DNA from: Cytophagales bacterium
GTDB lineage: Bacteria > Bacteroidota > Bacteroidia > Cytophagales > Spirosomataceae
NCBI GenBank assembly: GCA_013298215.1
Contig: JAAFKE010000009.1
Coordinates: forward strand, 1-64,000
Length of the DNA: 64,000 bases
Direction: 5' to 3'
Shown here: piece after piece, positions 1 to 64,000 of the stretch
How the letters are laid out: each line of letters opens with the position of its first letter
Position numbering within the stretch: position 1 is the stretch's first letter
Notes under the pieces: model-generated
Told to the model about the DNA's origin: nothing
The model's database searches: none
The model's input: only the letters and a program-made list of their open reading frames with translations
Translations under genes and position numbers: made by a program

Positions 1-70
1 CAGAGAAGTTAAGCCCCGTAACGCCGATGATAGCTGGTTCAACCCCGCAAAAGTAGGTAGATGCCTGAAT
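1..70 (+). rRNA. rrf: 5S ribosomal RNA, 3' part
   Basis: The window opens inside a 5S rRNA gene. The conserved run beginning CAGAGAAGTTAAGCCC, the following GCCGATGAT segment and the GTAGGTAGATGCCTG end are all present. The 5' part, including the other strand of the terminal helix, lies outside the window, so the exact 3' end is approximate. A strong terminator follows directly. This marks the end of an rRNA operon entering from the left. Confidence 0.88.
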
Positions 71-83
71 ATTAAACCAAGCC

Positions 84-124
84 AAAGTGCCCCAACAGCC
101 TAATCAGCCGTCGGGGCACTTTTT
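84..124 (+). terminator. rRNA operon terminator
   Basis: A perfect 10-bp stem pairs AAAGTGCCCC (84-93) with GGGGCACTTT (113-122), followed by a T run, 14 nt after the 5S end. Bases 125-332 downstream hold no gene or recognisable signal. Confidence 0.88.
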
Positions 125-332
125 GCATTTATAACTCAACTCCAAGCCTAACCACACCCTTCCATACACCCACAATTCCACTCACTCAAATACCACTCCC
201 ACAACAGCCAAGTAGATTTAGTGCCACGCTACGGTAGCCGTCGCAAGGAACAACAAGAAGGGAAGGTCGGACATTATCAATCCAAAATATTCTGTTGTTT
301 TAGTTACGGAAATCTTGAAGAGGCGGTACGTA

Positions 333-1550
333 TCACAAGCGATCTTTGATGAGGCGCATGCGTTCGGTAGGTAGAATAAAATTGAAACTACCCCAGATTA
401 TTTCGTCGTATTTAGCAACAGTTTGGTGCGGGAAGTCGTCGGTAGAGATCATCATGTCTCCTTCGGGTATTAGGTTTCCATTGCTTTTTAGTATTTCGTT
501 GGTCACAAAATGCAGGTGAATACTGCCGACAACGTCTTCAAATTGAGTTTCAAGCAACATTTCGGAGTTTTGTAAATACCATTTTTTGTTGAAAGGCTTG
601 TAATTGACGGCCGCAAAAAGCCTTTTTCCCACCCGTTTTTTCTTGTTGAACGCGCTTTTGTCGGCCTCAAAAATATCGACAATGTGTTGGGGTAGGAACT
701 CGTATTCGATCCTGACGATGGCACTGTCGGTGGAATTTATAAAAATTTTACCATTTCTGGCGGCTACGATCCCGCTGTCGATGGCTGCGAAGCGTATTTG
801 ATAGACACTTTTTTCCATGTAATAAAGCAACGAGTCATCCAGTTCGAATTTATAATTGTTAATATTTCCGCCATTCAGGTATTCGGGGATACCACTTTCG
901 ATGCTGTGCGCAACTATGGCAGCTCCGTTGGGAAACTCGTAGCCGTTGAGTTTTTTAGAACGATTTGTGCCCTCAAATGTGCGTGCGCGGAGCACTTTTA
1001 CTTTTTCTGGCACAACTGCCTTTGGTCTTAGGTCTTTTTCGGTTCTGACGAGTGCCTCGCTCACCTTTACATAATCCCCGTTTTGTTGGAGTGTTTCTTG
1101 GTAAAAACCAGCCAAAAGAAATGGCGTTTGTGGGTAGTTTTTTTTGATCTTCCACAGGGATTTTCGAACGAGCGTACTTGCCTCGAATTGTTTGACAAAG
1201 CCCTCGCCAACGATCTGAGGTTGCGCTGGTTCGAGTTCAATTGAAATATCTTTTTGATTGGCTGGAAAAAAAGAGGCTTTTATTGAATATGTTTTATAGC
1301 CTATGACTGCAACCACGAGACTCGAATCGGAGGTTATTTTTGGAAATCGGAACGCAAATGACCCTTCGATATTGGTAATTGTACCAGTGCCTTTGCTTAA
1401 AATACCGACGTAGGCGTTGGAAATAGGCAATTTTGTGCTTTTGTCGCTCACCTTGCCAGCAAGGCTCAGATATCCCTGCCCCCAACTGTTGAATGAATAT
1501 AAAAACACCATAAATAAAAACAAAACAGAACGACATGGGATCAGACTCAT
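333..1550 (-). CDS. Secreted protein with carboxypeptidase-like regulatory domain
   Basis: A 405-residue exported protein. A signal peptide occupies about residues 1-25 (basic start, hydrophobic core, ending SWGQ). Residues about 27-105 form a carboxypeptidase-regulatory-like beta-sandwich: SLAGKVSDKSTKLPISNAYV, then a GTITNIEGSF turn. This fold is common at the N terminus of Bacteroidota surface proteins. The rest, about 106-405, is beta-rich, has no transmembrane segment and no catalytic motif I recognise; it resembles long 'carboxypeptidase-like regulatory domain-containing' proteins of the phylum. It is transcribed towards the 5S gene and away from the Lys-rich gene. A periplasmic or outer-membrane role is inferred; the specific function is unknown. 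Confidence 0.75.
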   Translation of the reverse strand: MSLIPCRSVLFLFMVFLYSFNSWGQGYLSLAGKVSDKSTKLPISNAYVGILSKGTGTITNIEGSFAFRFPKITSDSSLVVAVIGYKTYSIKASFFPANQKDISIELEPAQPQIVGEGFVKQFEASTLVRKSLWKIKKNYPQTPFLLAGFYQETLQQNGDYVKVSEALVRTEKDLRPKAVVPEKVKVLRARTFEGTNRSKKLNGYEFPNGAAIVAHSIESGIPEYLNGGNINNYKFELDDSLLYYMEKSVYQIRFAAIDSGIVAARNGKIFINSTDSAIVRIEYEFLPQHIVDIFEADKSAFNKKKRVGKRLFAAVNYKPFNKKWYLQNSEMLLETQFEDVVGSIHLHFVTNEILKSNGNLIPEGDMMISTDDFPHQTVAKYDEIIWGSFNFILPTERMRLIKDRL

Positions 1551-1643
1551 GATATAAGTTACTTGTAGGTTAGATTAACATTTAAAATAACGAATAATTT
1601 CGCTATTTTTACCACATATACGTCAATTCAAAAAATAAAAAAA

Positions 1644-2378
1644 ATGAAGAAAATAATAGTCTTACTGCTGGTTATACTAAATGCCACTTTTGTGACAACC
1701 AACGAAGTTTACGCTCAAAAGGAGAAAAAAGAGAAGAAAGAGAAAAAAGACGACACGTCTAAAAAAGAAAAAAAGGAAAAAAAAGATAAAGCCGATAAGC
1801 CAGAAAAAAAGTCTAAGCAAGACAAAGAAGATAAGGCTGATAAAAAGGCCAAAAAAGATGAAGATAAGGCCGATAAGCCAGAAAAAAAGTCTAAAAAAGA
1901 CAAAGAGGAGGTAGCTGATAAAAAGGCTAAAAAAGATGAAGATAAAGCCGATAAGCCAGAAAAAAAGTCTAAAAAAGACAAAGAGGAGGTAGCTGATAAA
2001 AAGGCCAAAAAAGACGAAGATAAGGCCGATAAGTCAGAAAAAAAGTCTAAAAAAGACAAAGAGGAGGTAGCTGATAAAAAGGCTAAAAAAGATGAAGATA
2101 AGGCCGATAAGTCAGAAAAAAAGTCTAAAAAAGACAAAGAGGAGGTAGACGACAAAAAAATCTCGAAAGATGACGAAGGAACCACTAAGAAGGGCGTAAG
2201 AAAAACGACTAAAACCGATGATGGTGCCGAAGCTGACAACGGAACCCGCCGCAAAGTAGCTGGCGAAGACAAGGCTGCTGGTAAAGACGACAAAGGCCGC
2301 ACTATTTATGAGGGGCCGCGCGGGGGACGTTATTATATCAACTCAAACGGTAATAAGTCGTATATTAAGAAAGATTAA
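1644..2378 (+). CDS. Lysine-rich tandem-repeat secreted protein with C-terminal basic adaptor-like motif
   Basis: A 244-residue protein with a signal peptide (residues 1-24, ending VYAQ). A KEKKEKKEKK tract is followed by five 26-residue repeats rich in Lys, Asp and Glu (residues about 48-177), then a charged linker. The C terminus carries GPRGGRYYINSNGNKSYI, close in pattern to the 'PBCV-specific basic adaptor' motif (GPRGG-Y-GKK-YI) first described in chlorella virus proteins and also found in bacterial secreted proteins. The middle is expected to be a charged extended helix or disordered rod. It stands alone, with its own terminator. A role in binding an anionic surface or nucleic acid would be consistent with composition but is a guess. 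Confidence 0.75.
   Translation: MKKIIVLLLVILNATFVTTNEVYAQKEKKEKKEKKDDTSKKEKKEKKDKADKPEKKSKQDKEDKADKKAKKDEDKADKPEKKSKKDKEEVADKKAKKDEDKADKPEKKSKKDKEEVADKKAKKDEDKADKSEKKSKKDKEEVADKKAKKDEDKADKSEKKSKKDKEEVDDKKISKDDEGTTKKGVRKTTKTDDGAEADNGTRRKVAGEDKAAGKDDKGRTIYEGPRGGRYYINSNGNKSYIKKD
1785..2174 (+). repeat. Five tandem 78-bp repeats inside the Lys-rich gene
   Basis: Units start at 1785, 1863, 1941, 2019 and 2097, each 78 bp (26 codons, consensus start DKADKPEKKSKKDKEE). The middle three are nearly identical; the first and last have diverged. The period is a multiple of three, so unit gain or loss keeps the reading frame. Confidence 0.92.
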
Positions 2379-2404
2379 TTTGCTGGGTACGGTGTTTCAA
2401 TGAG

Positions 2405-2450
2405 AAAAGTACCCCGTCTGAGTTTCGGTTCGGACGGGGTACTTTTTTAA
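2405..2450 (+). terminator. Rho-independent terminator after the Lys-rich gene
   Basis: A perfect 14-bp stem (AAAAGTACCCCGTC at 2405-2418 with its complement at 2433-2446) and a T run. It ends only about 15 nt before the start of the glycosyltransferase frame at 2461. Confidence 0.88.
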
Positions 2451-2460
2451 AAGATGTGTT

Positions 2461-3513
2461 TTGAAGTTGCAAGCAAAAAAAATAAAAATCGCCTGCTTGC
2501 CAGTGGCAGGAATCGGCAATCCGTACCAGCATTTAATGATGCAGGGACTCAATGAGCAGGGGCGGCTTTGGGCATTTAATGGTGCGCCGAGCCGCTTTTT
2601 TGGTATTCTCCAAACGAGCCTGTTCTCTAAACCCAGTTATTTGCATTTCGATTGGATTAATTCCTACTATTGGCGCAAAACCAATTGGATGACGCTGTTG
2701 AGTGTTCCTGCGTTTGTGGTTCAGGTATTGATAGTCAGGTATTTACTGCAAATAAAAATTGTCTGGACGGTTCACAACATTGTTCCCCACGACGCAAAGA
2801 TGCTTTGGGTACATCGGTTTTGCCAACGCTTTTTAGCCAAAAACTGCGACTGGATTCGGGTTTTTTCCGAAGACTCGCTTGGCCGGGCGGCATTAGAACT
2901 GAACGTACCCATTGCTACTTTTAGGGTTGTGCCAGAGGGCAGTTACGTGGGCTTTTATGAAGACGCTACTACCCAAACGAGCGCACGGCAGTTTTTGATG
3001 CTCCCCCCAAATGCACGTATATTGCTGTACATGGGGCTGGTCAAACCCTACAAAGGGGTTTTGGAATTGGTGCAACTTTTCAAGAAACTCAATCTCCCAA
3101 ATACACGCCTGCTCATTGCTGGGAAAGCGCTGGATGCTACCTACCAAACCAAAATTGAGTCAGAACTGACCGATGCGGTTAGATTTGACAATACATTTGT
3201 GGCCGCAGACGCGCTACAACACTACTGTGAGGCAGCCGACGTGGTGGTGTTGCCCTTTAAAAAAATCGAAAATTCGGGATCGGTCATTATGGCTATGGGT
3301 TTTAGGAAGGCCGTTGTTGCACCAAACTTGTCGGTGGTCAAAGAACGGCTGTCGGAGCAACCCCAACTGTTGTTCGATGACGCGCATACGCTCGAAGATC
3401 GGATTCGGCAGGCACTGGCCCTGAGTTCGGATGAGCTGTTAGAGATCGGAAACCGTAATTTTGATGCCCTCAAAAAGCACAGCTGGCAAGATTTTGCCGC
3501 TTGTTTTGGGTAA
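2461..3513 (+). CDS. GT4-like glycosyltransferase
   Basis: About 350 residues in a GT-B fold layout. The N-terminal half has KIKIACLPVAGIGNPYQ and a WTVHNIVPHD motif; the C-terminal half has LYMGLVKPYKGV, LLIAGKALD and the sugar-nucleotide-binding region DVVVLPFKKIENSGSV with its Glu. This is typical of family-4 retaining glycosyltransferases of capsule or exopolysaccharide loci. It lies 26 nt before the UDP-GlcNAc 2-epimerase gene and is probably cotranscribed with it. No ATG fits the N-terminal homology: the frame seems to use TTG at 2461 or 2467; the first ATG is at 2536, inside conserved sequence. Donor and acceptor sugars cannot be told. Confidence 0.8.
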   Translation: MKLQAKKIKIACLPVAGIGNPYQHLMMQGLNEQGRLWAFNGAPSRFFGILQTSLFSKPSYLHFDWINSYYWRKTNWMTLLSVPAFVVQVLIVRYLLQIKIVWTVHNIVPHDAKMLWVHRFCQRFLAKNCDWIRVFSEDSLGRAALELNVPIATFRVVPEGSYVGFYEDATTQTSARQFLMLPPNARILLYMGLVKPYKGVLELVQLFKKLNLPNTRLLIAGKALDATYQTKIESELTDAVRFDNTFVAADALQHYCEAADVVVLPFKKIENSGSVIMAMGFRKAVVAPNLSVVKERLSEQPQLLFDDAHTLEDRIRQALALSSDELLEIGNRNFDALKKHSWQDFAACFG

Positions 3514-3539
3514 TTTATGTTCTTAAAAAACGCAATTAA

Positions 3540-4658
3540 ATGAAAGTATTGACTGTTTTTGGTACGCGCCCCGAGGCTATTAAAATGGCGGTTTTAGTGC
3601 ATGAACTAAACCAGAGCGAAGCCATCGAGCACCGCGTTTGTATCACATCTCAGCACCGCCAAATGCTGACGCAGGTTATGCGATTCTTTGACATAAAAGC
3701 CCATTATGACCTTGACATTATGCAGCCAGGCCAAGACCTAACCGACATAACCTGCAAGATATTGGCTGGTATGAAGCAAGTGTTGGCCGATTTTAGGCCC
3801 GATGTGGTGCTGGTACACGGAGACACAACAACTTGTTTGGCGGCATCTTTGGCGGCTTTTTACGCGGGCGTTCGGGTTGGGCACGTAGAGGCAGGACTGC
3901 GCACGTGGAATCTTCAAGCGCCTTTTCCGGAGGAAGCCAACCGCCAAATAGCAGATCGTATAACCGATTATTATTTTGCACCAACCGATAGTAACGTACA
4001 AAACCTTCGGCAGGAGGGAGTGGAAGCTTTGAAAATAATTAAGACTGGAAACACCGTTATTGATGCGCTCATGTATGCCAGCGATAAAGTACAGATGTTT
4101 TCGGAGCAAATTACGCCCGAGATAAAGTCAGTTTTTGGGTCGGGTGGTAGGGTTTTGTTGGTAACGGGACACCGCCGCGAAAACTTCGGCCAGGGCTTTA
4201 TTGATATTTGCGATGCCATTGCCGAGTTGGCCACAAAGTACCCCGATTTAACAATCGTTTACCCCGTTCACTTAAATCCGAACGTGCAAAAGCCCGTTTA
4301 TGAGCGGTTGGGCGGGTTGGCTAACGTGCATCTGCCCGCCCCGATGGACTACCCCGATTTTATCTTTGCCATGAAAAACGCCTGGGCCATACTGACCGAT
4401 TCGGGCGGGGTGCAAGAAGAGGCCCCTTCGTTGGGTAAACCCGTTTTGGTGATGCGCGACACCACCGAGCGTCCCGAGGCAGTTGCCGCTGGTACGGTGC
4501 GGTTGGTGGGCGCAAACCGCGCAAACATTGTGGCAGGAATCTCGCAACTCGTAGAAGACCCAGGTGTTTACCAACAAATGACCCGCTCGATGAATCCCTA
4601 CGGCGACGGGCGGGCATCGGCGCGGATCGTGGATTTTTTGGCGCGATTACAGTTCTAA
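3540..4658 (+). CDS. wecB: UDP-N-acetylglucosamine 2-epimerase (non-hydrolysing)
   Basis: A cytoplasmic enzyme that interconverts UDP-GlcNAc and UDP-ManNAc, supplying ManNAc-type sugars for surface polysaccharide. It has 372 residues, the normal family length. The N-terminal GTRPEAIKM, then HGDTTTCLAA, GHVEAGLRT, TGHRRENFG and the C-terminal TDSGGVQEEAPSLGKPVLV with DTTERPEA all match WecB/MnaA active-site motifs. It follows the glycosyltransferase gene at short distance, so the pair likely makes and transfers a surface sugar. Its last 12 bp overlap the convergent OmpA-family gene. Confidence 0.95.
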   Translation: MKVLTVFGTRPEAIKMAVLVHELNQSEAIEHRVCITSQHRQMLTQVMRFFDIKAHYDLDIMQPGQDLTDITCKILAGMKQVLADFRPDVVLVHGDTTTCLAASLAAFYAGVRVGHVEAGLRTWNLQAPFPEEANRQIADRITDYYFAPTDSNVQNLRQEGVEALKIIKTGNTVIDALMYASDKVQMFSEQITPEIKSVFGSGGRVLLVTGHRRENFGQGFIDICDAIAELATKYPDLTIVYPVHLNPNVQKPVYERLGGLANVHLPAPMDYPDFIFAMKNAWAILTDSGGVQEEAPSLGKPVLVMRDTTERPEAVAAGTVRLVGANRANIVAGISQLVEDPGVYQQMTRSMNPYGDGRASARIVDFLARLQF

Positions 4659-6653
4659 GATTGTAATTTCGGTGCGGCGGTTCTTCTGATGCTCTTCCTC
4701 GGTTTTGGCGTTTTTAATGATGAGTTGCCGTTCGCCGTAGCCTTTGGCCACAATTCTGTCGGGTTCTATGCCTTTTGAGAGGATGTAATTAACCGCTGAT
4801 TCGGCACGTCGTTGCGACAGTGTTTGGTTGTACGCGTCGGTGTCGCGGGCATCGGTGTGCGAGCTTAGTTCTATTTTTAGCGTCGGATTCGCCTTCATCA
4901 CAGTCACTACCTTATCCAGTTCGGGTGCGGCATCGTTTCGGATGTTCGCCTTGTTGAGGTCGTAATAAATGTTGTCTAACACAAAAGATGTCCCGATCAG
5001 GTTGTTGTCTAATTTTATTTCGGTCACAAAAGTGGTATCGGTCACTGGTTTTTTCAAGAAAACGGGCGGGATGTTTCGCCCCGCCATCGAGAACGTTTCG
5101 CGTTTGTTGAGGAACTTTGGCAGCGCCACCAAAATACTATATTCTTTCCCCTCTTGGAGTTTATAAGTCCCAAACTTGCCTTTTTCGCGGGTTTTACCCT
5201 CGCCTATGAGCGTTTCTGTGCCATCATCACCAATCTCGAAGACCTGCACCGTGGCCGAATCCAGGGGCGTGGTGGGAGCTTCGTTGGTTGTCACGATGCC
5301 AGAGAGGTAATAATTGACCAATTTGGGCGTACCGATGTCGAGGTTTCCACCGAAGCGGGGGTCTTTGGGGTCGAGCTTGGCCAGCTGGATGGAGTCTAAG
5401 TTTACGCGGGTGTCTTCGAACAAATAAACGTCGTCGTCTCCCTTACCGCCGTCGCGGTTGGAGGCAAAAAAACCCCGGTATTCGTCGAGCCACGCCAGTC
5501 CAAAATCATCGAAACGGGTATTAAAAGGAGCCCCCATGTTGTCGATGCTAATAACACCCTGCGAGCGAGTGGCCACGAAGAGGTCTAACTTACCGAGCCC
5601 AGGGTGGCCGTCGGAGGCAAAATAAAGTTTGGCATCGGGCCCCACAATCGGAAAAATTTCGTTGCCTGGGGTATTTATGTCTTTGCCCATGTTTACGGGC
5701 TTGCTAAACCGCCCCGAGGCATCCATGTTTGTGCGGTAAATATCCAGACCACCCACGCCACCCTGGCGGTTCGACGCAAAGTAAATCGTCTTGCCGTCGG
5801 CCGAAAAAGCGGGCGACCCATCCCAAGCCAGCGAATCGCTGACGGGAATCATTCGCGGGGCGCTCCAAGTGCCACTTACCAGCCGGCTCACGTACAAGTC
5901 CACGTCGGCAGTACCTTTGCGCTTTCCAGTATTGCCCCGGGCAAAGACCACCGTTTTGCCGTCTTTCGAGAAAGTCGGTGTTCCCTCGTTGGCTTCGCCC
6001 GCCAGGATACTGTTGCTAAAAAGTACGGCCCCGCCAGATACTTCGCCAGTTTCGGACACCTGCGTTTTGTACAGGCCCAGCATGGGTAGGCCGTTTGTTT
6101 TGTATATTTTATCTTTGCGGGAGGCCGTAAAAATAAGTTCTTTTCCCAACACAATCGGGGCAAACTCTGCCCCGGCCGTGTTGATTTTTTCCAAGGGTTT
6201 TAGCTCATAAAAAGATTTTATTTTTATAATGTCGTCGATGCCGCGCAGGGTGAATAACTCGCGGTTGGCCTTTTCAGAATAAACTTTGTTGAGCGGCTTG
6301 GTTTGGATGTATTGCTCCAGTTGCTTGGCGGCTTCGGTATATTGCCCCGCCGATTTGAGCGCAAAAGCGTAGTGAAACCGAGCGTCGGGGTCGGCGGCTC
6401 CAGCGTCGATGGCCTTTTGGTAGTAGGGGGCAGCCAGTTGAGACCGGTCGGACATTCGGTAGGCTTCGGCGATGTAATAATTGGTCTGCGCTGGGGCAAC
6501 GCTGGCCGTTGCGGCTTTTTGGAGGTCTTTAATGGCCAAGTCATACTCGCCGTTCTCAAACTTTTTGATCCCCTGTTTTTGGATCGAACCCACTGAGCCG
6601 CAACTCCAAATGCCCACCATGAGGGTCAATAACGCGATGCTGTTGTATTTCAT
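4647..6653 (-). CDS. OmpA-family lipoprotein with TPR and PD40 repeats
   Basis: A 668-residue lipoprotein from the start at 6653, which gives a lipobox (LMVGIWSC). The frame is open to 6737, but the extra 28 residues would bury the signal. Order: TPR helices (about 20-150), several WD40-like PD40 blades (GTPTFSKDGKTVVFARG, GSPAFSADGKTIYFASNRQG; about 190-420), a carboxypeptidase-type beta domain (about 440-540), then a C-terminal OmpA peptidoglycan-binding domain with SSHTDARDTDAYNQTLSQRR near 597. This is the architecture of Bacteroidota proteins related to gliding/type IX secretion PorE, which tether outer-membrane complexes to peptidoglycan. The PorE link is family knowledge, not shown here. 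Confidence 0.88.
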   Translation of the reverse strand: MKYNSIALLTLMVGIWSCGSVGSIQKQGIKKFENGEYDLAIKDLQKAATASVAPAQTNYYIAEAYRMSDRSQLAAPYYQKAIDAGAADPDARFHYAFALKSAGQYTEAAKQLEQYIQTKPLNKVYSEKANRELFTLRGIDDIIKIKSFYELKPLEKINTAGAEFAPIVLGKELIFTASRKDKIYKTNGLPMLGLYKTQVSETGEVSGGAVLFSNSILAGEANEGTPTFSKDGKTVVFARGNTGKRKGTADVDLYVSRLVSGTWSAPRMIPVSDSLAWDGSPAFSADGKTIYFASNRQGGVGGLDIYRTNMDASGRFSKPVNMGKDINTPGNEIFPIVGPDAKLYFASDGHPGLGKLDLFVATRSQGVISIDNMGAPFNTRFDDFGLAWLDEYRGFFASNRDGGKGDDDVYLFEDTRVNLDSIQLAKLDPKDPRFGGNLDIGTPKLVNYYLSGIVTTNEAPTTPLDSATVQVFEIGDDGTETLIGEGKTREKGKFGTYKLQEGKEYSILVALPKFLNKRETFSMAGRNIPPVFLKKPVTDTTFVTEIKLDNNLIGTSFVLDNIYYDLNKANIRNDAAPELDKVVTVMKANPTLKIELSSHTDARDTDAYNQTLSQRRAESAVNYILSKGIEPDRIVAKGYGERQLIIKNAKTEEEHQKNRRTEITILEL

Positions 6654-6849
6654 TGTGTAAAATTTGTGCTTAGAATATCCCTTTTCAACTGGGTTAATGC
6701 CGCCAATACCCGCAAAGATGTGTTTATTATACGCCATAATTACCTTCTAAGCCTACTTAAAGAATGAGACCAATTTATTTTGATTTGTTTTGATATTATT
6801 TTGCCGCGTATTTTTGTGGGTAAAACGCCAATATTAAACGTTAAAATTA

Positions 6850-6857
6850 CAAAAGTA
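6850..6857 (-). promoter_or_regulatory. -7 promoter element (TACTTTTG) for the OmpA-family gene
   Basis: On the minus strand this is TACTTTTG, matching the Bacteroidota TAnnTTTG -7 consensus. It lies in the 263-bp divergent gap between the OmpA-family gene and the permease, about 200 nt before the chosen OmpA start. No clear -33 TTTG was assigned. Confidence 0.45.
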
Positions 6858-6916
6858 GTGTGAGAAAAGTTTTATCTTGACCGCCAAACCTTTGCAACCA
6901 AACCCAATTATTTTTC

Positions 6917-8338
6917 ATGCCAGCTACTTCTAAGCCCTCGGGTACTCAACTTGCCGCCGTCATTGGTCTTCCTACGGCCATCGCCATGATCGTCAGCTCA
7001 ATTGTAGGGTCAGGAATTTACAAAAAAGTGGCTCCCATGTCGGCCGAGCTGCAATCGCCAACTTTGGTACTGGCTTGCTGGGTTCTTGGCGGTTTGGTGA
7101 GCTTGGCGGGCGCACTGAGCAACGCCGAAGTGGCGGGGCTTCTGGCTGGTACGGGCGGCGAGTACCGGTATTACCGCACCATTTACAACCGTTTTTTTTC
7201 GTTTTTGTACGGCTGGGCAAGTTTCGCAGTCATCCGCTCGGCTTCTATTGCGTCTATTGCCTACGTTTTTTCGCAGTCTTTCAATGCCCTCGTTCCGTTG
7301 CCCGTGGTGTCTGCTGAGTTGGCCTCGGTTGGGGTGTTTGGGGTTATATTTCCGTTCGAGAACTTGAGTGTCAAACTCCTCACGGTGGCGGTGGTGTTGG
7401 CACTGACGTGGGTAAACGGGCGGGGCGTTAAACTCGGCGGGCAGATCAGCCAGTGGCTCACGGGCTCGGTGCTCGTTGGTATTCTGACGATCGTCGTATT
7501 TGGCCTCAGCAGCGAGTCGTCGCACTTGTCTAACCTCCAACATTCGGTTGCTACGCCCGCTCACAGCACCAGCGTGGGTTTGTTTACCAGTATTTTTACG
7601 GCTATGCTGGCCGCTTTTTGGGCCTACGAAGGTTGGAGTAGCATCGGGTACATTGGTGGAGAAATCAAAAACCCGAACCGAAATCTTCCCATTGTTCTGC
7701 TCACGGGTTTGCTCATCGTCATGGCCCTTTACCTACTAACCAACGCGGCCTACCTGTCTTTGCTGCCCATTGAGGAGCTCACGCGCATCAAAAATACCCC
7801 CAACGCCATAGCGGCGGTGGAGGCCGTGCGGGTGTTTTGGGGCGAGGGTGGCGTGTATTTTATTTCTATTTTAATATTGCTAACTACCCTTGGTTGCACC
7901 CACACCACCATCCTGCTGGCCGCCCGGGCATACTATGCTATGGCGCAAGAAGGATTGTTTTTTGAGAAAGCCGCTGTGATTGACCCCCAAAGCAAAACGC
8001 CCAACAACGCACTTTGGATTCAGGGAGTTTGGACATCGATTTTGATTTTTACGGGCAGTTTCGACCAGCTGACGGATATGCTCATTTTTGCGTCGTTCTT
8101 GTTCTACGGAGCCACCACACTGGGGGTTTTTATATTGCGCCGCAAAATGCCCGATGCCCCGCGCCCCTACAAGGCATTTGGGTACCCGGTTGTGCCAGCT
8201 TTGTTCATTATTTTTTGCGTGTTTCTGATCTTCAACACCTTGCAAGCACGCCCGCGCGAGGCGCTCATGGGAATTGGCCTCATGCTCACGGGCGTGCCTT
8301 TTTATTGGTACTGGACGCGCAAAAAAGCCAACTTATAG
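6917..8338 (+). CDS. APC-superfamily amino acid permease
   Basis: An integral inner-membrane transporter of 473 residues with about 12 hydrophobic helices. The first helix carries IVSSIVGSGIYKK, the unwound substrate-binding segment of the APC fold, and GLVSLAGALSNAEVAGLL follows. FWAYEGWSSIGYIGGEIKNP is typical of LAT/YkbA-like amino acid exchangers. The final helices end in short basic YWTRKK. It probably imports or exchanges amino acids by secondary transport; the substrate is not predictable. Its 3' end overlaps the convergent isomerase gene by 6 bp. Confidence 0.9.
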   Translation: MPATSKPSGTQLAAVIGLPTAIAMIVSSIVGSGIYKKVAPMSAELQSPTLVLACWVLGGLVSLAGALSNAEVAGLLAGTGGEYRYYRTIYNRFFSFLYGWASFAVIRSASIASIAYVFSQSFNALVPLPVVSAELASVGVFGVIFPFENLSVKLLTVAVVLALTWVNGRGVKLGGQISQWLTGSVLVGILTIVVFGLSSESSHLSNLQHSVATPAHSTSVGLFTSIFTAMLAAFWAYEGWSSIGYIGGEIKNPNRNLPIVLLTGLLIVMALYLLTNAAYLSLLPIEELTRIKNTPNAIAAVEAVRVFWGEGGVYFISILILLTTLGCTHTTILLAARAYYAMAQEGLFFEKAAVIDPQSKTPNNALWIQGVWTSILIFTGSFDQLTDMLIFASFLFYGATTLGVFILRRKMPDAPRPYKAFGYPVVPALFIIFCVFLIFNTLQARPREALMGIGLMLTGVPFYWYWTRKKANL

Positions 8339-9385
8339 CCCCAACACCCGTCGGTTAAAAGCCTCGTCCTTGCCCGATGCCGCGAAGTCGTCGAAAGCCT
8401 TGGCGGTTACGTTTATAATGTGGCTGTCGATAAACGGCGCACCCTCGGCCGCGCCTTGCTCGGGTGCTTTGATGGCGCACTCCCACTCGAGTACCGCCCA
8501 ACCGTCGTAATCGTGCTGCGAGAGTTTAGAGAAAATACCCGAAAAGTCCACCTGCCCGTCGCCCAGCGAACGAAACCGCCCCGCTCGGTCGGCCCAGCCC
8601 GCGTAGCCGCTATAAACCCCCTGCCGCCCCGTGGGGTTAAACTCCGCGTCTTTGACGTGAAACGCCTTGATGCGGTCGTGGTATAGATCAATAAAGGCCA
8701 GATAGTCAAGTTGTTGGAGTATAAAATGGCTGGGGTCGTAGTTTATATTGGCACGTTTATGGCCGCCCAAATAATCCACAAACATCTCAAAGGTTGCGCC
8801 GTCGAACAAGTCCTCGCCGGGGTGCAATTCGTAGCAAGCGTCCACTCCGCAGTCTTCGTGCAGGTCTAAAATCGGTTTCCAGCGTTTGGCCAATTCAGTA
8901 AAACAGGTCTCGACCAACCCCGACGGGCGTTGAGGCCACGGGTACATAAACGGCCACATCAAAGCCCCCGAAAAAGTAACGTGCGACCGCAGCCCCAAGT
9001 TTTGGCTGGCCATAGCCGCCCATTTTACTTGCTGCACAGCCCACTGCTGCTGGGCATCGACGTGGCCTTTGAGTTCGGCGGGGGCAAAACCGTCGAACAT
9101 CGGCGCGTAGGCAGGATGCACGGCCACTAACTGGCCCTGCAAGTGCGTCGATAGCTCAGTTATTTCTACGCCCCAATTTGCGCAGTTTCCCTTCAATTCG
9201 TCGCAGTAGGTCTTGCTTTCGGCGGCTTTTTGGAGGTCAATCACGCGCGCATCCCAGGTTGGCAGTTGCACGCCTTTGTACCCCAGCGAAGCCATGTACT
9301 TGCAGATGTTTTCTAATGAATTAAAAGGGGCTTGGTCGCCCATGAATTGTGCCAAAAAAACGGCTGGTCCTTTGATGGTTTTCAT
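8333..9385 (-). CDS. Sugar phosphate isomerase/epimerase family protein (TIM barrel)
   Basis: A 350-residue xylose-isomerase-like TIM-barrel protein (AP_endonuc_2 superfamily). Metal-binding residues typical of the family sit in ELHPGEDLFDG, NINYDPSHFILQQLDY, FHVKDAEF and VLEWECAIK. Members isomerise, epimerise or dehydrate sugars and inositol derivatives. It follows the Gfo/Idh/MocA dehydrogenase gene by 8 bp and is almost surely in the same operon, with a divergent MFS importer beyond. Its substrate is probably the keto product of that dehydrogenase. The exact sugar is unknown. Confidence 0.85.
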   Translation of the reverse strand: MKTIKGPAVFLAQFMGDQAPFNSLENICKYMASLGYKGVQLPTWDARVIDLQKAAESKTYCDELKGNCANWGVEITELSTHLQGQLVAVHPAYAPMFDGFAPAELKGHVDAQQQWAVQQVKWAAMASQNLGLRSHVTFSGALMWPFMYPWPQRPSGLVETCFTELAKRWKPILDLHEDCGVDACYELHPGEDLFDGATFEMFVDYLGGHKRANINYDPSHFILQQLDYLAFIDLYHDRIKAFHVKDAEFNPTGRQGVYSGYAGWADRAGRFRSLGDGQVDFSGIFSKLSQHDYDGWAVLEWECAIKAPEQGAAEGAPFIDSHIINVTAKAFDDFAASGKDEAFNRRVLGL

Positions 9386-9393
9386 TGTGTGGT

Positions 9394-10542
9394 TTAGTTT
9401 TTAAATTTCACCCATTTAGCATTGCTGCGCCCAGACTCAATCACAGTTTCGATAAACTGCATTCCGCGAATACCGTCGTCAATTGTCGGAAAGTCAAGAT
9501 CAAAGGCGTTGGGCGTTTCGCCGTTTATTGTTTTGCGAACCGTGCGGCTGAAATTGCGGTAAATATTAGCGAAGGCCTCTAAATATCCCTCGGGGTGGCC
9601 AGCGGGCAAACGAATGTGCGCCTTGGCACTGTCGCAAAGGTTTCCCACCGACGGTCGGTAGGTGCGCGCACCGTCGTTGTCGTAGTGGTGCAACGTGTTT
9701 GGTTCTAACTGTTGCCACCGCACGCTGCCCTTTTGGCCGTGAACCCTAATGTTGAGCCCGTTTTCTTCGCCGTTGGCAATTTGGCTGCAATGCAAAAGCC
9801 CTTTGGCTCCGTTCTCGAAATGCAGCAACACATTGGCATCGTCGTCCAGCAGTCGGCCGTCCACAAACGTGCTCACGTCGGCGCAGACCTCGGTTATTTT
9901 CAGGCCAGTGATGTATTCGGCCAAGTTTTCGGCGTGCGTACCAATGTCGCCCACCGCCCCACCCATGCCAGACCGCTTCGGATCGGTGCGCCATTCGGCT
10001 TGTTTGTAGCCAGTTAGCTCCACATTTTCCGACAGCCAGCCCTGTGGGTACTCCACCACTATTTTCCTGATTTTGCCCAACGCGCCCGATTGCACCAGAA
10101 AGCGCGCCTGTTTCACCATCGGGTAGCCAGTATAGTTGTGGGTGAGGCCGAAGCATAACCCCGTTTTTTCGATTATTCTTTTGAGCTCAACGGCTTCATC
10201 GAGCGAAAAAGTAGCGGGCTTGTCACAAATGACGTGGAAACCGTTTTCTAAGGCCATTTTGGCGGGCGGAAAGTGCATATAATTGGGGGTCACAATCGAC
10301 ACAATGTCAATGCCATCGGCGCGCTTTTTTTCTTGCTCGATCATTTCTTGAAACGATCCGTAGCAACGTTCGGGCGGTAGCATGAGGTCGGCCCCAGAGG
10401 CGCGTGCTTTGTCGGGGTCTTGGCTGAAGGCCCCCGCCACCAGTTCAATTTCGCCATCGAGGGCGGCCGCCATTCGGTGTACGGCGCCTATAAAAGCACC
10501 GCGTCCGCCACCCACCATTCCCATTCTGATTTTTCTTTGCAT
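9394..10542 (-). CDS. Gfo/Idh/MocA family oxidoreductase
   Basis: An NAD(P)-dependent sugar or inositol dehydrogenase, 382 residues from the start at 10542 (the frame is open to 10587, but the Rossmann strand begins at MQRKIRMGMVGGG). The nucleotide-binding GMVGGGRG is at the N terminus; CDKPATF replaces the usual EKP motif; GGAVGDIGTHAENLAEY holds the conserved Asp and His of the active site. The C-terminal beta-sheet domain is complete. It is cotranscribed with the downstream isomerase; the divergent MFS gene supports a shared carbohydrate pathway, for example glycoside 3-oxidation (inference). Confidence 0.9.
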   Translation of the reverse strand: MQRKIRMGMVGGGRGAFIGAVHRMAAALDGEIELVAGAFSQDPDKARASGADLMLPPERCYGSFQEMIEQEKKRADGIDIVSIVTPNYMHFPPAKMALENGFHVICDKPATFSLDEAVELKRIIEKTGLCFGLTHNYTGYPMVKQARFLVQSGALGKIRKIVVEYPQGWLSENVELTGYKQAEWRTDPKRSGMGGAVGDIGTHAENLAEYITGLKITEVCADVSTFVDGRLLDDDANVLLHFENGAKGLLHCSQIANGEENGLNIRVHGQKGSVRWQQLEPNTLHHYDNDGARTYRPSVGNLCDSAKAHIRLPAGHPEGYLEAFANIYRNFSRTVRKTINGETPNAFDLDFPTIDDGIRGMQFIETVIESGRSNAKWVKFKN

Positions 10543-10584
10543 AAACACTACGGTTGTTAAAGAGGGTTTTTGGTAATAATGAAT

Positions 10585-10592
10585 CAAAAGTA
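10585..10592 (-). promoter_or_regulatory. -7 promoter element (TACTTTTG) for the dehydrogenase-isomerase operon
   Basis: TACTTTTG on the minus strand fits TAnnTTTG and lies 42 nt before the start at 10542. It sits in the divergent gap shared with the MFS gene, so both directions may be coregulated from here. Confidence 0.5.
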
Positions 10593-10700
10593 GTTAGTTT
10601 GTCGTCTGAATAAAGTAGAATTGCAATCGTTTTTACTTAAAAAAACGTTCGAGACCTTTTAATTTAATTCCTGACAAACCTACCACTAAACCATTTACCA

Positions 10701-11861
10701 ATGACACAGACAATTAATAAATCGGGACTTTTCACGGCGGGCTGCTTTGCGCTCATCACCACGGCCATGTCGTTTGGCTTGCGGGCGGGCATGGTGCCCG
10801 TCTGGCAAAACCAGTTTGGCCTCACCGCCGAAGACGCGGGCTGGATAGCCGCCACTGCTTTTTGGGGTTTCACGCTGGCCATGATCTTCGGCGGGCCACT
10901 CTGCGACTTGTTGGGCATCAAAAAGCTCATCTACATTGCGTTTGCGGGCCACCTGGTCGGGATTGTCTGGACTATTTTTTCCGATAATTTTTGGTCGTTT
11001 TATCTTTCTACGCTCGTGGTTGGCGTGGCCAACGGACTGGTAGAAGCCGCCTGCAACCCACTCGTAACGTCGATGTACACCGACGAAAAAACCAAGATGC
11101 TCAACCGTTTCCACATGTGGTTCCCAGGCGGAATTGTTATTGGCGGTCTGGTTGGGTATTTTATGACCGAGGCGGGCATTAGCTGGAAGTACCAGATTGC
11201 CACCATGCTGATTCCCAATATTATTTACGGAGTTATGTTTTTCGACAAAATTGTTCCCGTCACCGAGCGCGTTTCGTCGGGCGTTTCGTCGGGCGATATG
11301 TACAAAGCCTGCATCAAGCCTTTCTTTTTACTCTTGGTTTTTTGTATGATGATCTCCGCCGCTACTGAACTGGGCACGGGGCAGCTCATCACTAAATTAT
11401 TGGAGGGCACTGGGCAGAGTGGTCTGCTGGTGTTGGTTTTCATCAACGGGCTCATGGCCGTGGGGCGGCTTTTTGCGGGGCCAATTGTGCACCGTCTTTC
11501 GCCTTTGGGCATGCTGCTGTTTTCGTCGGTTTTCTCGGCATTGGGGCTCTACGCCCTCAGCGAAGCCACTGGCGGTATGACTTTTGTGGCGGCGGGTGTT
11601 TTTGCCACTGGCATTTGCTTTTTTTGGCCCACCAACTTGGGTTTTGTGTCGGAGAGTTTGCCCAAAACGGGAGCGCTGGGTTTGGCCATCATGGGCGGGG
11701 CAGGAATGCTCTCGGTGTCGATTGTACTGCCCATCTTGGGGCGTTTTTTAGACCAGCAGTCTGGCGCAGCCACCCTCAAAACCTTCGCCATTTTGCCGTT
11801 GTGTTTGTCGGTTATTTTCGCGATTTTGTACTTTCAAAACAAGGCTAAAAAAGCCCAGTAA
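10701..11861 (+). CDS. MFS sugar transporter
   Basis: A 386-residue inner-membrane protein with 12 predicted helices and the compact layout of sugar:proton symporters related to fucose/nucleoside permeases. The loop-2 motif GGPLCDLLGIKK matches the MFS signature G-x3-D-x-G-x-K/R, and VGVANGLVEAACNPLV resembles the FucP-type helix with its Asn-Pro. It is divergent from the dehydrogenase and isomerase genes, suggesting it imports their substrate. It ends 3 nt from the convergent TPR lipoprotein gene. Confidence 0.88.
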   Translation: MTQTINKSGLFTAGCFALITTAMSFGLRAGMVPVWQNQFGLTAEDAGWIAATAFWGFTLAMIFGGPLCDLLGIKKLIYIAFAGHLVGIVWTIFSDNFWSFYLSTLVVGVANGLVEAACNPLVTSMYTDEKTKMLNRFHMWFPGGIVIGGLVGYFMTEAGISWKYQIATMLIPNIIYGVMFFDKIVPVTERVSSGVSSGDMYKACIKPFFLLLVFCMMISAATELGTGQLITKLLEGTGQSGLLVLVFINGLMAVGRLFAGPIVHRLSPLGMLLFSSVFSALGLYALSEATGGMTFVAAGVFATGICFFWPTNLGFVSESLPKTGALGLAIMGGAGMLSVSIVLPILGRFLDQQSGAATLKTFAILPLCLSVIFAILYFQNKAKKAQ

Positions 11862-11864
11862 CAC

Positions 11865-12557
11865 CTACTGGCAATACTGATCCAACGCCACTTTCGCGTC
11901 TTTATACCCCAATCTGAGGGCTGTTTGTAGATTCAAGCAGCCCTCAGATTGTTTTTTTTGCATCAACTGCGCAATTCCAAGCGCATTGAACGCCTTCCCA
12001 AATTTTTTATCTTGTTGCACAGCCCGCTGAAAACTGGTGATGGCAAGCCCCAAGTCTTTTTTCTGAAAATAAATGTTGCCCCGGTTGTACCACGCCACGG
12101 CGTTTTTTGGGTCAATCGCCACGGCTTTGTCGAAGTCGGTTAGGGCGTTGTCCAACTGCCCCAACAAGTCGAATAACTGCCCCCGATCTAAGTAAATATC
12201 AGTGGTTTGGGGCGACCGCCTGATGGCCTCGGCGAAGTCGCTGAGAGCCGCGTCGGTTTCGTTCTTTACGACCCTCAGCTTGGCTCGGTTAAAGTAAGGT
12301 TGGTAACTTTCTGGGTCAATTTTCAATGCTTGCTCGTAGTCCAAAAGCGCATTTTCGTATTCTTTCATTTGGAAATACGCCACCCCGCGCGTGTTGAAGG
12401 TAGCAGCCGAAGCGTTGGCCTCGACGGCTTTGTTGAGCAGTGGGAGTGCCTCCTTAAATTTGCCTTGTTGCATCAGAGCTCGCCCCGCCTGGAGCGATTC
12501 GTCGGAGCCGCAACTACACAAAAGGCCCATTATGAACGGGAAAATAATTTTTTTCAT
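11865..12557 (-). CDS. TPR-repeat lipoprotein
   Basis: A 230-residue lipoprotein: a short signal with lipobox (MGLLCSC, Cys near 16), then about six tetratricopeptide repeats, for example AATFNTRGVAYFQMKEYENA and TDIYLDRGQLFDLLGQLDNA. TPR arrays form helical scaffolds for protein binding. Nothing indicates an enzymatic role. It is probably periplasmic and monocistronic. A 20-bp sequence related to the repeat at 21749 lies just upstream of the start. Confidence 0.8.
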   Translation of the reverse strand: MKKIIFPFIMGLLCSCGSDESLQAGRALMQQGKFKEALPLLNKAVEANASAATFNTRGVAYFQMKEYENALLDYEQALKIDPESYQPYFNRAKLRVVKNETDAALSDFAEAIRRSPQTTDIYLDRGQLFDLLGQLDNALTDFDKAVAIDPKNAVAWYNRGNIYFQKKDLGLAITSFQRAVQQDKKFGKAFNALGIAQLMQKKQSEGCLNLQTALRLGYKDAKVALDQYCQ

Positions 12558-12570
12558 TGGTACAATCTAA

Positions 12571-12590
12571 GTAATAATGTTGAGTTTTGA
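12571..12590. repeat. Short 20-bp match to the intergenic repeat
   Basis: GTAATAATGTTGAGTTTTGA differs at one base from the start of the copy at 56542. Like that copy, it lies 11-13 nt upstream of a minus-strand start codon (TPR lipoprotein, 12557). Confidence 0.5.
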
Positions 12591-12598
12591 CGGTAGTG

Positions 12599-12760
12599 CT
12601 ATTTCAGTTTAGTGTGTGCGTTAGCAATAAGTTTATCCAAATATGCCCTTTCTTCTTCGTATGACATATTCATAATTTCAAGACTTATTTTGTCTCGGAT
12701 TTCACGCATTACTTTTATTGCATCAAACTTTTTTTCGGTTTGTTTAATCTTCGCTTCCAT
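12599..12760 (-). CDS. Small charged protein, probable antitoxin of the PIN-domain pair
   Basis: A 53-residue frame beginning MEAKIKQTEKKFDAIKVMRE. Its start lies inside the end of the PIN gene (17-bp overlap), so translation is coupled. It is helical and charged, with a KFDAIKVMREIRDK segment and a C-terminal EERAYLDKLI segment, similar in style to small antitoxins paired with PIN toxins in Bacteroidota. There is no clear ribbon-helix-helix or AbrB fold. The antitoxin role is inferred from size, overlap and neighbour; the toxin-first order is the less common one. Confidence 0.62.
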   Translation of the reverse strand: MEAKIKQTEKKFDAIKVMREIRDKISLEIMNMSYEEERAYLDKLIANAHTKLK

Positions 12761-13217
12761 ATCTTGTAATCTCTTTTGGTGTCCTAATTTCTATCATACT
12801 GTATCCCAATTGATAATTTATTCCGTTGTAACCACGAATTCTGTCAAGGTTTACGATGTGCTTAAAGTTCCAACTTACCAAAACATCAGCTTTACAAAGT
12901 GTCGCGATGGCAATATGTTGGCAGTCGGCGCGGCTTGTTTTGCCAACCACTTTTGCTTCGATGTATTTGTCTGCAAGTTCAGTTGCTTCTGGCGAAAGTC
13001 GTATGTTTTCAATTTGTTCCTTCGGAATTGTTGTCAATAATTCCTTCACAAATTCAGGGGCTCTTAAAAGTTCAGCTTCAAGAATGTCCGAAATAATTAC
13101 AATGATTTCTCCATTTATTACTCGGTCAAAAAATAGAATTGTATCCGCCGAAAACTCATCGTCAAAATAACCACCAACGACAGATGTGTCTACGTAAATT
13201 CTTTGCTTCATTTTCAT
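12744..13217 (-). CDS. PIN-domain ribonuclease toxin (VapC-like)
   Basis: A 157-residue PIN-domain protein. It begins RIYVDTSVVGGYF with the first catalytic Asp at residue 10, has Glu in ISDILEAELL, a second acidic cluster SRADCQHIAIATLCKADVLVSWN, and a C-terminal extension ending ITRYGSED. PIN toxins of type II toxin-antitoxin systems cleave tRNA or rRNA with Mg2+ held by such acidic residues. Met3 at 13211 is an equally good start. The small frame overlapping its 3' end is the likely antitoxin. It is AT-richer than the flanking housekeeping genes, in line with a mobile gene pair. Confidence 0.82.
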   Translation of the reverse strand: MKMKQRIYVDTSVVGGYFDDEFSADTILFFDRVINGEIIVIISDILEAELLRAPEFVKELLTTIPKEQIENIRLSPEATELADKYIEAKVVGKTSRADCQHIAIATLCKADVLVSWNFKHIVNLDRIRGYNGINYQLGYSMIEIRTPKEITRYGSED

Positions 13218-13230
13218 CTAAATTTCTTAT

Positions 13231-13238
13231 CAAATTTA
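13231..13238 (-). promoter_or_regulatory. -7 promoter element (TAAATTTG) for the PIN toxin pair
   Basis: TAAATTTG on the minus strand, 13 nt before the PIN start at 13217, fits TAnnTTTG. It would drive both genes of the pair. Confidence 0.5.
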
Positions 13239-13364
13239 CGAAAAAATGTTGGGCCAGAAAGTAGCCATCCGAATTTTGTTGGGTCGCTCGGAGCATTATT
13301 ACTTGATTAACCAAATTCCTGAAAGTTATTGTGCGTCAAGTTTGGCAGTAAGCAGCCATCTTTT

Positions 13365-13387
13365 TATATTTGCAACATAATTGCAAA
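13365..13387 (+). promoter_or_regulatory. Promoter -7 element overlapped by a perfect inverted repeat (candidate operator)
   Basis: TATATTTG (13365-13372) matches the -7 consensus. It overlaps the perfect palindrome TTTGCAA-CATAA-TTGCAAA (13369-13387), 7-bp arms around a 5-nt spacer, 6 nt before the ATG at 13394. A repressor bound here would cover the -7 box and transcription start. Palindromes of this size and AT-rich centre resemble Fur/Zur-family operators; that identity is inference. Confidence 0.6.
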
Positions 13388-13393
13388 AACAAC

Positions 13394-13954
13394 ATGAAAG
13401 CCAGTAATTACACCTTTTCTATTCTGTTTCTCAGCGGGTTGCACCTACTTTGTTGTATGCTGCCGTGGCTGGTGCCAATTATTGGCCTCGGCTACATGGC
13501 GCACTGGAGCAGCGAAATGGCAAAGTATCAAATTTATTTGTCTGGTATCCAATTGGTTATGATTGTTTGGATGCTCAGGCGAGTGCTGGTTGGTGGTCCA
13601 AAACCACACGTAGTTCGTGACGGTATTTTGTTGGCCACCCTACTGATTTCGTTCGGTACTGGCCTGAACTTGCACCGTGGCAAGTGGTTTCAGACCGACC
13701 AAGATAAGATGACATCGGTACATTTTGAGCGCGTTATGGCCACGCGCCAGCTTCAACTCGACGTGAAGAAAGCAGATTTCACGATCAATGCTTTTAAAGA
13801 CGAGATTGGGAGCGTCGAGGGCGTAATCCCGTCGCAGATCAAAGCCCACGATTCCATGGTGTCGTTGAGGTACGATTTTCGTAAGATCGACAAGGCCGAT
13901 CTGATTCAAGAAATAAGGGATCGGGGTTATCACGTGAGAGAAATTCAAAACTAA
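13394..13954 (+). CDS. Membrane protein with C-terminal HMA-like domain
   Basis: 186 residues from the ATG at 13394. Three hydrophobic segments fill about residues 5-100; the first holds a Cys pair (LHLLCCMLPWLVP), reminiscent of MerT-type metal transport proteins. The last 70 residues (from about LDVKKADFTINAF to YHVREIQN) follow the beta-alpha-beta-beta-alpha-beta pattern of heavy-metal-associated domains but lack the CxxC. I do not recognise a named family. It lies directly downstream of a palindrome-covered promoter and 11 nt before a His-rich lipoprotein gene, so metal handling is plausible but unproven. Confidence 0.65.
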   Translation: MKASNYTFSILFLSGLHLLCCMLPWLVPIIGLGYMAHWSSEMAKYQIYLSGIQLVMIVWMLRRVLVGGPKPHVVRDGILLATLLISFGTGLNLHRGKWFQTDQDKMTSVHFERVMATRQLQLDVKKADFTINAFKDEIGSVEGVIPSQIKAHDSMVSLRYDFRKIDKADLIQEIRDRGYHVREIQN

Positions 13955-13965
13955 ATCTAAAAACA

Positions 13966-14418
13966 ATGAAAAACCTACTTTATACCCTCCAAGCTGCCAT
14001 TTTGGTGTTTTTTGTTGCCTGTGCAACGGACAAAAAAGAAGACCCAATACTAAAAGAAGCTGGCACAATACACAACGAGGCCCACGAAATGGGCGAGGGT
14101 GTTGAGGCACAATTTACGGCCGTTGATAGTTTGAGTGCACTTCTGGCGGCTAAAAAAATGCCCGCCGCCGATTCTCTCGTGGCTTCCATGGCCGCCGTCA
14201 AGCAATCGTTTGAAACCTGGGAGGGCAATATCGTGACCGTGCCTGGTATGAAACACAACCACGCCGAAGGAGAACACGCCCACGAGGCGCACAAGCCAGC
14301 CCCCGACGTGACTCCCGAGCAGATGCTGGATATTCAGAAAGAAATGAAGTTGAGTATCGAGAAAATAAAGTCAGACCTTGAGGCCACGCGTGCGGCGGCG
14401 GCGGCATTGCTCAAATAA
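13966..14418 (+). CDS. Histidine-rich lipoprotein
   Basis: A 150-residue predicted lipoprotein: signal with FFVACATDKK (Cys near 19), then a mostly helical protein. A His-rich stretch HNHAEGEHAHEAHK lies at about residues 98-111, a typical flexible metal-chelating segment for Zn, Ni or Cu. It is cotranscribed with the membrane protein before it. The helical body has no recognised enzymatic motif. A periplasmic or outer-membrane metal-binding role is inferred from the His cluster and context. Confidence 0.68.
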   Translation: MKNLLYTLQAAILVFFVACATDKKEDPILKEAGTIHNEAHEMGEGVEAQFTAVDSLSALLAAKKMPAADSLVASMAAVKQSFETWEGNIVTVPGMKHNHAEGEHAHEAHKPAPDVTPEQMLDIQKEMKLSIEKIKSDLEATRAAAAALLK

Positions 14419-14438
14419 CGCCACTGCGGGCGCAGGCA

Positions 14439-15431
14439 CTACACCAAACCGTTTTCGGCCAAGTATTCGGCAATTTGAACGGCGTTGGTAGCCGCGCCCT
14501 TGCGGAGGTTGTCGGCCACGATCCACATATTTAATGTGCAGGGCTGCGTTTCGTCGCGCCTGATTCGCCCCACGAACGTCTCGTCTTTTCCATGGGCGGT
14601 CAGCGGCATGGGATACAACAAGTTTTTTGGGTCGTCTTGAACCACCACGTTGGGCGCGTCGTTCAAAATCTGGTACACTTCGCCGAGATCGAACTCGTTC
14701 TCAAACGCCACATTTACCGACTCCGAATGCCCACCAACGGTCGGAACCCGCACCGCCGTGGCCGTCACCGCGATGGTGTCGTCCATCATAATCTTTCGGG
14801 TTTCGTTCACCATTTTCATCTCTTCTTTGGTGTAGCCGTTGTCCAAAAACGAATCGATGTGCGGCAGCACGTTGAGGTCTATCGGATGCGGATAAACTTT
14901 GGGGGCATCGTGGCGGCCTTCGCGCTCGGCGTAGAGCTGATCTACCGCTTTCACGCCCGTACCCGTCACCGACTGGTAGGTCGAAACCACCACCCTTTTA
15001 ATTTTGTATTTTAAGTGCAATGGGTTCAGCACCACCACCATCTGAATGGTTGAGCAGTTGGGATTGGCAATTATTTTGTCGTCTTTGGTGAGCGTGTGGG
15101 CATTTATTTCGGGTACGATCAGTTTTTTGGTTGGATCCATTCGCCACGCCGACGAGTTGTCGATCACACAGATACCCGCTTCGGCAAACTTTGGGGCCAG
15201 TTCGAGCGACGTGCCGCCCCCCGCCGAGAAGATGGCGATGGCTGGTTGGGCGGCAATGGCCGCTTCAAAACCAACCACTTTGTGGGCTTTGCCTTTGAAA
15301 AGAACCTCGCTACCAACTGATCTTTGGGACGCAACTGGAATGAGTTCCGAAACGGGAAAGTTGCGTTCGGCCAGTACTTTTAGTATTTCGCTGCCCACCA
15401 AGCCAGTGGCGCCCACTACTGCAATTTTCAT
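14439..15431 (-). CDS. asd: Aspartate-semialdehyde dehydrogenase
   Basis: Converts L-aspartyl-phosphate to aspartate semialdehyde with NADPH, the branch point to lysine/diaminopimelate, threonine and methionine. 330 residues from the start at 15431 (the frame is open to 15464, but MKIAVVGATGLVG begins the Rossmann fold). The catalytic Cys is in ANPNCSTIQM (Cys126); the substrate Arg and His region is RIRRDETQPCTLNMW. Length is normal. It appears monocistronic, convergent with the His-rich lipoprotein gene. Confidence 0.96.
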   Translation of the reverse strand: MKIAVVGATGLVGSEILKVLAERNFPVSELIPVASQRSVGSEVLFKGKAHKVVGFEAAIAAQPAIAIFSAGGGTSLELAPKFAEAGICVIDNSSAWRMDPTKKLIVPEINAHTLTKDDKIIANPNCSTIQMVVVLNPLHLKYKIKRVVVSTYQSVTGTGVKAVDQLYAEREGRHDAPKVYPHPIDLNVLPHIDSFLDNGYTKEEMKMVNETRKIMMDDTIAVTATAVRVPTVGGHSESVNVAFENEFDLGEVYQILNDAPNVVVQDDPKNLLYPMPLTAHGKDETFVGRIRRDETQPCTLNMWIVADNLRKGAATNAVQIAEYLAENGLV

Positions 15432-15597
15432 ATTATCTGTTTTTTTGGCCTTCAAAAAGTCCATTTGTAAAAGAAGACTACCGAGGTTGGCGGGTCATAG
15501 GAGCCGCTACTGTGGTAATAAAGTAATCTAAACCTTGGCTTCAAAATAACTGCCTAAAAGCTGGTGAAGCAAGAAATACGGCCAAATTTTTGGTTTT

Positions 15598-16191
15598 TTA
15601 TTTGAAACACCACACTTTGGCGGGGCCAATGCAGTAGTCGAGCCGAACGTCGTTGGGGCCAACGTCGGTAATTTCTGGTACGGGGTCAAAAAACGACAGC
15701 CCAATTTTGATCGTGTTGGGCTGGCAAAGGGCCAAAAAGCGGTCATAGAAACCCTTGCCGTAGCCAACTCGGTAGCCCCGCTCGTCGAAAGCCACCAGCG
15801 GAACCAGCACCACTCCTACGCGTTCGGTGGGGCAAGGCGTTTGGGCGATTGGGTCGGGCTCGGAGATTCCCCAGCGGCTTGTAGTCCACTGGGTTTGCGC
15901 ATCGACAAAATAATTAGCCATTGTTAAAGTTGCAAAATCTGCCACGGACGCGCAGGTGCTCACCCGAGGGTGGCACTGCCACAGGTCTTTTAGAAACGGC
16001 CAAACGTCTATTTCTTGCTGGTGGGCCATTGGCAAAAAAGTGTGCAGCGTACCGCCGTCGGCGGGAACAAACGCCTGCAACTGCTGGCAGATTTGCGCAC
16101 TCCATGCTGACACGGCGGCGGGCGCGAGGGCTTTTCGTTGGGCTAAAAAATAAGGTCGCAGGGCTGCTTTGGTGTAGGAGTCTGGCGGCAT
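15598..16191 (-). CDS. 5-formyltetrahydrofolate cyclo-ligase
   Basis: ATP-dependent conversion of 5-formyl-THF to 5,10-methenyl-THF in folate one-carbon metabolism. 197 residues. The hallmark C-terminal motif GYGKGFYDRFLA is present, preceded by VLVPLVAFDERGYRVG, which forms the nucleotide- and folate-binding site. The N terminus KAALRPYFLAQRKAL has the family's basic helix. It is divergent from the TPR gene at 16319. A single-copy cytoplasmic enzyme with no unusual features. Confidence 0.93.
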   Translation of the reverse strand: MPPDSYTKAALRPYFLAQRKALAPAAVSAWSAQICQQLQAFVPADGGTLHTFLPMAHQQEIDVWPFLKDLWQCHPRVSTCASVADFATLTMANYFVDAQTQWTTSRWGISEPDPIAQTPCPTERVGVVLVPLVAFDERGYRVGYGKGFYDRFLALCQPNTIKIGLSFFDPVPEITDVGPNDVRLDYCIGPAKVWCFK

Positions 16192-16318
16192 AGTGGGTTT
16201 TCGGTGTTTTTTTGTATATACTCACAAAAAGAAACAAGATTTGCATAAAAGGTGTTTTGTTTGCACACGTTTTGCCAAAAATAACGTTTGTAGTCTTAAA
16301 ACCAACGATTCGGTAGCC

Positions 16319-17557
16319 ATGAAAAGTGAACAAAAACAGCCATTTATCAAAACAATAATGAGGGTTGCCGCGCTGGCAGTGCTGGCGCAGGTGGGGTTTG
16401 GGCAATTGTATTCGTCGGCCGATTTTGATAAAAAGTACGCCATGGTGATCCAAAACCCAGGCGTGCAGATCGAGGCCACCGAGGCGATTAATAAAATGTA
16501 CAATTTTAAGTTTGCCGAAGCCGACAAAGATTTTCGTTGGCTGCAATACCGCTACCCGCGCCATCCCATGCCGTATTTTTTGATGGGCCTGGCCGAGTGG
16601 TGGAAGATAGTGCCCAATACTGAGAACGATGCCTACGACGATCGATGTTTGGCACTGATGGACTCGAGCATTGTGCTGGCCGAACGCCTATACGACGCGC
16701 AAGACAACAAAATTGAACCCGCCTTTTTTTTGTCAGCGGCCTACGCATTCAAGGGGCGCATTCATTCCGAACGCAAGCACTGGGCCAAGGCCACGCTGGC
16801 GGGTAAAAATGCGTTGAAGTACATGGAAAAATGCAAAGGAAACGGCGATTTGAGTCCTGAGCTGCTCTTCGGCGACGGACTTTATAATTACTACGCCGAC
16901 TGGATTCCGCAAAATTATCCGTTGCTAAAACCCGTTTTGTGGCTCTTCCCGAAGGGCAATAAAAACCTTGGGATGGCGCAATTAGAAAAAACTGGTAACA
17001 ACGCGTTTTATACCCGTACCGAGGCGCGTTATTTTTTGATGCAGATTTACAGCTACGAAAACCAGTACGAAAAAGCCTACGAACTGGCCAAATATATGTG
17101 GCAGACGTTTCCCGACAATCCGTACTTTGAACGCTACTACTGCCGGTCGGCCTTTGTGCGGGGCTACGCCCCTGAGGCCGAAAAGGTGGCTCTGAGTATT
17201 CTTGACAAAATAAGTAAGGGCATGGCTGGCTACGAAGGCGTGAGCGGTCGCAACGCCGCTTACGTGCTGGGCTACTACAACCAAAACCTGCACCGAGACT
17301 ACGACAAAGCAATCGAATACTACCAGCGGGCCATTAATTTTTCGGTTGCAACGTCCTCAACCACAGCGGGCTACTACCTGTCGTCGTTGATGGGTCTGGG
17401 CCGCGTTGCCGAAATAAAAAAGGACTACGACGAGGCAACGCGCTACTACAAGTTGGCGCAAGACAAGGCCGAACGCAAATCGAGCCAGTTTAAGGAGGCC
17501 AAAGAGGCCATTGCCAGCCTCAAAAAAAGCCGCCGCGACGACCGCCGTAAGCGTTAG
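16319..17557 (+). CDS. TPR-repeat exported protein
   Basis: 412 residues from the ATG at 16319; the frame is open to 16193 but the upstream codons have no protein character. A signal peptide (about 1-30, VAALAVLAQVGFGQ) is followed by TPR-type helices throughout, such as RYFLMQIYSYENQYEKAYEL and DYDEATRYYKLAQDKAERK, and a highly basic end (KKSRRDDRRKR). It resembles Bacteroidota periplasmic tetratricopeptide proteins of unknown role. No catalytic motif is visible. Confidence 0.78.
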   Translation: MKSEQKQPFIKTIMRVAALAVLAQVGFGQLYSSADFDKKYAMVIQNPGVQIEATEAINKMYNFKFAEADKDFRWLQYRYPRHPMPYFLMGLAEWWKIVPNTENDAYDDRCLALMDSSIVLAERLYDAQDNKIEPAFFLSAAYAFKGRIHSERKHWAKATLAGKNALKYMEKCKGNGDLSPELLFGDGLYNYYADWIPQNYPLLKPVLWLFPKGNKNLGMAQLEKTGNNAFYTRTEARYFLMQIYSYENQYEKAYELAKYMWQTFPDNPYFERYYCRSAFVRGYAPEAEKVALSILDKISKGMAGYEGVSGRNAAYVLGYYNQNLHRDYDKAIEYYQRAINFSVATSSTTAGYYLSSLMGLGRVAEIKKDYDEATRYYKLAQDKAERKSSQFKEAKEAIASLKKSRRDDRRKR

Positions 17558-17564
17558 TGAACAC

Positions 17565-17774
17565 CTACGGAACGGGGTCGTGGCCGTGGCCGCCCCAGGG
17601 GTGGCAAGAGGCCAAGCGTTTTAGACCCAGCCAGCCACCCTTGCCAACGCCGTGCTTCTCAATGGCCTCGATCATGTACTGCGAGCAAGTGGGCGTGTAG
17701 CGGCAAGCGTTTGGTAAATAAGGAGATAAAACACCCTGGTACAGTTTTACCAAACCAACGAGCAGAAATTTCAT
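17565..17774 (-). CDS. yidD: Membrane protein insertion efficiency factor YidD
   Basis: 69 residues from the ATG at 17774 (upstream codons to 17837 look non-coding). The family signature is complete: [20 protein letters not shown] followed by CSQYMIEAI and [12 protein letters not shown]. YidD is a small inner-membrane-associated protein that helps YidC-mediated insertion. In many bacteria it lies beside rnpA and yidC; here it is alone, and yidC is about 10 kb away. Confidence 0.94.
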
Positions 17775-17797
17775 GTTTTCTTTTGGGGTTATATTTT

Positions 17798-17805
17798 TAT
17801 ATTTG
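17798..17805 (+). promoter_or_regulatory. -7 promoter element (TATATTTG) for lgt-aroE
   Basis: TATATTTG fits the -7 consensus, in the divergent yidD/lgt gap, 67 nt before the lgt ATG. Confidence 0.5.
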
Positions 17806-17872
17806 CCTCCAAGTTTGGGTAGGCAGCGTGCCACCAAAACCCCAAAAACCCTAATTTATAACTCATTCTGAG

Positions 17873-18685
17873 ATGTTTTCATTCATTAATTGGAACATAG
17901 ACCCCGAAATATTCGCCGTTGGCTCCGTTTCAATTCGTTGGTATGGCCTGCTGTTTGCCTCGGGTTTTTTGTTTGGTCAGCGTATTATGGCCCATATTTT
18001 TAAGGTCGAAAAAGTTGAAGAATCGCTCTTAGACTCGTTGCTGCTCACGATGGTTATCTCGACAGTTTTGGGGGCCAGAATTGGGCATTTTGCTTTCTAC
18101 GAACCCTCCGTTTTTATGAACGACCCGTTGCAGGTTATCATGCCGCCCTTTGCGGGTTTGGCCAGCCACGGTGCACTCATTGGCATTTTGTTGGCACTGT
18201 TGGTGTATTCCCGCACGCAAAAAATGCACTTCTTTTGGCTCACCGACCGCATGGTAATCGTGGCTGCCTTGGGTGGTTTTTTTATTAGACTCGGCAACCT
18301 AATGAACTCCGAAATTGTGGGCAAAGTTACCGACGTGCCGTGGGCCTTTTTGTTTTTACGAAACACCGAATTTTTGCCCGTTTATCCGCGCCATCCCGCC
18401 CAATTATACGAGGCACTGTCGTGTTTGGTGCTTTTTGGGGTGCTTTATTTCCTTTGGAATCGTTTTAGGGGCCAAACTCCGCAGGGAATGCTCCTGAGTA
18501 TTTTCATTATTTGGGTGTTTGGCCTGCGCTTTTTGTTCGAGTACTTAAAAGAAAATCAGGAGGCTTTCGAGGCTGGCTTGCCTTTTAATATGGGTCAAAT
18601 TTTGAGTATTCCTGCCGTTCTGTTGGGCGTTGGTATTCTGATTTATTCCCTGTCTAATAAAAATAAAGCAATCTGGTACAATTAG
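17873..18685 (+). CDS. lgt: Prolipoprotein diacylglyceryl transferase
   Basis: Inner-membrane enzyme that moves a diacylglyceryl group from phosphatidylglycerol to the lipobox Cys of prolipoproteins. 270 residues with about 7 transmembrane helices. Motifs: SIRWYGLLFASGF, ASHGALIGI (the HG-type motif), the Lgt signature RLGNLMNSEIVGK, and YPRHPAQLYEAL. Several lipoprotein genes in this window are its expected substrates. It is followed after 25 bp by aroE, probably in the same operon. Confidence 0.96.
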   Translation: MFSFINWNIDPEIFAVGSVSIRWYGLLFASGFLFGQRIMAHIFKVEKVEESLLDSLLLTMVISTVLGARIGHFAFYEPSVFMNDPLQVIMPPFAGLASHGALIGILLALLVYSRTQKMHFFWLTDRMVIVAALGGFFIRLGNLMNSEIVGKVTDVPWAFLFLRNTEFLPVYPRHPAQLYEALSCLVLFGVLYFLWNRFRGQTPQGMLLSIFIIWVFGLRFLFEYLKENQEAFEAGLPFNMGQILSIPAVLLGVGILIYSLSNKNKAIWYN

Positions 18686-18710
18686 AAACGGTTTCTTAAA
18701 ACGTAGAATT

Positions 18711-19478
18711 ATGACCCGTTACGGCCTCATTGGCTTTCCGCTCGGACATTCGTTTTCAAAAAAATACTTTACCGAAAAATTTGAAAACGAAGGCATCCAA
18801 AACCACCAATACGATCTTTTTGAGCTGTCCGACTACAAAAAGCTACCGCAGCTAATTGCCGAAAATCCAGACATCAGAGGGCTGAACGTAACGATACCGC
18901 ACAAACAAAACGTGGTGGCACTTTTAGACAAACTCGATGCGCAGTCGGCGGGGCGAATTGGGGCGGTCAATACAATCAAAATCGGTGCCGACGGAAAAAC
19001 GACTGGCTACAACACTGACTACTACGGCTTTAGGCAATCTTTGGAGGACTGGTTGGGCAATGCCGCGCCCGCAATGCAAGCCCTCGTGCTGGGCGACGGC
19101 GGGGCGGCAAAGGCGGTTTTGGCGGCCTTAGACGATCTACACATTGGGTACAAAATTGTTTCGCGGGGGGGCAGTGCCGACCCCAGCGCCCGCCGAATTT
19201 CATACGAAGCCCTCAGAAACTCGCGCATCACCAACGACAGCCAACTTATTATAAACGCCTCGCCAGTGGGTACATTTCCTGCCGTTGATGACTGCCCCGA
19301 TATTGCGTATGAGCAGCTAACCGACCAGCATTTTTTGTACGATCTGGTGTATAATCCCGCCGAAACGCTATTTCTCAAAAAAGGCAGAACCCACGGCGCA
19401 GCCGCCCACAACGGCCTGAAAATGCTACAGTTGCAAGCCGAAAAAGCCTGGCAAATCTGGAATGATCCCGACTGCTAA
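18711..19478 (+). CDS. aroE: Shikimate dehydrogenase
   Basis: NADPH-dependent reduction of 3-dehydroshikimate to shikimate in aromatic amino acid synthesis. 255 residues, slightly short but complete. Shikimate-binding GFPLGHSFS at the N terminus, NVTIPHKQNV with the catalytic Lys, AVNTIK, and NTDYYGF with the catalytic Asp; the dinucleotide loop is GDGGAAKAV (AroE-type, one Gly differing from GAGG). C-terminal YNPAETLFL and NGLKMLQLQAEKAW are typical. It ends in a 4-bp overlap with the convergent NADH dehydrogenase gene. Confidence 0.94.
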   Translation: MTRYGLIGFPLGHSFSKKYFTEKFENEGIQNHQYDLFELSDYKKLPQLIAENPDIRGLNVTIPHKQNVVALLDKLDAQSAGRIGAVNTIKIGADGKTTGYNTDYYGFRQSLEDWLGNAAPAMQALVLGDGGAAKAVLAALDDLHIGYKIVSRGGSADPSARRISYEALRNSRITNDSQLIINASPVGTFPAVDDCPDIAYEQLTDQHFLYDLVYNPAETLFLKKGRTHGAAAHNGLKMLQLQAEKAWQIWNDPDC

Positions 19479-20752
19479 CTTTTTTTTGACCTGATAATGA
19501 GCCTCAACGCTTGGTCGTAGGTAACGTAGTTCCAAACCCAGTTGAGAAACACCAGGAGGCGGTTTTTAACGCCCACCAGGGCCATCAGGTGCACAAACAT
19601 CCAAGTGAGCCACGCAAAAAATCCCTGAAACTTCCAAAATGGCAGATCTACCACTGCCAAATTGCGTCCCACGGTGGCCATAGACCCCAAATCTTTGTAA
19701 GAAAACGCTTCCATGGGTTGCTTTGCGATGGCTTTCAGTAGGTTTTTTGCCAACAAAGTCCCCTGCTGAATGGCACCTTGGGCCATTTGAGGGTGCCCGT
19801 TGGGGTATTTTTCTTGGGCCATGCTGGCGATGTCGCCGATGGCAAAAACATTTTCTAAACCCACCACTTGGTTGTAGTTGTTTACTTTAATGCGGTTGCC
19901 ACGGGCCATGGCCTCGGCGGGTATGCCCGCCACGGAGTTGCCTGTGATACCCGCCGCCCAGATCACGTTGTTGGTTCTGATCTTGTCGCCGTTGTTGATG
20001 TAGGCGTATTGGCCGTCAAAATCCGTGATTCGTTCGCCGAGGCGCAAGTTCACGCCCAGTTTTTCTAAATACTGTTTACCGCTCGCCGATGCCTCGTCCG
20101 ACATGACTTCTAACACCTCCCCCGACGATTCAAAAAGGTAGATTTGCATGGCATCGAAATTGAGTTCGGGGTAGTCTTTGGGCAAAATATGCTTTTTCAT
20201 TTCGGCCAACATTCCCGACACCTCCACGCCCGTGGGGCCTCCGCCCACCACCACCACGTTGAGCAACCCGCGTCTAATATCGTCGTTTTCGGCGGTAACG
20301 GCATCCTCGAAATTTTGCAATAAACGGTTTCGCAGCGCAATGGCCTCGGCAATAGACTTCATCGGCAGGGCGAGGTTTGTGATGTTTGGCATCCCAAAAA
20401 AATTGGTTGTTGCCCCAATGGCCAGCACCAAGTAGTCGTATTCGATGGTACCGAGCGTGGTTTCGATGGTATTTTGGGCGTTGTTAATGCCCGTCACCTC
20501 GGTGACGCGGATGTGTACATTTTTTTTATTTTGAAAAACCTTTCGCAGCGGAAACGCAATCGAACTGGGTTCTAAACCCGCCATGGCCACCTGATACAGC
20601 AACGGCTGAAACTGGTGGTAGTTATTTTTGTCAATAATAACTACTTGAATGTCAGTGTTTTCAGATAATTTTCTGGCCAGTGCCAAGCCGCCAAAGCCCG
20701 CGCCCACGATCACAACGCGCTGAGACTGATTTTTGGGAATGTTGGGAAGCAT
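19475..20752 (-). CDS. ndh: Type II NADH dehydrogenase (NAD(P)/FAD-dependent oxidoreductase)
   Basis: Single-subunit, non-proton-pumping NADH:quinone oxidoreductase. 425 residues from the ATG at 20752 (the frame is open to 20833 without good coding). FAD-binding VVIVGAGFGGLALARKL at the N terminus, NADH-binding VVVVGGGPTGVEVSGML in the middle, a second FAD motif NVFAIGDIA, and FSYKDLGSMATVGR. The C-terminal hydrophobic stretch (GFFAWLTWMFVHLMALVG) is the usual membrane anchor. It starts 23 nt after the argF' stop codon and could be cotranscribed with it. Confidence 0.93.
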   Translation of the reverse strand: MLPNIPKNQSQRVVIVGAGFGGLALARKLSENTDIQVVIIDKNNYHQFQPLLYQVAMAGLEPSSIAFPLRKVFQNKKNVHIRVTEVTGINNAQNTIETTLGTIEYDYLVLAIGATTNFFGMPNITNLALPMKSIAEAIALRNRLLQNFEDAVTAENDDIRRGLLNVVVVGGGPTGVEVSGMLAEMKKHILPKDYPELNFDAMQIYLFESSGEVLEVMSDEASASGKQYLEKLGVNLRLGERITDFDGQYAYINNGDKIRTNNVIWAAGITGNSVAGIPAEAMARGNRIKVNNYNQVVGLENVFAIGDIASMAQEKYPNGHPQMAQGAIQQGTLLAKNLLKAIAKQPMEAFSYKDLGSMATVGRNLAVVDLPFWKFQGFFAWLTWMFVHLMALVGVKNRLLVFLNWVWNYVTYDQALRLIIRSKKS

Positions 20753-20775
20753 AGTGAGGGGTTTGGGGGTGAAAA

Positions 20776-21735
20776 TTATTTTTTGGTGGCCATGTCTATC
20801 AGAATATCCCGCAAGACCGCCTGCGCCGACCACTCGCGGTTGCCAGCTTGCTGCACCACCACCGACGCATCAGAATCTAAAACCTCATCGGTCACTTTGA
20901 GGTTCCTGCGCACGGGCAGGCAGTGCATAAACTTGCCGTTGTTGGTACGCGCCATTTTTTCGGCGGTCATCATCCAGGTGCTGTCTTGGGTTAGCACTTG
21001 GCCGTATTGTTGGTACGAAGACCAGTTTTTGCCGTACACAAAATCGGCGTTTTCTAAGGCTTCATTTTGGTCATAAACTACGGTGGCATTGCCCAAAAAC
21101 TCGGGTGCAAGCTCATAGCCTTGCGGGTGCGTCACCACCAGATCAACGTCCCAGGGGTTCATCCATTCGCAGAAAGAGTTGGCCACTGCCTGCGGTAGTG
21201 CCTTAAAATGCGGCAACCACGTGAGCACTACTTTTGGGCGCGGCTTGGTTTTAAGTTCCTCGATCGTAATGCAGTCGGCCAGCGACTGCAAAGGGTGGCG
21301 CGTGGCCGATTCTAAATTGACAATTGGTACGCCCGCGTATTTTTTAAATTGGTTCATGACCAATTCGGCGTAGTCTTTGTCGCGGTCTTGCAGGCCAGCA
21401 AAGGCCCTGATTCCGATTACGTCGCAGTATTGGGCAATTACGGCGGCGGCTTCTTTTACGTGTTCGGCTTTGTCGGCGTTCATCACCACGCCGTCTTCCA
21501 TTTCCAACCCCCAGCCGTCGGTTCCTACGTTCATCACGATGGTGTTCATGCCCAAATTTTGGGCCGCTTTTTGGGTGCTGAGTCGGGTTCGGAGGCTGGC
21601 ATTAAAAAAAAGCAGCCCCATGGTTTTGTTTTTGCCCAGGTGCTGGTCTTTGAACGGGTCGGCCTTGGCTTCGATGCCCGCCCGCACGAGGGCATTGATG
21701 TCGGTGGTGTCGGCGATGCTAATAAAATTTTGCAT
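20776..21735 (-). CDS. argF': N-acylornithine carbamoyltransferase (ArgF' type)
   Basis: Transfers a carbamoyl group to an N-acylated ornithine in the Bacteroidota version of arginine synthesis. 319 residues. The carbamoyl-phosphate motif is SLRTRLSTQ (residues 47-55); ATRHPLQS, NSFCEWMNPWD and MHCLPVRRN follow. As I recall, Bacteroides fragilis succinylornithine transcarbamylase has Pro90 here, and a Pro90-to-Glu change shifts it to acetylornithine; this protein has Ala90 (NADKAEH). The acyl group is therefore uncertain. A repeat element lies upstream of the start. Confidence 0.92.
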   Translation of the reverse strand: MQNFISIADTTDINALVRAGIEAKADPFKDQHLGKNKTMGLLFFNASLRTRLSTQKAAQNLGMNTIVMNVGTDGWGLEMEDGVVMNADKAEHVKEAAAVIAQYCDVIGIRAFAGLQDRDKDYAELVMNQFKKYAGVPIVNLESATRHPLQSLADCITIEELKTKPRPKVVLTWLPHFKALPQAVANSFCEWMNPWDVDLVVTHPQGYELAPEFLGNATVVYDQNEALENADFVYGKNWSSYQQYGQVLTQDSTWMMTAEKMARTNNGKFMHCLPVRRNLKVTDEVLDSDASVVVQQAGNREWSAQAVLRDILIDMATKK

Positions 21736-21748
21736 TGTGGGGGGATGG

Positions 21749-21950
21749 GTAATGATGTTGAATTTTGAATGAATGAATTTTTGAATGATGTTGGATAGTC
21801 ATATGGTTGCAAAGTAAAAAACGTTGATTATCAAGATTCATTTACTTAATCGTGGGTCAGTCATTTAGTAATCGCGCGGGCAGCTCCTTCATTCAATCAT
21901 CCAATCACTCAATCATTCAAAACGAGTGGCGAATTGCTTCAACATTATTA
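21749..21950. repeat. MITE-like repeat with imperfect terminal inverted repeats
   Basis: About 200 bp bounded by TAATGATGTTGAA (21750-21762) and TTCAACATTATTA (21938-21950), 12 of 13 matching as inverted repeats. Inside each end are degenerate TGAATGAATGAAT / ATTCAATCATCCAATCA arrays, also in inverted orientation. The left 100 bp is clearly related to 56542-56642, and its first 20 bp to 12571-12590. It codes for nothing and fills the argF'-MBOAT gap. Confidence 0.62.
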
Positions 21951-21967
21951 TTCAAGTGCCGAAATAC

Positions 21968-23425
21968 CTAAAACTGAAAGTAGATAAACTGATTTGAGCC
22001 AAACACTCCGAAAAAATAAGTGAGTGCCAATGTACCAACAAAAAGTAGGTAGAAAACAACCGTATTTTTGGTGGGAACGTACAGGTAAAAATATTCTTTG
22101 AGTTGTAAAAATAGGATCAAAAATACGCAGAACCACATTTCTACCGCGTTGAGCGGGGTTTTGAGCGAGTCTGAGAGCGACGTTCGGGCTATTTTTTTCA
22201 GAATAACGAAAGCATCACTGGTGTGTTCGACCCTAAAAAAAACCCAGGCCAGCATAACCAGCAAAAACGTAAAAAAAACCTGCAATACCGAATAGACCCT
22301 GCCAGTGGGCAGTTTTATGCCCAACGCGCGGAGGTATTTGTCGCGCAGCGACTCCCCGAGCAGGAAGCCACCGTGCAGGCCGCCCCAGATCACAAATTTC
22401 CAGCTGGCGCCGTGCCACAGGCCGCTCACCAAAAACACCATCATTCGGTTGGCGTAGCCGCGCAGTTCGCCTTTGCGGTTGCCGCCCAGCGGAATGTACA
22501 AATAATCTCTGAACCAGGTGGAGAGCGAAATATGCCACCGCCCCCAAAATTCGGCGATAGATTTTGAGAAATAAGGCGTGCGGAAGTTTTCCATGAGATC
22601 GTAGCCCATTACCCGCGCCGCGCCAATGGCAATGTCGGAGTAGCCCGAAAAATCACAGTATATCACAAAGGTATAAAAAAACGTAGCCACCAGTAGCGTC
22701 AGTCCGTTGTGGTTGTGGGGCTGGTGGTAGGCGTGTTCCACCACCAGCCCGAGGCGGTCGGCGATGACGCATTTCTTAAAGACCCCAAACGCCATCTGCA
22801 TCAACCCCGCTTTCACGTTTTCAAAATCGTACTTAAAATAAGTGTGAAATTGGTGCAACACGTTCTGCGGCCGCTCAATGGGCCCGGCTACCAATTGCGG
22901 GTAGAACATGACGTAAAGCGCATAAATACCGAAGTGCCTTTCGGCCTTTTGGTTGCCTCGGTACACCTCGATGGTGTAGCTCATGGCCTGAAAAGTATGA
23001 AAAGACAAGCCGATGGGCAGCACAACCGACCCCGACCCCGTGACCATCCAGTCGCGGAGGGTCTGCGGCAAAATGGCCCCGAGCGGAGGAATGGCCAGAC
23101 CAACCGACGCAAAAACGCGGTTGAAGTTCTCCATCCCAAAATCGTAATACTTAAAAAATGCTAAAATACCTACGTTGGATATGATGCTGATAATGAGCCA
23201 CCAACGGCGTTTTTGAACGTTTTTTTCGCCCTCAATCCAAAGTCCCGCAAAATAATCTATTACAATAGTGAAGGCCAGCACCAGAATAAAGGCAGGCTTG
23301 AAGACCATGTAAAAATAGCAGCTTGCCAGCAGCAACAGCACCCAGCGCCCCGTTTTGTTGAGGCTAAAATAGGCCAACGTGACTACAATAAAAAACAAGA
23401 TAAATTGAATGGAATTGAAAAGCAT
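21968..23425 (-). CDS. MBOAT-family O-acyltransferase (AlgI-like)
   Basis: A 485-residue polytopic membrane protein of the membrane-bound O-acyltransferase family. It has YPQLVAGPIERPQNVL, the FWGRWHISLSTWFRDYLYIP block and LVSGLWHGASWKFVIWG with the catalytic His. AlgI/DltB-type members pass acetyl or acyl groups across the membrane to exported polysaccharides, usually with an SGNH-hydrolase partner. No such partner is adjacent; the nearest SGNH protein is at 48767. It forms an operon with the DUF6056 and GT2 genes upstream (gaps of 3 and 1 bp), suggesting surface glycan modification. Confidence 0.9.
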   Translation of the reverse strand: MLFNSIQFILFFIVVTLAYFSLNKTGRWVLLLLASCYFYMVFKPAFILVLAFTIVIDYFAGLWIEGEKNVQKRRWWLIISIISNVGILAFFKYYDFGMENFNRVFASVGLAIPPLGAILPQTLRDWMVTGSGSVVLPIGLSFHTFQAMSYTIEVYRGNQKAERHFGIYALYVMFYPQLVAGPIERPQNVLHQFHTYFKYDFENVKAGLMQMAFGVFKKCVIADRLGLVVEHAYHQPHNHNGLTLLVATFFYTFVIYCDFSGYSDIAIGAARVMGYDLMENFRTPYFSKSIAEFWGRWHISLSTWFRDYLYIPLGGNRKGELRGYANRMMVFLVSGLWHGASWKFVIWGGLHGGFLLGESLRDKYLRALGIKLPTGRVYSVLQVFFTFLLVMLAWVFFRVEHTSDAFVILKKIARTSLSDSLKTPLNAVEMWFCVFLILFLQLKEYFYLYVPTKNTVVFYLLFVGTLALTYFFGVFGSNQFIYFQF

Positions 23426-23428
23426 AGG

Positions 23429-24847
23429 CTATTTTTTTTGGTCGGTAATTATAATAATTTCCTTGCCGTAATAACTGGCCATGCAGCGGTTCCACCAGTG
23501 TTTGGGGTTGGGTTTGAGGTCTTCTACGAACAGCGATTCGGGAATCTGGGTGAGCGGCTGGAGGTAAATAACCTTGGCCGACGAACCTACAATTTGGGCG
23601 CGGCGGGCGGTCATCTCGCGGTCGTACTGGGCGGCACTGCCGCGTAGGGCGTCGTTGTATATCATCTTGACGACCGCGCTGTTCCGAAAACCGTACACAA
23701 TCAAAACCGCCAGCAAGACTTTAGACGCAACGGGGGCTTCGGCCACGCGCAGGGCTGGTTTGGTTTGGTGGTAGTGGCTCACCCACACCAAAATATTGTA
23801 AAACCACCCGACCAGAAAAAACAAATACACCGCATTGAGCACCCGCGTGGTGGGGGCGGTGTTGGTGCCATAAAAAGCCGTAAATACTTGAGCGGCCATG
23901 ATGCCCACGTAAACAACCCCCGCAAAAGCTGGATGCACCGCAAAGATGGCGCGCGCCTGGCCGTTGGGATGCACCACCAGGGCGCGCGCCTGCGTGAGAA
24001 ACCACACGCTGAAAGCCAGCAGAGCCACCGACACCCATTTGCCCACCAACGACCCCAACATACTGAAAGACGCAACGACCGAAAACGGAATTTTGCGGGC
24101 ATCGGGATACTCGTTGAGGCGCAGGGCGTTGCCAGGGGCGGAGAAAAAAAGGTAGAACGAAACCCCCGCGACGGCCAAGATGCCAACGAGAAACGGGTCT
24201 ATTTTGCGGGTGGTGGCGCACCTGTAAACGAAAATGCCCCCCAACAGAACGGCTAAAACCAACAAAAGTGGCTCGCAAGAACCAACAATGGCAAAGGTCA
24301 AAAAGCCAATAAAGACCGCCGTGAGGTTTCGCAAATTACCGCTTGGCAGGCCATACCAGCGCGCGAGCATGAGCAGCCAAGTTAAAATTAAGATGCTACC
24401 CACTGTGTAGAGCGACGACGCGGCCGTCCAGTAAAAAAACTCGGACAGGACGGGGATTTTGAGAATAAACAAGCAGAAAATCATGCTGCCGTAGCCCGCC
24501 ACCGCCAGCGAAGACACCTCCGTGGCTTGCTTGATGAGCGCAAATAAACTCGCCAGCAAACCGACCATTAGCACCACTGGCCACACTTTAAAGCCCGCGT
24601 ACCAATGAAACAAAAGCGGGTTGGAGTGGTTGAGCAAATAGGCAAAATAGCGCCCCGACCAACCGTCGTAGTAGTATTTTTGCGCCTCCCAGTACCCAAA
24701 CCGCTGCACGGTGTCGATGTAGCAATAATCGTCGGCTGGCGACGGGTGGTTGTAGTAGGCCAGCACCACGAGCGGCAGCAGCACCAGAGCCAGCAGGCCG
24801 AGGTTGAAACAATGAACCAGGGCTGGACGTTGAAAAAAAGAGAGCAT
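23429..24847 (-). CDS. DUF6056-type polytopic membrane protein (GT-C-like)
   Basis: 472 residues with about 10-11 hydrophobic segments. The N-terminal periplasmic loop NHPSPADDYCYIDT and GYWEAQKYYYDGWSGRYFAY match the DUF6056 pattern, which resembles GT-C glycosyltransferases where acidic residues in the first loop bind a lipid-linked sugar. The C terminus is soluble (about 400-472, LTQIPESLFVEDLKPNPKHW). It lies between the MBOAT and GT2 genes with almost no spacing. A role in transferring sugar from a polyprenyl carrier made by the GT2 is a reasonable inference. Confidence 0.78.
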   Translation of the reverse strand: MLSFFQRPALVHCFNLGLLALVLLPLVVLAYYNHPSPADDYCYIDTVQRFGYWEAQKYYYDGWSGRYFAYLLNHSNPLLFHWYAGFKVWPVVLMVGLLASLFALIKQATEVSSLAVAGYGSMIFCLFILKIPVLSEFFYWTAASSLYTVGSILILTWLLMLARWYGLPSGNLRNLTAVFIGFLTFAIVGSCEPLLLVLAVLLGGIFVYRCATTRKIDPFLVGILAVAGVSFYLFFSAPGNALRLNEYPDARKIPFSVVASFSMLGSLVGKWVSVALLAFSVWFLTQARALVVHPNGQARAIFAVHPAFAGVVYVGIMAAQVFTAFYGTNTAPTTRVLNAVYLFFLVGWFYNILVWVSHYHQTKPALRVAEAPVASKVLLAVLIVYGFRNSAVVKMIYNDALRGSAAQYDREMTARRAQIVGSSAKVIYLQPLTQIPESLFVEDLKPNPKHWWNRCMASYYGKEIIIITDQKK

Positions 24848-24848
24848 C

Positions 24849-25796
24849 TTACACTGTTTTTTCGATGATAAAACGCGGACGCGCTTTTACTTCTTCGTAA
24901 ATCTTACCCACGTATTCGCCGATCAGACCGACTGCAACCATGTTCGACCCGCTAAAAAACGTGAGCGGTAGCAGCGTCGAAGTCCAGCCGGGCACTGTTT
25001 CTTTGAAAAAAAAGGCGCTTACAGCGTAGCCCAGAATGAGGAGTGAAATAAAAAAGTTGAACAGTCCAAAATAAAGCACCATCCGCATGGGCGTGGTCGA
25101 AAACGACGTGATGCCGTTCCAGGCGAAGAGCATCATCTTACTGAGCGGGTATTTTGTTTGGCCAGCTTCGCGTTTGAGGCGTTTATAAAACACCTTGTCG
25201 CTCCTAAAACCAATGAGCGGAAACATTCCCCGCAGAAACATATTGGTCTCGCGGTAGTTTTGAAACTCGTGCAGCACGCGGTCGTCGATGAGCCTAAAAT
25301 CGGCGTGGTTAAAAACCACTGGAACGCCCATGTTTTGCATTAAGCCATAAAAAGATTCCGCCGTTTGGCGTTTAAACCACGAGTCGGTCGAGCGGTCGTC
25401 GCGCACACCGTACACAATGCGCGCGCCCTCGCGGTTTTTTAGGAGCATATTTTCAATCGCTCGGATGTCGTCTTGCAGGTCGGCATCGATCGTAATGTAA
25501 CAATCGAATTGCCCCGCGTGGTGTTCTAAGCCCGCGAGCAGTGCGCTTTGGTGGCCAAAATTTCGGGACAGTTTCAGGCCGATCGCATTGGTGTTTTCCT
25601 TACAAATAGTTTCGATCAACGCCCAGGTGCGGTCGCGGCTGCCGTCATCGACGAAGCAAATTTTACTTTCCGAACCGATCAAACCTGCTTGGAGGAGTTC
25701 ACCAAAATAGGCTTGGAGGGTTTGGTTGGTTTTTTGTAGAATCTCTTCCTCGTTGTAACAGGGCAAGACAAGCAACAAATGGGCGGGTTGGTTCAT
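24849..25796 (-). CDS. Family 2 glycosyltransferase (polyprenyl-phosphate type)
   Basis: 315 residues. A GT-A domain (1-230) has LVLPCYNEEEIL, CFVDDGSRDRTW and TIDADLQDD with the metal-binding acidic residues, plus RNFGHQSALLAGLEH. Two C-terminal membrane helices (about 230-295) follow. This is the layout of DPM1/GtrB-like enzymes that load a sugar from UDP or GDP onto polyprenyl phosphate. First gene of the GT2-DUF6056-MBOAT operon, with a good -7 element 22 nt upstream. Confidence 0.92.
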   Translation of the reverse strand: MNQPAHLLLVLPCYNEEEILQKTNQTLQAYFGELLQAGLIGSESKICFVDDGSRDRTWALIETICKENTNAIGLKLSRNFGHQSALLAGLEHHAGQFDCYITIDADLQDDIRAIENMLLKNREGARIVYGVRDDRSTDSWFKRQTAESFYGLMQNMGVPVVFNHADFRLIDDRVLHEFQNYRETNMFLRGMFPLIGFRSDKVFYKRLKREAGQTKYPLSKMMLFAWNGITSFSTTPMRMVLYFGLFNFFISLLILGYAVSAFFFKETVPGWTSTLLPLTFFSGSNMVAVGLIGEYVGKIYEEVKARPRFIIEKTV

Positions 25797-25818
25797 TTAA
25801 ACAAATAAATTTTGAACT

Positions 25819-25826
25819 CAAAAGTA
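25819..25826 (-). promoter_or_regulatory. -7 promoter element (TACTTTTG) for the GT2-DUF6056-MBOAT operon
   Basis: TACTTTTG on the minus strand, ending 22 nt before the GT2 start at 25796. It lies back to back with the candidate RNA transcribed the other way. Confidence 0.55.
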
Positions 25827-25904
25827 CCGAAAATGGTCAATTTCTGCAAACCTTTTTACGTCACCAATCGTTATATAGTCTGAAACACAACTTTTTACGT
25901 TTTC

Positions 25905-26173
25905 ATAAACAAACCACATGGCTGTATTCTACACGGCAACCGCAGGATCAGCTGGTGGGCGCAGTGGTACAATAAAGTTGCTCGGCGGAGCGTTAAATGG
26001 TCAGTAAACTGGTGGTGAAAGCACCTACGCATGACAAAACGAAGGTAGAAAATATTGAAAATACAGTCCACAGCGTGTGCCCCTATTCTAAGGAAACGTT
26101 GAGGCAACGATAATGGTAGAGGTTTAGGTAGTGTAGTAATCAGCCGCATTCGTTTGAAGGCGGCTGATTTTTT
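25905..26173 (+). ncRNA. Candidate structured non-coding RNA, family not recognised
   Basis: The 380-bp gap at 25797-26177 has no convincing protein frame but ends in a plus-strand terminator whose only possible transcript comes from this gap. CTGTAT-TCTAC (25922-25932) pairs with GTAGA and ATACAG (26045-26066, with an A-rich bulge). Inside are hairpins CGG-CAA-CCG, GCTC-GGCG-GAGC, CAG-TAAA-CTG and GGTG-GTGAAAG-CACC; a second domain has CGTT-GAGGC-AACG inside a CCTATT/AATGG stem. A weak -7 (TACGTTTT, 25896-25903) would start it near 25908. It lacks the hallmark sequences of RNase P RNA, tmRNA and SRP RNA. A 6S-like RNA or a new family is possible. Confidence 0.5.
26138..26173 (+). terminator. 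Terminator of the candidate RNA
   Basis: AATCAGCCGC (26138-26147) pairs perfectly with GCGGCTGATT (26160-26169), followed by a T run to 26173. On the minus strand there is no T run, so it is oriented for plus-strand transcription. Confidence 0.85.
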
Positions 26174-26177
26174 ATTG

Positions 26178-26888
26178 TCAAACCGCTGGAGCCACCGCCA
26201 CCATGGTATACGTGTCCTTCACTTCGCTGGGGTGGACCCGCAAAACATTTGCCAGCACCAGCAAAATCAACGTTTTAGAGGCCATACTACGCGGAATATC
26301 GGCCACGTTCGCAAAGTCATCCACCGTTATACTTTTGTTTTGGTCGAGGTGCTGCATGAGTTTTTTCTCCTTTTCGCTATACGTAAACCGAACGTTACGC
26401 TGCTTACGCCGCCCGCGCAAAATTTCCCGTACTTCGCGGCTTGCCTGCACCGATTTGTCGGCCACGCGCACGTAGGTTCGTTTGGTGGCAACTGGCACCG
26501 CCAAAGCTATTTTTGGGGAAGCGCCACCCATCGAAGCCGCAGGTTCGAGTTCTGACAGCACAGCGTGCGGCCCCGCCTGGCTTTTGGGAATGTTAAAAAC
26601 CAGCACCTCGCGCTCGTCTTCAACTTGCACGCGCTCCATAGAATAATGTATAGTTGGCACGCAGAGTTTTTCGATGGCACGCGTTAGGATGTACTCGTCT
26701 TCGTCGGGGTATTTTAGCCCTTTGATGCTTTTATCATCGCCCACGCCGATCAGCAGGTAGCCTCCGTCTGAGTTGGCAAAGGCCACAATCTCGCGCACAA
26801 TCTTGTCGGGGTGGTTGGTTTTGAGCTTAAACTCCAAGTTTTTGCCTTCACCGTGTCGCACCCATTCTTTCAGCATACGATAATCCAT
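26178..26888 (-). CDS. AlbA_2 (Schlafen-like) domain protein
   Basis: 236 residues from the ATG at 26888 (the frame is open to 27002, but homology starts at MDYRMLKEWVRHGEGKNLEF). The AlbA_2 nucleic-acid/ATP-binding domain covers about 8-130: EGKNLEFK, then IVAFANSDGGYLLIGVGDD. The C terminus (about 185-236, YSEKEKKLMQHL to VHPSEVKDTY) looks like a winged helix. Proteins of this type are often annotated as ATP-binding transcriptional regulators; the target is unknown. It stands alone between the candidate RNA and yidC. Confidence 0.82.
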   Translation of the reverse strand: MDYRMLKEWVRHGEGKNLEFKLKTNHPDKIVREIVAFANSDGGYLLIGVGDDKSIKGLKYPDEDEYILTRAIEKLCVPTIHYSMERVQVEDEREVLVFNIPKSQAGPHAVLSELEPAASMGGASPKIALAVPVATKRTYVRVADKSVQASREVREILRGRRKQRNVRFTYSEKEKKLMQHLDQNKSITVDDFANVADIPRSMASKTLILLVLANVLRVHPSEVKDTYTMVAVAPAV

Positions 26889-27037
26889 TGAGACTGCCAG
26901 TTGATGTTCGTTACAAATTACGCGCAAAGATGGCTTTACGCAAGAAAAATATTCTTTTTTGTTCGGCCACCCATTCAAAGCCCCCAACGGCTCGGGCCTC
27001 ATTATGTGGTGGGCGGTCAGAAAACGTATTTTACAAA

Positions 27038-27067
27038 TTGCAATCCGCGCTTAATGCCGTAACTTTG
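27038..27067 (+). promoter_or_regulatory. yidC operon promoter
   Basis: TTG at 27038-27040 and TAACTTTG at 27060-27067, 19 nt apart, match the Bacteroidota -33/-7 layout. The chosen yidC ATG is 87 nt further on. Confidence 0.6.
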
Positions 27068-27153
27068 CGGCTTGTTTTGGAAACCATCCCCCAAAAATAC
27101 ACCCGTTGCGGCCAATCAAAACCGACCGTAGCCCTAAATTAGTAATTGAAGTA

Positions 27154-29007
27154 ATGGAAAAAAATCAAGTTATTGGGCTTTCGCTCATGTTTGCACTGAT
27201 TATCGGGTACAGTGTGCTGTTTCCAGCCCCCGAAAAACAACCCGAGCCCGCCAAAGTAGCCCAAAATCAAACCAAAACAGCAACGCCCGCCGCTGCCGCT
27301 AAACCCGTTTTAGACTCGCTCGCCGCCAAAGCTGTATATGGCGACTTTGCCGCCGCCGCCACGGGCCAAGCCCAAGACGTGGTTGTAGAAAACGACAACA
27401 TGAAGGTGACTTTTAGCACCCAAGGGGGAAAAATAAAGGAGGTGCTGCTCAAAAAATACAAAACATACGACCAAAAGCCACTTTATCTGATAACCGAAAA
27501 AGGCAATAAAACGGAGATGATCCTGCCCACTAATAAGGGTAAAGTGGATATTTCGGGCCTTTTTTTTAGTACCGATGCCAAGAGCCAGGTAGTTGCGGGC
27601 AAAGACTCCGCACAAATCACGTTCAAACTCCCGCTGTCGGCAACGCAGTTTGTGGCGCAAACCTATACCATCAAAGCCGACAGTTACCTGATTGACTACG
27701 ACCTCCAACTTACGGGCGTTGCCACCGCTGGCAATGATCCAGTGACGTTCGTTTGGCAAAACCAAATGGGGCAATTTGAAAACGACCTCAACGAGAACCG
27801 CAAAAGTGCCGTTATTAACATTTGGCAAGACAACGACCTGAGCGACACGGGCCTCAATGCCGTGGCCAGCTCCGAAACCAAAGCCGACGCGCCCGTGCAG
27901 TGGTTTACTTTTAAGCACAAATACTTTTTGGCGGGTTTTGTGGCCAAAAACACGGGCTTCGGCAATGGCGATTTTAGCCTAACCGTACCCAACGACTCGT
28001 CGGTGGTGAAAACCGCGCAGGCACAAGTAACGCTCCCCATTGCCGACATTAAGGCAGGCAAAGGCCAGTACGCTTTTTACTTTGGCCCCAACGACTACCA
28101 ATTGTTGAAGGAAATACCCATCGAGGGTTTCGACCGCAACGTATATTTGGGCTACGCCTTTGTGAAGCCCCTCAACAAGTACTTTTTTGTGCCGCTGTTT
28201 ACTTTTTTCGAGAAGTATATTTCCAACTACGGTATCCTGATTATTTGTTTGGTATTGTTTGTGAAGTTTTTGCTCACCCCGCTGGTCTATAAATCGTACA
28301 TTTCGATGGCCAAAATGCGCGTGCTGGCCCCCGAAATGGAGGAGATTCGCAAGAAAGTGGGCGACGATGCCGCCGCCCAACAGCAGGAACAAATGAAGTT
28401 GTATCAAGAAGTGGGCGTGAGCCCCCTCAGTGGGTGCGTGCCAGTGCTGGCCACCATGCCCGTGCTGATGTCGCTGTTTTTCTTGTTCCCGAACCTCATC
28501 GAACTGCGCCAAAAATCATTTTTATGGTCGCACGACCTGGCCACCTACGACTCGATCGTAAACTTGCCCTTCACCATTCCGTTCTACGGTTCGCACGTTA
28601 GTTTATTTACGTTACTGATGACGGTCTCGCAGGTGGTGTATGCTTGGTACAACAACCAGATTACACCCGCCCAACCCAATAGCCCCGTGAACATGAAAGC
28701 CCTCGGCTACGTAATGCCCGTGGTGTTTATGTTTGTGATGAACACCTTTGCGGCGGGTTTGAGTTGGTATTATTTTGTGTCGAACGTGGTGACGGTGCTG
28801 CAACAGCAGATTATCCGTAAATTTGTGGACGAGACCAAGATTCGGAAAATTTTGGACGACACCCGCGTCAAAATAGCATCGGGCGAAAAGAAAAAATCGA
28901 AGTTCTCTGACCTGCTCGACCGCTCAATGAAAGCCGCCGAAGAGGCCAAAAAGAAAACAGAATTGACCAAGCAAGAGTTGGACGCTCAAAAGAAAAACAA
29001 GAAATAA
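27154..29007 (+). CDS. yidC: Membrane protein insertase YidC
   Basis: Inserts and folds inner-membrane proteins with or without SecYEG. 617 residues from the ATG at 27154, just before the first membrane helix (VIGLSLMFALIIGYSVLF). A large periplasmic beta-sandwich covers about 60-350, then the conserved five-helix insertase core (NYGILIICLVLFVKFLLTPL, GCVPVLATMPVLMSLFF, and the last pair near MNTFAAGLSWYYF). The end is Lys/Glu-rich, as common in the phylum. It is followed after 1 bp by the ferredoxin-like gene and is probably the first gene of a three-gene operon. Confidence 0.95.
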   Translation: MEKNQVIGLSLMFALIIGYSVLFPAPEKQPEPAKVAQNQTKTATPAAAAKPVLDSLAAKAVYGDFAAAATGQAQDVVVENDNMKVTFSTQGGKIKEVLLKKYKTYDQKPLYLITEKGNKTEMILPTNKGKVDISGLFFSTDAKSQVVAGKDSAQITFKLPLSATQFVAQTYTIKADSYLIDYDLQLTGVATAGNDPVTFVWQNQMGQFENDLNENRKSAVINIWQDNDLSDTGLNAVASSETKADAPVQWFTFKHKYFLAGFVAKNTGFGNGDFSLTVPNDSSVVKTAQAQVTLPIADIKAGKGQYAFYFGPNDYQLLKEIPIEGFDRNVYLGYAFVKPLNKYFFVPLFTFFEKYISNYGILIICLVLFVKFLLTPLVYKSYISMAKMRVLAPEMEEIRKKVGDDAAAQQQEQMKLYQEVGVSPLSGCVPVLATMPVLMSLFFLFPNLIELRQKSFLWSHDLATYDSIVNLPFTIPFYGSHVSLFTLLMTVSQVVYAWYNNQITPAQPNSPVNMKALGYVMPVVFMFVMNTFAAGLSWYYFVSNVVTVLQQQIIRKFVDETKIRKILDDTRVKIASGEKKKSKFSDLLDRSMKAAEEAKKKTELTKQELDAQKKNKK

Positions 29008-29008
29008 A

Positions 29009-29314
29009 ATGAAGTACCAAAAACATATTTTTGTCTGCACCAACGACAAAGACGCGCCCAAAAAGTGCTGCACATCGACCCACGGCCTCGCACTGGTCGA
29101 TGCCTTCAAGACCGCCATCAAAGACAACGGCTTGCAGGTAGAGATTAGGGCCCAGCGCACGGGGTGTTTGGACGTTTGCGGCAAAGGCCCAGCGCTGGTG
29201 GTTTATCCCGAGGGTGTTTTTTATGGCAACGTACAGGTAGCCGACGTGGCAGAGATCGTAGAGAGCCACTTGGTTAATAATCAGCCAGTAGAACGTTTGG
29301 TTATTTCGTTTTAG
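29009..29314 (+). CDS. Thioredoxin-fold [2Fe-2S] ferredoxin-like protein
   Basis: 101 residues. Cys residues in FVCTNDKDAPKKCC and RTGCLDVCGKGPALVVYPEG follow the pattern of thioredoxin-like 2Fe-2S ferredoxins (as in NuoE and the stand-alone family), with four likely cluster ligands. A cytoplasmic electron-transfer role is expected; the partner is unknown. It starts 1 bp after yidC and ends 1 bp before the HAD nucleotidase gene, so it is surely in their operon. Confidence 0.88.
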   Translation: MKYQKHIFVCTNDKDAPKKCCTSTHGLALVDAFKTAIKDNGLQVEIRAQRTGCLDVCGKGPALVVYPEGVFYGNVQVADVAEIVESHLVNNQPVERLVISF

Positions 29315-29315
29315 G

Positions 29316-30011
29316 ATGGCCTACAAGCACGTTTTTTTTGACCTTGACCACACGCTTTGGGATTTTGAGCGCAACTCGCACGAGTCGCTGACGGAGATCT
29401 ACGAGCGGTTCGAACTACAAAACTTTGGGGTGGAGTCGCTGCCCAGTTTTTTGCGAAATTTTACGGAGATCAACAAAAATCTTTGGAACGACTTCGACCA
29501 AGGGCGCATTGCCCACGGCTACATTCGCGAAAATCGTTTTAGGCTCGTTTTCGAGTCGTTGGGCGTAGTGAAACTACCCCTGGCCGACCAAGAGCTGGGC
29601 GAAGAATACCTAAGACTTCTGCCCGAAAAACCCCATTTGCTCGACGGCGCGCGCGAAATCTTAGACTTTGCCGCCGCCAAGTGCCAGCTCCACATTGTTA
29701 CCAATGGCTTTGACTCTATCCAAGCCCGAAAGATGGCCAGTTCGGGCATCGGCCATTATTTTGAGCACGTCGTTACCAACGAACGCGCCAACGCCAAAAA
29801 GCCCGACCCGCAGATATTTGAGTACGCCCTCAACGCGGCGAAAGCCCAAAAATCGGAGTCTATTATGATCGGCGACAATTGGGAGGCCGACGTGATGGGT
29901 GCGCAACGCTTTGGCATCGACGCGGTTTTTTATAACCCCGAGGGCCGTTTGTTCGACCAAAAGCCCACCTACGACATTCGACACCTGTTGGCGCTGAAAG
30001 ACATTTTATAA
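29316..30011 (+). CDS. yjjG: YjjG-family HAD nucleotidase
   Basis: 231 residues. HAD motif I FFDLDHTLWDFERNS, motif II HIVTNGFD, the Lys in NAKKPDPQIF and motif IV IMIGDNWEADVMGAQ are all present. YjjG-type enzymes remove phosphate from non-canonical pyrimidine nucleotides, a house-cleaning role. Third gene of the yidC operon. Another HAD phosphatase specificity cannot be excluded by sequence alone. Confidence 0.88.
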   Translation: MAYKHVFFDLDHTLWDFERNSHESLTEIYERFELQNFGVESLPSFLRNFTEINKNLWNDFDQGRIAHGYIRENRFRLVFESLGVVKLPLADQELGEEYLRLLPEKPHLLDGAREILDFAAAKCQLHIVTNGFDSIQARKMASSGIGHYFEHVVTNERANAKKPDPQIFEYALNAAKAQKSESIMIGDNWEADVMGAQRFGIDAVFYNPEGRLFDQKPTYDIRHLLALKDIL

Positions 30012-30020
30012 TCAGCCCCG

Positions 30021-31403
30021 CTACGGCTTTTTCTTTCGCAGGCCCATTACGGCCAGCCCCGCGTAAATATCTGCCCCACGCGCTTTGTTGTTTACAAAAT
30101 CCAACACGTTGTCGCTCCCCAAAAACACGGGGCCAAAGCAAACCGCGATGCCAGCTCGGAGCGCGCCGTTGATGTAGTTTATGGGCACGGCAATGCCCGA
30201 ACCTTTGCCCTCAAAACGCGGCACGATGGCCAAAAGCGACGGCTGGCGCATGGCAACCGCGCCAGCCGCTACCAAGTTTTGAATGTACGTGGCACTGACG
30301 TAAAAATCGTCGCTGAGGCGCAAGTCTGCCGTCAAATTGAGTGCCGTGGGCAGCATCGACCTAAACTGGCCCACGTTGTTGGCATTGGTCAGGTTCAGTT
30401 TAGGCTCCACCGTTGGAAGCTCGAGGGTGTGTTCAAAATCAATTTCGCGGCCTTTGGTATCAAAAAAAAACTTATTCGTGTTGGTTTTGTAATTGACCGC
30501 GCCTATGTCAGTCACCGCCACGCCAACGCGTAGTTTGTAGTGTTCGGCGGTTGGTCTGAACTCGTACACTGCGCCCAGGTCAAACCCCCAACCCGCGCCA
30601 GGCGTGCCTTGCCCCCAAAACCAACTGGGCTTAAATTTGGAGAGAATCTGGCTCGGATCGACCGAAAACTTACCAATTCCCTCGGCGGTGGTGTAGCCCA
30701 ATTCGCCCGAAATTTGGCTAATAAACAGAAGCCCTTCGTCGGGCTGCCCCGCTGGTTCGACGCGGTAGTTCATACCCGTATTTTTGAAATGGGCCGAAAA
30801 AACACCGCTCACGCGTTTGAGCGTGCCGCCGACACTCAAAAAGTGCTGGTCTTGTTCGTAAACAACCTGCGAGTAACTAACGCCAATTTCGGCCAATACG
30901 TTAGAATTAACGCTGAAAGCATCGTCGCGCAGGGCTTGGTTATAAAAAGCAGGGTCGTCCAATTTGGCACGTACCAGCCCGATTAGTGTTTTGGAGGCAT
31001 CTCTCAGCTGAAAACCCGACCGCACACGCGTGGAAATGGCAATGCTATTTTTGTTTTTAAGTGCCAGCATCACCGCTGGGCCGCGCAAATCGGCCAGCAA
31101 ATCGCCCGATTTTAAGCCGTTGCCAGGCAGCTCGCTGATGTCGTTTGGTGATATGCTCTTGCCCCGCAATACCGTGTTTAGCAGAGAGTTGGCTCCTCCG
31201 TATTGGCCAAAGTTGTTGTTCATGTGGCCGCTGGCCGTGGCCAGATTTACGTAGAATTGGTGCGGGTTGGCCGCCCCCAACGCGGGGTTTAGTACCAGGG
31301 CGTTGGTGCCAGCAAAACTGCTGGTGGTTAGTCCCAGCAAATTTTGGGAGTGGCCGCTTTGCAACAAAGCCAGTAGGAGCGGGAGTAGTAGGTGCTTTCT
31401 CAT
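30021..31403 (-). CDS. DUF5723 outer-membrane protein
   Basis: 460 residues with a signal peptide (1-19, ending SGHSQ). The N-terminal TTSSFAGTNALVLNPALGA and the strand-rich remainder match DUF5723, a predicted beta-barrel family of Bacteroidota resembling PorV/FadL-like proteins. GAGWGFDLGAVYEFRP and later segments show the alternating pattern of barrel strands. Its start overlaps the trpD stop by 4 bp (ATGA), so it is translated from the trp transcript. Function unknown. Confidence 0.82.
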   Translation of the reverse strand: MRKHLLLPLLLALLQSGHSQNLLGLTTSSFAGTNALVLNPALGAANPHQFYVNLATASGHMNNNFGQYGGANSLLNTVLRGKSISPNDISELPGNGLKSGDLLADLRGPAVMLALKNKNSIAISTRVRSGFQLRDASKTLIGLVRAKLDDPAFYNQALRDDAFSVNSNVLAEIGVSYSQVVYEQDQHFLSVGGTLKRVSGVFSAHFKNTGMNYRVEPAGQPDEGLLFISQISGELGYTTAEGIGKFSVDPSQILSKFKPSWFWGQGTPGAGWGFDLGAVYEFRPTAEHYKLRVGVAVTDIGAVNYKTNTNKFFFDTKGREIDFEHTLELPTVEPKLNLTNANNVGQFRSMLPTALNLTADLRLSDDFYVSATYIQNLVAAGAVAMRQPSLLAIVPRFEGKGSGIAVPINYINGALRAGIAVCFGPVFLGSDNVLDFVNNKARGADIYAGLAVMGLRKKKP

Positions 31404-32392
31404 GGTTCGATCAATTTCTTAAAACACACCAATGCGCGTCCACTTTCGAGCGATTCGCGGGCTTGGGCAATGGCCTCTAAAATGGGCAGTTTGGCATTGG
31501 CGGCGTGAAGTGCCATGCCCGCGTTGGCCAATACAGCATTTTTTTGGGCTGCCGTGGCTTGGTTATTCAGTACGTTTAAGAATATGCGTACCGAGTCTTC
31601 GAGGGTTTCGCCAGCGGTGAGTTCGTGGGGTTTCACAACATCGAACCCCAACTGTTGAGGGGTAAAAACTTGTTCGTTTTGGGGTGTAATGATTTTAAAA
31701 TCACCCGTCAGCGATATCTCATCGTACCCATCGAAGGAGTGGAGAACCACAAATTTTTTGTCCGTTTTTTGGTACAAGTACGCGTAAAGCCGCGCCAAGT
31801 TGAGGCTAAAAACGCCCACCAGTTGTTTTTTTGGAAAGGCGGGGTTGGTCATGGGTCCGAGCATATTAAAAAACGTTTTAATGCCCAGTTCTTTGCGAAC
31901 GGGCGCAACGTGTTTCATGGCAGGGTGAAAAAGCGGGGCGTGCAGGTAGCAGATTCGGGCGGTTTCTAACTTTCGGCGCAGTTTGTCCCGGTCGTTGGTA
32001 AAGTTTACCCCCAGTTTTTCTAACACCGTAGAAGACCCCACCGCCGACGACACGCCGTGGTTGCCGTGCTTGGCCACGGCCTGCCCCGCGCCCGCCACCA
32101 CCAACGAGGCCAAGGTAGAAATGTTGAAGGTATCTTTGCCGTCGCCGCCCGTTCCGCAAACGTCCATGGGGTCAAAATCAGCGAGTTCGCTCACGTTCAC
32201 GCACAGCTCGAGCATGGCATCTCTGAAACCCTCCAACTCGTCCACGCTTATTCCGCGCATGGCAAAAGAGGTCAAAAAGGCCGCTATCTGCGCGTTGTTC
32301 AGCTCGCCGCGCCCCATCCGAAGCAACACGTCGTGGGCCTGCATTTTTGATAAATACTGGTGGTTGAGCAGGTGGTCGAGAATGATTTTCAT
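31400..32392 (-). CDS. trpD: Anthranilate phosphoribosyltransferase
   Basis: Joins anthranilate with PRPP in tryptophan synthesis. 330 residues. The PRPP/Mg loop DVCGTGGDGKDTFNISTLAS, AKHGNHGVSSAVGS, and the second metal region DGYDEISLTG are all present. It lies 12 bp after trpG. The other trp genes, including trpE, are not in the window. Confidence 0.95.
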   Translation of the reverse strand: MKIILDHLLNHQYLSKMQAHDVLLRMGRGELNNAQIAAFLTSFAMRGISVDELEGFRDAMLELCVNVSELADFDPMDVCGTGGDGKDTFNISTLASLVVAGAGQAVAKHGNHGVSSAVGSSTVLEKLGVNFTNDRDKLRRKLETARICYLHAPLFHPAMKHVAPVRKELGIKTFFNMLGPMTNPAFPKKQLVGVFSLNLARLYAYLYQKTDKKFVVLHSFDGYDEISLTGDFKIITPQNEQVFTPQQLGFDVVKPHELTAGETLEDSVRIFLNVLNNQATAAQKNAVLANAGMALHAANAKLPILEAIAQARESLESGRALVCFKKLIEP

Positions 32393-32404
32393 GGTTCAAA
32401 AGTA

Positions 32405-32971
32405 CTAATTATTGAGCCAATTCGCCAATATTTGCTGGCCGTGCTGGGTCAAAACCGATTCAGGATGAAACTGCACCCCGCGCACATCGTAGGTTTTGTG
32501 GGCGAGGGCCATCACGTTATTATGTTCATCAATGGCTGTTATTGTCATGCAGTCGGCGAGGCTTTCGCCCACGACCGTCCACGAATGGTAGCGCCCCACC
32601 ATAAATTCGGCGGGCAGTCCTCTGAAAAGCCGCTCGCTGGAATCGGTCACGATGGCCCGGTCGGCGATTCCGTGCAGCACCTGGGGCATATTGAGGAGCG
32701 TTGCCCCAAAAACCTCGCCAATGCCTTGGTGGCCGAGGCACACGCCCAAAATGCTTTTGCTGGGGGCATAGGTGCGAACCAGATCCTGCAAAATGCCCGC
32801 CTCCGACGGAACGCCAGGCCCTGGCGACAGCAGAATTTTGTCGTAGGCGGCCACGTCTTCGAGGGCTATTTTGTCGTTTCGGTGTACCTCCACATCGTTG
32901 GCCAGCTGGCGCAGTATGTAAACCAAATTGTATGTAAAAGAATCGTAGTTGTCTAAAACCAGAATTTTCAT
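32405..32971 (-). CDS. trpG: Anthranilate/aminodeoxychorismate synthase glutamine amidotransferase
   Basis: The glutaminase subunit that supplies ammonia to TrpE or PabB. 188 residues. Class I amidotransferase triad: Cys in GVCLGHQGIGE and His-Glu in VQFHPESVL, plus the oxyanion loop SPGPGVPSEAG. Followed by trpD, which favours the tryptophan role; in many bacteria the same protein also serves folate synthesis. First gene of trpG-trpD-DUF5723. Confidence 0.94.
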   Translation of the reverse strand: MKILVLDNYDSFTYNLVYILRQLANDVEVHRNDKIALEDVAAYDKILLSPGPGVPSEAGILQDLVRTYAPSKSILGVCLGHQGIGEVFGATLLNMPQVLHGIADRAIVTDSSERLFRGLPAEFMVGRYHSWTVVGESLADCMTITAIDEHNNVMALAHKTYDVRGVQFHPESVLTQHGQQILANWLNN

Positions 32972-33019
32972 GTCAAAAAATCAAAAAAAATAATAAAAAA
33001 ATGGAGTGTTTTGGGACTT

Positions 33020-33027
33020 CAAAAGTA
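33020..33027 (-). promoter_or_regulatory. -7 promoter element (TACTTTTG) for trpG-trpD
   Basis: TACTTTTG on the minus strand, 48 nt before the trpG ATG. The leader is A/T-rich and shows no Trp-codon peptide or attenuator hairpin. Confidence 0.5.
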
Positions 33028-33103
33028 GTCATTTTTGCCGTATATCAAGTAGAATCAGACTACTCTACGGCAAAGTCCCTATCTTGCGGCAAATTATAGA
33101 ATC

Positions 33104-34312
33104 ATGTCCGATAAACGTAGCCCCGCCATTGTTTTTGTATTCATTACCATTCTAATCGACGTAATCGGAATCGGGATCATCATTCCAGTTGTTCCTCAGC
33201 TCATCAAAGAACTCACCGGCGGCACGCTTTCCGAAGCCGCCCAATACGCGGGTTGGCTCTCGTTTTCTTACTCGGTCATGTTGTTTGTTTTTTCGCCAAT
33301 TATGGGTGGTTTGTCGGACCAGTTTGGGCGGCGGCCCGTCATCTTAGCATCTTTGTTGGGCTTAGGGGTCGATTATATTTTCTTGGGCTTTGCGCCTACC
33401 ATCACGTGGTTGTTTGTTGGGCGCATCCTGGCGGGTATCACGGGGGCGAGTTTCACGACCGCCACCGCCTACATCGCGGATGTGAGCGAACCCGAAAAAC
33501 GCGCCCAAAACTTTGGGTTGGTGGGCGCGGCCTTCGGTGTGGGGTTCATTTTGGGGCCAACGCTGGGAGGTTTACTGGCCGACTACGGCGCGCGCGTTCC
33601 GTTTTTTGCGTCGGCGGGTTTGGCACTGCTAAACTGGGTGTACGGTTATTTTGTGCTGCCCGAGTCGCTTTCTGTCGAAAACCGACGGACTTTCGACTGG
33701 AAACGCGCCAACCCGATTAGTTCGTTGGCCAATCTAAAACGCTACCCAATTGTGTTGAGTTTGTTGTGGCCGTTGGTTTTTTTGTACGTGGCTGGCTACG
33801 CTACCCAAAGCACCTGGACGTACTACACAATGGAAAAGTTCGGGTGGAGTTCCATGTCCGTTGGCTTGTCGCTGGGATTCGTCGGGCTCATGGTTGCCAT
33901 TGTGCAGGGCGGCCTCACGCGGATCATTCTTCCTAAATTGGGAGAAAAAAAATCGGTTTTTCTGGGTTTAACTTTCAACTCCTTGGGCAATTTAGGCTTT
34001 GCGTTGGCATCTGCTGGTTGGATGATGTACGCCATCATGGTGCCTTACGCTTTTGGGGGGCTGGCTGGGCCGGCCATTCAGGGCATTGCCTCCAAGCAAG
34101 TGCCAGCCAACGCCCAGGGCGAGTTGCAGGGAACTTTGACGAGTATTTTGAGCGTGACGGCCATCTTTGGCCCCGTACTCATGACCAGCCTGTTTTCTTA
34201 TTTTACGAGTCCGAGTGCGCCAGTTCATTTCCCAGGTGCGCCGTTTTTGGCGGCGGCCATCTTGGCGGTGGTTAGTCTGGTATTGGCTCGGCGGGCGTTG
34301 GCCAAGTTTTAG
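33104..34312 (+). CDS. TetA-like MFS drug:proton antiporter
   Basis: 402 residues, about 12 helices. The N terminus [20 protein letters not shown] and the loop-2 motif [12 protein letters not shown] match the tetracycline-resistance (TCR/Tet) group of the major facilitator superfamily; [20 protein letters not shown] is the antiporter motif of helix 5. Such chromosomal genes in Bacteroidota are often annotated as TCR/Tet transporters without shown resistance. Substrate unknown. It overlaps the convergent crcB by 4 bp. Confidence 0.88.
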
Positions 34313-34689
34313 AGCAATTGTTTGCCAGCCCACACGCCCGCCAGGGTGAGTGCGAGGCAGCCAGCCACGTTCACAAAAATGTTTAGGAGAGCCTCGGCCG
34401 TGCGGTTGGTCTGGAAAAGGTGGAGGGTGTCGTTGCTGAAAGTAGAAAAAGTGCTGAACCCGCCGCAAAACCCCACCGCCACCAACGCCCGCAACGGATC
34501 CGTTTGGGCGGGCTGCCGCAGCGTGGCCCAGCCCAAAAAAATGCCGAGCACGAAACTGGCCATGAGGTTGGCCAGTAGGGTACCATAAACTGGCGGTTGA
34601 GGAACGATATTTTGGAGCGAGCGATTCACCAAAAAACGCGCTACGCTGCCCAAACCACCACCAATGAATATGAGAATAAGTTGTGCCAT
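34309..34689 (-). CDS. crcB: Fluoride ion channel CrcB/Fluc
   Basis: 126 residues with four membrane helices. N-terminal GGGLGSVARFLVN and the signature GFCGGFSTFSTFSND, which contains the Phe/Ser/Thr residues lining the pore, identify the small fluoride exporter family. It works as a dual-topology dimer. No fluoride riboswitch was recognised upstream; the gene follows the ABC exporter gene by 15 bp. Confidence 0.95.
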   Translation of the reverse strand: MAQLILIFIGGGLGSVARFLVNRSLQNIVPQPPVYGTLLANLMASFVLGIFLGWATLRQPAQTDPLRALVAVGFCGGFSTFSTFSNDTLHLFQTNRTAEALLNIFVNVAGCLALTLAGVWAGKQLL

Positions 34690-34704
34690 GGCTGCGTACC
34701 CACA

Positions 34705-36468
34705 CTATTGAACCACCTCTTTGTATTGCATTCGGTGCAGATTTGCGTAGAAGCCGTCGGCTTCGAGGAGTGTTTGGTGGTTTCCTTGTTCTTTAATCTC
34801 GCCTTTGTCCAGTACAATAATGTTGTCGGCCTTTTGGATGGTGCTCAATCGGTGGGCAATAACAATGGCCGTGCGGCCTTTCATGAGCTTTTCGATGGCA
34901 CTTTGAATGAGTTCCTCCGTTTCGGTATCTACCGACGACGTGGCCTCGTCTAAAACAATAATTTTGGGATCGTTCACCATGGCCCGCACAAACGAGATCA
35001 GCTGCCGCTGGCCCACCGAGAGCGTTGCGCCGCGTTCCATCACATTGTAGTCGTAGCCGCCTGGCAGGCGCTGAATAAAATCGTGGACACCCACCAACTT
35101 GGCCGCTTCAATAATTTGGGCGCGGCTTATGTCGGTGTTGCCGAGCGTAATATTGTTGTGGATGGTGTCCGAAAACAAAAAAACGTCCTGTAAAACCACG
35201 CTGATCCGACGGCGAAGCGCACCGAGTTCGTACTGGTGCAGGTCGGTGCCGTCCACAAAAATGCTACCCTTATTAATTTCGTAAAAACGGCTCAGTAAGT
35301 TTATGATCGACGATTTTCCCGCGCCCGTTGCACCCACAAATGCCAACGTTTGTCCTTCCTGTACCCGAAATGAAATATCTTTGAGCACGTAGTTTTCGTC
35401 GTTGTAGGCAAACCAGACGTTCTCGAACGCAACGTCGCCACGGAGCGTGGCGGGAGTATAATTGCCATTGTTGGCCGTATAATCGTCCGAGTCCAGGAGT
35501 TTCAAGATGCGGTCGGTGCTCACAATGCCCATTTGGAGGGTATTGAAGCGGTCGGCCAGCATTCGGATGGGTCTAAAAAACTGGTTTATGAGCATCACAA
35601 AAGCCGTAACAGTGCCAAACGAAACGCTGTAGTTTAGGATTTCTTTTGATCCAAACCAGACGATCAGACCCGTGGCGGCGGCCAGAATAACATCGGCCAC
35701 GGGGTAGTACACCGAATACGCCCAGATAGACCTAATGTGTGCCGCGCGGTGTTGGGCGTTTATTTCTTTAAATTTAGCGTATTCTATTTTTTCGGAACTA
35801 AATATTTGCACAATATTCATGCCCGTAATGTGTTCCTGCACAAACGAGTTGAGGTTGGCCACGGCGTTTCGCACTTCGTTGAAAGATTTTTTAATGCTTT
35901 CTTTGAATATGTAGGTGCTTACCACCATGAGTGGGATCATGGCGAAACTAATGAGTGTGAGCCGCCATTCGATGTAAAACATGACCGTTGCCAGCAGTAC
36001 CAGTTGCAAAATATCGCCCGCGATCGATGCCATGCCTTCCGAAAACACGTCGGCCAGGGTTTCTACGTCCGATATGGCGCGGGTTACGAGGCGGCCAATG
36101 GGGGTGTCGTCGAAAAACTTGAGCCTTAGATTCAGTATTTTGTCGTAGAGTGCCACTCGAATGTCGCGGATCACGTTTTGCCCCAACCACCCCGACGTGT
36201 AGGTGTTCAGAAACTGAAATCCAGCTTGGAATACCAACACCCCGACCATCAAGGCCAGCATTTTGGCCAGCCCAGGGTAGTTGCCAGTGGCTATTTCGGT
36301 GTCGATGGTTCGTCTGATGAGCAACGGATTGAGCGGCGCAAGTACTGCACTGACCATGATTACGCCCACCAAGCCCCAGAATTGGAGGCGGTAGGGTTTC
36401 ACAAAACCAAATAGCCGCCTCAGTATGACGACGTCGAATATTTTACCACTTTTTTTTTCTTCGTTCAT
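34705..36468 (-). CDS. ABC exporter, fused permease and ATPase
   Basis: 587 residues: a six-helix type-IV transmembrane domain (about 1-320) then an ATPase (about 345-587). Walker A GATGAGKSSIINLL, Q-loop VVLQDVFLF, signature LSVGQRQLI, Walker B KIIVLDEATSSVD, and the H-loop IVIAHRLSTI are intact. It is MsbA/multidrug-like and works as a dimer, either with itself or with a second half-transporter. The first residues after the N terminus (FDVVILRRLFGFVKPYR) are typical of heterodimeric exporters. Substrate (lipid, drug) unknown. Confidence 0.92.
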   Translation of the reverse strand: MNEEKKSGKIFDVVILRRLFGFVKPYRLQFWGLVGVIMVSAVLAPLNPLLIRRTIDTEIATGNYPGLAKMLALMVGVLVFQAGFQFLNTYTSGWLGQNVIRDIRVALYDKILNLRLKFFDDTPIGRLVTRAISDVETLADVFSEGMASIAGDILQLVLLATVMFYIEWRLTLISFAMIPLMVVSTYIFKESIKKSFNEVRNAVANLNSFVQEHITGMNIVQIFSSEKIEYAKFKEINAQHRAAHIRSIWAYSVYYPVADVILAAATGLIVWFGSKEILNYSVSFGTVTAFVMLINQFFRPIRMLADRFNTLQMGIVSTDRILKLLDSDDYTANNGNYTPATLRGDVAFENVWFAYNDENYVLKDISFRVQEGQTLAFVGATGAGKSSIINLLSRFYEINKGSIFVDGTDLHQYELGALRRRISVVLQDVFLFSDTIHNNITLGNTDISRAQIIEAAKLVGVHDFIQRLPGGYDYNVMERGATLSVGQRQLISFVRAMVNDPKIIVLDEATSSVDTETEELIQSAIEKLMKGRTAIVIAHRLSTIQKADNIIVLDKGEIKEQGNHQTLLEADGFYANLHRMQYKEVVQ

Positions 36469-36470
36469 AT

Positions 36471-37109
36471 TTATTTGCCCACTTTTTGGGCGGGGTTTCC
36501 AAATACTGTGGCGTTTGCTGGCACGCTTTCTACCACCACCGATCCCGCTCCAACGCGCGCGCCCTTGCCGATTTTAATGCCCGAGACCACCACCGCGCCC
36601 GAGCCGATGAAGGCGTTGTCGCCCACCGATGCGGCGTTTCCGATAATGCTCCCCGCCCCAATTTGGACAAAGTCGCCAATGGAGGCGTTGGGTTCTACGA
36701 CTACGCCCGCGTGGATCAGGCAATGGCTACCCACCAAGGCGCGGGTGTTGATGACCACCCGCGCACCAATGAAGTTGCCGTGGCCAACTGAGGCCATGGT
36801 AGAGACCATCGCCGTGTCGTGGATGGCATTGACGGGCTGCACGCTCCGCCTTTCATGGAGCATTTCGACGGTATTTTTGCGCTCGGCACGCTCTTCGAGT
36901 GCCACGAATGCTTCGCATTTTTTGCCGATTAATTTCAGGAAGCCGTCGTCGTCGGTGCTTCCCAAAACGCTCACCTCACCTATTTCGGTGTTGTGGAGCG
37001 TTTTGTCGTCGTCCAAAAAACCATACACCACCACGCCATTGCGCAGAAAAATATCGAGAGCCGCCGCCGCGAGGCTTTTGGCTCCAAATATCAAAACGGG
37101 ATTCTCCAT
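36471..37109 (-). CDS. NeuD-like sugar O-acyltransferase (hexapeptide repeat)
   Basis: 212 residues. An N-terminal small nucleotide-sugar-binding Rossmann-like part (LIFGAKSLAAAALDIF, YGFLDDD) precedes a left-handed beta-helix with hexapeptide repeats from about residue 95, including VSTMASVGHGNFIGARVVIN and the catalytic His of SHCLIHAGVVVEPNA. Family members acetylate amino sugars of sialic-acid-like or bacillosamine-type pathways. It lies 2 bp before the ABC exporter in the same direction. Confidence 0.85.
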   Translation of the reverse strand: MENPVLIFGAKSLAAAALDIFLRNGVVVYGFLDDDKTLHNTEIGEVSVLGSTDDDGFLKLIGKKCEAFVALEERAERKNTVEMLHERRSVQPVNAIHDTAMVSTMASVGHGNFIGARVVINTRALVGSHCLIHAGVVVEPNASIGDFVQIGAGSIIGNAASVGDNAFIGSGAVVVSGIKIGKGARVGAGSVVVESVPANATVFGNPAQKVGK

Positions 37110-37132
37110 AGATTACTTTTTATACGTTTTGG

Positions 37133-37456
37133 CTACGCCTCGCCCACTGGGCCGCTAAAACCCATCGGAAAATTAAAACCCATGTCCTCGTCGAAGGCAC
37201 GAATGTCGCCAAAGTTTTCTTCGTATTTGCGAATATTGTCTTTCAGCGCCGTGAGCAAACGTTGGGCGTGTTCGGGCGTTATGATGATCCGCGCTTTTAC
37301 TTTGGCCTTGGGCACGCCGGGCATCATGCGAATAAAATCGATGACGAACTCCGAATTGGAGTGCGCAATCATCGCTAAATTAGAATAGACTCCTTCCGAC
37401 ATCTCGTCCGAAATCTCTACGTTTATTTGTTGTTCGGGTTCCGACGGGTTCTCCAT
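37133..37456 (-). CDS. DUF3467 domain protein
   Basis: 107 residues from the ATG at 37456 (37471 also possible). QINVEISDEMSEGVYSNLAM and HSNSEFVIDFIRMMPGVPKA, then a RIIITPEHAQRLLTALKDNI motif, are characteristic of DUF3467, a small family common in Bacteroidota. Function is not known. It lies between the cyclophilin and acetyltransferase genes, all in the same direction. Confidence 0.88.
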   Translation of the reverse strand: MENPSEPEQQINVEISDEMSEGVYSNLAMIAHSNSEFVIDFIRMMPGVPKAKVKARIIITPEHAQRLLTALKDNIRKYEENFGDIRAFDEDMGFNFPMGFSGPVGEA

Positions 37457-37475
37457 AGTCTTGATTGTCAAACGG

Positions 37476-37922
37476 TTAGGCTACTTCACTTTCTTTAATG
37501 TTTACTTTCAGGATGATGTCTCCCTGCTTAATGGCATCGATCACGTCGAGGCCCTCGATTACTTTTCCGAAACAGGTATGGTTGCGGTCTAAGTGGGCGG
37601 TGTTGCGGCGACTGTGGCAGATAAAAAACTGCGAGCTGCCCGTATCGCGGCCTGCGTGCGCCATCGAGAGCACACCCCGGTCGTGAAACTGGTTTCCGCC
37701 CGTAAGCTCACATTTGATATTCGACCCTGCGTTTCCGCGTCCTGTGCCATCGGGGCAGCCGCCTTGAATCACAAAATCGGGGAGCACCCGGTGGAAAGTC
37801 AGGCCGTCGTAGAACCCATTTTTAGACAGATCGACGAAGTTTTTAACGGTATTGGGCGCGTCTTTTTCGTAAAATTCGATTAGCATTGTACCCTTTTCGG
37901 TAATCATTTCTGCTTGTAACAT
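37476..37922 (-). CDS. Cyclophilin-type peptidyl-prolyl isomerase
   Basis: 148 residues without a signal peptide, so cytoplasmic. The active site is complete: FHRVLPDFVIQGGCPDGTG with the catalytic Arg, LSMAHAGRDTGSSQFFI and the C-terminal FGKVIEGLDVIDAI. It speeds proline isomerisation during folding. First gene of a likely operon with DUF3467, NeuD-like, ABC exporter and crcB genes, all closely spaced. Confidence 0.94.
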   Translation of the reverse strand: MLQAEMITEKGTMLIEFYEKDAPNTVKNFVDLSKNGFYDGLTFHRVLPDFVIQGGCPDGTGRGNAGSNIKCELTGGNQFHDRGVLSMAHAGRDTGSSQFFICHSRRNTAHLDRNHTCFGKVIEGLDVIDAIKQGDIILKVNIKESEVA

Positions 37923-37950
37923 ATTGTTTTTTTATTGGTTTATTGAAGAG

Positions 37951-37958
37951 CAAAAGTA
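37951..37958 (-). promoter_or_regulatory. -7 promoter element (TACTTTTG) for the cyclophilin operon
   Basis: TACTTTTG on the minus strand, 28 nt before the cyclophilin start at 37922. Confidence 0.52.
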
Positions 37959-37970
37959 CGAAAATTCGCG

Positions 37971-38531
37971 CTAATGTTTTACTACGCCAGTTATTTCAAA
38001 ATTTTTCTGGTCGGTCAGCACCAACTTCTGAAAGCCACTAATCTGGTAGCTTTGCAGCACCCAGCGTTTTTTGGTTTGACCGCAGCGCAGCAGTATTTTT
38101 TTTTCTGATCGGTACAATTTATTCTCGACCGCCAAGAGTGCCTCCACCAAAGCGGGCTGCCCCGAGGCTGAATCAAGGCAAATATGCAGCGACTTTACGG
38201 GCAATTTCTCCGTTGCTCGGAGGGTGTATTGGTACGTGAGCGAGTCGGGGCGGGCCACGTTGTAGCTGGCCTGAAAAGCAGCTTTGTTGAGGTCGGCCTG
38301 CAAAAAAAGTTCGAGTTCTTTGCCCCAATCAATGTTTGCCGTCAGAACCTGTTCGGCAGCTCCCGCCGCCCGCATTTGCTTTTCGACGGTTGGCTTGGCT
38401 CGGTTAAGCAACTCAATCTGGCTATTTATAAACCGTTGAAGGTCATAGTATTTTTTGGGTACTTCCGTTGCGTCGGTGGCGCAAGATGCACACACCAGAA
38501 ACACAACAATACATAAACAGATTCGGTACAT
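37971..38531 (-). CDS. Hypothetical lipoprotein
   Basis: 186 residues from the ATG at 38531, which gives a signal peptide with a lipobox (VFLVCASC, Cys near 16). The mature part alternates helices (RFINSQIELLNRAKPTVEKQ) with strands (YTLRATEKLPVKSLHICL). No family recognised. It is probably periplasmic or outer-membrane attached and is divergent from the macroglobulin/TonB-plug gene. Confidence 0.65.
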   Translation of the reverse strand: MYRICLCIVVFLVCASCATDATEVPKKYYDLQRFINSQIELLNRAKPTVEKQMRAAGAAEQVLTANIDWGKELELFLQADLNKAAFQASYNVARPDSLTYQYTLRATEKLPVKSLHICLDSASGQPALVEALLAVENKLYRSEKKILLRCGQTKKRWVLQSYQISGFQKLVLTDQKNFEITGVVKH

Positions 38532-38673
38532 TTGGGGTTGGTTTTTTGAAATAAAGCGCAAAGATCGAAACTAATTATGGTTTATGTGGAGTCAAAAAAA
38601 AATCGCCTGCTTGTCTGTTTTGCGCTACAAAAGTAGTTTGTATATTGACGCGAATTTATTAACTATCGTAGCC

Positions 38674-41139
38674 ATGACCCTAAAACCACGCGCTTTTCTA
38701 ACGGCCGCACTCTTGGTATTAACCACATTGGGCGCGTTTCGTTTCATTGAAGACGATTTTTACCAAAAACTACTGGCCAAACTGGATCAGTACCAATTGA
38801 CTTTTCCGCAAGAAAAAACCTATTTGCATTTGGACAAACCCTACTACGCCACCGGCGAAACGCTCTGGTTTAAGGCCTACGTGGTAGATGCCATGGCCCA
38901 CGCCACCGATACCGCCAGCACGCTGCTCTACGTAGATTTGGTCGATAAAGTGGCGGGCAAAGTGGTGGCAAACCGAAAAATAAAAATGGAGGCTGGCCAC
39001 GGCCAAGGAGATTTTTTCCTCCCCGATTCATTGCCCGCTGGCGACTATAAAATTAGGGCCTACACGGGCTGGATGCGCAACTTTTCGGACGACTTTTTCT
39101 TTCAAAAAGACCTCACTATCTACCGGCCAGACCAACGCCCTGCTGCTGGTTCAATGCCCGCGTTAGACCCGATCGACGTGCAGTTTTTTCCCGAGGGCGG
39201 CAATTTGGTGGCGGGCATCGGCGGCAAAGTAGCCTTCAAGGCCGTTAGTCCCACGGGGTTGGGGGTCGAGGTGGAGGGTTTTGTGCTGGACCAAACCACC
39301 AAAGACACCATTGTGGGCTTTCGGAGCCAGCACCTTGGCATGGGTTATTTTAATTTTACGCCCGAAGTTGCCCACCAGTACGTCGTCAAAATGCAACGCC
39401 CCGACGGCCCTTTGCAAGACTACAACCTCCCCCAGGTGTTGCCGCAGGGCTATTCGATGATGGTCGATAACATTGCCAATAAACTGAACCTCAAAATTTA
39501 TGTTTTTAACAACCGCCCCGCCGACGCGCCGGGAAACCTCACGCTCATTGCCCACACGCGCGGTTTTGTGACCTATTCGGCGGCCATTCCAGTGGCTAAT
39601 AAACAAGCGTTGGTGAGTATCCCGCGCGAGAAACTCCCCGAGGGCATTACGCACATCACTATTTTTAACGAGCAAAATCGGCCCGTTTGCGAACGCTTGG
39701 TGTACATAAACCGAAACGAAAAACTGCAAATTGAGCTCACCCCCGACAAGCAAACCTACCGCACTCGCGAGCGTACCGACCTGACAGTGAGCGTGAAAGA
39801 TGCCAAGGGTGCGCCCGTGGTGGCCGAGCTGTCGCTGGTGGCCACCGACGCGGGGCAGGTGATCGAGAAAAACAGCTACGGTCTCAACATTGCCTCGTAT
39901 TTATTACTGACCTCCGATCTAAAAGGGTACGTTGAGCAGCCCAGTTTTTATTTTGATGCCACCCGCACCGACCGCGTCGCGAAATTAGACAACCTGCTGC
40001 TAACGCAAGGTTGGAGGCGTTTTTTGTGGAAAGACGTGTTGCAGGATTCGTTGCCAAAGACCAAGTATTTTCTGGAACAGGGAATATCGATAGTGGGGCG
40101 CGTGCTGAAACCAAACCAAAAGTCGGCTGGAAAGGTAAAGATGACCGTTTTTATGACCGAGCGCGATAGTGTGCAGTCGTTTGTGACCTTAGAAACCAAC
40201 GAAAACGGCGACTACGGACTGCTAAACCTGACCCTGAGCGACACCGTTCGGGTGCTGCTGCAAGCCCAAAGTTTGAAGGGCGACAACCGCAACTTCACCG
40301 TAAAACTCGACCCCTTTGCGCCGGCCACCGTTACGCTCGCCAAGATACCCTACAACCCAGTTCAGTTTGACGCCAACGACTTGGCCGATTACCTAAAACG
40401 GGTGGAGGAGTACCAGCGCATCGAAAAGCAAATCAGAAATAGCGGCGAAAAGCTGCTCAACGAGGTGGTTATTAAGGCCAAAAAATACGTCGAACCCGAT
40501 GCCCGCAAGATATACTCCACCCCAGACGCGACTATAAAAGTAGATTTTAGTAATTCGGCGGGAGCCATGAACGTTTTGCAGATTTTGCAGGGGCGCGTGG
40601 CGGGCGTGCAGGTGAGGGGCTCGGGCAACGATATGTCGGTGCAGATACGCGGCGCGTCCACTTTTTCGGGAGACATAGAACCGCTTTTTTTGGTAGACGG
40701 AATGCCCACCTCAAAAGACTACGTCATGTCGATACCCGTGGCCGACGTGGATGCCATTGAGGTTTTGAAGGGCGTGAAGGCCACCATTTTTGGGTCGCAG
40801 GGGGCGGGCGGGGTCATTGCCATTCTCACCAAGCGCGGCAACCCCAACTTCGATTACTCGAACGAACCAGCAGAAGGTTCATTGAACACAAAAATAGTGG
40901 GATTTTATACGCCCAAACAGTTTTACACGCCCCGCTACGACGTGAACGTTCCCGAAAACAGCCGCCCCGACTTTCGGTCTACCGTTTTTTGGTTGCCCAG
41001 CATTCGCACCGATGCCGACGGCAAGGCCAAGGTGAGTTTTTATAATACCGATGCCGCCACCACCGTGCGGGTGCGCGTTGAGGGCATTACGAAGGGCGGT
41101 TTGCCTGGCGCGGGCGTGGTTGTTTATAAAGTGCAGTAG
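38674..41139 (+). CDS. Macroglobulin-like protein with TonB-dependent receptor plug domain
   Basis: 821 residues from the ATG at 38674. Order: signal peptide (1-22); macroglobulin-like MG2 domain with the motif TYLHLDKPYYATGETLWFKA (about 48-140); further beta-sandwich domains (about 150-560), including ELTPDKQTYRTRERTDLTVS; then a TonB-receptor plug domain (about 590-735) with VLQILQGRVAGVQVRG, QIRGASTFSGDIEPLFLVDG and AIEVLKGVKATIFGSQGAGG. Only about 80 residues follow, ending in a short beta domain, so there is no transport barrel. It may work with a separate barrel or an envelope sensor. Unusual but recurring architecture in Bacteroidota. Confidence 0.82.
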   Translation: MTLKPRAFLTAALLVLTTLGAFRFIEDDFYQKLLAKLDQYQLTFPQEKTYLHLDKPYYATGETLWFKAYVVDAMAHATDTASTLLYVDLVDKVAGKVVANRKIKMEAGHGQGDFFLPDSLPAGDYKIRAYTGWMRNFSDDFFFQKDLTIYRPDQRPAAGSMPALDPIDVQFFPEGGNLVAGIGGKVAFKAVSPTGLGVEVEGFVLDQTTKDTIVGFRSQHLGMGYFNFTPEVAHQYVVKMQRPDGPLQDYNLPQVLPQGYSMMVDNIANKLNLKIYVFNNRPADAPGNLTLIAHTRGFVTYSAAIPVANKQALVSIPREKLPEGITHITIFNEQNRPVCERLVYINRNEKLQIELTPDKQTYRTRERTDLTVSVKDAKGAPVVAELSLVATDAGQVIEKNSYGLNIASYLLLTSDLKGYVEQPSFYFDATRTDRVAKLDNLLLTQGWRRFLWKDVLQDSLPKTKYFLEQGISIVGRVLKPNQKSAGKVKMTVFMTERDSVQSFVTLETNENGDYGLLNLTLSDTVRVLLQAQSLKGDNRNFTVKLDPFAPATVTLAKIPYNPVQFDANDLADYLKRVEEYQRIEKQIRNSGEKLLNEVVIKAKKYVEPDARKIYSTPDATIKVDFSNSAGAMNVLQILQGRVAGVQVRGSGNDMSVQIRGASTFSGDIEPLFLVDGMPTSKDYVMSIPVADVDAIEVLKGVKATIFGSQGAGGVIAILTKRGNPNFDYSNEPAEGSLNTKIVGFYTPKQFYTPRYDVNVPENSRPDFRSTVFWLPSIRTDADGKAKVSFYNTDAATTVRVRVEGITKGGLPGAGVVVYKVQ

Positions 41140-41160
41140 GAGTGAGGGTGGTTTTGTGGC

Positions 41161-41706
41161 CTACAACTTGTCGTTTTTGGCGCGAGCAGCGCGGTACATT
41201 TTGGCAAACACAAACAGCACAACCCCAAAAATCAACACCCCTCCGAAGGCATAAACAAAACTGAGGGTGTCTTTTAGAACGCCCAGCAGGACTATGCTCA
41301 CCAAAAATAGGGTGGGGAGTTCGTTCAACAACCGAAACTGAAAGGACGTGAATGGTTTTTGGCCGCGCTCCAGCCCAACGATGGTGCGCTTGCACCACAA
41401 ATGATACCCGACCAGTAGAATCAAAAGTGCAAATTTGACCTGAAACCAACCCATTTGCCAGTAAGCGGGGTTTATGATGGTCATTGCAATGCCACACGCC
41501 CAGGTAATCATCATGGCGGGGTTGCAGATTACTTTATAGACCCGCCACGCCATTTTATTGAACTGATCCTGAAACGCTGCCCGCAGTGGTTCGGGGCGGT
41601 CGTCGGCCTCTACGCGGTACACAAACATCCGCACCAAATAAAAAAGACCCGCAAACCAGGCCACAAAGCCAACAATATGAAAAGCCTTTATGTAATACAA
41701 CAACAT
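41161..41706 (-). CDS. hemJ: Protoporphyrinogen IX oxidase HemJ
   Basis: 181 residues, about five membrane helices. The N terminus KAFHIVGFVAWFAGLFYLVRMFVY holds the conserved His and Arg; QFNKMAWRVYKVICNPAM and WFQVKFALLILLVGYH are also typical of the HemJ (UPF0093) family. It oxidises protoporphyrinogen IX to protoporphyrin IX in haem synthesis. Single gene, convergent with the macroglobulin/plug gene. Confidence 0.92.
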   Translation of the reverse strand: MLLYYIKAFHIVGFVAWFAGLFYLVRMFVYRVEADDRPEPLRAAFQDQFNKMAWRVYKVICNPAMMITWACGIAMTIINPAYWQMGWFQVKFALLILLVGYHLWCKRTIVGLERGQKPFTSFQFRLLNELPTLFLVSIVLLGVLKDTLSFVYAFGGVLIFGVVLFVFAKMYRAARAKNDKL

Positions 41707-41805
41707 GAAGATAGCGTTAGAATGCGTTTTTGAACGACAAATTTAAGCCCAATTGTTCAGACCACGAAAAGGCTGTGGAGATACGTTTGAGACATACACA
41801 CGGTT

Positions 41806-41829
41806 TTTGGTGCCAAAACGTTATCTTTG
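41806..41829 (+). promoter_or_regulatory. engB promoter with -7 element 4 nt before the ATG
   Basis: TTTG (41806-41809) and TATCTTTG (41822-41829). The 12-nt spacer is short for a -33, so that part is uncertain. The ATG at 41834 follows the -7 box by 4 nt, which would place the transcription start at or next to the start codon. Confidence 0.6.
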
Positions 41830-41833
41830 TGGG

Positions 41834-42445
41834 ATGAAAGTAAACCGCGCTGTTTTTGTGAAGAGTAGCCCAGAGTTGGCACTGTGCCCGCCGCCCAGTA
41901 AACCAGAGTATGCCTTCATTGGCCGCTCGAACGTGGGCAAATCGTCGCTCATCAATATGCTCGTGAACCAAAAAGGTCTGGCCAAAACCTCGGGGAAGCC
42001 TGGTAAAACCCAGCTGATAAACCACTTTTTGGTGGACGACACGTGGTTTCTGGTCGATTTGCCAGGCTACGGCTACGCCAAAGTGAGTAAGTCCCAGCGC
42101 GATACGTTCCAGCGGATGATAAACGGCTATTTGCTCAAACGCGAGAACCTGATCTGCACCTTTGTTTTGTTCGATGTGAGGGTTCCGCCGCAGCAAATAG
42201 ACATGGACTTTATCGGTTTTTTGGGCGAGAAGGGCCTGCCATTTTATATTTTATTAACCAAAAGCGATAAAATTAGCCAGACAAAACTATCCGAAAGCGT
42301 GGCCGCTTACGAAAACAAAATAGCCGAAGCGTGGGCCGAAATGCCCCCGATGTTCGTTACGTCGTCGCCCGAGCAGATTGGAAAAAAAGAAATTTTGAAC
42401 CTAATTGGCGAGTGGAACGATTCTTTTAACAATGAGAAAAAATAA
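41834..42445 (+). CDS. engB: Ribosome biogenesis GTPase YsxC/EngB
   Basis: 203 residues from the ATG at 41834 (the frame is open to 41753). GTPase motifs are complete: G1 GRSNVGKSS, G2 region SGKPGKTQ, G3 DLPGYGYAK, G4 LTKSDK, G5 TSSPEQIG. YihA/YsxC is essential in many bacteria for late large-subunit assembly. The DUF5606 gene follows after 21 bp and may be cotranscribed. Probably translated from a leaderless message. Confidence 0.95.
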   Translation: MKVNRAVFVKSSPELALCPPPSKPEYAFIGRSNVGKSSLINMLVNQKGLAKTSGKPGKTQLINHFLVDDTWFLVDLPGYGYAKVSKSQRDTFQRMINGYLLKRENLICTFVLFDVRVPPQQIDMDFIGFLGEKGLPFYILLTKSDKISQTKLSESVAAYENKIAEAWAEMPPMFVTSSPEQIGKKEILNLIGEWNDSFNNEKK

Positions 42446-42466
42446 TAACCTGAATAAAATTAAAAC

Positions 42467-42913
42467 ATGGAACTATTGAGAGAAGTTGCCCACGTGTCGG
42501 GCAAAAGTGGTTTGTACCGAATTTTAAAACCTGGCCGCGCGGGAGCAATCGTGGAGAGTTTGGACGATAAAAGAGAAAAAACCATGCTCGGGCCAACGGC
42601 GCGGGTGTCGGTGTTGAAAGACATTTCGATTTTTACGCAAGATCCCAACACCAATTTGGCACTGGGCGACGTGATGATGAGCGTACACGCGCACTTTGCC
42701 GATAAGCCACTGCCAAACGCTAAAACAGCCTCAGACTACGAAATGGCCGATTTTATGGCCCTCGTAGCCCCCGACTACGACACCGAGCGCGTGTATTTGT
42801 CGGACGTTAGAAAACTGATAAACTGGTACAATATCGTGGCCAAGAACCTACCGCAGGCTTTTGAAGTGCCAGAAAAAACCGAAACCGCCCAAGCCGACCA
42901 AGAAGCACAGTAA
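42467..42913 (+). CDS. DUF5606 domain protein
   Basis: 148 residues. The N terminus LREVAHVSGKSGLYRILKPG and VYLSDVRKLINWYNIV match DUF5606, a Bacteroidota family of unknown function; the start has an SH3-like or KOW-like beta pattern. The last 20 residues are acidic and low in complexity. It lies between engB and mnmH, all on the same strand with short gaps. Confidence 0.85.
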   Translation: MELLREVAHVSGKSGLYRILKPGRAGAIVESLDDKREKTMLGPTARVSVLKDISIFTQDPNTNLALGDVMMSVHAHFADKPLPNAKTASDYEMADFMALVAPDYDTERVYLSDVRKLINWYNIVAKNLPQAFEVPEKTETAQADQEAQ

Positions 42914-42941
42914 AACCGCTCGAAACAGCATAGATGGGTAA

Positions 42942-43964
42942 ATGAAGGCACTCGGCATTGAAGAATTTTTAGAAAAAGCCCGCACCATACCCGTCATCGA
43001 TGTACGGTCGCCGGCGGAGTATGCCCGCGCCAGAATCCCTGGCGTGGTAAATATCCCGCTCTTCGACGACGACCAACGCGCCAGCGTAGGCACAACCTAC
43101 AAACAAATTGGCAAAGACCAGGCCGTGTTGCTGGGGTTGGAGTTTGTGGGACCGAAGCTGGTAGATTTTGTGCAACGCGCCCAGGCACTCGACCCGCAAT
43201 GTTCGGAAGTACTGGTGCACTGCTGGCGCGGAGGAATGCGGAGCGGTAGTTTTGGTTGGTTGCTCAACACGGCAGGTATGCAAGTGGCCACGCTTGCGGG
43301 TGGCTACAAAGCCTACCGCACCCACATTTTGTCGGCATTTGAAGAACCCCGAAAGTTGGTGGTTTTGGGCGGCAAAACGGGCAGCGGCAAAACCGAAATC
43401 CTGAAAAAATTGGCCCTGCAAGGCCAGCAAGTTATTGATTTGGAGGCGTTGGCGCAGCACAAGGGGTCGTCCTACGGAGCCATCGGCCAGTTGCCCCAGC
43501 CCACTACCGAGCACTTCGAGAACCTCATCTACGAAAAATGGGCGGGTTTCGATGCCCAAAAAACCATTTGGCTCGAAGACGAAAGCCGCCTCGTTGGGCA
43601 TTGTTACGTGCCAATGCCGCTGTGGGAACAAATGAGCCACGCGCCGATGGTTTTTGTGGACGTTCCCAAAGAAATTAGAATCGGGCGGTTGGTGCGCGAG
43701 TACGGCGGGCAAAACCACCAGCTGCTCTGCGAGGCCACCGAGCGGATCAAAAAAAGACTCGGCGGCCAAAACTACCAGGCCGCGCTGACGGCACTTGCCG
43801 CCCACGACTACGCCCAGGTGAGCAACATTACTTTGGACTACTACGACAAAGCCTACCTGCACGGCCTGGCGCAACGGCCCGCCGAGCGGGTTTCGACCAT
43901 TGCCGTGGCCGACGACAACCCTGGCGCAACGGCTCAAAAACTTATTGATTGGCTCCGAAGCTGA
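42942..43964 (+). CDS. mnmH: tRNA 2-selenouridine synthase
   Basis: 340 residues (E. coli form is 364). An N-terminal rhodanese domain has VIDVRSPAEYARARIPG and the catalytic Cys94 in VHCWRGGMRSGS; a C-terminal P-loop domain has Walker A GGKTGSGKT (143-151) and EDESRLVGHCYVP. MnmH replaces sulfur by selenium at the wobble 2-thiouridine through a geranylated intermediate, using selenophosphate from SelD. No selD is in the window. It is third in the engB-DUF5606-mnmH run. Confidence 0.93.
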   Translation: MKALGIEEFLEKARTIPVIDVRSPAEYARARIPGVVNIPLFDDDQRASVGTTYKQIGKDQAVLLGLEFVGPKLVDFVQRAQALDPQCSEVLVHCWRGGMRSGSFGWLLNTAGMQVATLAGGYKAYRTHILSAFEEPRKLVVLGGKTGSGKTEILKKLALQGQQVIDLEALAQHKGSSYGAIGQLPQPTTEHFENLIYEKWAGFDAQKTIWLEDESRLVGHCYVPMPLWEQMSHAPMVFVDVPKEIRIGRLVREYGGQNHQLLCEATERIKKRLGGQNYQAALTALAAHDYAQVSNITLDYYDKAYLHGLAQRPAERVSTIAVADDNPGATAQKLIDWLRS

Positions 43965-44082
43965 TGGTTTGCTTGTGCCTTGGCTCGTTTTGCGTTTGTT
44001 GAAAAAGAACGTTGGGCGTAGCCCTAACCGCTATTAGTCATTTCCACAAACCCGAAAAATTGAGACACCGAACAAAAAAAGG

Positions 44083-44090
44083 TATCTTTG
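44083..44090 (+). promoter_or_regulatory. -7 promoter element 4 nt before the Rpn-family gene
   Basis: TATCTTTG ends 4 nt before the ATG at 44095, as at engB, nusB and the restriction gene. No -33 element was clear. Confidence 0.58.
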
Positions 44091-44094
44091 CGGT

Positions 44095-44940
44095 ATGAAG
44101 TTTGTTGATATAAAAAACGACATTGCGTTCCGAAAGATTTTCGGTAACGAAAACAGAAAAGAAGTGTTAATTTCTTTTCTGAACGCTGTTTTGTTGTTGG
44201 AAAACGACAAAAAAATCGTGTCGGTTGATATTCTAACACCTTACCAACTGCCAGCTTTGAAAGGCGGGAAAGTTACGATCGTGGACGTGAAAGCCAAAGA
44301 CCAAAGCGACAAAAGCTACATCGTGGAGATGCAGGTGGCTGAGGTAGACGGTTTTGACAAACGAGTTTTGTATTACGCCTCAAAAAGTTACTCCTCTCAG
44401 ATTGACCGAGGAGATTTATACGAAAAACTGAACCCAACTTTTTTTATCGGAATTTTAGACTTTGAAGTCACCCAAAACAAAGACTACATCAGCCGACACA
44501 AAATTATTGACACCGAAACGGGCGAAAATTTTATAACTGACATTGAGTTTAACTTTATTGAACTTCCGAAGTTTCAGAAAAAAGAAACTGAATTAACGAC
44601 CATCATTGACCAATGGGTTTATTTTATCAAGAACTCGGAAGATTTAACGGTAATTCCTGACAGCGTTACTGACAAAGGCTTGAAAAGTGCCTACGAAGAT
44701 GCCGACAAACACAATTGGACAAAAGCAGAATTAGAAGCCTACGATTACGTTTTGATGAGAGAACAGGACGACCGAGGCAGAATGAGTTTTGCATTAAGAA
44801 CTGGCATTGCAAAAGAAGTTTCAAAAGTTCAAAAGGATTTTGCGAGGAGACTTTTTAAACGAGGTTTTTCAGATGCTGACATTGCCGAGGACACGGGTCT
44901 AACGGTTGAACAAATCCAAAGATTAAGAATAGAAGAATAA
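44095..44940 (+). CDS. Rpn-family PD-(D/E)XK nuclease/transposase-like protein
   Basis: 281 residues. N-terminal KNDIAFRKIFGNENRKEVLI, then VDVKAKDQSDKSYIVEMQVA which holds the Asp and Glu-x-Gln of the nuclease core, and a conserved GIAKEVSKVQ region. The C terminus (DIAEDTGLTVEQIQRLRIEE) is the usual helix-turn-helix tail. Rpn proteins promote RecA-independent recombination and some act as phage-defence nucleases. It is AT-richer than its neighbours and stands alone, as is common for these mobile genes. Confidence 0.88.
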   Translation: MKFVDIKNDIAFRKIFGNENRKEVLISFLNAVLLLENDKKIVSVDILTPYQLPALKGGKVTIVDVKAKDQSDKSYIVEMQVAEVDGFDKRVLYYASKSYSSQIDRGDLYEKLNPTFFIGILDFEVTQNKDYISRHKIIDTETGENFITDIEFNFIELPKFQKKETELTTIIDQWVYFIKNSEDLTVIPDSVTDKGLKSAYEDADKHNWTKAELEAYDYVLMREQDDRGRMSFALRTGIAKEVSKVQKDFARRLFKRGFSDADIAEDTGLTVEQIQRLRIEE

Positions 44941-44995
44941 AACTATCACCAACCACGCGGGCGACGAACGCCGCAACTAAAAACACACCACTCAA

Positions 44996-45850
44996 ATGAA
45001 AAAAACACTCTTTACCATCGCTTTTATGTGCGTGCTCATGGGGCTCACTTTTAAACCCGAGCCAGCCGCCCGCCCAATCCCGATTTGCCACAGTACGGCC
45101 AACGATATGGCTACACTGGCGTTAGACCCCGAGTTCCAGGCTATGCACCCGCAGCCGTTGCCCTACACGCACCTCAGCGCGGTGGGCCAGATGATTACTT
45201 TTGCCACACCCGACGGCAAAACGGCCAGCGGTTTTATGCTTAAAGCCCCGAAAAAATCTAAAAAATGGCTGTTTGTTTTCCAAGAATGGTGGGGTTTGAA
45301 CGACAATATTAAACGCCAAGCCGAGGTTTTTTATACTGATCTCAGCGACGTGAACGTCATAGCCATTGATATGTACGACGGGCAGCTGGCCACCGTCCCC
45401 GCCGACGCGGGCAAGTTGATGTCGCAGACCAAACCCGAGCGCATCGATGCCATTATTAAAGGTGCCATTGAGCTGGCGGGCAAAAAAGCCAAGATTGCCA
45501 GCGTGGGCTGGTGCTTTGGTGGTATGTTGTCGCTCAAATCGGCCATTTTGGAGGGCGAGCAGGCCGTGGGATGCGTAATGTACTACGGCCGCCCCGAAAA
45601 AGACGTTGAAAAACTCAAGACATTAAATACCAACGTACTGGGTATTTTTGGCAGCCAAGACAAGGGAATACCAGTGGCAACCGTAACCGAATTTGAAGAA
45701 AACATGAAAAAAGCCAACAAGGCCGTAACCATTAAAATGTACGATGCGGGCCACGGTTTTGCCAATCCGAGCAATCCGGTCTTCAACCAAACCGCCGCCG
45801 AAGATGCCTACAAAAATGCGCTGGCCTATTTGAAAGAAAAACTAAGCTAA
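44996..45850 (+). CDS. Exported dienelactone hydrolase family protein
   Basis: 284 residues with a signal peptide (1-about 21). The alpha/beta hydrolase triad is visible: nucleophile Cys in SVGWCFGGML, Asp in GIFGSQDKGIP and His in YDAGHGFAN. FVFQEWWGLNDNIKRQAEVF is typical of the family. The substrate is unknown; the Cys nucleophile is the dienelactone-hydrolase type. A strong 17-bp hairpin follows the stop codon. Confidence 0.88.
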   Translation: MKKTLFTIAFMCVLMGLTFKPEPAARPIPICHSTANDMATLALDPEFQAMHPQPLPYTHLSAVGQMITFATPDGKTASGFMLKAPKKSKKWLFVFQEWWGLNDNIKRQAEVFYTDLSDVNVIAIDMYDGQLATVPADAGKLMSQTKPERIDAIIKGAIELAGKKAKIASVGWCFGGMLSLKSAILEGEQAVGCVMYYGRPEKDVEKLKTLNTNVLGIFGSQDKGIPVATVTEFEENMKKANKAVTIKMYDAGHGFANPSNPVFNQTAAEDAYKNALAYLKEKLS

Positions 45851-45870
45851 CACCGTTTTTCGTACCCCAA

Positions 45871-45908
45871 ACCAAAGCCGCTCAATGCTAACATTGAGCG
45901 GCTTTGGT
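45871..45908. terminator. 17-bp perfect hairpin terminator
   Basis: ACCAAAGCCGCTCAATG (45871-45887) pairs perfectly with 45892-45908 around CTAA. The T run is weak, but the stem separates the hydrolase gene from the convergent transposase fragment and could serve both. Confidence 0.75.
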
Positions 45909-45913
45909 ATTTA

Positions 45914-46405
45914 TTACTTGAATCTACCATGTACGCGGCGGTTTGTGCTATAATGCTCCCCAAAATAAATGAACTCTTGGGCTGATTTTACTAAGTCTTG
46001 CAAATGACTAAACGATACTTGGACACAGCTTAAGGGGGGCAAATAGTAATGCCCTTTTTGAGCAATGGTGCAACGATTACCCCAACTGCCTAATTTAGTG
46101 TCACCCACAAATAACAAACCTTGGCTGTCGAGTGTCTTTTCCACCCGTGCTATCATCGGTAAATACAATACATCATCCGAAGCAGCTCCATTACACACCT
46201 CAACACATAAGGGCATCCCAAAACTACCTATCGTACTAAGCATGATTTTCAATTGGGCTAAATCCTTACGCCGATGCTTGGCATAACCCATTGAAAACAA
46301 ATCACTTGGGTCTTTGAAGCTCTGGGCAATGGTGGCATCATACTTGGCCCTTGCCATTTTCCACGAACGACACTGCCACGAATGGCTTCTCCGAACGGCA
46401 GTTGC
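45914..46405 (-). pseudogene. IS1634-type transposase fragment
   Basis: An open frame of about 147 residues from 46357, extendable to a stop at 46408. GYAKHRRKDLAQLKIMLSTI, SFGMPLCVEVCNG and LFVGDTKLGSWGNR match the central DDE part of IS1634-family transposases (the family is normally over 500 residues), with the second Asp in VGDTK. Both ends are missing. No inverted repeats were found. A decayed remnant next to the IS5-type element. Confidence 0.75.
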
Positions 46406-46506
46406 CTATGCCGCACTACCTGCCGTTGCAAAACTACTGGAAAAATAAGGTGCAAGGCCGCCAATGACGGCAAATTTGCGCCACCTCGGGGGTCAGGCTG
46501 CGGGCA

Positions 46507-47481
46507 TCACCATTTTTCTAAGCCCAGCAATTTTTTGCCCAGCTCGTTCAGCGTGGCGGTCTGGTATTTGGTTTTTTCCCAGTTTCGGGCGTCGCCCGGA
46601 AACGCGTATCCTTCGGGGGCAATCCGATTTTGCCAAGAGTTCACGCGCCAGTTTCTCAGCGTTTCGTTGTCTTCCTCGGCGGGCATCATCGAGATATACT
46701 GCGCCACCCGAACTTTATCTTTCGAGTTATTGGCCCTTATGCCGTGGGGCTGCAGGCTATTGAAAATAAGTAGGTCGCCAGCGTTTAGTTTCACCTTATG
46801 AAAATCGTTTTCAAACCCAGTTGTATCGGGTTTAAAATGGTTACGATCCTCGGGTTGGGTCAGTTTCCAAGTTTCATAATTTCTAAAAAGTGCTGGAATA
46901 CACTGAAACCCACCCATATTTTCGTCGGTTTGGTCGGCCAGGGCCAGTACCCCCTGCACGTTTTGGGGCTTGGTGTCGGGGTCGTAGTCCCAATGAATAA
47001 AAGCCTTGTACTCAAATCCATCGCGGAGGGGGAAGTTCAGGTTGGCGCGGTCGATGGTAACCCACAGTTTTTCGGTTCCCCAAATGTCAGTAAAAGCATC
47101 GTGTACGCGGGTCATTTGGCGGTTGTTCCACAAAAGTTGGTGGTTATACACCTCAACCATACCCGTGCCAGCAAGCTCTTTCATTTGCATGGGGTTGCGC
47201 TCCGCATCGGCGTGGGCGTTGTACCAGGTTTGGGGGTTGTTGGGGTCTTTTTCTTCAAAATCCCACAAAAACTGGGCAGTTTCGGCGGCTTGCTCCCGCG
47301 ACACTGCATTTTTAACGACCACGTAGCCGTTTAGTACCCAAAAATTCCAGTCATCCTCACTCAATACCCTGAGTGCTTGCCCATTGGAGCGGTCGTTGAG
47401 TTTGAGTGCGCTACTTTTTGCCGCCGAAGGGTTCCCTGGAATATCCTTGTGGGCATTTGCCATTGTGGGTAAGGTTTGCAT
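46507..47481 (-). CDS. Phytanoyl-CoA dioxygenase family protein
   Basis: 324 residues. A non-haem Fe(II)/2-oxoglutarate oxygenase: the iron-binding HxD is in FIHWDYDPDTK and the distal His in NSLQPHGIRANNS, with an Arg shortly after for 2-oxoglutarate. GYVVVKNAVSREQA at the N terminus is typical of PhyH. The substrate is unknown. It lies between the IS1634 fragment and the IS5-type element, both outside the frame, so it appears intact. Confidence 0.88.
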   Translation of the reverse strand: MQTLPTMANAHKDIPGNPSAAKSSALKLNDRSNGQALRVLSEDDWNFWVLNGYVVVKNAVSREQAAETAQFLWDFEEKDPNNPQTWYNAHADAERNPMQMKELAGTGMVEVYNHQLLWNNRQMTRVHDAFTDIWGTEKLWVTIDRANLNFPLRDGFEYKAFIHWDYDPDTKPQNVQGVLALADQTDENMGGFQCIPALFRNYETWKLTQPEDRNHFKPDTTGFENDFHKVKLNAGDLLIFNSLQPHGIRANNSKDKVRVAQYISMMPAEEDNETLRNWRVNSWQNRIAPEGYAFPGDARNWEKTKYQTATLNELGKKLLGLEKW

Positions 47482-47552
47482 ATTTATCCTATTTTTTAGG
47501 TAAAGATTGTTGGTGCTAAGTAGAGATACAGGTATGATAATCAGTTTTCTAA

Positions 47553-48457
47553 GAGCTTGTCGGGGAATTTAAAATAAAGAGAATCGTGTTTATTTTTGTT
47601 GCAACAAAACGACAGAAATAATGACTAAACAGTTTGAAAAACTGACGGATTCCCAGTTGGATGCAATATCAGATATTTTTACCAAAAGAAAAAGAGTTCT
47701 ATCATTGAGAAGTGTGGTAAATGCGCTTCTATACATGGTTCGAGTTGGTTGTCGATGGCGAAATTTGCCTTCTGAATATCCTAAATGGACGACTGTTAAT
47801 TACTACTTTGAAGAATGAAAATCTAATGGAATAATAGAAGCTATAAATATCAGACTTAATGAGATTGACAGGCAAAAAGAGCTACGAGCTAAGACACCAA
47901 GTTTATTATGTGTTGATAGTCAGAGTGTTAAATTGTCACCAATGATGGAAAAAGATAGGGGTATTGATGGTAATAAGCATGTAAATGGTCGGAAGAGGCA
48001 ACTTTTAGTAGATATAGAAGGGCGTTTATGGGGCGTTGTGGTTCATGCTGCTAATATAGCTGATGGCAAAGGAGCGTTAGCTCTCTTAGATAATTTGGGT
48101 AATGTAGAAAAGACCATAGAAAAGTTTTTAGCAGATACAGCATATAACGGTATTTTCGCAAAATCTGTTGAAAAAAGAGGCTATAAATATGAAAAATCTG
48201 CTCGTATTGGTGGCAATGCTTACCCAGCAATGGGGCAACCTAAAATAGGAAAGAAGTTTATAGTAGAACCTAAAAGATGGGTAGTTGAAAGAACTATTAG
48301 TTGGACTAATCGCACGGGCGACCCCGTTTTTTCGTAGAATTACCAAAGATTACGAAAGAACGATAGAATCTTCTGTAACTTGGCTCTTATTGGCTAATTC
48401 AACAATAATGTTACAAAGAATCAATTACTAAACCAAATTATATTCCCCGACAAGTTC
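47553..48457 (+). mobile_element. IS5-family insertion sequence, inactive copy (905 bp)
   Basis: Left end GAGCTTGTCGGGGAATTTAA (47553-47572) and right end, read inward on the minus strand, GAACTTGTCGGGGAATATAA are imperfect inverted repeats of about 20 bp. They are flanked by a TAA direct duplication (47550-47552 and 48458-48460), as expected for the TNA targets of some IS5 groups. The transposase inside carries a stop codon and a frameshift. Confidence 0.88.
47621..48431 (+). pseudogene. IS5-family transposase with nonsense and frameshift mutations
   Basis: Part 1 (47621-47818, ending VNYYFEE) has the N-terminal DUF4096-type domain (SVVNALLYMVRVGCRWRNLP). A TGA at 47816-47818, most likely from a TGG Trp codon, interrupts it; reading continues in the same frame with LLCVDSQSVK, GIDGNKHVNGRKRQLLVD (first catalytic Asp) and FLADTAYNG (second). 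Near 48316-48325 the frame shifts by +1, and the new frame RRITKDYERTIESSVTWLLL completes the protein to the TAA at 48429-48431. IS5 members sometimes use programmed frameshifting, but the stop codon and shift position suggest decay. Confidence 0.85.
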
Positions 48458-48766
48458 TAAGAAAAATTAAACAACTTCAACGGCTTTGTATGCAATAGCC
48501 AGGGCAACCGCATTATCGAAATTTTCAATAACTTTTTGGTTATTTTGCAAAAAAATATTTGGCGATACTCCTTTAACATTCGTGGGGGGGGGACGATAAA
48601 ATGGCTACTTGGCAATTTATCTACCAAAGATTATTTGTTAATGCGGTCGCCCTGATGCAATAGCCGTGGAAGTTGTTTTTTGTAAAGAAACACTTTAATT
48701 AGCAACTTGTTGCAGTAAAACAGTTCTATTACATCAATACTACTCACCCATTTAACACGTACCATA
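48458..48766. other. Non-coding gap with a G9 tract
   Basis: 309 bp between the IS5 copy and the SGNH gene. No protein frame, RNA or clear promoter. It includes a run of nine G at 48584-48592 in otherwise AT-rich DNA; such tracts are slippage-prone but no adjacent frame uses it. Confidence 0.6.
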
Positions 48767-50152
48767 ATGACTCCCACCGTAAAATTTTGGCAAAAATATA
48801 AAATAGTTTGCCTGTGCGTAATTTTATTCTCGCTGGCTCAGTGCCTTACATGGCTTGATAGCAACCAAGATGGATTTATCAAAAATATCAGTGTAAATCA
48901 CCTAATTAAATACATTGCATTTTCTATCGGATTGGTCATTATTATTTTGCTGGCGGCTAAATCGAGCAGCCCCTTTATCAAAAATACGGCTCTTTCGGCC
49001 TTCGTATTTATCTTGCTTTGGCTATTTTTAGAATTTTTTAGTTGGGGTATTGTCAAAGTAGGGTTGGTTAAATTTGAACGGCCCAGCAACGCCCTTTTAC
49101 TAGTAAATACGCACGTAGAAACGTCACAGCGCCCTTTTTGGGGAGACTTCAATAAGGTATTTGGCAAGTGGCGATTGCCCAATGATTCTCTGCAAAAAAT
49201 ACGCTGCGAAGACAATAAAATCCTGTGTTATCAAACCAACAGTGTAGGGGCAAGAGATAAAGAACGTTCTTTTAAAAATACAACCAACAAAAGAAGAATC
49301 GCTGTGATGGGAGATTCTTTTATGGAAGGTATAATGGTGAATACGGACGAACGCGGTTCGGATATTTTAGAGAAAAGTACGGGAAATGAGCACTTGAATT
49401 TTGGGATTAATGGTACGAGCCCGATCGGTTACTACCTGATTTACAAGGAACTAACTAAAAAATACGAGCACGATGCAGTTATCATTGGTATATTGCCCGC
49501 CAACGACTTTCAAGATTTTTCGGAGGGAGACGATTTGCATTTGATTAACTTTCCCATCTATCGCCCCTATTGGAAAAACACAAAACAGGGCTATAAATTA
49601 AGCTACTCTTTGGCATCCATCGATCAGGCGTATGGGTCTAAAGTAAATTACGATAAGCCCAATAAGATTCATGCCACCAAAGACTCCGTTTATTGGAATT
49701 TACCCCTCGCTCAGAAGCTACAAGGTGAGTTGTATCATAATTCGTTCGTGGTGGGCTTAGTTGGTGAAATCGTAAACAAAAAAGCAGCGAAAAGGTATAA
49801 TAAAACCAGTGTTTTTGAGGAATATCCCAAAGATAAGTGGGCAACTTTTAGCTATTCCTTAGAGAAACTTTTTGAAGAAGCCGAAGGTAAAAAGATTCTG
49901 GTCTTAACCATCCCCATTTTGAAAGACATTCGACTTTATCAGAAAAACCATAAAAATACCCTTGCACCTAAAATGGCTTCATTTTTGAAACAAAAAGGGG
50001 TAGAATACATAGATCTGCTGCCGATTTTAGCCCTCGAAAAGAACCCAGCTCAATTTTACCACGCCTGTGATGGGCATTGGAACGAAAAGGGAGAAAAAAA
50101 AGTAGCTGAAATCTTGTTACAAAATCAATTGTACCGAAAAATAATTGAATGA
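48767..50152 (+). CDS. Membrane-anchored SGNH/GDSL hydrolase
   Basis: 461 residues. Three hydrophobic segments (about 10-30, 44-64 and 72-95) anchor the protein; the rest is an SGNH hydrolase. Block I is AVMGDSFMEG with the nucleophile Ser, block III the Asn of NFGINGTSP, and block V Asp-x-x-His in ACDGHWNEKG. Similar proteins add or remove acetyl groups on extracellular polysaccharides, sometimes with an MBOAT partner; one is at 21968 but not linked. The gene is visibly AT-richer than flanking housekeeping genes and sits beside IS remnants, suggesting horizontal acquisition. Confidence 0.82.
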   Translation: MTPTVKFWQKYKIVCLCVILFSLAQCLTWLDSNQDGFIKNISVNHLIKYIAFSIGLVIIILLAAKSSSPFIKNTALSAFVFILLWLFLEFFSWGIVKVGLVKFERPSNALLLVNTHVETSQRPFWGDFNKVFGKWRLPNDSLQKIRCEDNKILCYQTNSVGARDKERSFKNTTNKRRIAVMGDSFMEGIMVNTDERGSDILEKSTGNEHLNFGINGTSPIGYYLIYKELTKKYEHDAVIIGILPANDFQDFSEGDDLHLINFPIYRPYWKNTKQGYKLSYSLASIDQAYGSKVNYDKPNKIHATKDSVYWNLPLAQKLQGELYHNSFVVGLVGEIVNKKAAKRYNKTSVFEEYPKDKWATFSYSLEKLFEEAEGKKILVLTIPILKDIRLYQKNHKNTLAPKMASFLKQKGVEYIDLLPILALEKNPAQFYHACDGHWNEKGEKKVAEILLQNQLYRKIIE

Positions 50153-50160
50153 AACCTTAG

Positions 50161-50230
50161 GAATGAGTTTTGAATTATTGAGTGGTTGAGTCATTGAATA
50201 ACAACTCATAATCAGATATTTACAATTGAA
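50161..50230. repeat. Degenerate member of the TGAATGAT-type intergenic repeat
   Basis: TTGAATTATTGAGTGGTTGA followed by GTCATTGAAT resembles the inner arrays of the element at 21749-21950. The similarity is weak beyond this core. Confidence 0.35.
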
Positions 50231-50312
50231 AATCTAACTACTTATTTCACGTTCCTTAGCCGTTTGATAAATATTAACGGGGTGTTTTAAGAGTTGGTTT
50301 TGGTGAAAATTT

Positions 50313-50374
50313 CGCCCTTGTCAATGTCTCCACTGATAAGTCCCGCCCTTGTCAGTGTCTCCACTGACAAGTAA
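50313..50374. repeat. Two tandem 31-bp hairpin repeats
   Basis: Units 50313-50343 and 50344-50374. The second contains a perfect hairpin CTTGTCAGTG-TCTC-CACTGACAAG; the first has the same fold with one wobble and one mismatch. They fill the gap between the SGNH gene and tRNA-Arg. Possibly a REP-like element or terminator; two units only, so not a CRISPR array. Confidence 0.75.
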
Positions 50375-50501
50375 AGGAATGCAGGTAACAGCACTTCTAA
50401 TGATGCACTCGTTTTCTCTAAAATAACTGCTCGAATAAACTCGGATAGGCTGGTAGTGGGAGGAGGGAGGCGGTTTTGGGTGCCTGAATGACTTGAAAAA
50501 G

Positions 50502-50573
50502 TGCGCCCGAAGGGATTCGAACCCCTATCTATGGTACCGGAAACCACAATTCTATCCATTGAACTACGGGCGC
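50502..50573 (-). tRNA. trnR: tRNA-Arg (anticodon CCG)
   Basis: A 72-nt cloverleaf on the minus strand: acceptor GCGCCCG/CGGGCGC, D-arm with AGTTCAATGGATAGAA, anticodon stem GTGGT/ACCAT around loop TTCCGGT giving anticodon CCG (codon CGG), and T-arm with GGTTCGAATCC. Discriminator A; CCA is not encoded. A consensus promoter lies 20 nt upstream. tRNA genes are frequent integration sites, and the adjacent region is rich in mobile remnants. Confidence 0.95.
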
Positions 50574-50592
50574 ATTTGCTACTATCAGCCCG

Positions 50593-50624
50593 CAAAAGTA
50601 GCAAATAGATTGGTTTTTACCAAA
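50593..50624 (-). promoter_or_regulatory. tRNA-Arg promoter
   Basis: On the minus strand, TTTG (complement of 50621-50624) is followed after 20 nt by TACTTTTG (complement of 50593-50600), an excellent -33/-7 pair. It overlaps the last codons of the aldehyde dehydrogenase gene. Confidence 0.7.
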
Positions 50625-52005
50625 CCTTAACGTGAAACGATTTGGGCCTGGTGAGCGAATCGTAGCCCAGTGCCGACAGCGTGCAGCCGCGCCCCGAGTC
50701 TTTTATACCCGTCCAGGCCAATTCGGGGTCGAGGTAGTCGCAGCGGTTCATAAACCACGTACCCGTATTTACCTGGTCTCCGATGCGCAGGGCCGCCTCC
50801 ACGTCTTGCGTCCAGACCGATGCCGTCAGGCCATACGTGCTGTCGTTCATCAGCGCAATGGCTTCCTCGTCCGACTGCACGCACATAATACCAACCGCTG
50901 GCCCGAAGGTTTCTTCGGTCATAATCCGCATTTGGTGGTTTACGTTCACCAAAATTTGGGGTGCCAAGTAGGGCGTTGCGTCTTGGTGTGCCAGAAATTT
51001 TCGGGGGTCAATCAATGTTTTTGCGCCCTGGCCAACGGCCTCATTAATCTGATTTTTTGCAAAATCGGCCGCGCTGGTCCGCACCATCGGGCCAAGGGTG
51101 GTGGTGGTGTGCAAGGGGTTGCCGAGTTCATACGTTTCGGTGAGTGCCACGGCCTGCTCCACGAAGGCATCGTACAGGTTTTGGTGGACGTAAATGCGCT
51201 CCACGCCGCAGCACGATTGCCCCGAGTTGAACATGGCGCCGTCTACCAGGTTTTCTACGGCATCGGTCAGATTGGCGTCGGCGCGCACGTAGGCTGGGTC
51301 TTTGCCGCCCAGTTCCAGGCCCGTTGCCACAAACCGCTCGCTGGCGGCGCGTTGCACGGCGCGGCCTCCCGCCACTGATCCCGTAAAACCCACAAAATCA
51401 ATGCGTTGGTCGGCAATTATTCGCGCCACGTAGTCGTGGGTGGTGTGCAAATACTGAAAAACACCCGCTGGCAAACCAGCTTCGGCAAATGCTTGGGCGT
51501 ATCGCTCGGCGCAGAGGGGTGTTTGGGCGGCGGCTTTCAGAACCACGGCGTTGCCCGCCATAATGGCTGGAATAATAACGTTTACCGAAGTCAGGTAAGG
51601 GTAGTTCCAGGGGGCCAGCACCAGCACCACGCCCAATGGTTCTTTTCTTATAAACCGTTGAAAACCAGGTTTTTCCTGCACAGAAATATTGGCCAGTGCA
51701 CCTGCGGCGGTGGCTATCATGTGTTGGGCGCGTTCCTGAAAGCCGCGTTTTATTTCGTTGGGCGCGTATTTTATGGGCCGGCCCATTTGCCACGCCAGTT
51801 CGAGGCCTATGGCATCGGCGTGGTCTATAAAATACTGAACTGCGCGCTGGCAAACGGCGGCGCGTTCTGGCAGCGGGGTGCGCTTCCAGCTTTTTTGAGC
51901 CACCACAGCATTGTGTAAAGTCTGCTCAATTTGGGAGGCAGTGGCCAAAGTGCGCTCGGCATACACCGAGCCATCAATGGGCGAGATTGTTTGCTGGGTG
52001 GTCAT
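50617..52005 (-). CDS. NAD(P)-dependent aldehyde dehydrogenase
   Basis: 462 residues. APWNYPYLTSVNVIIPAIMAG is the coenzyme-binding region; the catalytic Glu is in LELGGKDP and the Cys in FNSGQSCCGVERIYV; EETFGPAVGIM is near the C terminus. Length and sequence resemble succinate-semialdehyde dehydrogenase-type enzymes, but the substrate is not fixed by sequence. It starts 9 bp downstream of the lpxA stop codon and may be cotranscribed with the lipid A genes. Confidence 0.9.
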   Translation of the reverse strand: MTTQQTISPIDGSVYAERTLATASQIEQTLHNAVVAQKSWKRTPLPERAAVCQRAVQYFIDHADAIGLELAWQMGRPIKYAPNEIKRGFQERAQHMIATAAGALANISVQEKPGFQRFIRKEPLGVVLVLAPWNYPYLTSVNVIIPAIMAGNAVVLKAAAQTPLCAERYAQAFAEAGLPAGVFQYLHTTHDYVARIIADQRIDFVGFTGSVAGGRAVQRAASERFVATGLELGGKDPAYVRADANLTDAVENLVDGAMFNSGQSCCGVERIYVHQNLYDAFVEQAVALTETYELGNPLHTTTTLGPMVRTSAADFAKNQINEAVGQGAKTLIDPRKFLAHQDATPYLAPQILVNVNHQMRIMTEETFGPAVGIMCVQSDEEAIALMNDSTYGLTASVWTQDVEAALRIGDQVNTGTWFMNRCDYLDPELAWTGIKDSGRGCTLSALGYDSLTRPKSFHVKVW

Positions 52006-52014
52006 AAAAAACGG

Positions 52015-52806
52015 TTATTCGTTGGCGTTTGAGCTGGGTGCGCGGATGATTCCGCGCTCTGAGTTGCGGATAAAGTTCACAATTTCGTCGCGCTCGTTCG
52101 ACGGTTGTAGTTCTAACTCAATGCGCGAGAGTGCCTCGGTGTTGTTTAGTCCGCGCAAATAAATGTAGCGGTACAACTCCTGTATTTCGTTTATTTTTTC
52201 GTTAGAAAGCCCTCGGCGGCGCATTCCGATGGAGTTTATGCCCGCGTAGGACAGCGGCTCGCGGGCGGCTTTGGTGTAGGGCGGCACGTCTTTTCGGATC
52301 AACGACCCGCCCGAAACCATGGCGTGTGCGCCAATTTTGACAAACTGGTGCACTGCGCTCACCGCGCTGATAATGGCCCAGTCGCCCACCTGCACGTGCC
52401 CGGCCATTTGCACGGTGTTGCCAATAATGCAGTGGTCGCCGATTCGGCAATCGTGGGCCACGTGGGCGTAGGCCATCACGAGGCAGTCTTTGCCAATTTC
52501 GGTTTTCCAGTGTTCTTCGGTGCCCCGGCTCACGGTGGCAAACTCCCGGATCGTCGTGCCGTCGCCGATGAAGGTAAGGGTATATTCGCCGTGGTATTTG
52601 AGGTCTTGCGGCACGCCCGATATAATGGCTCCCGAGTATATTTTGCAATTTTTTCCGATCCTCGAACCCTCGTTAATAACAGCGTGCGAGCCTATCCAGG
52701 TGCCCTCGCCAATTTCTACGTCTTTGTGAATAACGGCAAATGGTTCAATTACAACGTTTTGCGCTATTTTTGCTCCAGGATGTATGTATGCTAATGGTTG
52801 TAACAT
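52015..52806 (-). CDS. lpxA: UDP-N-acetylglucosamine acyltransferase LpxA
   Basis: First step of lipid A synthesis: 3-O-acylation of UDP-GlcNAc from acyl-ACP. 263 residues from the ATG at 52806 (MLQPLAYIHPGAKI). A left-handed beta-helix of hexapeptide repeats (about 10-190) includes the catalytic His in VMAYAHVAHDC; the C-terminal helical part (INSIGMRRRGLSNEKI) is standard. It follows lpxC/fabZ after 32 bp. Confidence 0.95.
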   Translation of the reverse strand: MLQPLAYIHPGAKIAQNVVIEPFAVIHKDVEIGEGTWIGSHAVINEGSRIGKNCKIYSGAIISGVPQDLKYHGEYTLTFIGDGTTIREFATVSRGTEEHWKTEIGKDCLVMAYAHVAHDCRIGDHCIIGNTVQMAGHVQVGDWAIISAVSAVHQFVKIGAHAMVSGGSLIRKDVPPYTKAAREPLSYAGINSIGMRRRGLSNEKINEIQELYRYIYLRGLNNTEALSRIELELQPSNERDEIVNFIRNSERGIIRAPSSNANE

Positions 52807-52838
52807 TTCAAATAAATAAGTGGGCCGATGCCCTTGGA

Positions 52839-54233
52839 TCATTTTTTTCTAACTAAACTGGCCGTCATGTCGGCCTCGCAAACAAGTTGGCCGCCCACGT
52901 ACCCGGCTCCGTGCATTTTCACAATTCCGCGTTTGATCGGAAACGTAAACTCACATTTAAAAATTACTGTGTCGCCAGGCACCACGTTGCGCCTGAAACG
53001 GCAGTTTTCGATGGCGGCCAAGAACGTCCAGTAGTTTTCGGGGTCGGCGGTGGTGCTGAGTGCCAAAATAGCCCCCGTTTGGGCCATGGCTTCCAGCTGC
53101 ATAACGCCTGGCATAATCGGATTATTGGGAAAATGCCCCGTAAAATAGGGTTCGTTCATCGTCACGTTTTTCACCCCGGCCACGCTCTGTTCGTCCAAAT
53201 AATAAATCTTGTCGATCATCAGAAACGGGTAGCGGTGGGGTATCATCTGGGCAATGCGGTTTATGTCCATCACGGCGGGCATCCGAGGGTCGTAGGGCGG
53301 CACGGCACTTTTGGCCAGCTTCATGAGTTTTTTTATTTTTTTGGCCATGGCCACATTGGCGGCGTGGCCAGGTCGGGCGGCCAAAATCTGGGCTTTAATG
53401 GGGCGGCCTACCAGTGCCAAGTCGCCCAGCACGTCGAGCAGTTTGTGCCGCGCCATTTCGTTGGGGTAGTTCAGCTCTAAGTTGTTGAGAATACCCTCCT
53501 GTTTATTAACCGCAATTTTGGGTTTGTTGAGCAACTTGGCCAAATGTTCGAGTTCTTCATCGTTCACTTCGCGGTCCACAATCACGATGGCGTTGGTCAG
53601 GTCGCCGCCTTTAATGAGGTTTTGTTTGTGCAGCATTTCTAACTCGTGCAAAAAACAAAACGTGCGGCTACGGGCTATTTCTTGCTCAAACAGCGTAATG
53701 TTATTGAGCGAAGCGTGCTGGCTACTGATAACGCGCGAGTTGTAATCGACCATCACCGTCATTCTGTAATCGTTGAGCGGTAGGGCGGCGATCTCAATGC
53801 CCATCTCGTCGTTCACGTAGTGTACATACTCGGGTATTTCAAAGTAGTTGCGAGATGCGTTTTGTTCTTCAAAGCCCGCGTCGTGGAGTGCTTCCACAAA
53901 CTTAATGGCGCTGCCGTCCATAATGGGCGGTTCGGGGCCGTCCAATTGTATGAGTACGTTGTCTATCTGCAAACCAACCAGGGCGGCCAACACGTGTTCG
54001 CAGGTATGAATCCGCGCCCCGTTTTGCTCCAATACCGTACTACGCGAGGTGTCCACTACGTTATCTACGTCGGCATCGACGGTTGGTTGGTTGGGCAGGT
54101 CTATGCGTTGAAATTTATAGCCGTGGTTGATGGGTGCTGGCACAAAGGTCATCGTTGCCGCAACGCCCGTGTGCAAGCCCACACCCGACAGCGTGACCGA
54201 TTTCTGAATGGTTTGTTGTTTAATGTTGAGCAT
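52839..54233 (-). CDS. lpxC/fabZ: Bifunctional LpxC deacetylase / FabZ dehydratase
   Basis: 464 residues, a natural fusion usual in Bacteroidota. Residues 1 to about 305 are LpxC, the zinc-dependent deacetylase of lipid A synthesis: SGVGLHTG, DGPEPPIMDGSA, zinc ligands in THCEHVLAA-type HTCEHVLAAL and HKLLDVLGDLALVG, and the base His in PGHAANVAMA. Residues about 320-464 are FabZ: IPHRYPFLMIDKIYYLD and GHFPNNPIMPGVMQLEAMAQ with the His and Glu. The fusion links acyl-chain synthesis with lipid A commitment. It lies between lpxD and lpxA. Confidence 0.96.
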   Translation of the reverse strand: MLNIKQQTIQKSVTLSGVGLHTGVAATMTFVPAPINHGYKFQRIDLPNQPTVDADVDNVVDTSRSTVLEQNGARIHTCEHVLAALVGLQIDNVLIQLDGPEPPIMDGSAIKFVEALHDAGFEEQNASRNYFEIPEYVHYVNDEMGIEIAALPLNDYRMTVMVDYNSRVISSQHASLNNITLFEQEIARSRTFCFLHELEMLHKQNLIKGGDLTNAIVIVDREVNDEELEHLAKLLNKPKIAVNKQEGILNNLELNYPNEMARHKLLDVLGDLALVGRPIKAQILAARPGHAANVAMAKKIKKLMKLAKSAVPPYDPRMPAVMDINRIAQMIPHRYPFLMIDKIYYLDEQSVAGVKNVTMNEPYFTGHFPNNPIMPGVMQLEAMAQTGAILALSTTADPENYWTFLAAIENCRFRRNVVPGDTVIFKCEFTFPIKRGIVKMHGAGYVGGQLVCEADMTASLVRKK

Positions 54234-54238
54234 CTTTT

Positions 54239-55279
54239 TTAATGGATGTTGTCTTTAAGCTGTTTTTCTAACTCTAAAATGCGTCTCTCTAATTCGGGTA
54301 GCCGCCGCAGTACTGCCAACGATCTTAGGCTGTCTTTGAGCTGGATAACGGGCGTGCCATTGAGCGAAAGGCCCTCTTTTTTGATGTCGCGGTTCACGCC
54401 CGACTGTGCGCCCACTTGGGTTCGGTTGGCCACCGTTACGTGGCCTGCTATGCCAATTTGCCCCGCAAAAACGCAATTCTCACCAATTTTCGACGACCCC
54501 GCAATGCCCGTCTGCGAGGCAATAACGGTATTTTTGCCTATCTCCACGTTGTGGGCTATCTGCACCAAATTGTCGATCTTTACGCCCTGCCTTATAATGG
54601 TCGAGCCCATTGTGGCGCAATCGATGGTTGTGTTTGCGCCAATGCTCACGTGGTCTTCTATCACTACGTTGCCCAACTGCGGGATCGTTCTGTACGAACC
54701 GTCGGGTTGGGGCGCAAAGCCAAAGCCGTCGCTTCCGATGACCACATTGGCAAAAATACGGCAGTGGTTTCCAATGTGGGTGTTGTCGTATATTTTCACG
54801 CCGGCGTGCAGCACCGTGCCGTTGCCCACGCGCACGTTGTCGCCGATGTAGGCTTGCGGATAGATCAGTACGTCGTTGCCGATTGTGCAATTTTTGCCAA
54901 TGTACGAAAAAGCACCTCGGTAGCCTCCCGTGCCAATGCTCGTGCCCGCGCCCACGTGCGAGGGTTGTTCAACGCCCGATTTGTTGTACTTAACTATTTT
55001 TTCGTATTGTTCCAACAACTGCGTGAAGGCCGAGTAGGCGTTTTCGACCCTGATTAGGGTGGCAGAAATTGCTTTCTTGGCCTCGAAAGTTTTGTTCACA
55101 ATCACCGCCGACGACTCCGTTTCGTAGATAAACGATTCGTATTTTAGGTTGGCCAGAAACGAAATGCTCCCCGTCTTACCCTCTTCTATTTTTGATAATC
55201 GGCTTATTTTGAGGTCGTTATCACCTTCAATTTCACCATTCAGCAGGGTAGCTATTTGTCCAGCGGTGAGTTCCATCAA
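54239..55279 (-). CDS. lpxD: UDP-3-O-acylglucosamine N-acyltransferase LpxD
   Basis: 346 residues; Met2 at 55276 is an equal start. An N-terminal uridine-binding domain (about 1-100, ISRLSKIEEGKTGSISFLAN) precedes a hexapeptide beta-helix (about 100-310) with the catalytic His in NLVQIAHNVEIG; a C-terminal helix (LRRLPELERRILELEKQL) is a coiled coil. It adds the N-linked acyl chain in lipid A synthesis. First of the lpxD-lpxC/fabZ-lpxA run, 5 bp before lpxC/fabZ. Confidence 0.95.
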   Translation of the reverse strand: MMELTAGQIATLLNGEIEGDNDLKISRLSKIEEGKTGSISFLANLKYESFIYETESSAVIVNKTFEAKKAISATLIRVENAYSAFTQLLEQYEKIVKYNKSGVEQPSHVGAGTSIGTGGYRGAFSYIGKNCTIGNDVLIYPQAYIGDNVRVGNGTVLHAGVKIYDNTHIGNHCRIFANVVIGSDGFGFAPQPDGSYRTIPQLGNVVIEDHVSIGANTTIDCATMGSTIIRQGVKIDNLVQIAHNVEIGKNTVIASQTGIAGSSKIGENCVFAGQIGIAGHVTVANRTQVGAQSGVNRDIKKEGLSLNGTPVIQLKDSLRSLAVLRRLPELERRILELEKQLKDNIH

Positions 55280-55303
55280 ATGAGTTTTGAGGTATTTATT
55301 TCG

Positions 55304-56530
55304 TTACAAAGTTACGTCTTTCGCCCAACAAATATAGTATTTTCTGACTATATTACTCAGTGCTTTAATGGTAGGTAGGTCCGACGCTTCGGCAATATCG
55401 CGGACGCTACCGTCTTTCATTTTAACAAAAATCCGCTCGCTGCTCGTCAAATATGCGGCGTTGGTAGATTGCCCCTCGACCACAAAATAGGGTAGCTCGT
55501 CCGTTGCGACGCCCGCCCCGCGCAGTAGCTCGCCGATCTCAGTACGTTTTTCGGGCGCAAATGGTGTGTCCGAGAACTGAATTTTGTACAAACGCCGCTC
55601 CAACAACATTCCACAGATCGTACTCAGCACTGGGTCGGGGTGTTTTGCCCACGCTTTCAGGCACGCCCACACGTCGTAATCGTCCAATTGCGTAAACGCT
55701 TGGAGGTACTTGGGCGTGTTCTCAAAGTCTTCGAGTAGCACGTTTTGGGTCAAAAAAGTCAAAAAATCGGGTAGCGCCCACACCGTATCGCCCGCCCTCA
55801 GCAGCTCACGCGCCCTGTTTATGGCCTGCACCAACATGGTTTCGGCGCAGGTGGAGGTCTTGTGCAAATATACCTGCCAGTACATAAGTCGGCGGGCGTT
55901 CAAAAAATTTTCTATGCTCAATATTCCTTTTATTTCAACCACCAACTGGTCGTTGCACACATCCAACATCTTAATGATCCGCTCCGTGCCGATTGCCCCC
56001 TCGGCCACGCCCGTAAAAAAACAGTCACGGTTTAGGTAGTCCATTCTGTCCATGTCTAACTGACTGGAAATGAGTTGATGAAAAAAACGCCGTGGGTACG
56101 AGTCCTCAAACATTTGAATGGCCATTTCGAGTTTTCCGTTCATTTGTTGGTTGAGTTCCTTCATAATTTGCAACGAAATGCGCTCGTGCGGAACGTGGCT
56201 CAAAATACTGTCTTCGAGCACGTGCGAGAACGGCCCGTGGCCTACATCATGCAGTAGAATAGCTATTTGGGCGGCTTCGCCTTCGGCCTGCTCAATGTGC
56301 TGGCCTTTTTCGCGCAGCGTTGCCAGGGCCTGCCCCATTAGGTGCATGGCCCCGAGTGCGTGGTGGAAGCGCGTGTGCAAAGCCCCCGGATAAACATACT
56401 CCGCCATGCCCAACTGCTTGATGCGCCGCAACCGCTGAAAGTACGGGTGTTCGATCAGGTCAAAAATAAGGTCGGTTGGCACGGAAATAAATCCGTAAAC
56501 GGGGTCATTAAAAATCTTACGTTTGTTCAC
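55304..56530 (-). CDS. HD-domain phosphohydrolase
   Basis: 408 residues. The HD metal site is HTRFHHALGAMHLMGQAL then AILLHDVGHGPFSHVLE. KIFNDPVYGFISVPTDLIFD at the N terminus and QLDMDRMDYLNRDCFF are typical of the dNTPase/SAMHD1-like HD family. It probably hydrolyses dNTPs or related nucleotides. Its stop codon lies 25 bp before the lpxD start, so it may head the lipid A gene transcript. A repeat element lies upstream of its start. Confidence 0.9.
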   Translation of the reverse strand: MNKRKIFNDPVYGFISVPTDLIFDLIEHPYFQRLRRIKQLGMAEYVYPGALHTRFHHALGAMHLMGQALATLREKGQHIEQAEGEAAQIAILLHDVGHGPFSHVLEDSILSHVPHERISLQIMKELNQQMNGKLEMAIQMFEDSYPRRFFHQLISSQLDMDRMDYLNRDCFFTGVAEGAIGTERIIKMLDVCNDQLVVEIKGILSIENFLNARRLMYWQVYLHKTSTCAETMLVQAINRARELLRAGDTVWALPDFLTFLTQNVLLEDFENTPKYLQAFTQLDDYDVWACLKAWAKHPDPVLSTICGMLLERRLYKIQFSDTPFAPEKRTEIGELLRGAGVATDELPYFVVEGQSTNAAYLTSSERIFVKMKDGSVRDIAEASDLPTIKALSNIVRKYYICWAKDVTL

Positions 56531-56541
56531 GGGGGTGGCAA

Positions 56542-56642
56542 GTAATAATGTTGAATTTTGAATGAATGAATGATCGAATAAATATCTGATGATAAGATAG
56601 TTGCAAAATGTAAAATGTCGATTATTCAGTTACGTTTACTTA
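56542..56642. repeat. Second copy of the intergenic repeat
   Basis: Starts GTAATAATGTTGAATTTTGA and continues through TGAATGAAT to TTTACTTA, aligning over about 100 bp with 21749-21848 (29 of the first 30 bases identical, then diverging). It sits 11 nt upstream of the HD gene start, while the first copy sits 13 nt upstream of argF'. The right half with the inverted end is missing here. Confidence 0.72.
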
Positions 56643-56673
56643 GTTTTGAAACTTAAAAGTAGCTTTTTTAACG

Positions 56674-56705
56674 CACGAAGGCCAACCTTTCGGCTGGCCT
56701 TCGTG
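56674..56705 (-). terminator. Hairpin after rpsG
   Basis: CACGAAGGCCA (56674-56684) pairs with TGGCCTTCGTG (56695-56705), extended inward by two more pairs past one mismatch. The T run on the minus strand is poor, so this is a likely but imperfect terminator for rpsL-rpsG. Confidence 0.6.
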
Positions 56706-56733
56706 TCCATTTTTGCAAAATACTTTACTTGAC

Positions 56734-57201
56734 TTAGAACCGGAAGTGCGAGAACGCCTTGTTGGCCTCGGCCATGCGGTGGGTATCGTCTTTTTTCTTG
56801 ACCGATGCCCCCTCGCCTTTGGCTGCTGCTATGATCTCGGCCGCCAAGCGGTCGGTCATGTTTTTCTCGCCGCGCAAACGCGCGTACTTTATCATCCACT
56901 TCATTCCCAACGACACCTTACGGTCGGCGCGAACTTCGGTCGGAACCTGGAAGTTGGCTCCACCCACGCGGCGGCTTTTCACCTCCACGGTTGGCATAAC
57001 GTTGTTGAGTGCCTTGCGCCACATTTCTAATGAGTTCTCTTTGGTTTTGGTTTCAACAATTTCCAAAGCTCCGTAGAAAATCGAGTAGGCGGTTGTCTTT
57101 TTGCCGTCGAACATCAAATTGTTCACAAATTTCGTCACCAGTATGTCCTTAAATTTAGGATCGGGCAACACGTATCTCTTTTTTGGTTTTGCTTTTCTCA
57201 T
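56734..57201 (-). CDS. rpsG: 30S ribosomal protein S7
   Basis: 155 residues of the small-subunit head protein that nucleates 3'-domain 16S rRNA assembly. [40 protein letters not shown] and [16 protein letters not shown] are conserved. It follows rpsL by 106 bp. The usual next gene, fusA, is absent; a hairpin and then the HD gene follow. Confidence 0.97.
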
Positions 57202-57307
57202 TGCATTTTTTTTTGAAACAGGTTTCGTTTAAAACTAATTCATGCCCAAACTTGGGCATTACTTCCCTTTATGCCAGCGTTTCTACTAAAAAACGCGGCC
57301 AGTGGGT

Positions 57308-57730
57308 TTACTTCTTCTTCTTGGCAGGTGCACCTTTTGTAGGGGCGGCTACTTGGCCTGGCTTAGGGCGTTTTGTGCCATAAACCGACCGCGACTGCTT
57401 GCGGCCAGCCACACCAGCGGTGTCTAATGCCCCACGGATAATGTGGTAACGCACACCTGGCAGGTCTTTTACCCGGCCACCGCGCACCAACACAATCGAG
57501 TGCTCTTGCAGGTTGTGGCCTTCGCCTGGGATGTAGGCGTTTATCTCACGCATGTTGCTCAGGCGCACACGGGCAACTTTGCGCAATGCCGAGTTTGGCT
57601 TCTTTGGCGTGGTGGTATATACACGAGTACATACGCCACGACGTTGCGGGCAAGAATCAAGGGCTGGAGATTTCGATTTCCAGTTCAGTTGTTCTCTGCC
57701 CTTACGTACTAACTGTTGTATAGTAGGCAT
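57308..57730 (-). CDS. rpsL: 30S ribosomal protein S12
   Basis: 140 residues of the decoding-centre protein. [20 protein letters not shown] and [20 protein letters not shown] hold Lys residues at the positions equivalent to E. coli Lys43 and Lys88, so the sequence is wild-type at the main streptomycin-resistance sites. The C terminus is a basic AKKKK tail. First gene of the rpsL-rpsG unit. Confidence 0.97.
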
Positions 57731-57791
57731 TTAATTGTTTTTAGAATTTGTAAAAAAAATGAAAACGACGTATTAAGTCAAAAATGGAGTG

Positions 57792-57799
57792 CAAAATTA
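57792..57799 (-). promoter_or_regulatory. -7 promoter element (TAATTTTG) for rpsL-rpsG
   Basis: TAATTTTG on the minus strand, 61 nt before the rpsL ATG. No clear -33 was fixed. Confidence 0.5.
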
Positions 57800-57858
57800 C
57801 GGAAACCCCGCCAAAAAGCAAGGTTGGGGCGTGGTTTTTTTAGAAAATAGGTGCTATA

Positions 57859-58377
57859 TCAAGCCCCCAACGATTTTTTGATCTCTCGAATGCGTTCATT
57901 GAAGACCATTTTCTTGAAATCTACGTCCTGCAAGCAAATCGTTTGCAGGTAGTTCATCACCGATGGTAGGTGGGGGCGGCGTTTGCCCGAGCCCACGTCG
58001 ATGAACTTAGACGTAACCCAAAGCACGTTTTTCAGTTCTTGGCGGTCGTCGGAGGTCATGTAGTACTCGGTTACGATGGTGTCTTGGTCGAAATAAATGA
58101 GCCTTGACACAATCCGCACCCATTCGCTCACCTGGGCGGGCCGAACGTATGAAATCTGGTGCTGGTATACCACCCAACTGGTTTGGGTTTCGGTAAACAT
58201 GCGGCCAAAACTAAAATCGTAGAGCGTGGCTACTTGGTCTTCGCGGGCGTTGAAATAGTAGTCAAAATACTTTGAGTTGTTCAGGTGGTTGAGCGGGTCG
58301 CAGTCCTGAAACCGAATAATGACCCGCGATTCGGGTTCTTTCGGGTAAATTTTGTCTAATTGCGGGTCAAAAAACAT
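57859..58377 (-). CDS. Hotdog-fold acyl-CoA thioesterase
   Basis: 172 residues. RVIIRFQDCDPLNHLNNSKYFDYYF contains the Asp and the HLNN segment of the 4-hydroxybenzoyl-CoA thioesterase-like hotdog active site; VRPAQVSEWVRIVSRLIYFD and the following strands complete the fold. It hydrolyses acyl-CoA; chain specificity is unknown. Its start overlaps the upstream methyltransferase gene by 11 bp, so the two are translationally coupled. Confidence 0.85.
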   Translation of the reverse strand: MFFDPQLDKIYPKEPESRVIIRFQDCDPLNHLNNSKYFDYYFNAREDQVATLYDFSFGRMFTETQTSWVVYQHQISYVRPAQVSEWVRIVSRLIYFDQDTIVTEYYMTSDDRQELKNVLWVTSKFIDVGSGKRRPHLPSVMNYLQTICLQDVDFKKMVFNERIREIKKSLGA

Positions 58378-59572
58378 GGGGGTTGGTTATTTTTTTGGTC
58401 ACTATTACGCGTTTGTCGCCGTTGTGGAGCGTGGTGGCCAGCAGGTAGGTGTCGCCACCGTCTTTGAGGCCGAGTTTTTGTTTCAAATCTTCGGTTTTCA
58501 TCGGGAAGTTCCGCGTCGTTAGGTGTGCTTTGCCGTTGGGCAGGTGCGTTTGTACCTCTTTTTTGTCGGCGCGGCAAACGGCCATTACTTCAAAAATACG
58601 CCCCGCAAAATTGGCCACTAAGTTTTGAGAAGTATACAAATGGCTGTGAAGCCCAATCTTTAAAACCCCAAACCGCTCCGCAGTGGTTTTGAAAGCACCC
58701 GCTTTCAGCATGGCCGCGTTGGGTTCGTAGAGGTATTTTAGGGGGGCGCTGAAAGCCACACTCGCCGTCTTTTCGAGGGCGGGATCAAAGCAAAAAACGT
58801 TCGTTTGGTGTGTTGTCGATAGGTTTACGGCTACGAAAAGAACTGTTTTGGCAACGGGTTCTATGAGCAGAAGAACTTCTTTTACTTCGTTATCTACGGC
58901 CACCACGTGAATCTGTACGACGTGACCGCTAAGATCGCGCTGGGCTTGGGTGAGGTCTATGAGCGGCGACACCTTCACGATTACCCGCCTGGCGTATTGC
59001 AACAAAACGCCCAGGTGCTGGCTTATGCTGGGTTCGTAGTCGGCCATGCGCACCAATTTTTGGTTGGCGTTGCCCCGGCGGTGGGGATCCAAATAAATGG
59101 TTGTTTTTGGCGCATCGGCTTCGTCGAAGGCCTGCTCAAAGGCCATCCCGTGCCTAACTTCCACGTTTGTTAGTTCGAGGGTTTCAAAATTATGGGCGGC
59201 AGTTTGTGCCAGTGCCGCGTCGCGTTCTACGTACACCACCCGCCGCGCCGCGCCCGCAAACGCGCAGGTGTCCACGCCCATACCGCCAGTGAGGTCTATG
59301 ACCACCTCGGAGTCGATCAGCGAGGCTTTGTATTGGGCCGTTGGTTCGGAGGATGCTTGCTCTACCGACAACGACGCTGGAAAAACCAGTTGGGCGTTGG
59401 CGTACCAGGTGGGTAGTTTGGTTTTGGCTTTTTGGCGCGCCCGAATCTGCTCGGCCATTTTTTGGGCGTGGAGGCCAGGGGGTGCTTTGGCCAGCAGCAG
59501 TTTGGTTACGTCTGCGTCGAGATTGGCACGTATAAAATCTACTTCAACTTCGGTTAGCCCCACGTCTGGCAT
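58367..59572 (-). CDS. Class I SAM-dependent methyltransferase with THUMP-like domain
   Basis: 401 residues. SAM-binding motif I is VIDLTGGMGVDTCAFAGAA, followed by VVYVERDAALAQTAAHNFE and the substrate motif TIYLDPHRR. The C-terminal part (LTTRNFPMKTEDLKQKLGLK) matches the small THUMP-like domain seen in this Bacteroidota family, which suggests RNA binding. Target unknown. It lies 9 bp after the Anbu gene. Confidence 0.87.
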   Translation of the reverse strand: MPDVGLTEVEVDFIRANLDADVTKLLLAKAPPGLHAQKMAEQIRARQKAKTKLPTWYANAQLVFPASLSVEQASSEPTAQYKASLIDSEVVIDLTGGMGVDTCAFAGAARRVVYVERDAALAQTAAHNFETLELTNVEVRHGMAFEQAFDEADAPKTTIYLDPHRRGNANQKLVRMADYEPSISQHLGVLLQYARRVIVKVSPLIDLTQAQRDLSGHVVQIHVVAVDNEVKEVLLLIEPVAKTVLFVAVNLSTTHQTNVFCFDPALEKTASVAFSAPLKYLYEPNAAMLKAGAFKTTAERFGVLKIGLHSHLYTSQNLVANFAGRIFEVMAVCRADKKEVQTHLPNGKAHLTTRNFPMKTEDLKQKLGLKDGGDTYLLATTLHNGDKRVIVTKKITNPHVF

Positions 59573-59581
59573 CTGGTTGGG

Positions 59582-60316
59582 TTAGCGCAACACGCCAGTT
59601 TGATCGAAGAGCGGCTCCATCCATTCGTTGGGCAGGCGCTGAACCGCATTGTTGAGCAGCAGCCGCCACTGGTGGGTGAGCTGGGTGAGGTCTTCTTTCT
59701 CGAAACGGTGTTCGTGAATTTGGTAGCTGTCGCGCTCATAAATGGCCACGTCAATCGGGTAATCCACGTCGTTGGCACTTACGTAGGTGGCATCGAACGA
59801 GAGCAAACCCATTTTGAGGGCTTCCTGCATGGTGGTGTCAAACTTAAGGCTTCGGTACAGCAGTGGTTTGCCGTAGCCAGAATTGCCAATGATAAAAAAC
59901 GGAGAACTTTCGCCAACCTCCACCCAGTTGCCCTCGGGATAGAGCAAAAAAAGTTTATGTTCGGCGTCTTTTTCTAACTGCCCCCCAACAATTGCGTACA
60001 GATTAAAGCCCAGCCCAGCGCTTTCTAAGGCTTCTTTGTCTTCGTTGGCAACGCGCCTCACCTGCTGGCCCAAGGCATTGACGGCCTTGTAGAGCTTGTC
60101 GAAATGGTTGTTGTTTTCTTCGAGGGCCTCGTGGAAGTACGTGATGGCCTTGTCGCGCACTGAGCGCAGCCCCGACGTCATAATAAACAGCGAGTGGTGT
60201 TCGACCTGGTGGATGGATATTTTTTTATTGACCGATACCTCCGAACCCGACGTGAGCCGCGAATCGGCCAAGGCCACCAAACCAGATGCTACTCTTACGC
60301 CCAAGCAATACGTCAT
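59582..60316 (-). CDS. anbu: Anbu-type proteasome-related peptidase
   Basis: 244 residues. The N terminus MTYCLGVRVASGLVALADSR, with Thr2 exposed after Met removal, and FIMTSGLRSVRDKAITYFHE match Anbu, the bacterial proteasome homologue that forms large open-ring assemblies. GFNLYAIVGGQ, FIIGNSGYGKPLLYRSL and GLLSFDATYVSANDVDYPID are also family-typical. Anbu is usually found with a transglutaminase-like protein, an alpha-E protein and an ATP-grasp protein; none is here. The downstream neighbours are a methyltransferase and a thioesterase. Confidence 0.92.
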   Translation of the reverse strand: MTYCLGVRVASGLVALADSRLTSGSEVSVNKKISIHQVEHHSLFIMTSGLRSVRDKAITYFHEALEENNNHFDKLYKAVNALGQQVRRVANEDKEALESAGLGFNLYAIVGGQLEKDAEHKLFLLYPEGNWVEVGESSPFFIIGNSGYGKPLLYRSLKFDTTMQEALKMGLLSFDATYVSANDVDYPIDVAIYERDSYQIHEHRFEKEDLTQLTHQWRLLLNNAVQRLPNEWMEPLFDQTGVLR

Positions 60317-60409
60317 TTTTCTGAGGGTTTATTGAATGCGAATATAGTACAAAAAAGGGCGTATCTCCAAAAGTTCGGGCCAAGCTACTGCAAACCGCGC
60401 AGAATTTCT

Positions 60410-60417
60410 TAGTTTTG
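60410..60417 (+). promoter_or_regulatory. nusB -7 element 4 nt before the ATG
   Basis: TAGTTTTG, then CGGC and the ATG at 60422. Transcription should start at or within a few bases of the start codon. Confidence 0.6.
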
Positions 60418-60421
60418 CGGC

Positions 60422-61588
60422 ATGATAAACCGAAGGTTACTCAGAATTAAAACCATGCAGGCGCTCTACGCCCTGCGCCAGGCCGAAGCGTCGGATTTTC
60501 AGTTGGCGATCGACTTTATTGCGGATACTTTTAGGCCAGATCTTAACTCAATGGTGGCGCAAGAACCCAAAAAGTTGGATAAAATGCGAAGATTATCGCT
60601 GGCCGCCCTCGACCAGATTGCCAAGGGCGTTGATGTGTCGAAAGACAAAGACCTGCCCACCGAAGCCTACCGAACGGCCCAAACCGCGTTTGAGTATTAC
60701 CAAAAAAAGGTGAGCGAAGACCGCGTAGCCTACGGGCGAACGATGCTCAAAGAGTCGGAGGTGGCCTATGAGTCGTACCTTTGGGTGATGACGATGCTGG
60801 CCGAGTTTGGTAAAATTGCCAAAAACGACCGCGAGCGCGCCTACGACGACCCCGACTTTGTGATTGCGAAGGAATCGGGTTTGGACTCGAACGAAATTAT
60901 CCAGGTACTTGTGGCATCGAAAACACTCGAAAACCAAGCTGCCAGGCATGGCATCAGCTGGACGGAGCAATCGGGCGACTTGCGGCGGGTTTATCGGGAG
61001 GTATTCAAAACCGACGAAACCTACCGCCAATACTGCCAAGCGCACCAACACACACCCGACGAAGACCAGAAAATGGCACAATATGCCCTGCGCCAACTCG
61101 TTTTAAAGAGCGAAGGCTGCACGACGTATTTTGAGGCAAAAGACCTAAACTGGGCCGAAAACCACCAAGTGGTGCGCGACATGGGCATAAAAACCCTCAA
61201 AACCGCCACCAGCGAAGACGCTTTTAAGCTCTCGACGCTGTCGGAAAATTGGGAGGATGACCGCTGGTTTATGGAGGAGTTGTTCAACAAAACGGTCGAA
61301 AACGACCACGTTTTTGAAGAATTAATCAACGGCCAACTCAAAAATTGGGACGCCGACCGCGTGGCAATGACCGACAATATTTTAATGAAAATGGCACTGA
61401 CCGAGATGATGGTTTTCCCGGGGATTCCAGTGAAGGTGACCATCAACGAAATTATTGAGATAGCCAAAGAATATAGTACACCCAAAAGCGGTACTTTTGT
61501 GAACGGAATATTAGATGTTTTGTCTAAACAATTGGTAGAAAACAACAAAATACGCAAAAGCGGACGCGGACTGATTGATAATAAGTAA
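60422..61588 (+). CDS. nusB: Transcription antitermination factor NusB, long form
   Basis: 388 residues, versus about 140 in E. coli. The N terminus INRRLLRIKTMQALYALRQA keeps the NusB start; the helical middle (about 100-250) is extra; the conserved NusB end is at about 300-367 (LMKMALTEMMVFPGIPVKVT, then SGTFVNGILDVL). Long NusB proteins are normal in Bacteroidota. It binds NusE and boxA RNA in rRNA antitermination. Followed by the YtxH and DUF1573 genes in an apparent operon. Confidence 0.94.
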   Translation: MINRRLLRIKTMQALYALRQAEASDFQLAIDFIADTFRPDLNSMVAQEPKKLDKMRRLSLAALDQIAKGVDVSKDKDLPTEAYRTAQTAFEYYQKKVSEDRVAYGRTMLKESEVAYESYLWVMTMLAEFGKIAKNDRERAYDDPDFVIAKESGLDSNEIIQVLVASKTLENQAARHGISWTEQSGDLRRVYREVFKTDETYRQYCQAHQHTPDEDQKMAQYALRQLVLKSEGCTTYFEAKDLNWAENHQVVRDMGIKTLKTATSEDAFKLSTLSENWEDDRWFMEELFNKTVENDHVFEELINGQLKNWDADRVAMTDNILMKMALTEMMVFPGIPVKVTINEIIEIAKEYSTPKSGTFVNGILDVLSKQLVENNKIRKSGRGLIDNK

Positions 61589-61598
61589 CAGCAACCAA

Positions 61599-61913
61599 AT
61601 GAATGAACCCATGAGCAAATCGAGCAGAAGTTTAATTGCATTTTTGGCGGGCGTGGCCACGGGCGCGGCCATTGGAATATTGTATGCACCCGACAAGGGG
61701 GAGATCACCCGCGACAAGGTTTCGTACAAGTTGTCGAAATACCGGGAGCAATTACAAAAATTGATCGAAGACCTCCTCGAAGGCAAAGACCTCGGCGATA
61801 GTATTGCCCGAACCGAAGGCCAAAAGGTGGTGAACGATGCCCGCGAAAAGGCCGAACGGCTACTCGAAGACGTGGACCGACTTATGGCCCAAATCAAAAA
61901 CGAACCCGCATAA
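61599..61913 (+). CDS. YtxH-domain protein
   Basis: 104 residues from the ATG at 61599 (61611 also possible; the frame itself opens at 61575 inside nusB). SLIAFLAGVATGAAIGILYA is a single membrane helix with the YtxH GAAxGxLxAPxxG pattern, and a coiled-coil-like charged tail follows (about 40-104, EKAERLLEDVDRLMAQI). The family is membrane-anchored and of unclear role, often stress-linked. Ten bp after nusB. Confidence 0.86.
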   Translation: MNEPMSKSSRSLIAFLAGVATGAAIGILYAPDKGEITRDKVSYKLSKYREQLQKLIEDLLEGKDLGDSIARTEGQKVVNDAREKAERLLEDVDRLMAQIKNEPA

Positions 61914-61931
61914 ACACACCCCAAATCGCCC

Positions 61932-62375
61932 ATGAAAACACGTATGGCTGTAGCCCCACTGTTGTTTTTTCTTTTCTGTTGTTCCCAAAACAAAGAAAAC
62001 AAAAGCAGTGCAGGCGAGTTCCAAGATAAACTACCAAAAATTGAGTTTGCCGAAGACATCAGCAAGCCGTTCGACTTTGGCGAACTCAAAGAAGGAGATG
62101 TGGTAGAACACACCTACAGTTTTAAGAACGCGGGCGAGTTTCCGCTCATTATAAACAACGTGGGGGTTTCGTGCGGTTGTACGGCCTCCGAGTGGCCGCG
62201 CGAACCAGTGGCCCCTGGCGATACGTCAGCCATCAAAATAAAGTTTAATACCAAAGGCAAGGCAGGCCCGCAAGCCAAAACCATTACGGTGTTTGCCAAC
62301 ACGTCGCCCGCCTCCACGTCCATCAATTTTACGGCCGTTGTGTCAGTCATCGACTCGGCCAAAAGCAGCAAGTAA
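61932..62375 (+). CDS. DUF1573 lipoprotein
   Basis: 147 residues: signal with lipobox (FFLFCCSQ, Cys near 17) and a DUF1573 Ig-like domain (about 45-140): VVEHTYSFKNAGEFPLIINN, SCGCTASEWP and INFTAVVSVI. The CGCT motif after a turn is a hallmark of this Bacteroidota family, which is probably outer-membrane or periplasmic. Function unknown. Last gene of the nusB operon. Confidence 0.9.
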   Translation: MKTRMAVAPLLFFLFCCSQNKENKSSAGEFQDKLPKIEFAEDISKPFDFGELKEGDVVEHTYSFKNAGEFPLIINNVGVSCGCTASEWPREPVAPGDTSAIKIKFNTKGKAGPQAKTITVFANTSPASTSINFTAVVSVIDSAKSSK

Positions 62376-62411
62376 CTCAGTGTAGTCAGGTGCTGGCTTT
62401 GGTAAATGCGG

Positions 62412-62419
62412 TATATTTG
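62412..62419 (+). promoter_or_regulatory. -7 element 4 nt before the restriction-endonuclease gene
   Basis: TATATTTG, then CAGT and the ATG at 62424. This layout suggests a leaderless message for the restriction-modification operon. Confidence 0.6.
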
Positions 62420-62423
62420 CAGT

Positions 62424-63107
62424 ATGGAAATTAACGAAAAACTTACCATACCCAAACTCATTGAAGAAGCCCAGCTTTTCTGCGTTGGGCAGTCGAAGTT
62501 TCAACACAAAGAACTTTTCGGCGTTACCGATGGTAAAGCCGTTGGAACTTTGATTGAACAGAAATTTCAAAAGCATTTGCGCGACAAATACGAAGTTACA
62601 ATTGGTTCATCGGCAAGTGGCGTTGATTTGCCCTCAGAAGATATTTTGACGGACATCAAAGTAACTTCCATCAAACAGCCCCAATCATCTTGCCCTTTCA
62701 AAGATGCCAAACAGAAAATATTTGGTTTGGGTTATAACCTACTTGTGTTCGTTTATGACAAAACGGACGATGAAAACACAAAAACTGCGACGCTTGATTT
62801 TGTGAGTTGTTCATTTGTTTCAAAAGAACGAACTGCCGACTACACCACTACTTTTCGTTTGCGAGAAATGGTTAAGGACAAAGCCAATGAAGCTGATATT
62901 ATTGCGTATCTACAAGACAAGAATATTCCAGCGGATGAAATAACGCTGTCGAAATTGGCTGAACAAATTTTACAATCGCCACCAGAACAGGGTTATCTGA
63001 CCATTTCCAATGCCTTGCAATGGAGATTGCAGTATCAAAGAATTGTAGCGTTGGCAGACGACGTTTCGGGTATTTCTAAAATCGTAAGTTACAATAAGCC
63101 AAAATGA
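62424..63107 (+). CDS. Probable type II restriction endonuclease
   Basis: 227 residues from the ATG at 62424 (the frame is open to 62406). GVDLPSEDILTDIKVTSIKQ fits a PD-(D/E)XK nuclease core, with D77-x-K79 as likely catalytic residues, and helical segments on both sides. The stop codon overlaps the start of a methyltransferase gene (ATGA), the classic coupling of a restriction-modification pair. It is AT-richer than the nusB operon. Recognition sequence cannot be predicted. Confidence 0.8.
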   Translation: MEINEKLTIPKLIEEAQLFCVGQSKFQHKELFGVTDGKAVGTLIEQKFQKHLRDKYEVTIGSSASGVDLPSEDILTDIKVTSIKQPQSSCPFKDAKQKIFGLGYNLLVFVYDKTDDENTKTATLDFVSCSFVSKERTADYTTTFRLREMVKDKANEADIIAYLQDKNIPADEITLSKLAEQILQSPPEQGYLTISNALQWRLQYQRIVALADDVSGISKIVSYNKPK

Positions 63108-64000
63108 TGAAAGTATTTGGAGCAAACATCAGTAGTGAGGTTTCAGATTTCTTAAATCAAAGTTTAAGGGCTATTTCATCATTTGAATTAGCCAATTCCC
63201 AACTACTCGAAGCCTTCGGTATTCAGGATTTCTTTGACAACGACGAAGATTTAGAAATACTCAAAGAAGTCATTTCCGATAACTGTAATACACTCGAAGA
63301 GCCCGACCGAGCCGAATATGGCGACTTTCAGACGAACGAAAATTTGGCAAATAAAGCAACGCTACATTTAGTTTCAAAAGGCGTTTCCCCCGAAATAGTT
63401 GTTGAACCAACCTGTGGAAAAGGCAACTTTATTGTTGCTTGCTTAAAGAATTTCCCGAGCATCACAAATATATTCGGCATTGAAATTTATAAACCTTACG
63501 TGTGGGAAACTAAGTTTAATATTGTAGGCTTTTATCTTTCGCACCCAAACTTAAATAAGCCTAAAATTTCAGTAGCGCATTGCAATGTTTTCGACTTCGA
63601 TTTCAAACAAATTGAAAAAGAGTTTTCTAAAAAAGTCCTGCCTTCTGCGGAGGATTTAGGTGGAGCTGACATTTTAATAATTGGCAACCCGCCGTGGGTT
63701 ACCAACTCAAAATTGGGAAGCCTCAATTCAATTGGGCGGCAATCCGCGAATTTACCAAAGAAAACGAACTTTAAAAATCACAGTGGTTTAGATGCCATGA
63801 CGGGCAAAGGCAACTTTGACATTGCCGAATCCATTACTTTGACAATGCTTAACACCTTTCAAAAAATGAAAGGGCATCTGCTTTTGTTGGTTAAAAATTC
63901 GGTGATTAAAAACATTGTTTTTGACCAAACTAAAAACAAATACAACATTGCGTCCATCGAAAAGCATTGCATCGACAGCAAAAAGGAGTTTAATGTCTCC
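63104..64000 (+). CDS. N6-adenine DNA methyltransferase, 3' end outside the window
   Basis: 299 residues are visible and the frame is open to the last base. EPTCGKGNFIVACL (101-114) is the SAM-binding motif I and GNPPWVTNS (194-202) the NPPW catalytic motif IV of amino-methyltransferases; this order (I before IV) is that of gamma-type enzymes. It should protect the host from the preceding nuclease. ATG at 63104 overlaps the nuclease stop codon; 63107 is an alternative. A target-recognition domain is expected in the missing part. Confidence 0.88.
   Translation, partial: MMKVFGANISSEVSDFLNQSLRAISSFELANSQLLEAFGIQDFFDNDEDLEILKEVISDNCNTLEEPDRAEYGDFQTNENLANKATLHLVSKGVSPEIVVEPTCGKGNFIVACLKNFPSITNIFGIEIYKPYVWETKFNIVGFYLSHPNLNKPKISVAHCNVFDFDFKQIEKEFSKKVLPSAEDLGGADILIIGNPPWVTNSKLGSLNSIGRQSANLPKKTNFKNHSGLDAMTGKGNFDIAESITLTMLNTFQKMKGHLLLLVKNSVIKNIVFDQTKNKYNIASIEKHCIDSKKEFNVS

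Follow-up and report, generated by a model that had tools for sequence, protein, structure and literature searches.

A candidate small RNA from the 3' end of a decayed ohr gene in the Runella group

The stretch of DNA analyzed here (the window, 64,000 nucleotides) contains a gap at 25797–26177 that is bordered by two minus-strand genes, one for a GT2 glycosyltransferase and the other for an AlbA_2 protein. The gap ends in a plus-strand terminator with a 10-bp stem and a run of six T residues; this arrangement was reported by the initial annotation and is borne out by the Pfam assignments of both neighbors (Table 1). The initial annotation held that there is no plus-strand gene upstream of this terminator in the gap, and proposed that the interior may be a structured RNA.

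Table 1. Features of the gap and its surroundings, in window coordinates
Feature	Position	Strand	Basis
GT2 glycosyltransferase gene	24849–25796	−	PF00535
Possible degenerate promoter copy, AAACCTTTT-N13-GTTATA at 25848–25875	25840–25883	+	weight matrix, weak
ohr pseudogene, 5' piece, residues 1–26	25918–26007 (match 25918–25995)	+	tblastn, 29 full-length Ohr, 46–55% identity, E 3e-7 to 6e-6
ohr pseudogene, middle piece, residues 92/95–123, ending in the CPYSK signature	25997/26006–26092	+	tblastn, 62% identity to G219 Ohr, E 6e-12
ohr pseudogene, 3' end, GNVEATIMVEV and TAG stop	26092–26127	+	82% identity to G219 C-terminus, E 0.001
Invariant 20-base motif ATGGTAGAGGTTTAGGTAGT	26113–26132	+	identical at 15/15 Runella-group loci
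Intrinsic terminator, 10-bp stem AATCAGCCGC (26138–26147) / GCGGCTGATT (26160–26169), T6 at 26168–26173	26138–26173	+	sequence
AlbA_2 (Schlafen-type) gene, convergent, constant neighbor of the motif	26178–27002	−	PF04326, 78.2 bits

The decayed ohr gene

The plus strand of the gap is, with near certainty, a decayed ohr gene, encoding a peroxiredoxin of the Ohr/OsmC type, together with its own terminator, and a plus-strand gene therefore does lie upstream. A tblastn search with 29 full-length Ohr proteins and an Ohr fragment from the genome G219 places three collinear pieces on the gap, the best of them with 42.4 bits versus at most 22.3 bits in 200 shuffled gaps. When compared to the Ohr family (TIGR03561; PF02566), the similarity extends along the protein as in a pseudogene, with the gap frames covering the first residues, the CPYSK cysteine signature and the C-terminus. 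Unlike a working ohr gene, the gap copy has no intact frame: the frame of the 5' piece ends at a TAA codon (26005–26007), the first and last pieces share one frame while the middle piece is in another, and ~65 codons have been deleted ahead of the middle piece.

The G219 fragment (L022/L028) is recognized as OsmC by Pfam (PF02566, 1.7e-13) and as Ohr by NCBIfam (TIGR03561, 93.4 bits with a cut-off of 88.85), and its frame is open as far as the contig reaches. In a search with this fragment, the C-terminal part of the protein, against 222 genomes of the family, the sole match in the window's genome at E ≤ 1e-5 is 25937–26095, with two TAA codons inside. Since there is no second match at this threshold, the genome has probably lost Ohr.

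The conserved 3' end

The terminator has a loop of 12 nt and was missed by a simple scan, probably because that scan is limited to loops of 8; a second scan found four terminators in the window, this one among them. In an alignment of 14 distinct rows from 15 genomes, 98.4% of the cells of the stem are paired and 8 of the 13 pairs display two-sided changes, the cells with such changes numbering 30 versus 8.9 in shuffles. Four of five covariation measures were reached by none of 500 shuffles; the fifth, which counts further pair types, is at chance level (15 versus 15.6). The terminator is more than a chance hairpin, since compensatory changes preserve its stem across the 15 genomes.

Shortly upstream of the terminator lies a motif of 20 bases, which does not vary at any of its 20 positions among 15 genomes, the flanks having diverged, and which is probably single-stranded. 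When the gap was compared by BLAST with 99 genomes, three genomes other than the window's own matched, and these at the 3' end only. The pattern ATAATGGTAGAGGTTTAGGTAGT with up to three mismatches is present in 23 of the 222 family genomes, and the exact core ATGGTAGAGGTTTAGGTAGT followed by a terminator in 15, namely all 13 genomes of the group g31 (Runella), the only genome of g7 and the only genome of g1, which is that of the window. The other eight pattern matches are not followed by a terminator and were dropped. An exact scan of a species-genome collection yielded 11 records (nine Runella, one Spirosomataceae MAG and one Cytophagia MAG), several of which overlap with g31, G006 and G219, and a search of 390 genomes of the order found no exact motif outside the family, together with seven matches containing two or three mismatches.

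A covariance model of the motif and the terminator (R1), built from the 15 loci themselves, scores these loci at 76.6–92.7 bits and everything else at 39.8 bits or less; on the window, whose sequence is part of the R1 alignment, it matches 26108–26182 with 76.6 bits. Matches at E ≤ 0.01 are found in 62 of the 222 genomes. Fifteen of the weak ones were inspected, of which eight represent one sibling locus, described below, and the rest look unrelated or doubtful. The window also contains an ORF of 147 amino acids (45914–46357, minus strand), which resembles a transposase fragment, followed by a hairpin at ~45874–45905 that R1 matches weakly (20.2 bits).

A sequence-related AlbA_2 relative adjoins the motif at all 15 loci, and the AlbA_2 protein of the window is only 62–63% identical to that of G006 or G030. 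On the other side, both relatives with ORFs listed (L002 and L003) have a plus-strand amino-acid permease, backed by Pfam in L002, and not a GT2 gene. Among 30 AlbA_2 loci of the family and the order, compared by tblastn, three belong to motif carriers and have the motif, and the 27 others contain no motif within five substitutions in the 400 bases downstream (286 in one).

A general pre-terminator motif was also considered and rejected. GGTTTAG occurs within 40 bases upstream of 1 of 60 terminators in 400 kb of G215, so the motif is not a general terminator feature, and no such motif appears in the k-mer lists. In the window's genome, AGGTTTAGG occurs 28 times versus 13 times for the reversed control; by eye, three or four of these sites precede a terminator-like hairpin, and seven of the 28 satisfy a permissive energy criterion, which admits coding sites as well.

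At all 13 loci without ohr (12 in g31 and the one in g7), the motif is preceded at 23–69 bases by a promoter-like element, [GC]AACAnnTT-N13-GTTWT[AT], a pattern that was written after the loci had been seen. Its strict form, with GG, is present in 4 of the 15 genomes and is confined there to the motif locus. A weight matrix derived from the sites of 9 of the 13 relatives gives low scores to the regions upstream of ohr at 29 loci (best 6.5), and the possible copy in the window ranks 35 among ~128,000 window positions on both strands, which is weak, in a region chosen beforehand. In G219, the promoter, if present, would fall past the end of the contig. The simple scan of the region lists no sigma-70-type promoter. 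ECF-type promoters have a GAAC-like −35 box and a GTT- or CGT-like −10 box at a fixed spacing, and the element resembles them. An ECF-type motif with a CGT box at −10 is described for Flavobacterium psychrophilum in PMC9723704.

The motif is connected to ohr through its start, which coincides with the end of the gene. In the G219 ohr gene and in the window, the sequence there reads ATA ATG GTA GAG GTT TAG, that is I-M-V-E-V-stop, and the motif overlaps the ohr stop codon, after which comes the terminator of the gene; ATAATGGTAGAGGTTTAG is the native end of ohr as well. In a comparison of 30 Ohr proteins, KGN is followed in every one by exactly nine residues, including the one that ends in the motif, and the nine residues of G219 fit the common I/V-x-V-x-V ending. 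An ohr frame precedes the motif at 2 of the 15 loci (G219 and, decayed, the window) and at none of the remaining 13. The ohr ends at 28 g5 loci and one g8 locus do not contain the motif, nor is there an AlbA_2 gene within ~1.5 kb of ohr at these loci.

Coding does not explain the conservation of the motif, since in G222 and G223 the codon preceding its ATG is a stop. A trace of the codons ahead of the motif (GDIESS or SDIESS; shuffle p 0.006–0.033, uncorrected) survives at three closely related loci among the 12 of g31 that lack ohr. The other nine and G006 have no ohr trace beyond the motif.

The candidate small RNA

The existence in the Runella group of a candidate small RNA from the 3' end of ohr is well supported by the conservation of this end in the genomes. 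We consider it rather probable that the end of the ohr mRNA became such an RNA and outlived the gene, and that the window represents a decayed intermediate. The 3' end of the mRNA, comprising the last codons, the stop and the terminator, would act as an sRNA in the Runella group. In most Runella, where the ohr frame is gone, the promoter-like element would drive a short stand-alone RNA, roughly 70–125 nt long if transcription starts ~10 bases after the GTT. G222 and G223 have 23 bases between the element and the motif, so that the RNA would there consist of little beyond the motif and the terminator. The gap in the window combines a dead ohr and perhaps a worn promoter with an intact 3' end and terminator, and the same 3' end would be embedded in a transcript of roughly 290 bases, since the broken ohr frame still lies between the promoter copy and the motif. 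We infer transcription, the start sites and the precedence of ohr from the genomes, and the motif is likewise hypothesized to act through base-pairing to other RNAs or through a protein that it binds.

Many base-pairing sRNAs have a conserved stretch located immediately upstream of a terminator, and bacterial sRNAs derived from 3' UTRs are known, for example CpxQ of enterobacteria. The candidate is similar to these in being a conserved mRNA end that spans the stop codon and finishes in the gene's own terminator. It differs in that the parent gene has decayed or disappeared at 14 of the 15 loci and in that the candidate RNA has a putative promoter of its own. Another point of comparison is Rfp18 of F. 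psychrophilum, an intergenic sRNA that is expressed and is said in PMC9723704 to fold strongly. Like Rfp18, the candidate would be a non-coding RNA conserved within a group of Bacteroidota; judging by that description, the two are set apart by the conserved part, which is probably single-stranded in the candidate. A full-text search of one literature collection retrieved no paper containing both “Runella” and “sRNA”.

The search for pairing partners found no conserved target. The 15-base complement ACCTAAACCTCTACC, with up to one mismatch, matches in the 15 genomes each genome's own motif and five scattered sites. The 10-base complement TACCTAAACC was followed in five genomes at 81 of the 82 listed sites (one G222 site was left out), and a site was scored as a target when an ATG that begins a frame of at least 80 codons followed it within 60 bases. 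Such positions account for 10 of 18 sites in G215, 12 of 24 in G030, 0 of 11 in G217, 4 of 14 in G216 and 4 of 14 in G222, where the totals include nine motif and sibling loci, not scored as targets, and some scored sites are inside longer ORFs. The same sites on the other strand give 1, 1, 1, 3 and 3 in G215, G030, G217, G216 and G222, respectively, and the background for single subwords before start codons is 8.5–33%. For G215, 10 of 16 sites (minus the two motif loci) versus 25% corresponds to a binomial p of 0.0016; G030 is a close relative, and G217, G216 and G222 do not repeat the result.

Two further observations concern these sites. Several apparently orthologous genes of G215 and G030 have TACCTAAACC just ahead of the start codon, for example L224/L283, L236/L280 and L248/L289. 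On both strands together, TACCTAAACC is rarer than its reversed control (18 versus 58 in G215, 11 versus 50 in G217, 14 versus 49 in G216, 15 versus 55 in G222 and 24 versus 82 in G030).

The motif has a relative elsewhere in g31 genomes. A sibling motif, GTAGAG[AT]AAAGGTTTAGGT, is located directly before a terminator at another locus in 9 of the 13 g31 genomes (L211–L213, L215–L219, L223), and at all five loci with ORFs listed (L201–L203, L205, L206) a gene encoding a protein of ~460 amino acids lies upstream of it; the one such protein tested has no Pfam match. A target or a binding protein could be common to two unlinked transcripts that end in this way. Such sharing leads to a variant of the mechanism, compatible with the ohr history, in which the 3' end motif is common to several transcripts and is bound by one protein instead of base-pairing. 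The second locus argues for this variant and the promoter-like element that the motif has to itself at 13 loci argues against it; on balance we hold it to be possible but rather unlikely. In the window's own genome, TTAGAGGTTTAGGG is found before a terminator at L187 (G000:C20, ~11595), 3' of a 150-amino-acid ORF that resembles a hotdog-type thioesterase.

It is somewhat less likely still that the locus contains nothing but a pseudogene and a terminator, the motif being kept for a reason related to DNA or to termination and not as part of a regulatory RNA. The interior of the window locus, which is a pseudogene devoid of extra structure, and the failure of the target search are in line with this explanation. 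However, a mere remnant would hardly be identical at 20 of 20 positions in 15 genomes amid diverging flanks, the promoter-like element is kept as well, and the scarcity of GGTTTAG before G215 terminators speaks against a role in termination at large.

Order of events and the nature of the gap

In the AlbA_2 tree, which was rooted at the midpoint and in which 2 of 12 inner branches are fully supported, G219, with its ohr, is placed inside g31 (93/91) and the window outside, both on long branches and with unsure placement. With this topology, an order in which ohr came first requires at least two losses. The order that we favor and infer from these data is that ohr is ancestral, that its frame was lost at least twice, and that the promoter and the 3' end were kept. 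It is a tentative proposal, plausible but short of probable, that living genomes thereby preserve a stepwise conversion of ohr into an sRNA gene: the open frame in G219, the decayed frame with a faint promoter in the window, and in Runella the promoter, motif and terminator alone, under strong selection.

The reverse order assumes an older sRNA, with ohr entering between the promoter and the motif in some lineages and the motif becoming its C-terminus. The 13 of 15 loci that have no ohr, and the unsure position of G219 inside Runella in the AlbA_2 tree, could be accounted for in this way, but the motif is in frame at exactly the native length of Ohr, and it would take either an exchange or two insertions of ohr at one and the same place. 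We therefore regard such an entry as improbable, and favor the ancestral ohr.

The remaining proposal is that of the initial annotation, a large structured RNA. Folding of 25908–26105, that is without the terminator, gives a z of +0.53, and 142 of 200 shuffles equal or surpass it; when the terminator is included, z is −1.37, and 16 of 200 shuffles do so. The closing helix suggested between 25922–25932 and 26045–26066 is not found in the minimum-energy structures, where its 5' bases pair locally. Rfam has no family over the gap in the window at gathering scores, and none for 25790–26200 at E up to 5, with 6S RNA among the families that do not match; in nine relatives there are four sub-threshold matches, none of them over the motif. 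The gap interior is seen elsewhere only as ohr. By the checks named in the initial annotation, the body of the gap falls short, and its 3' end stands up as regards conservation and covariation. The plus-strand unit ending in a covarying terminator thus stands, with its last ~70 bases (26108–26176) conserved, and the large structured body does not. Although the plus-strand terminator is real, a 6S-like RNA or a new large family can be dismissed, since what was proposed as its body consists of pseudogene sequence, has a stability no higher than that of shuffles and no Rfam match, and does not occur at the 13 loci that have retained the 3' end but not ohr.

A decayed gene whose terminator is still functional in form can therefore mimic a structured RNA. 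The origins of sRNAs are hard to observe directly. Here the gene is apparently intact in one genome, decayed in another and gone in the others, with the motif at its 3' end unchanged in every base, which would make the route from an mRNA tail to a stand-alone sRNA testable, and the locus adds a candidate sRNA to the Spirosomataceae.
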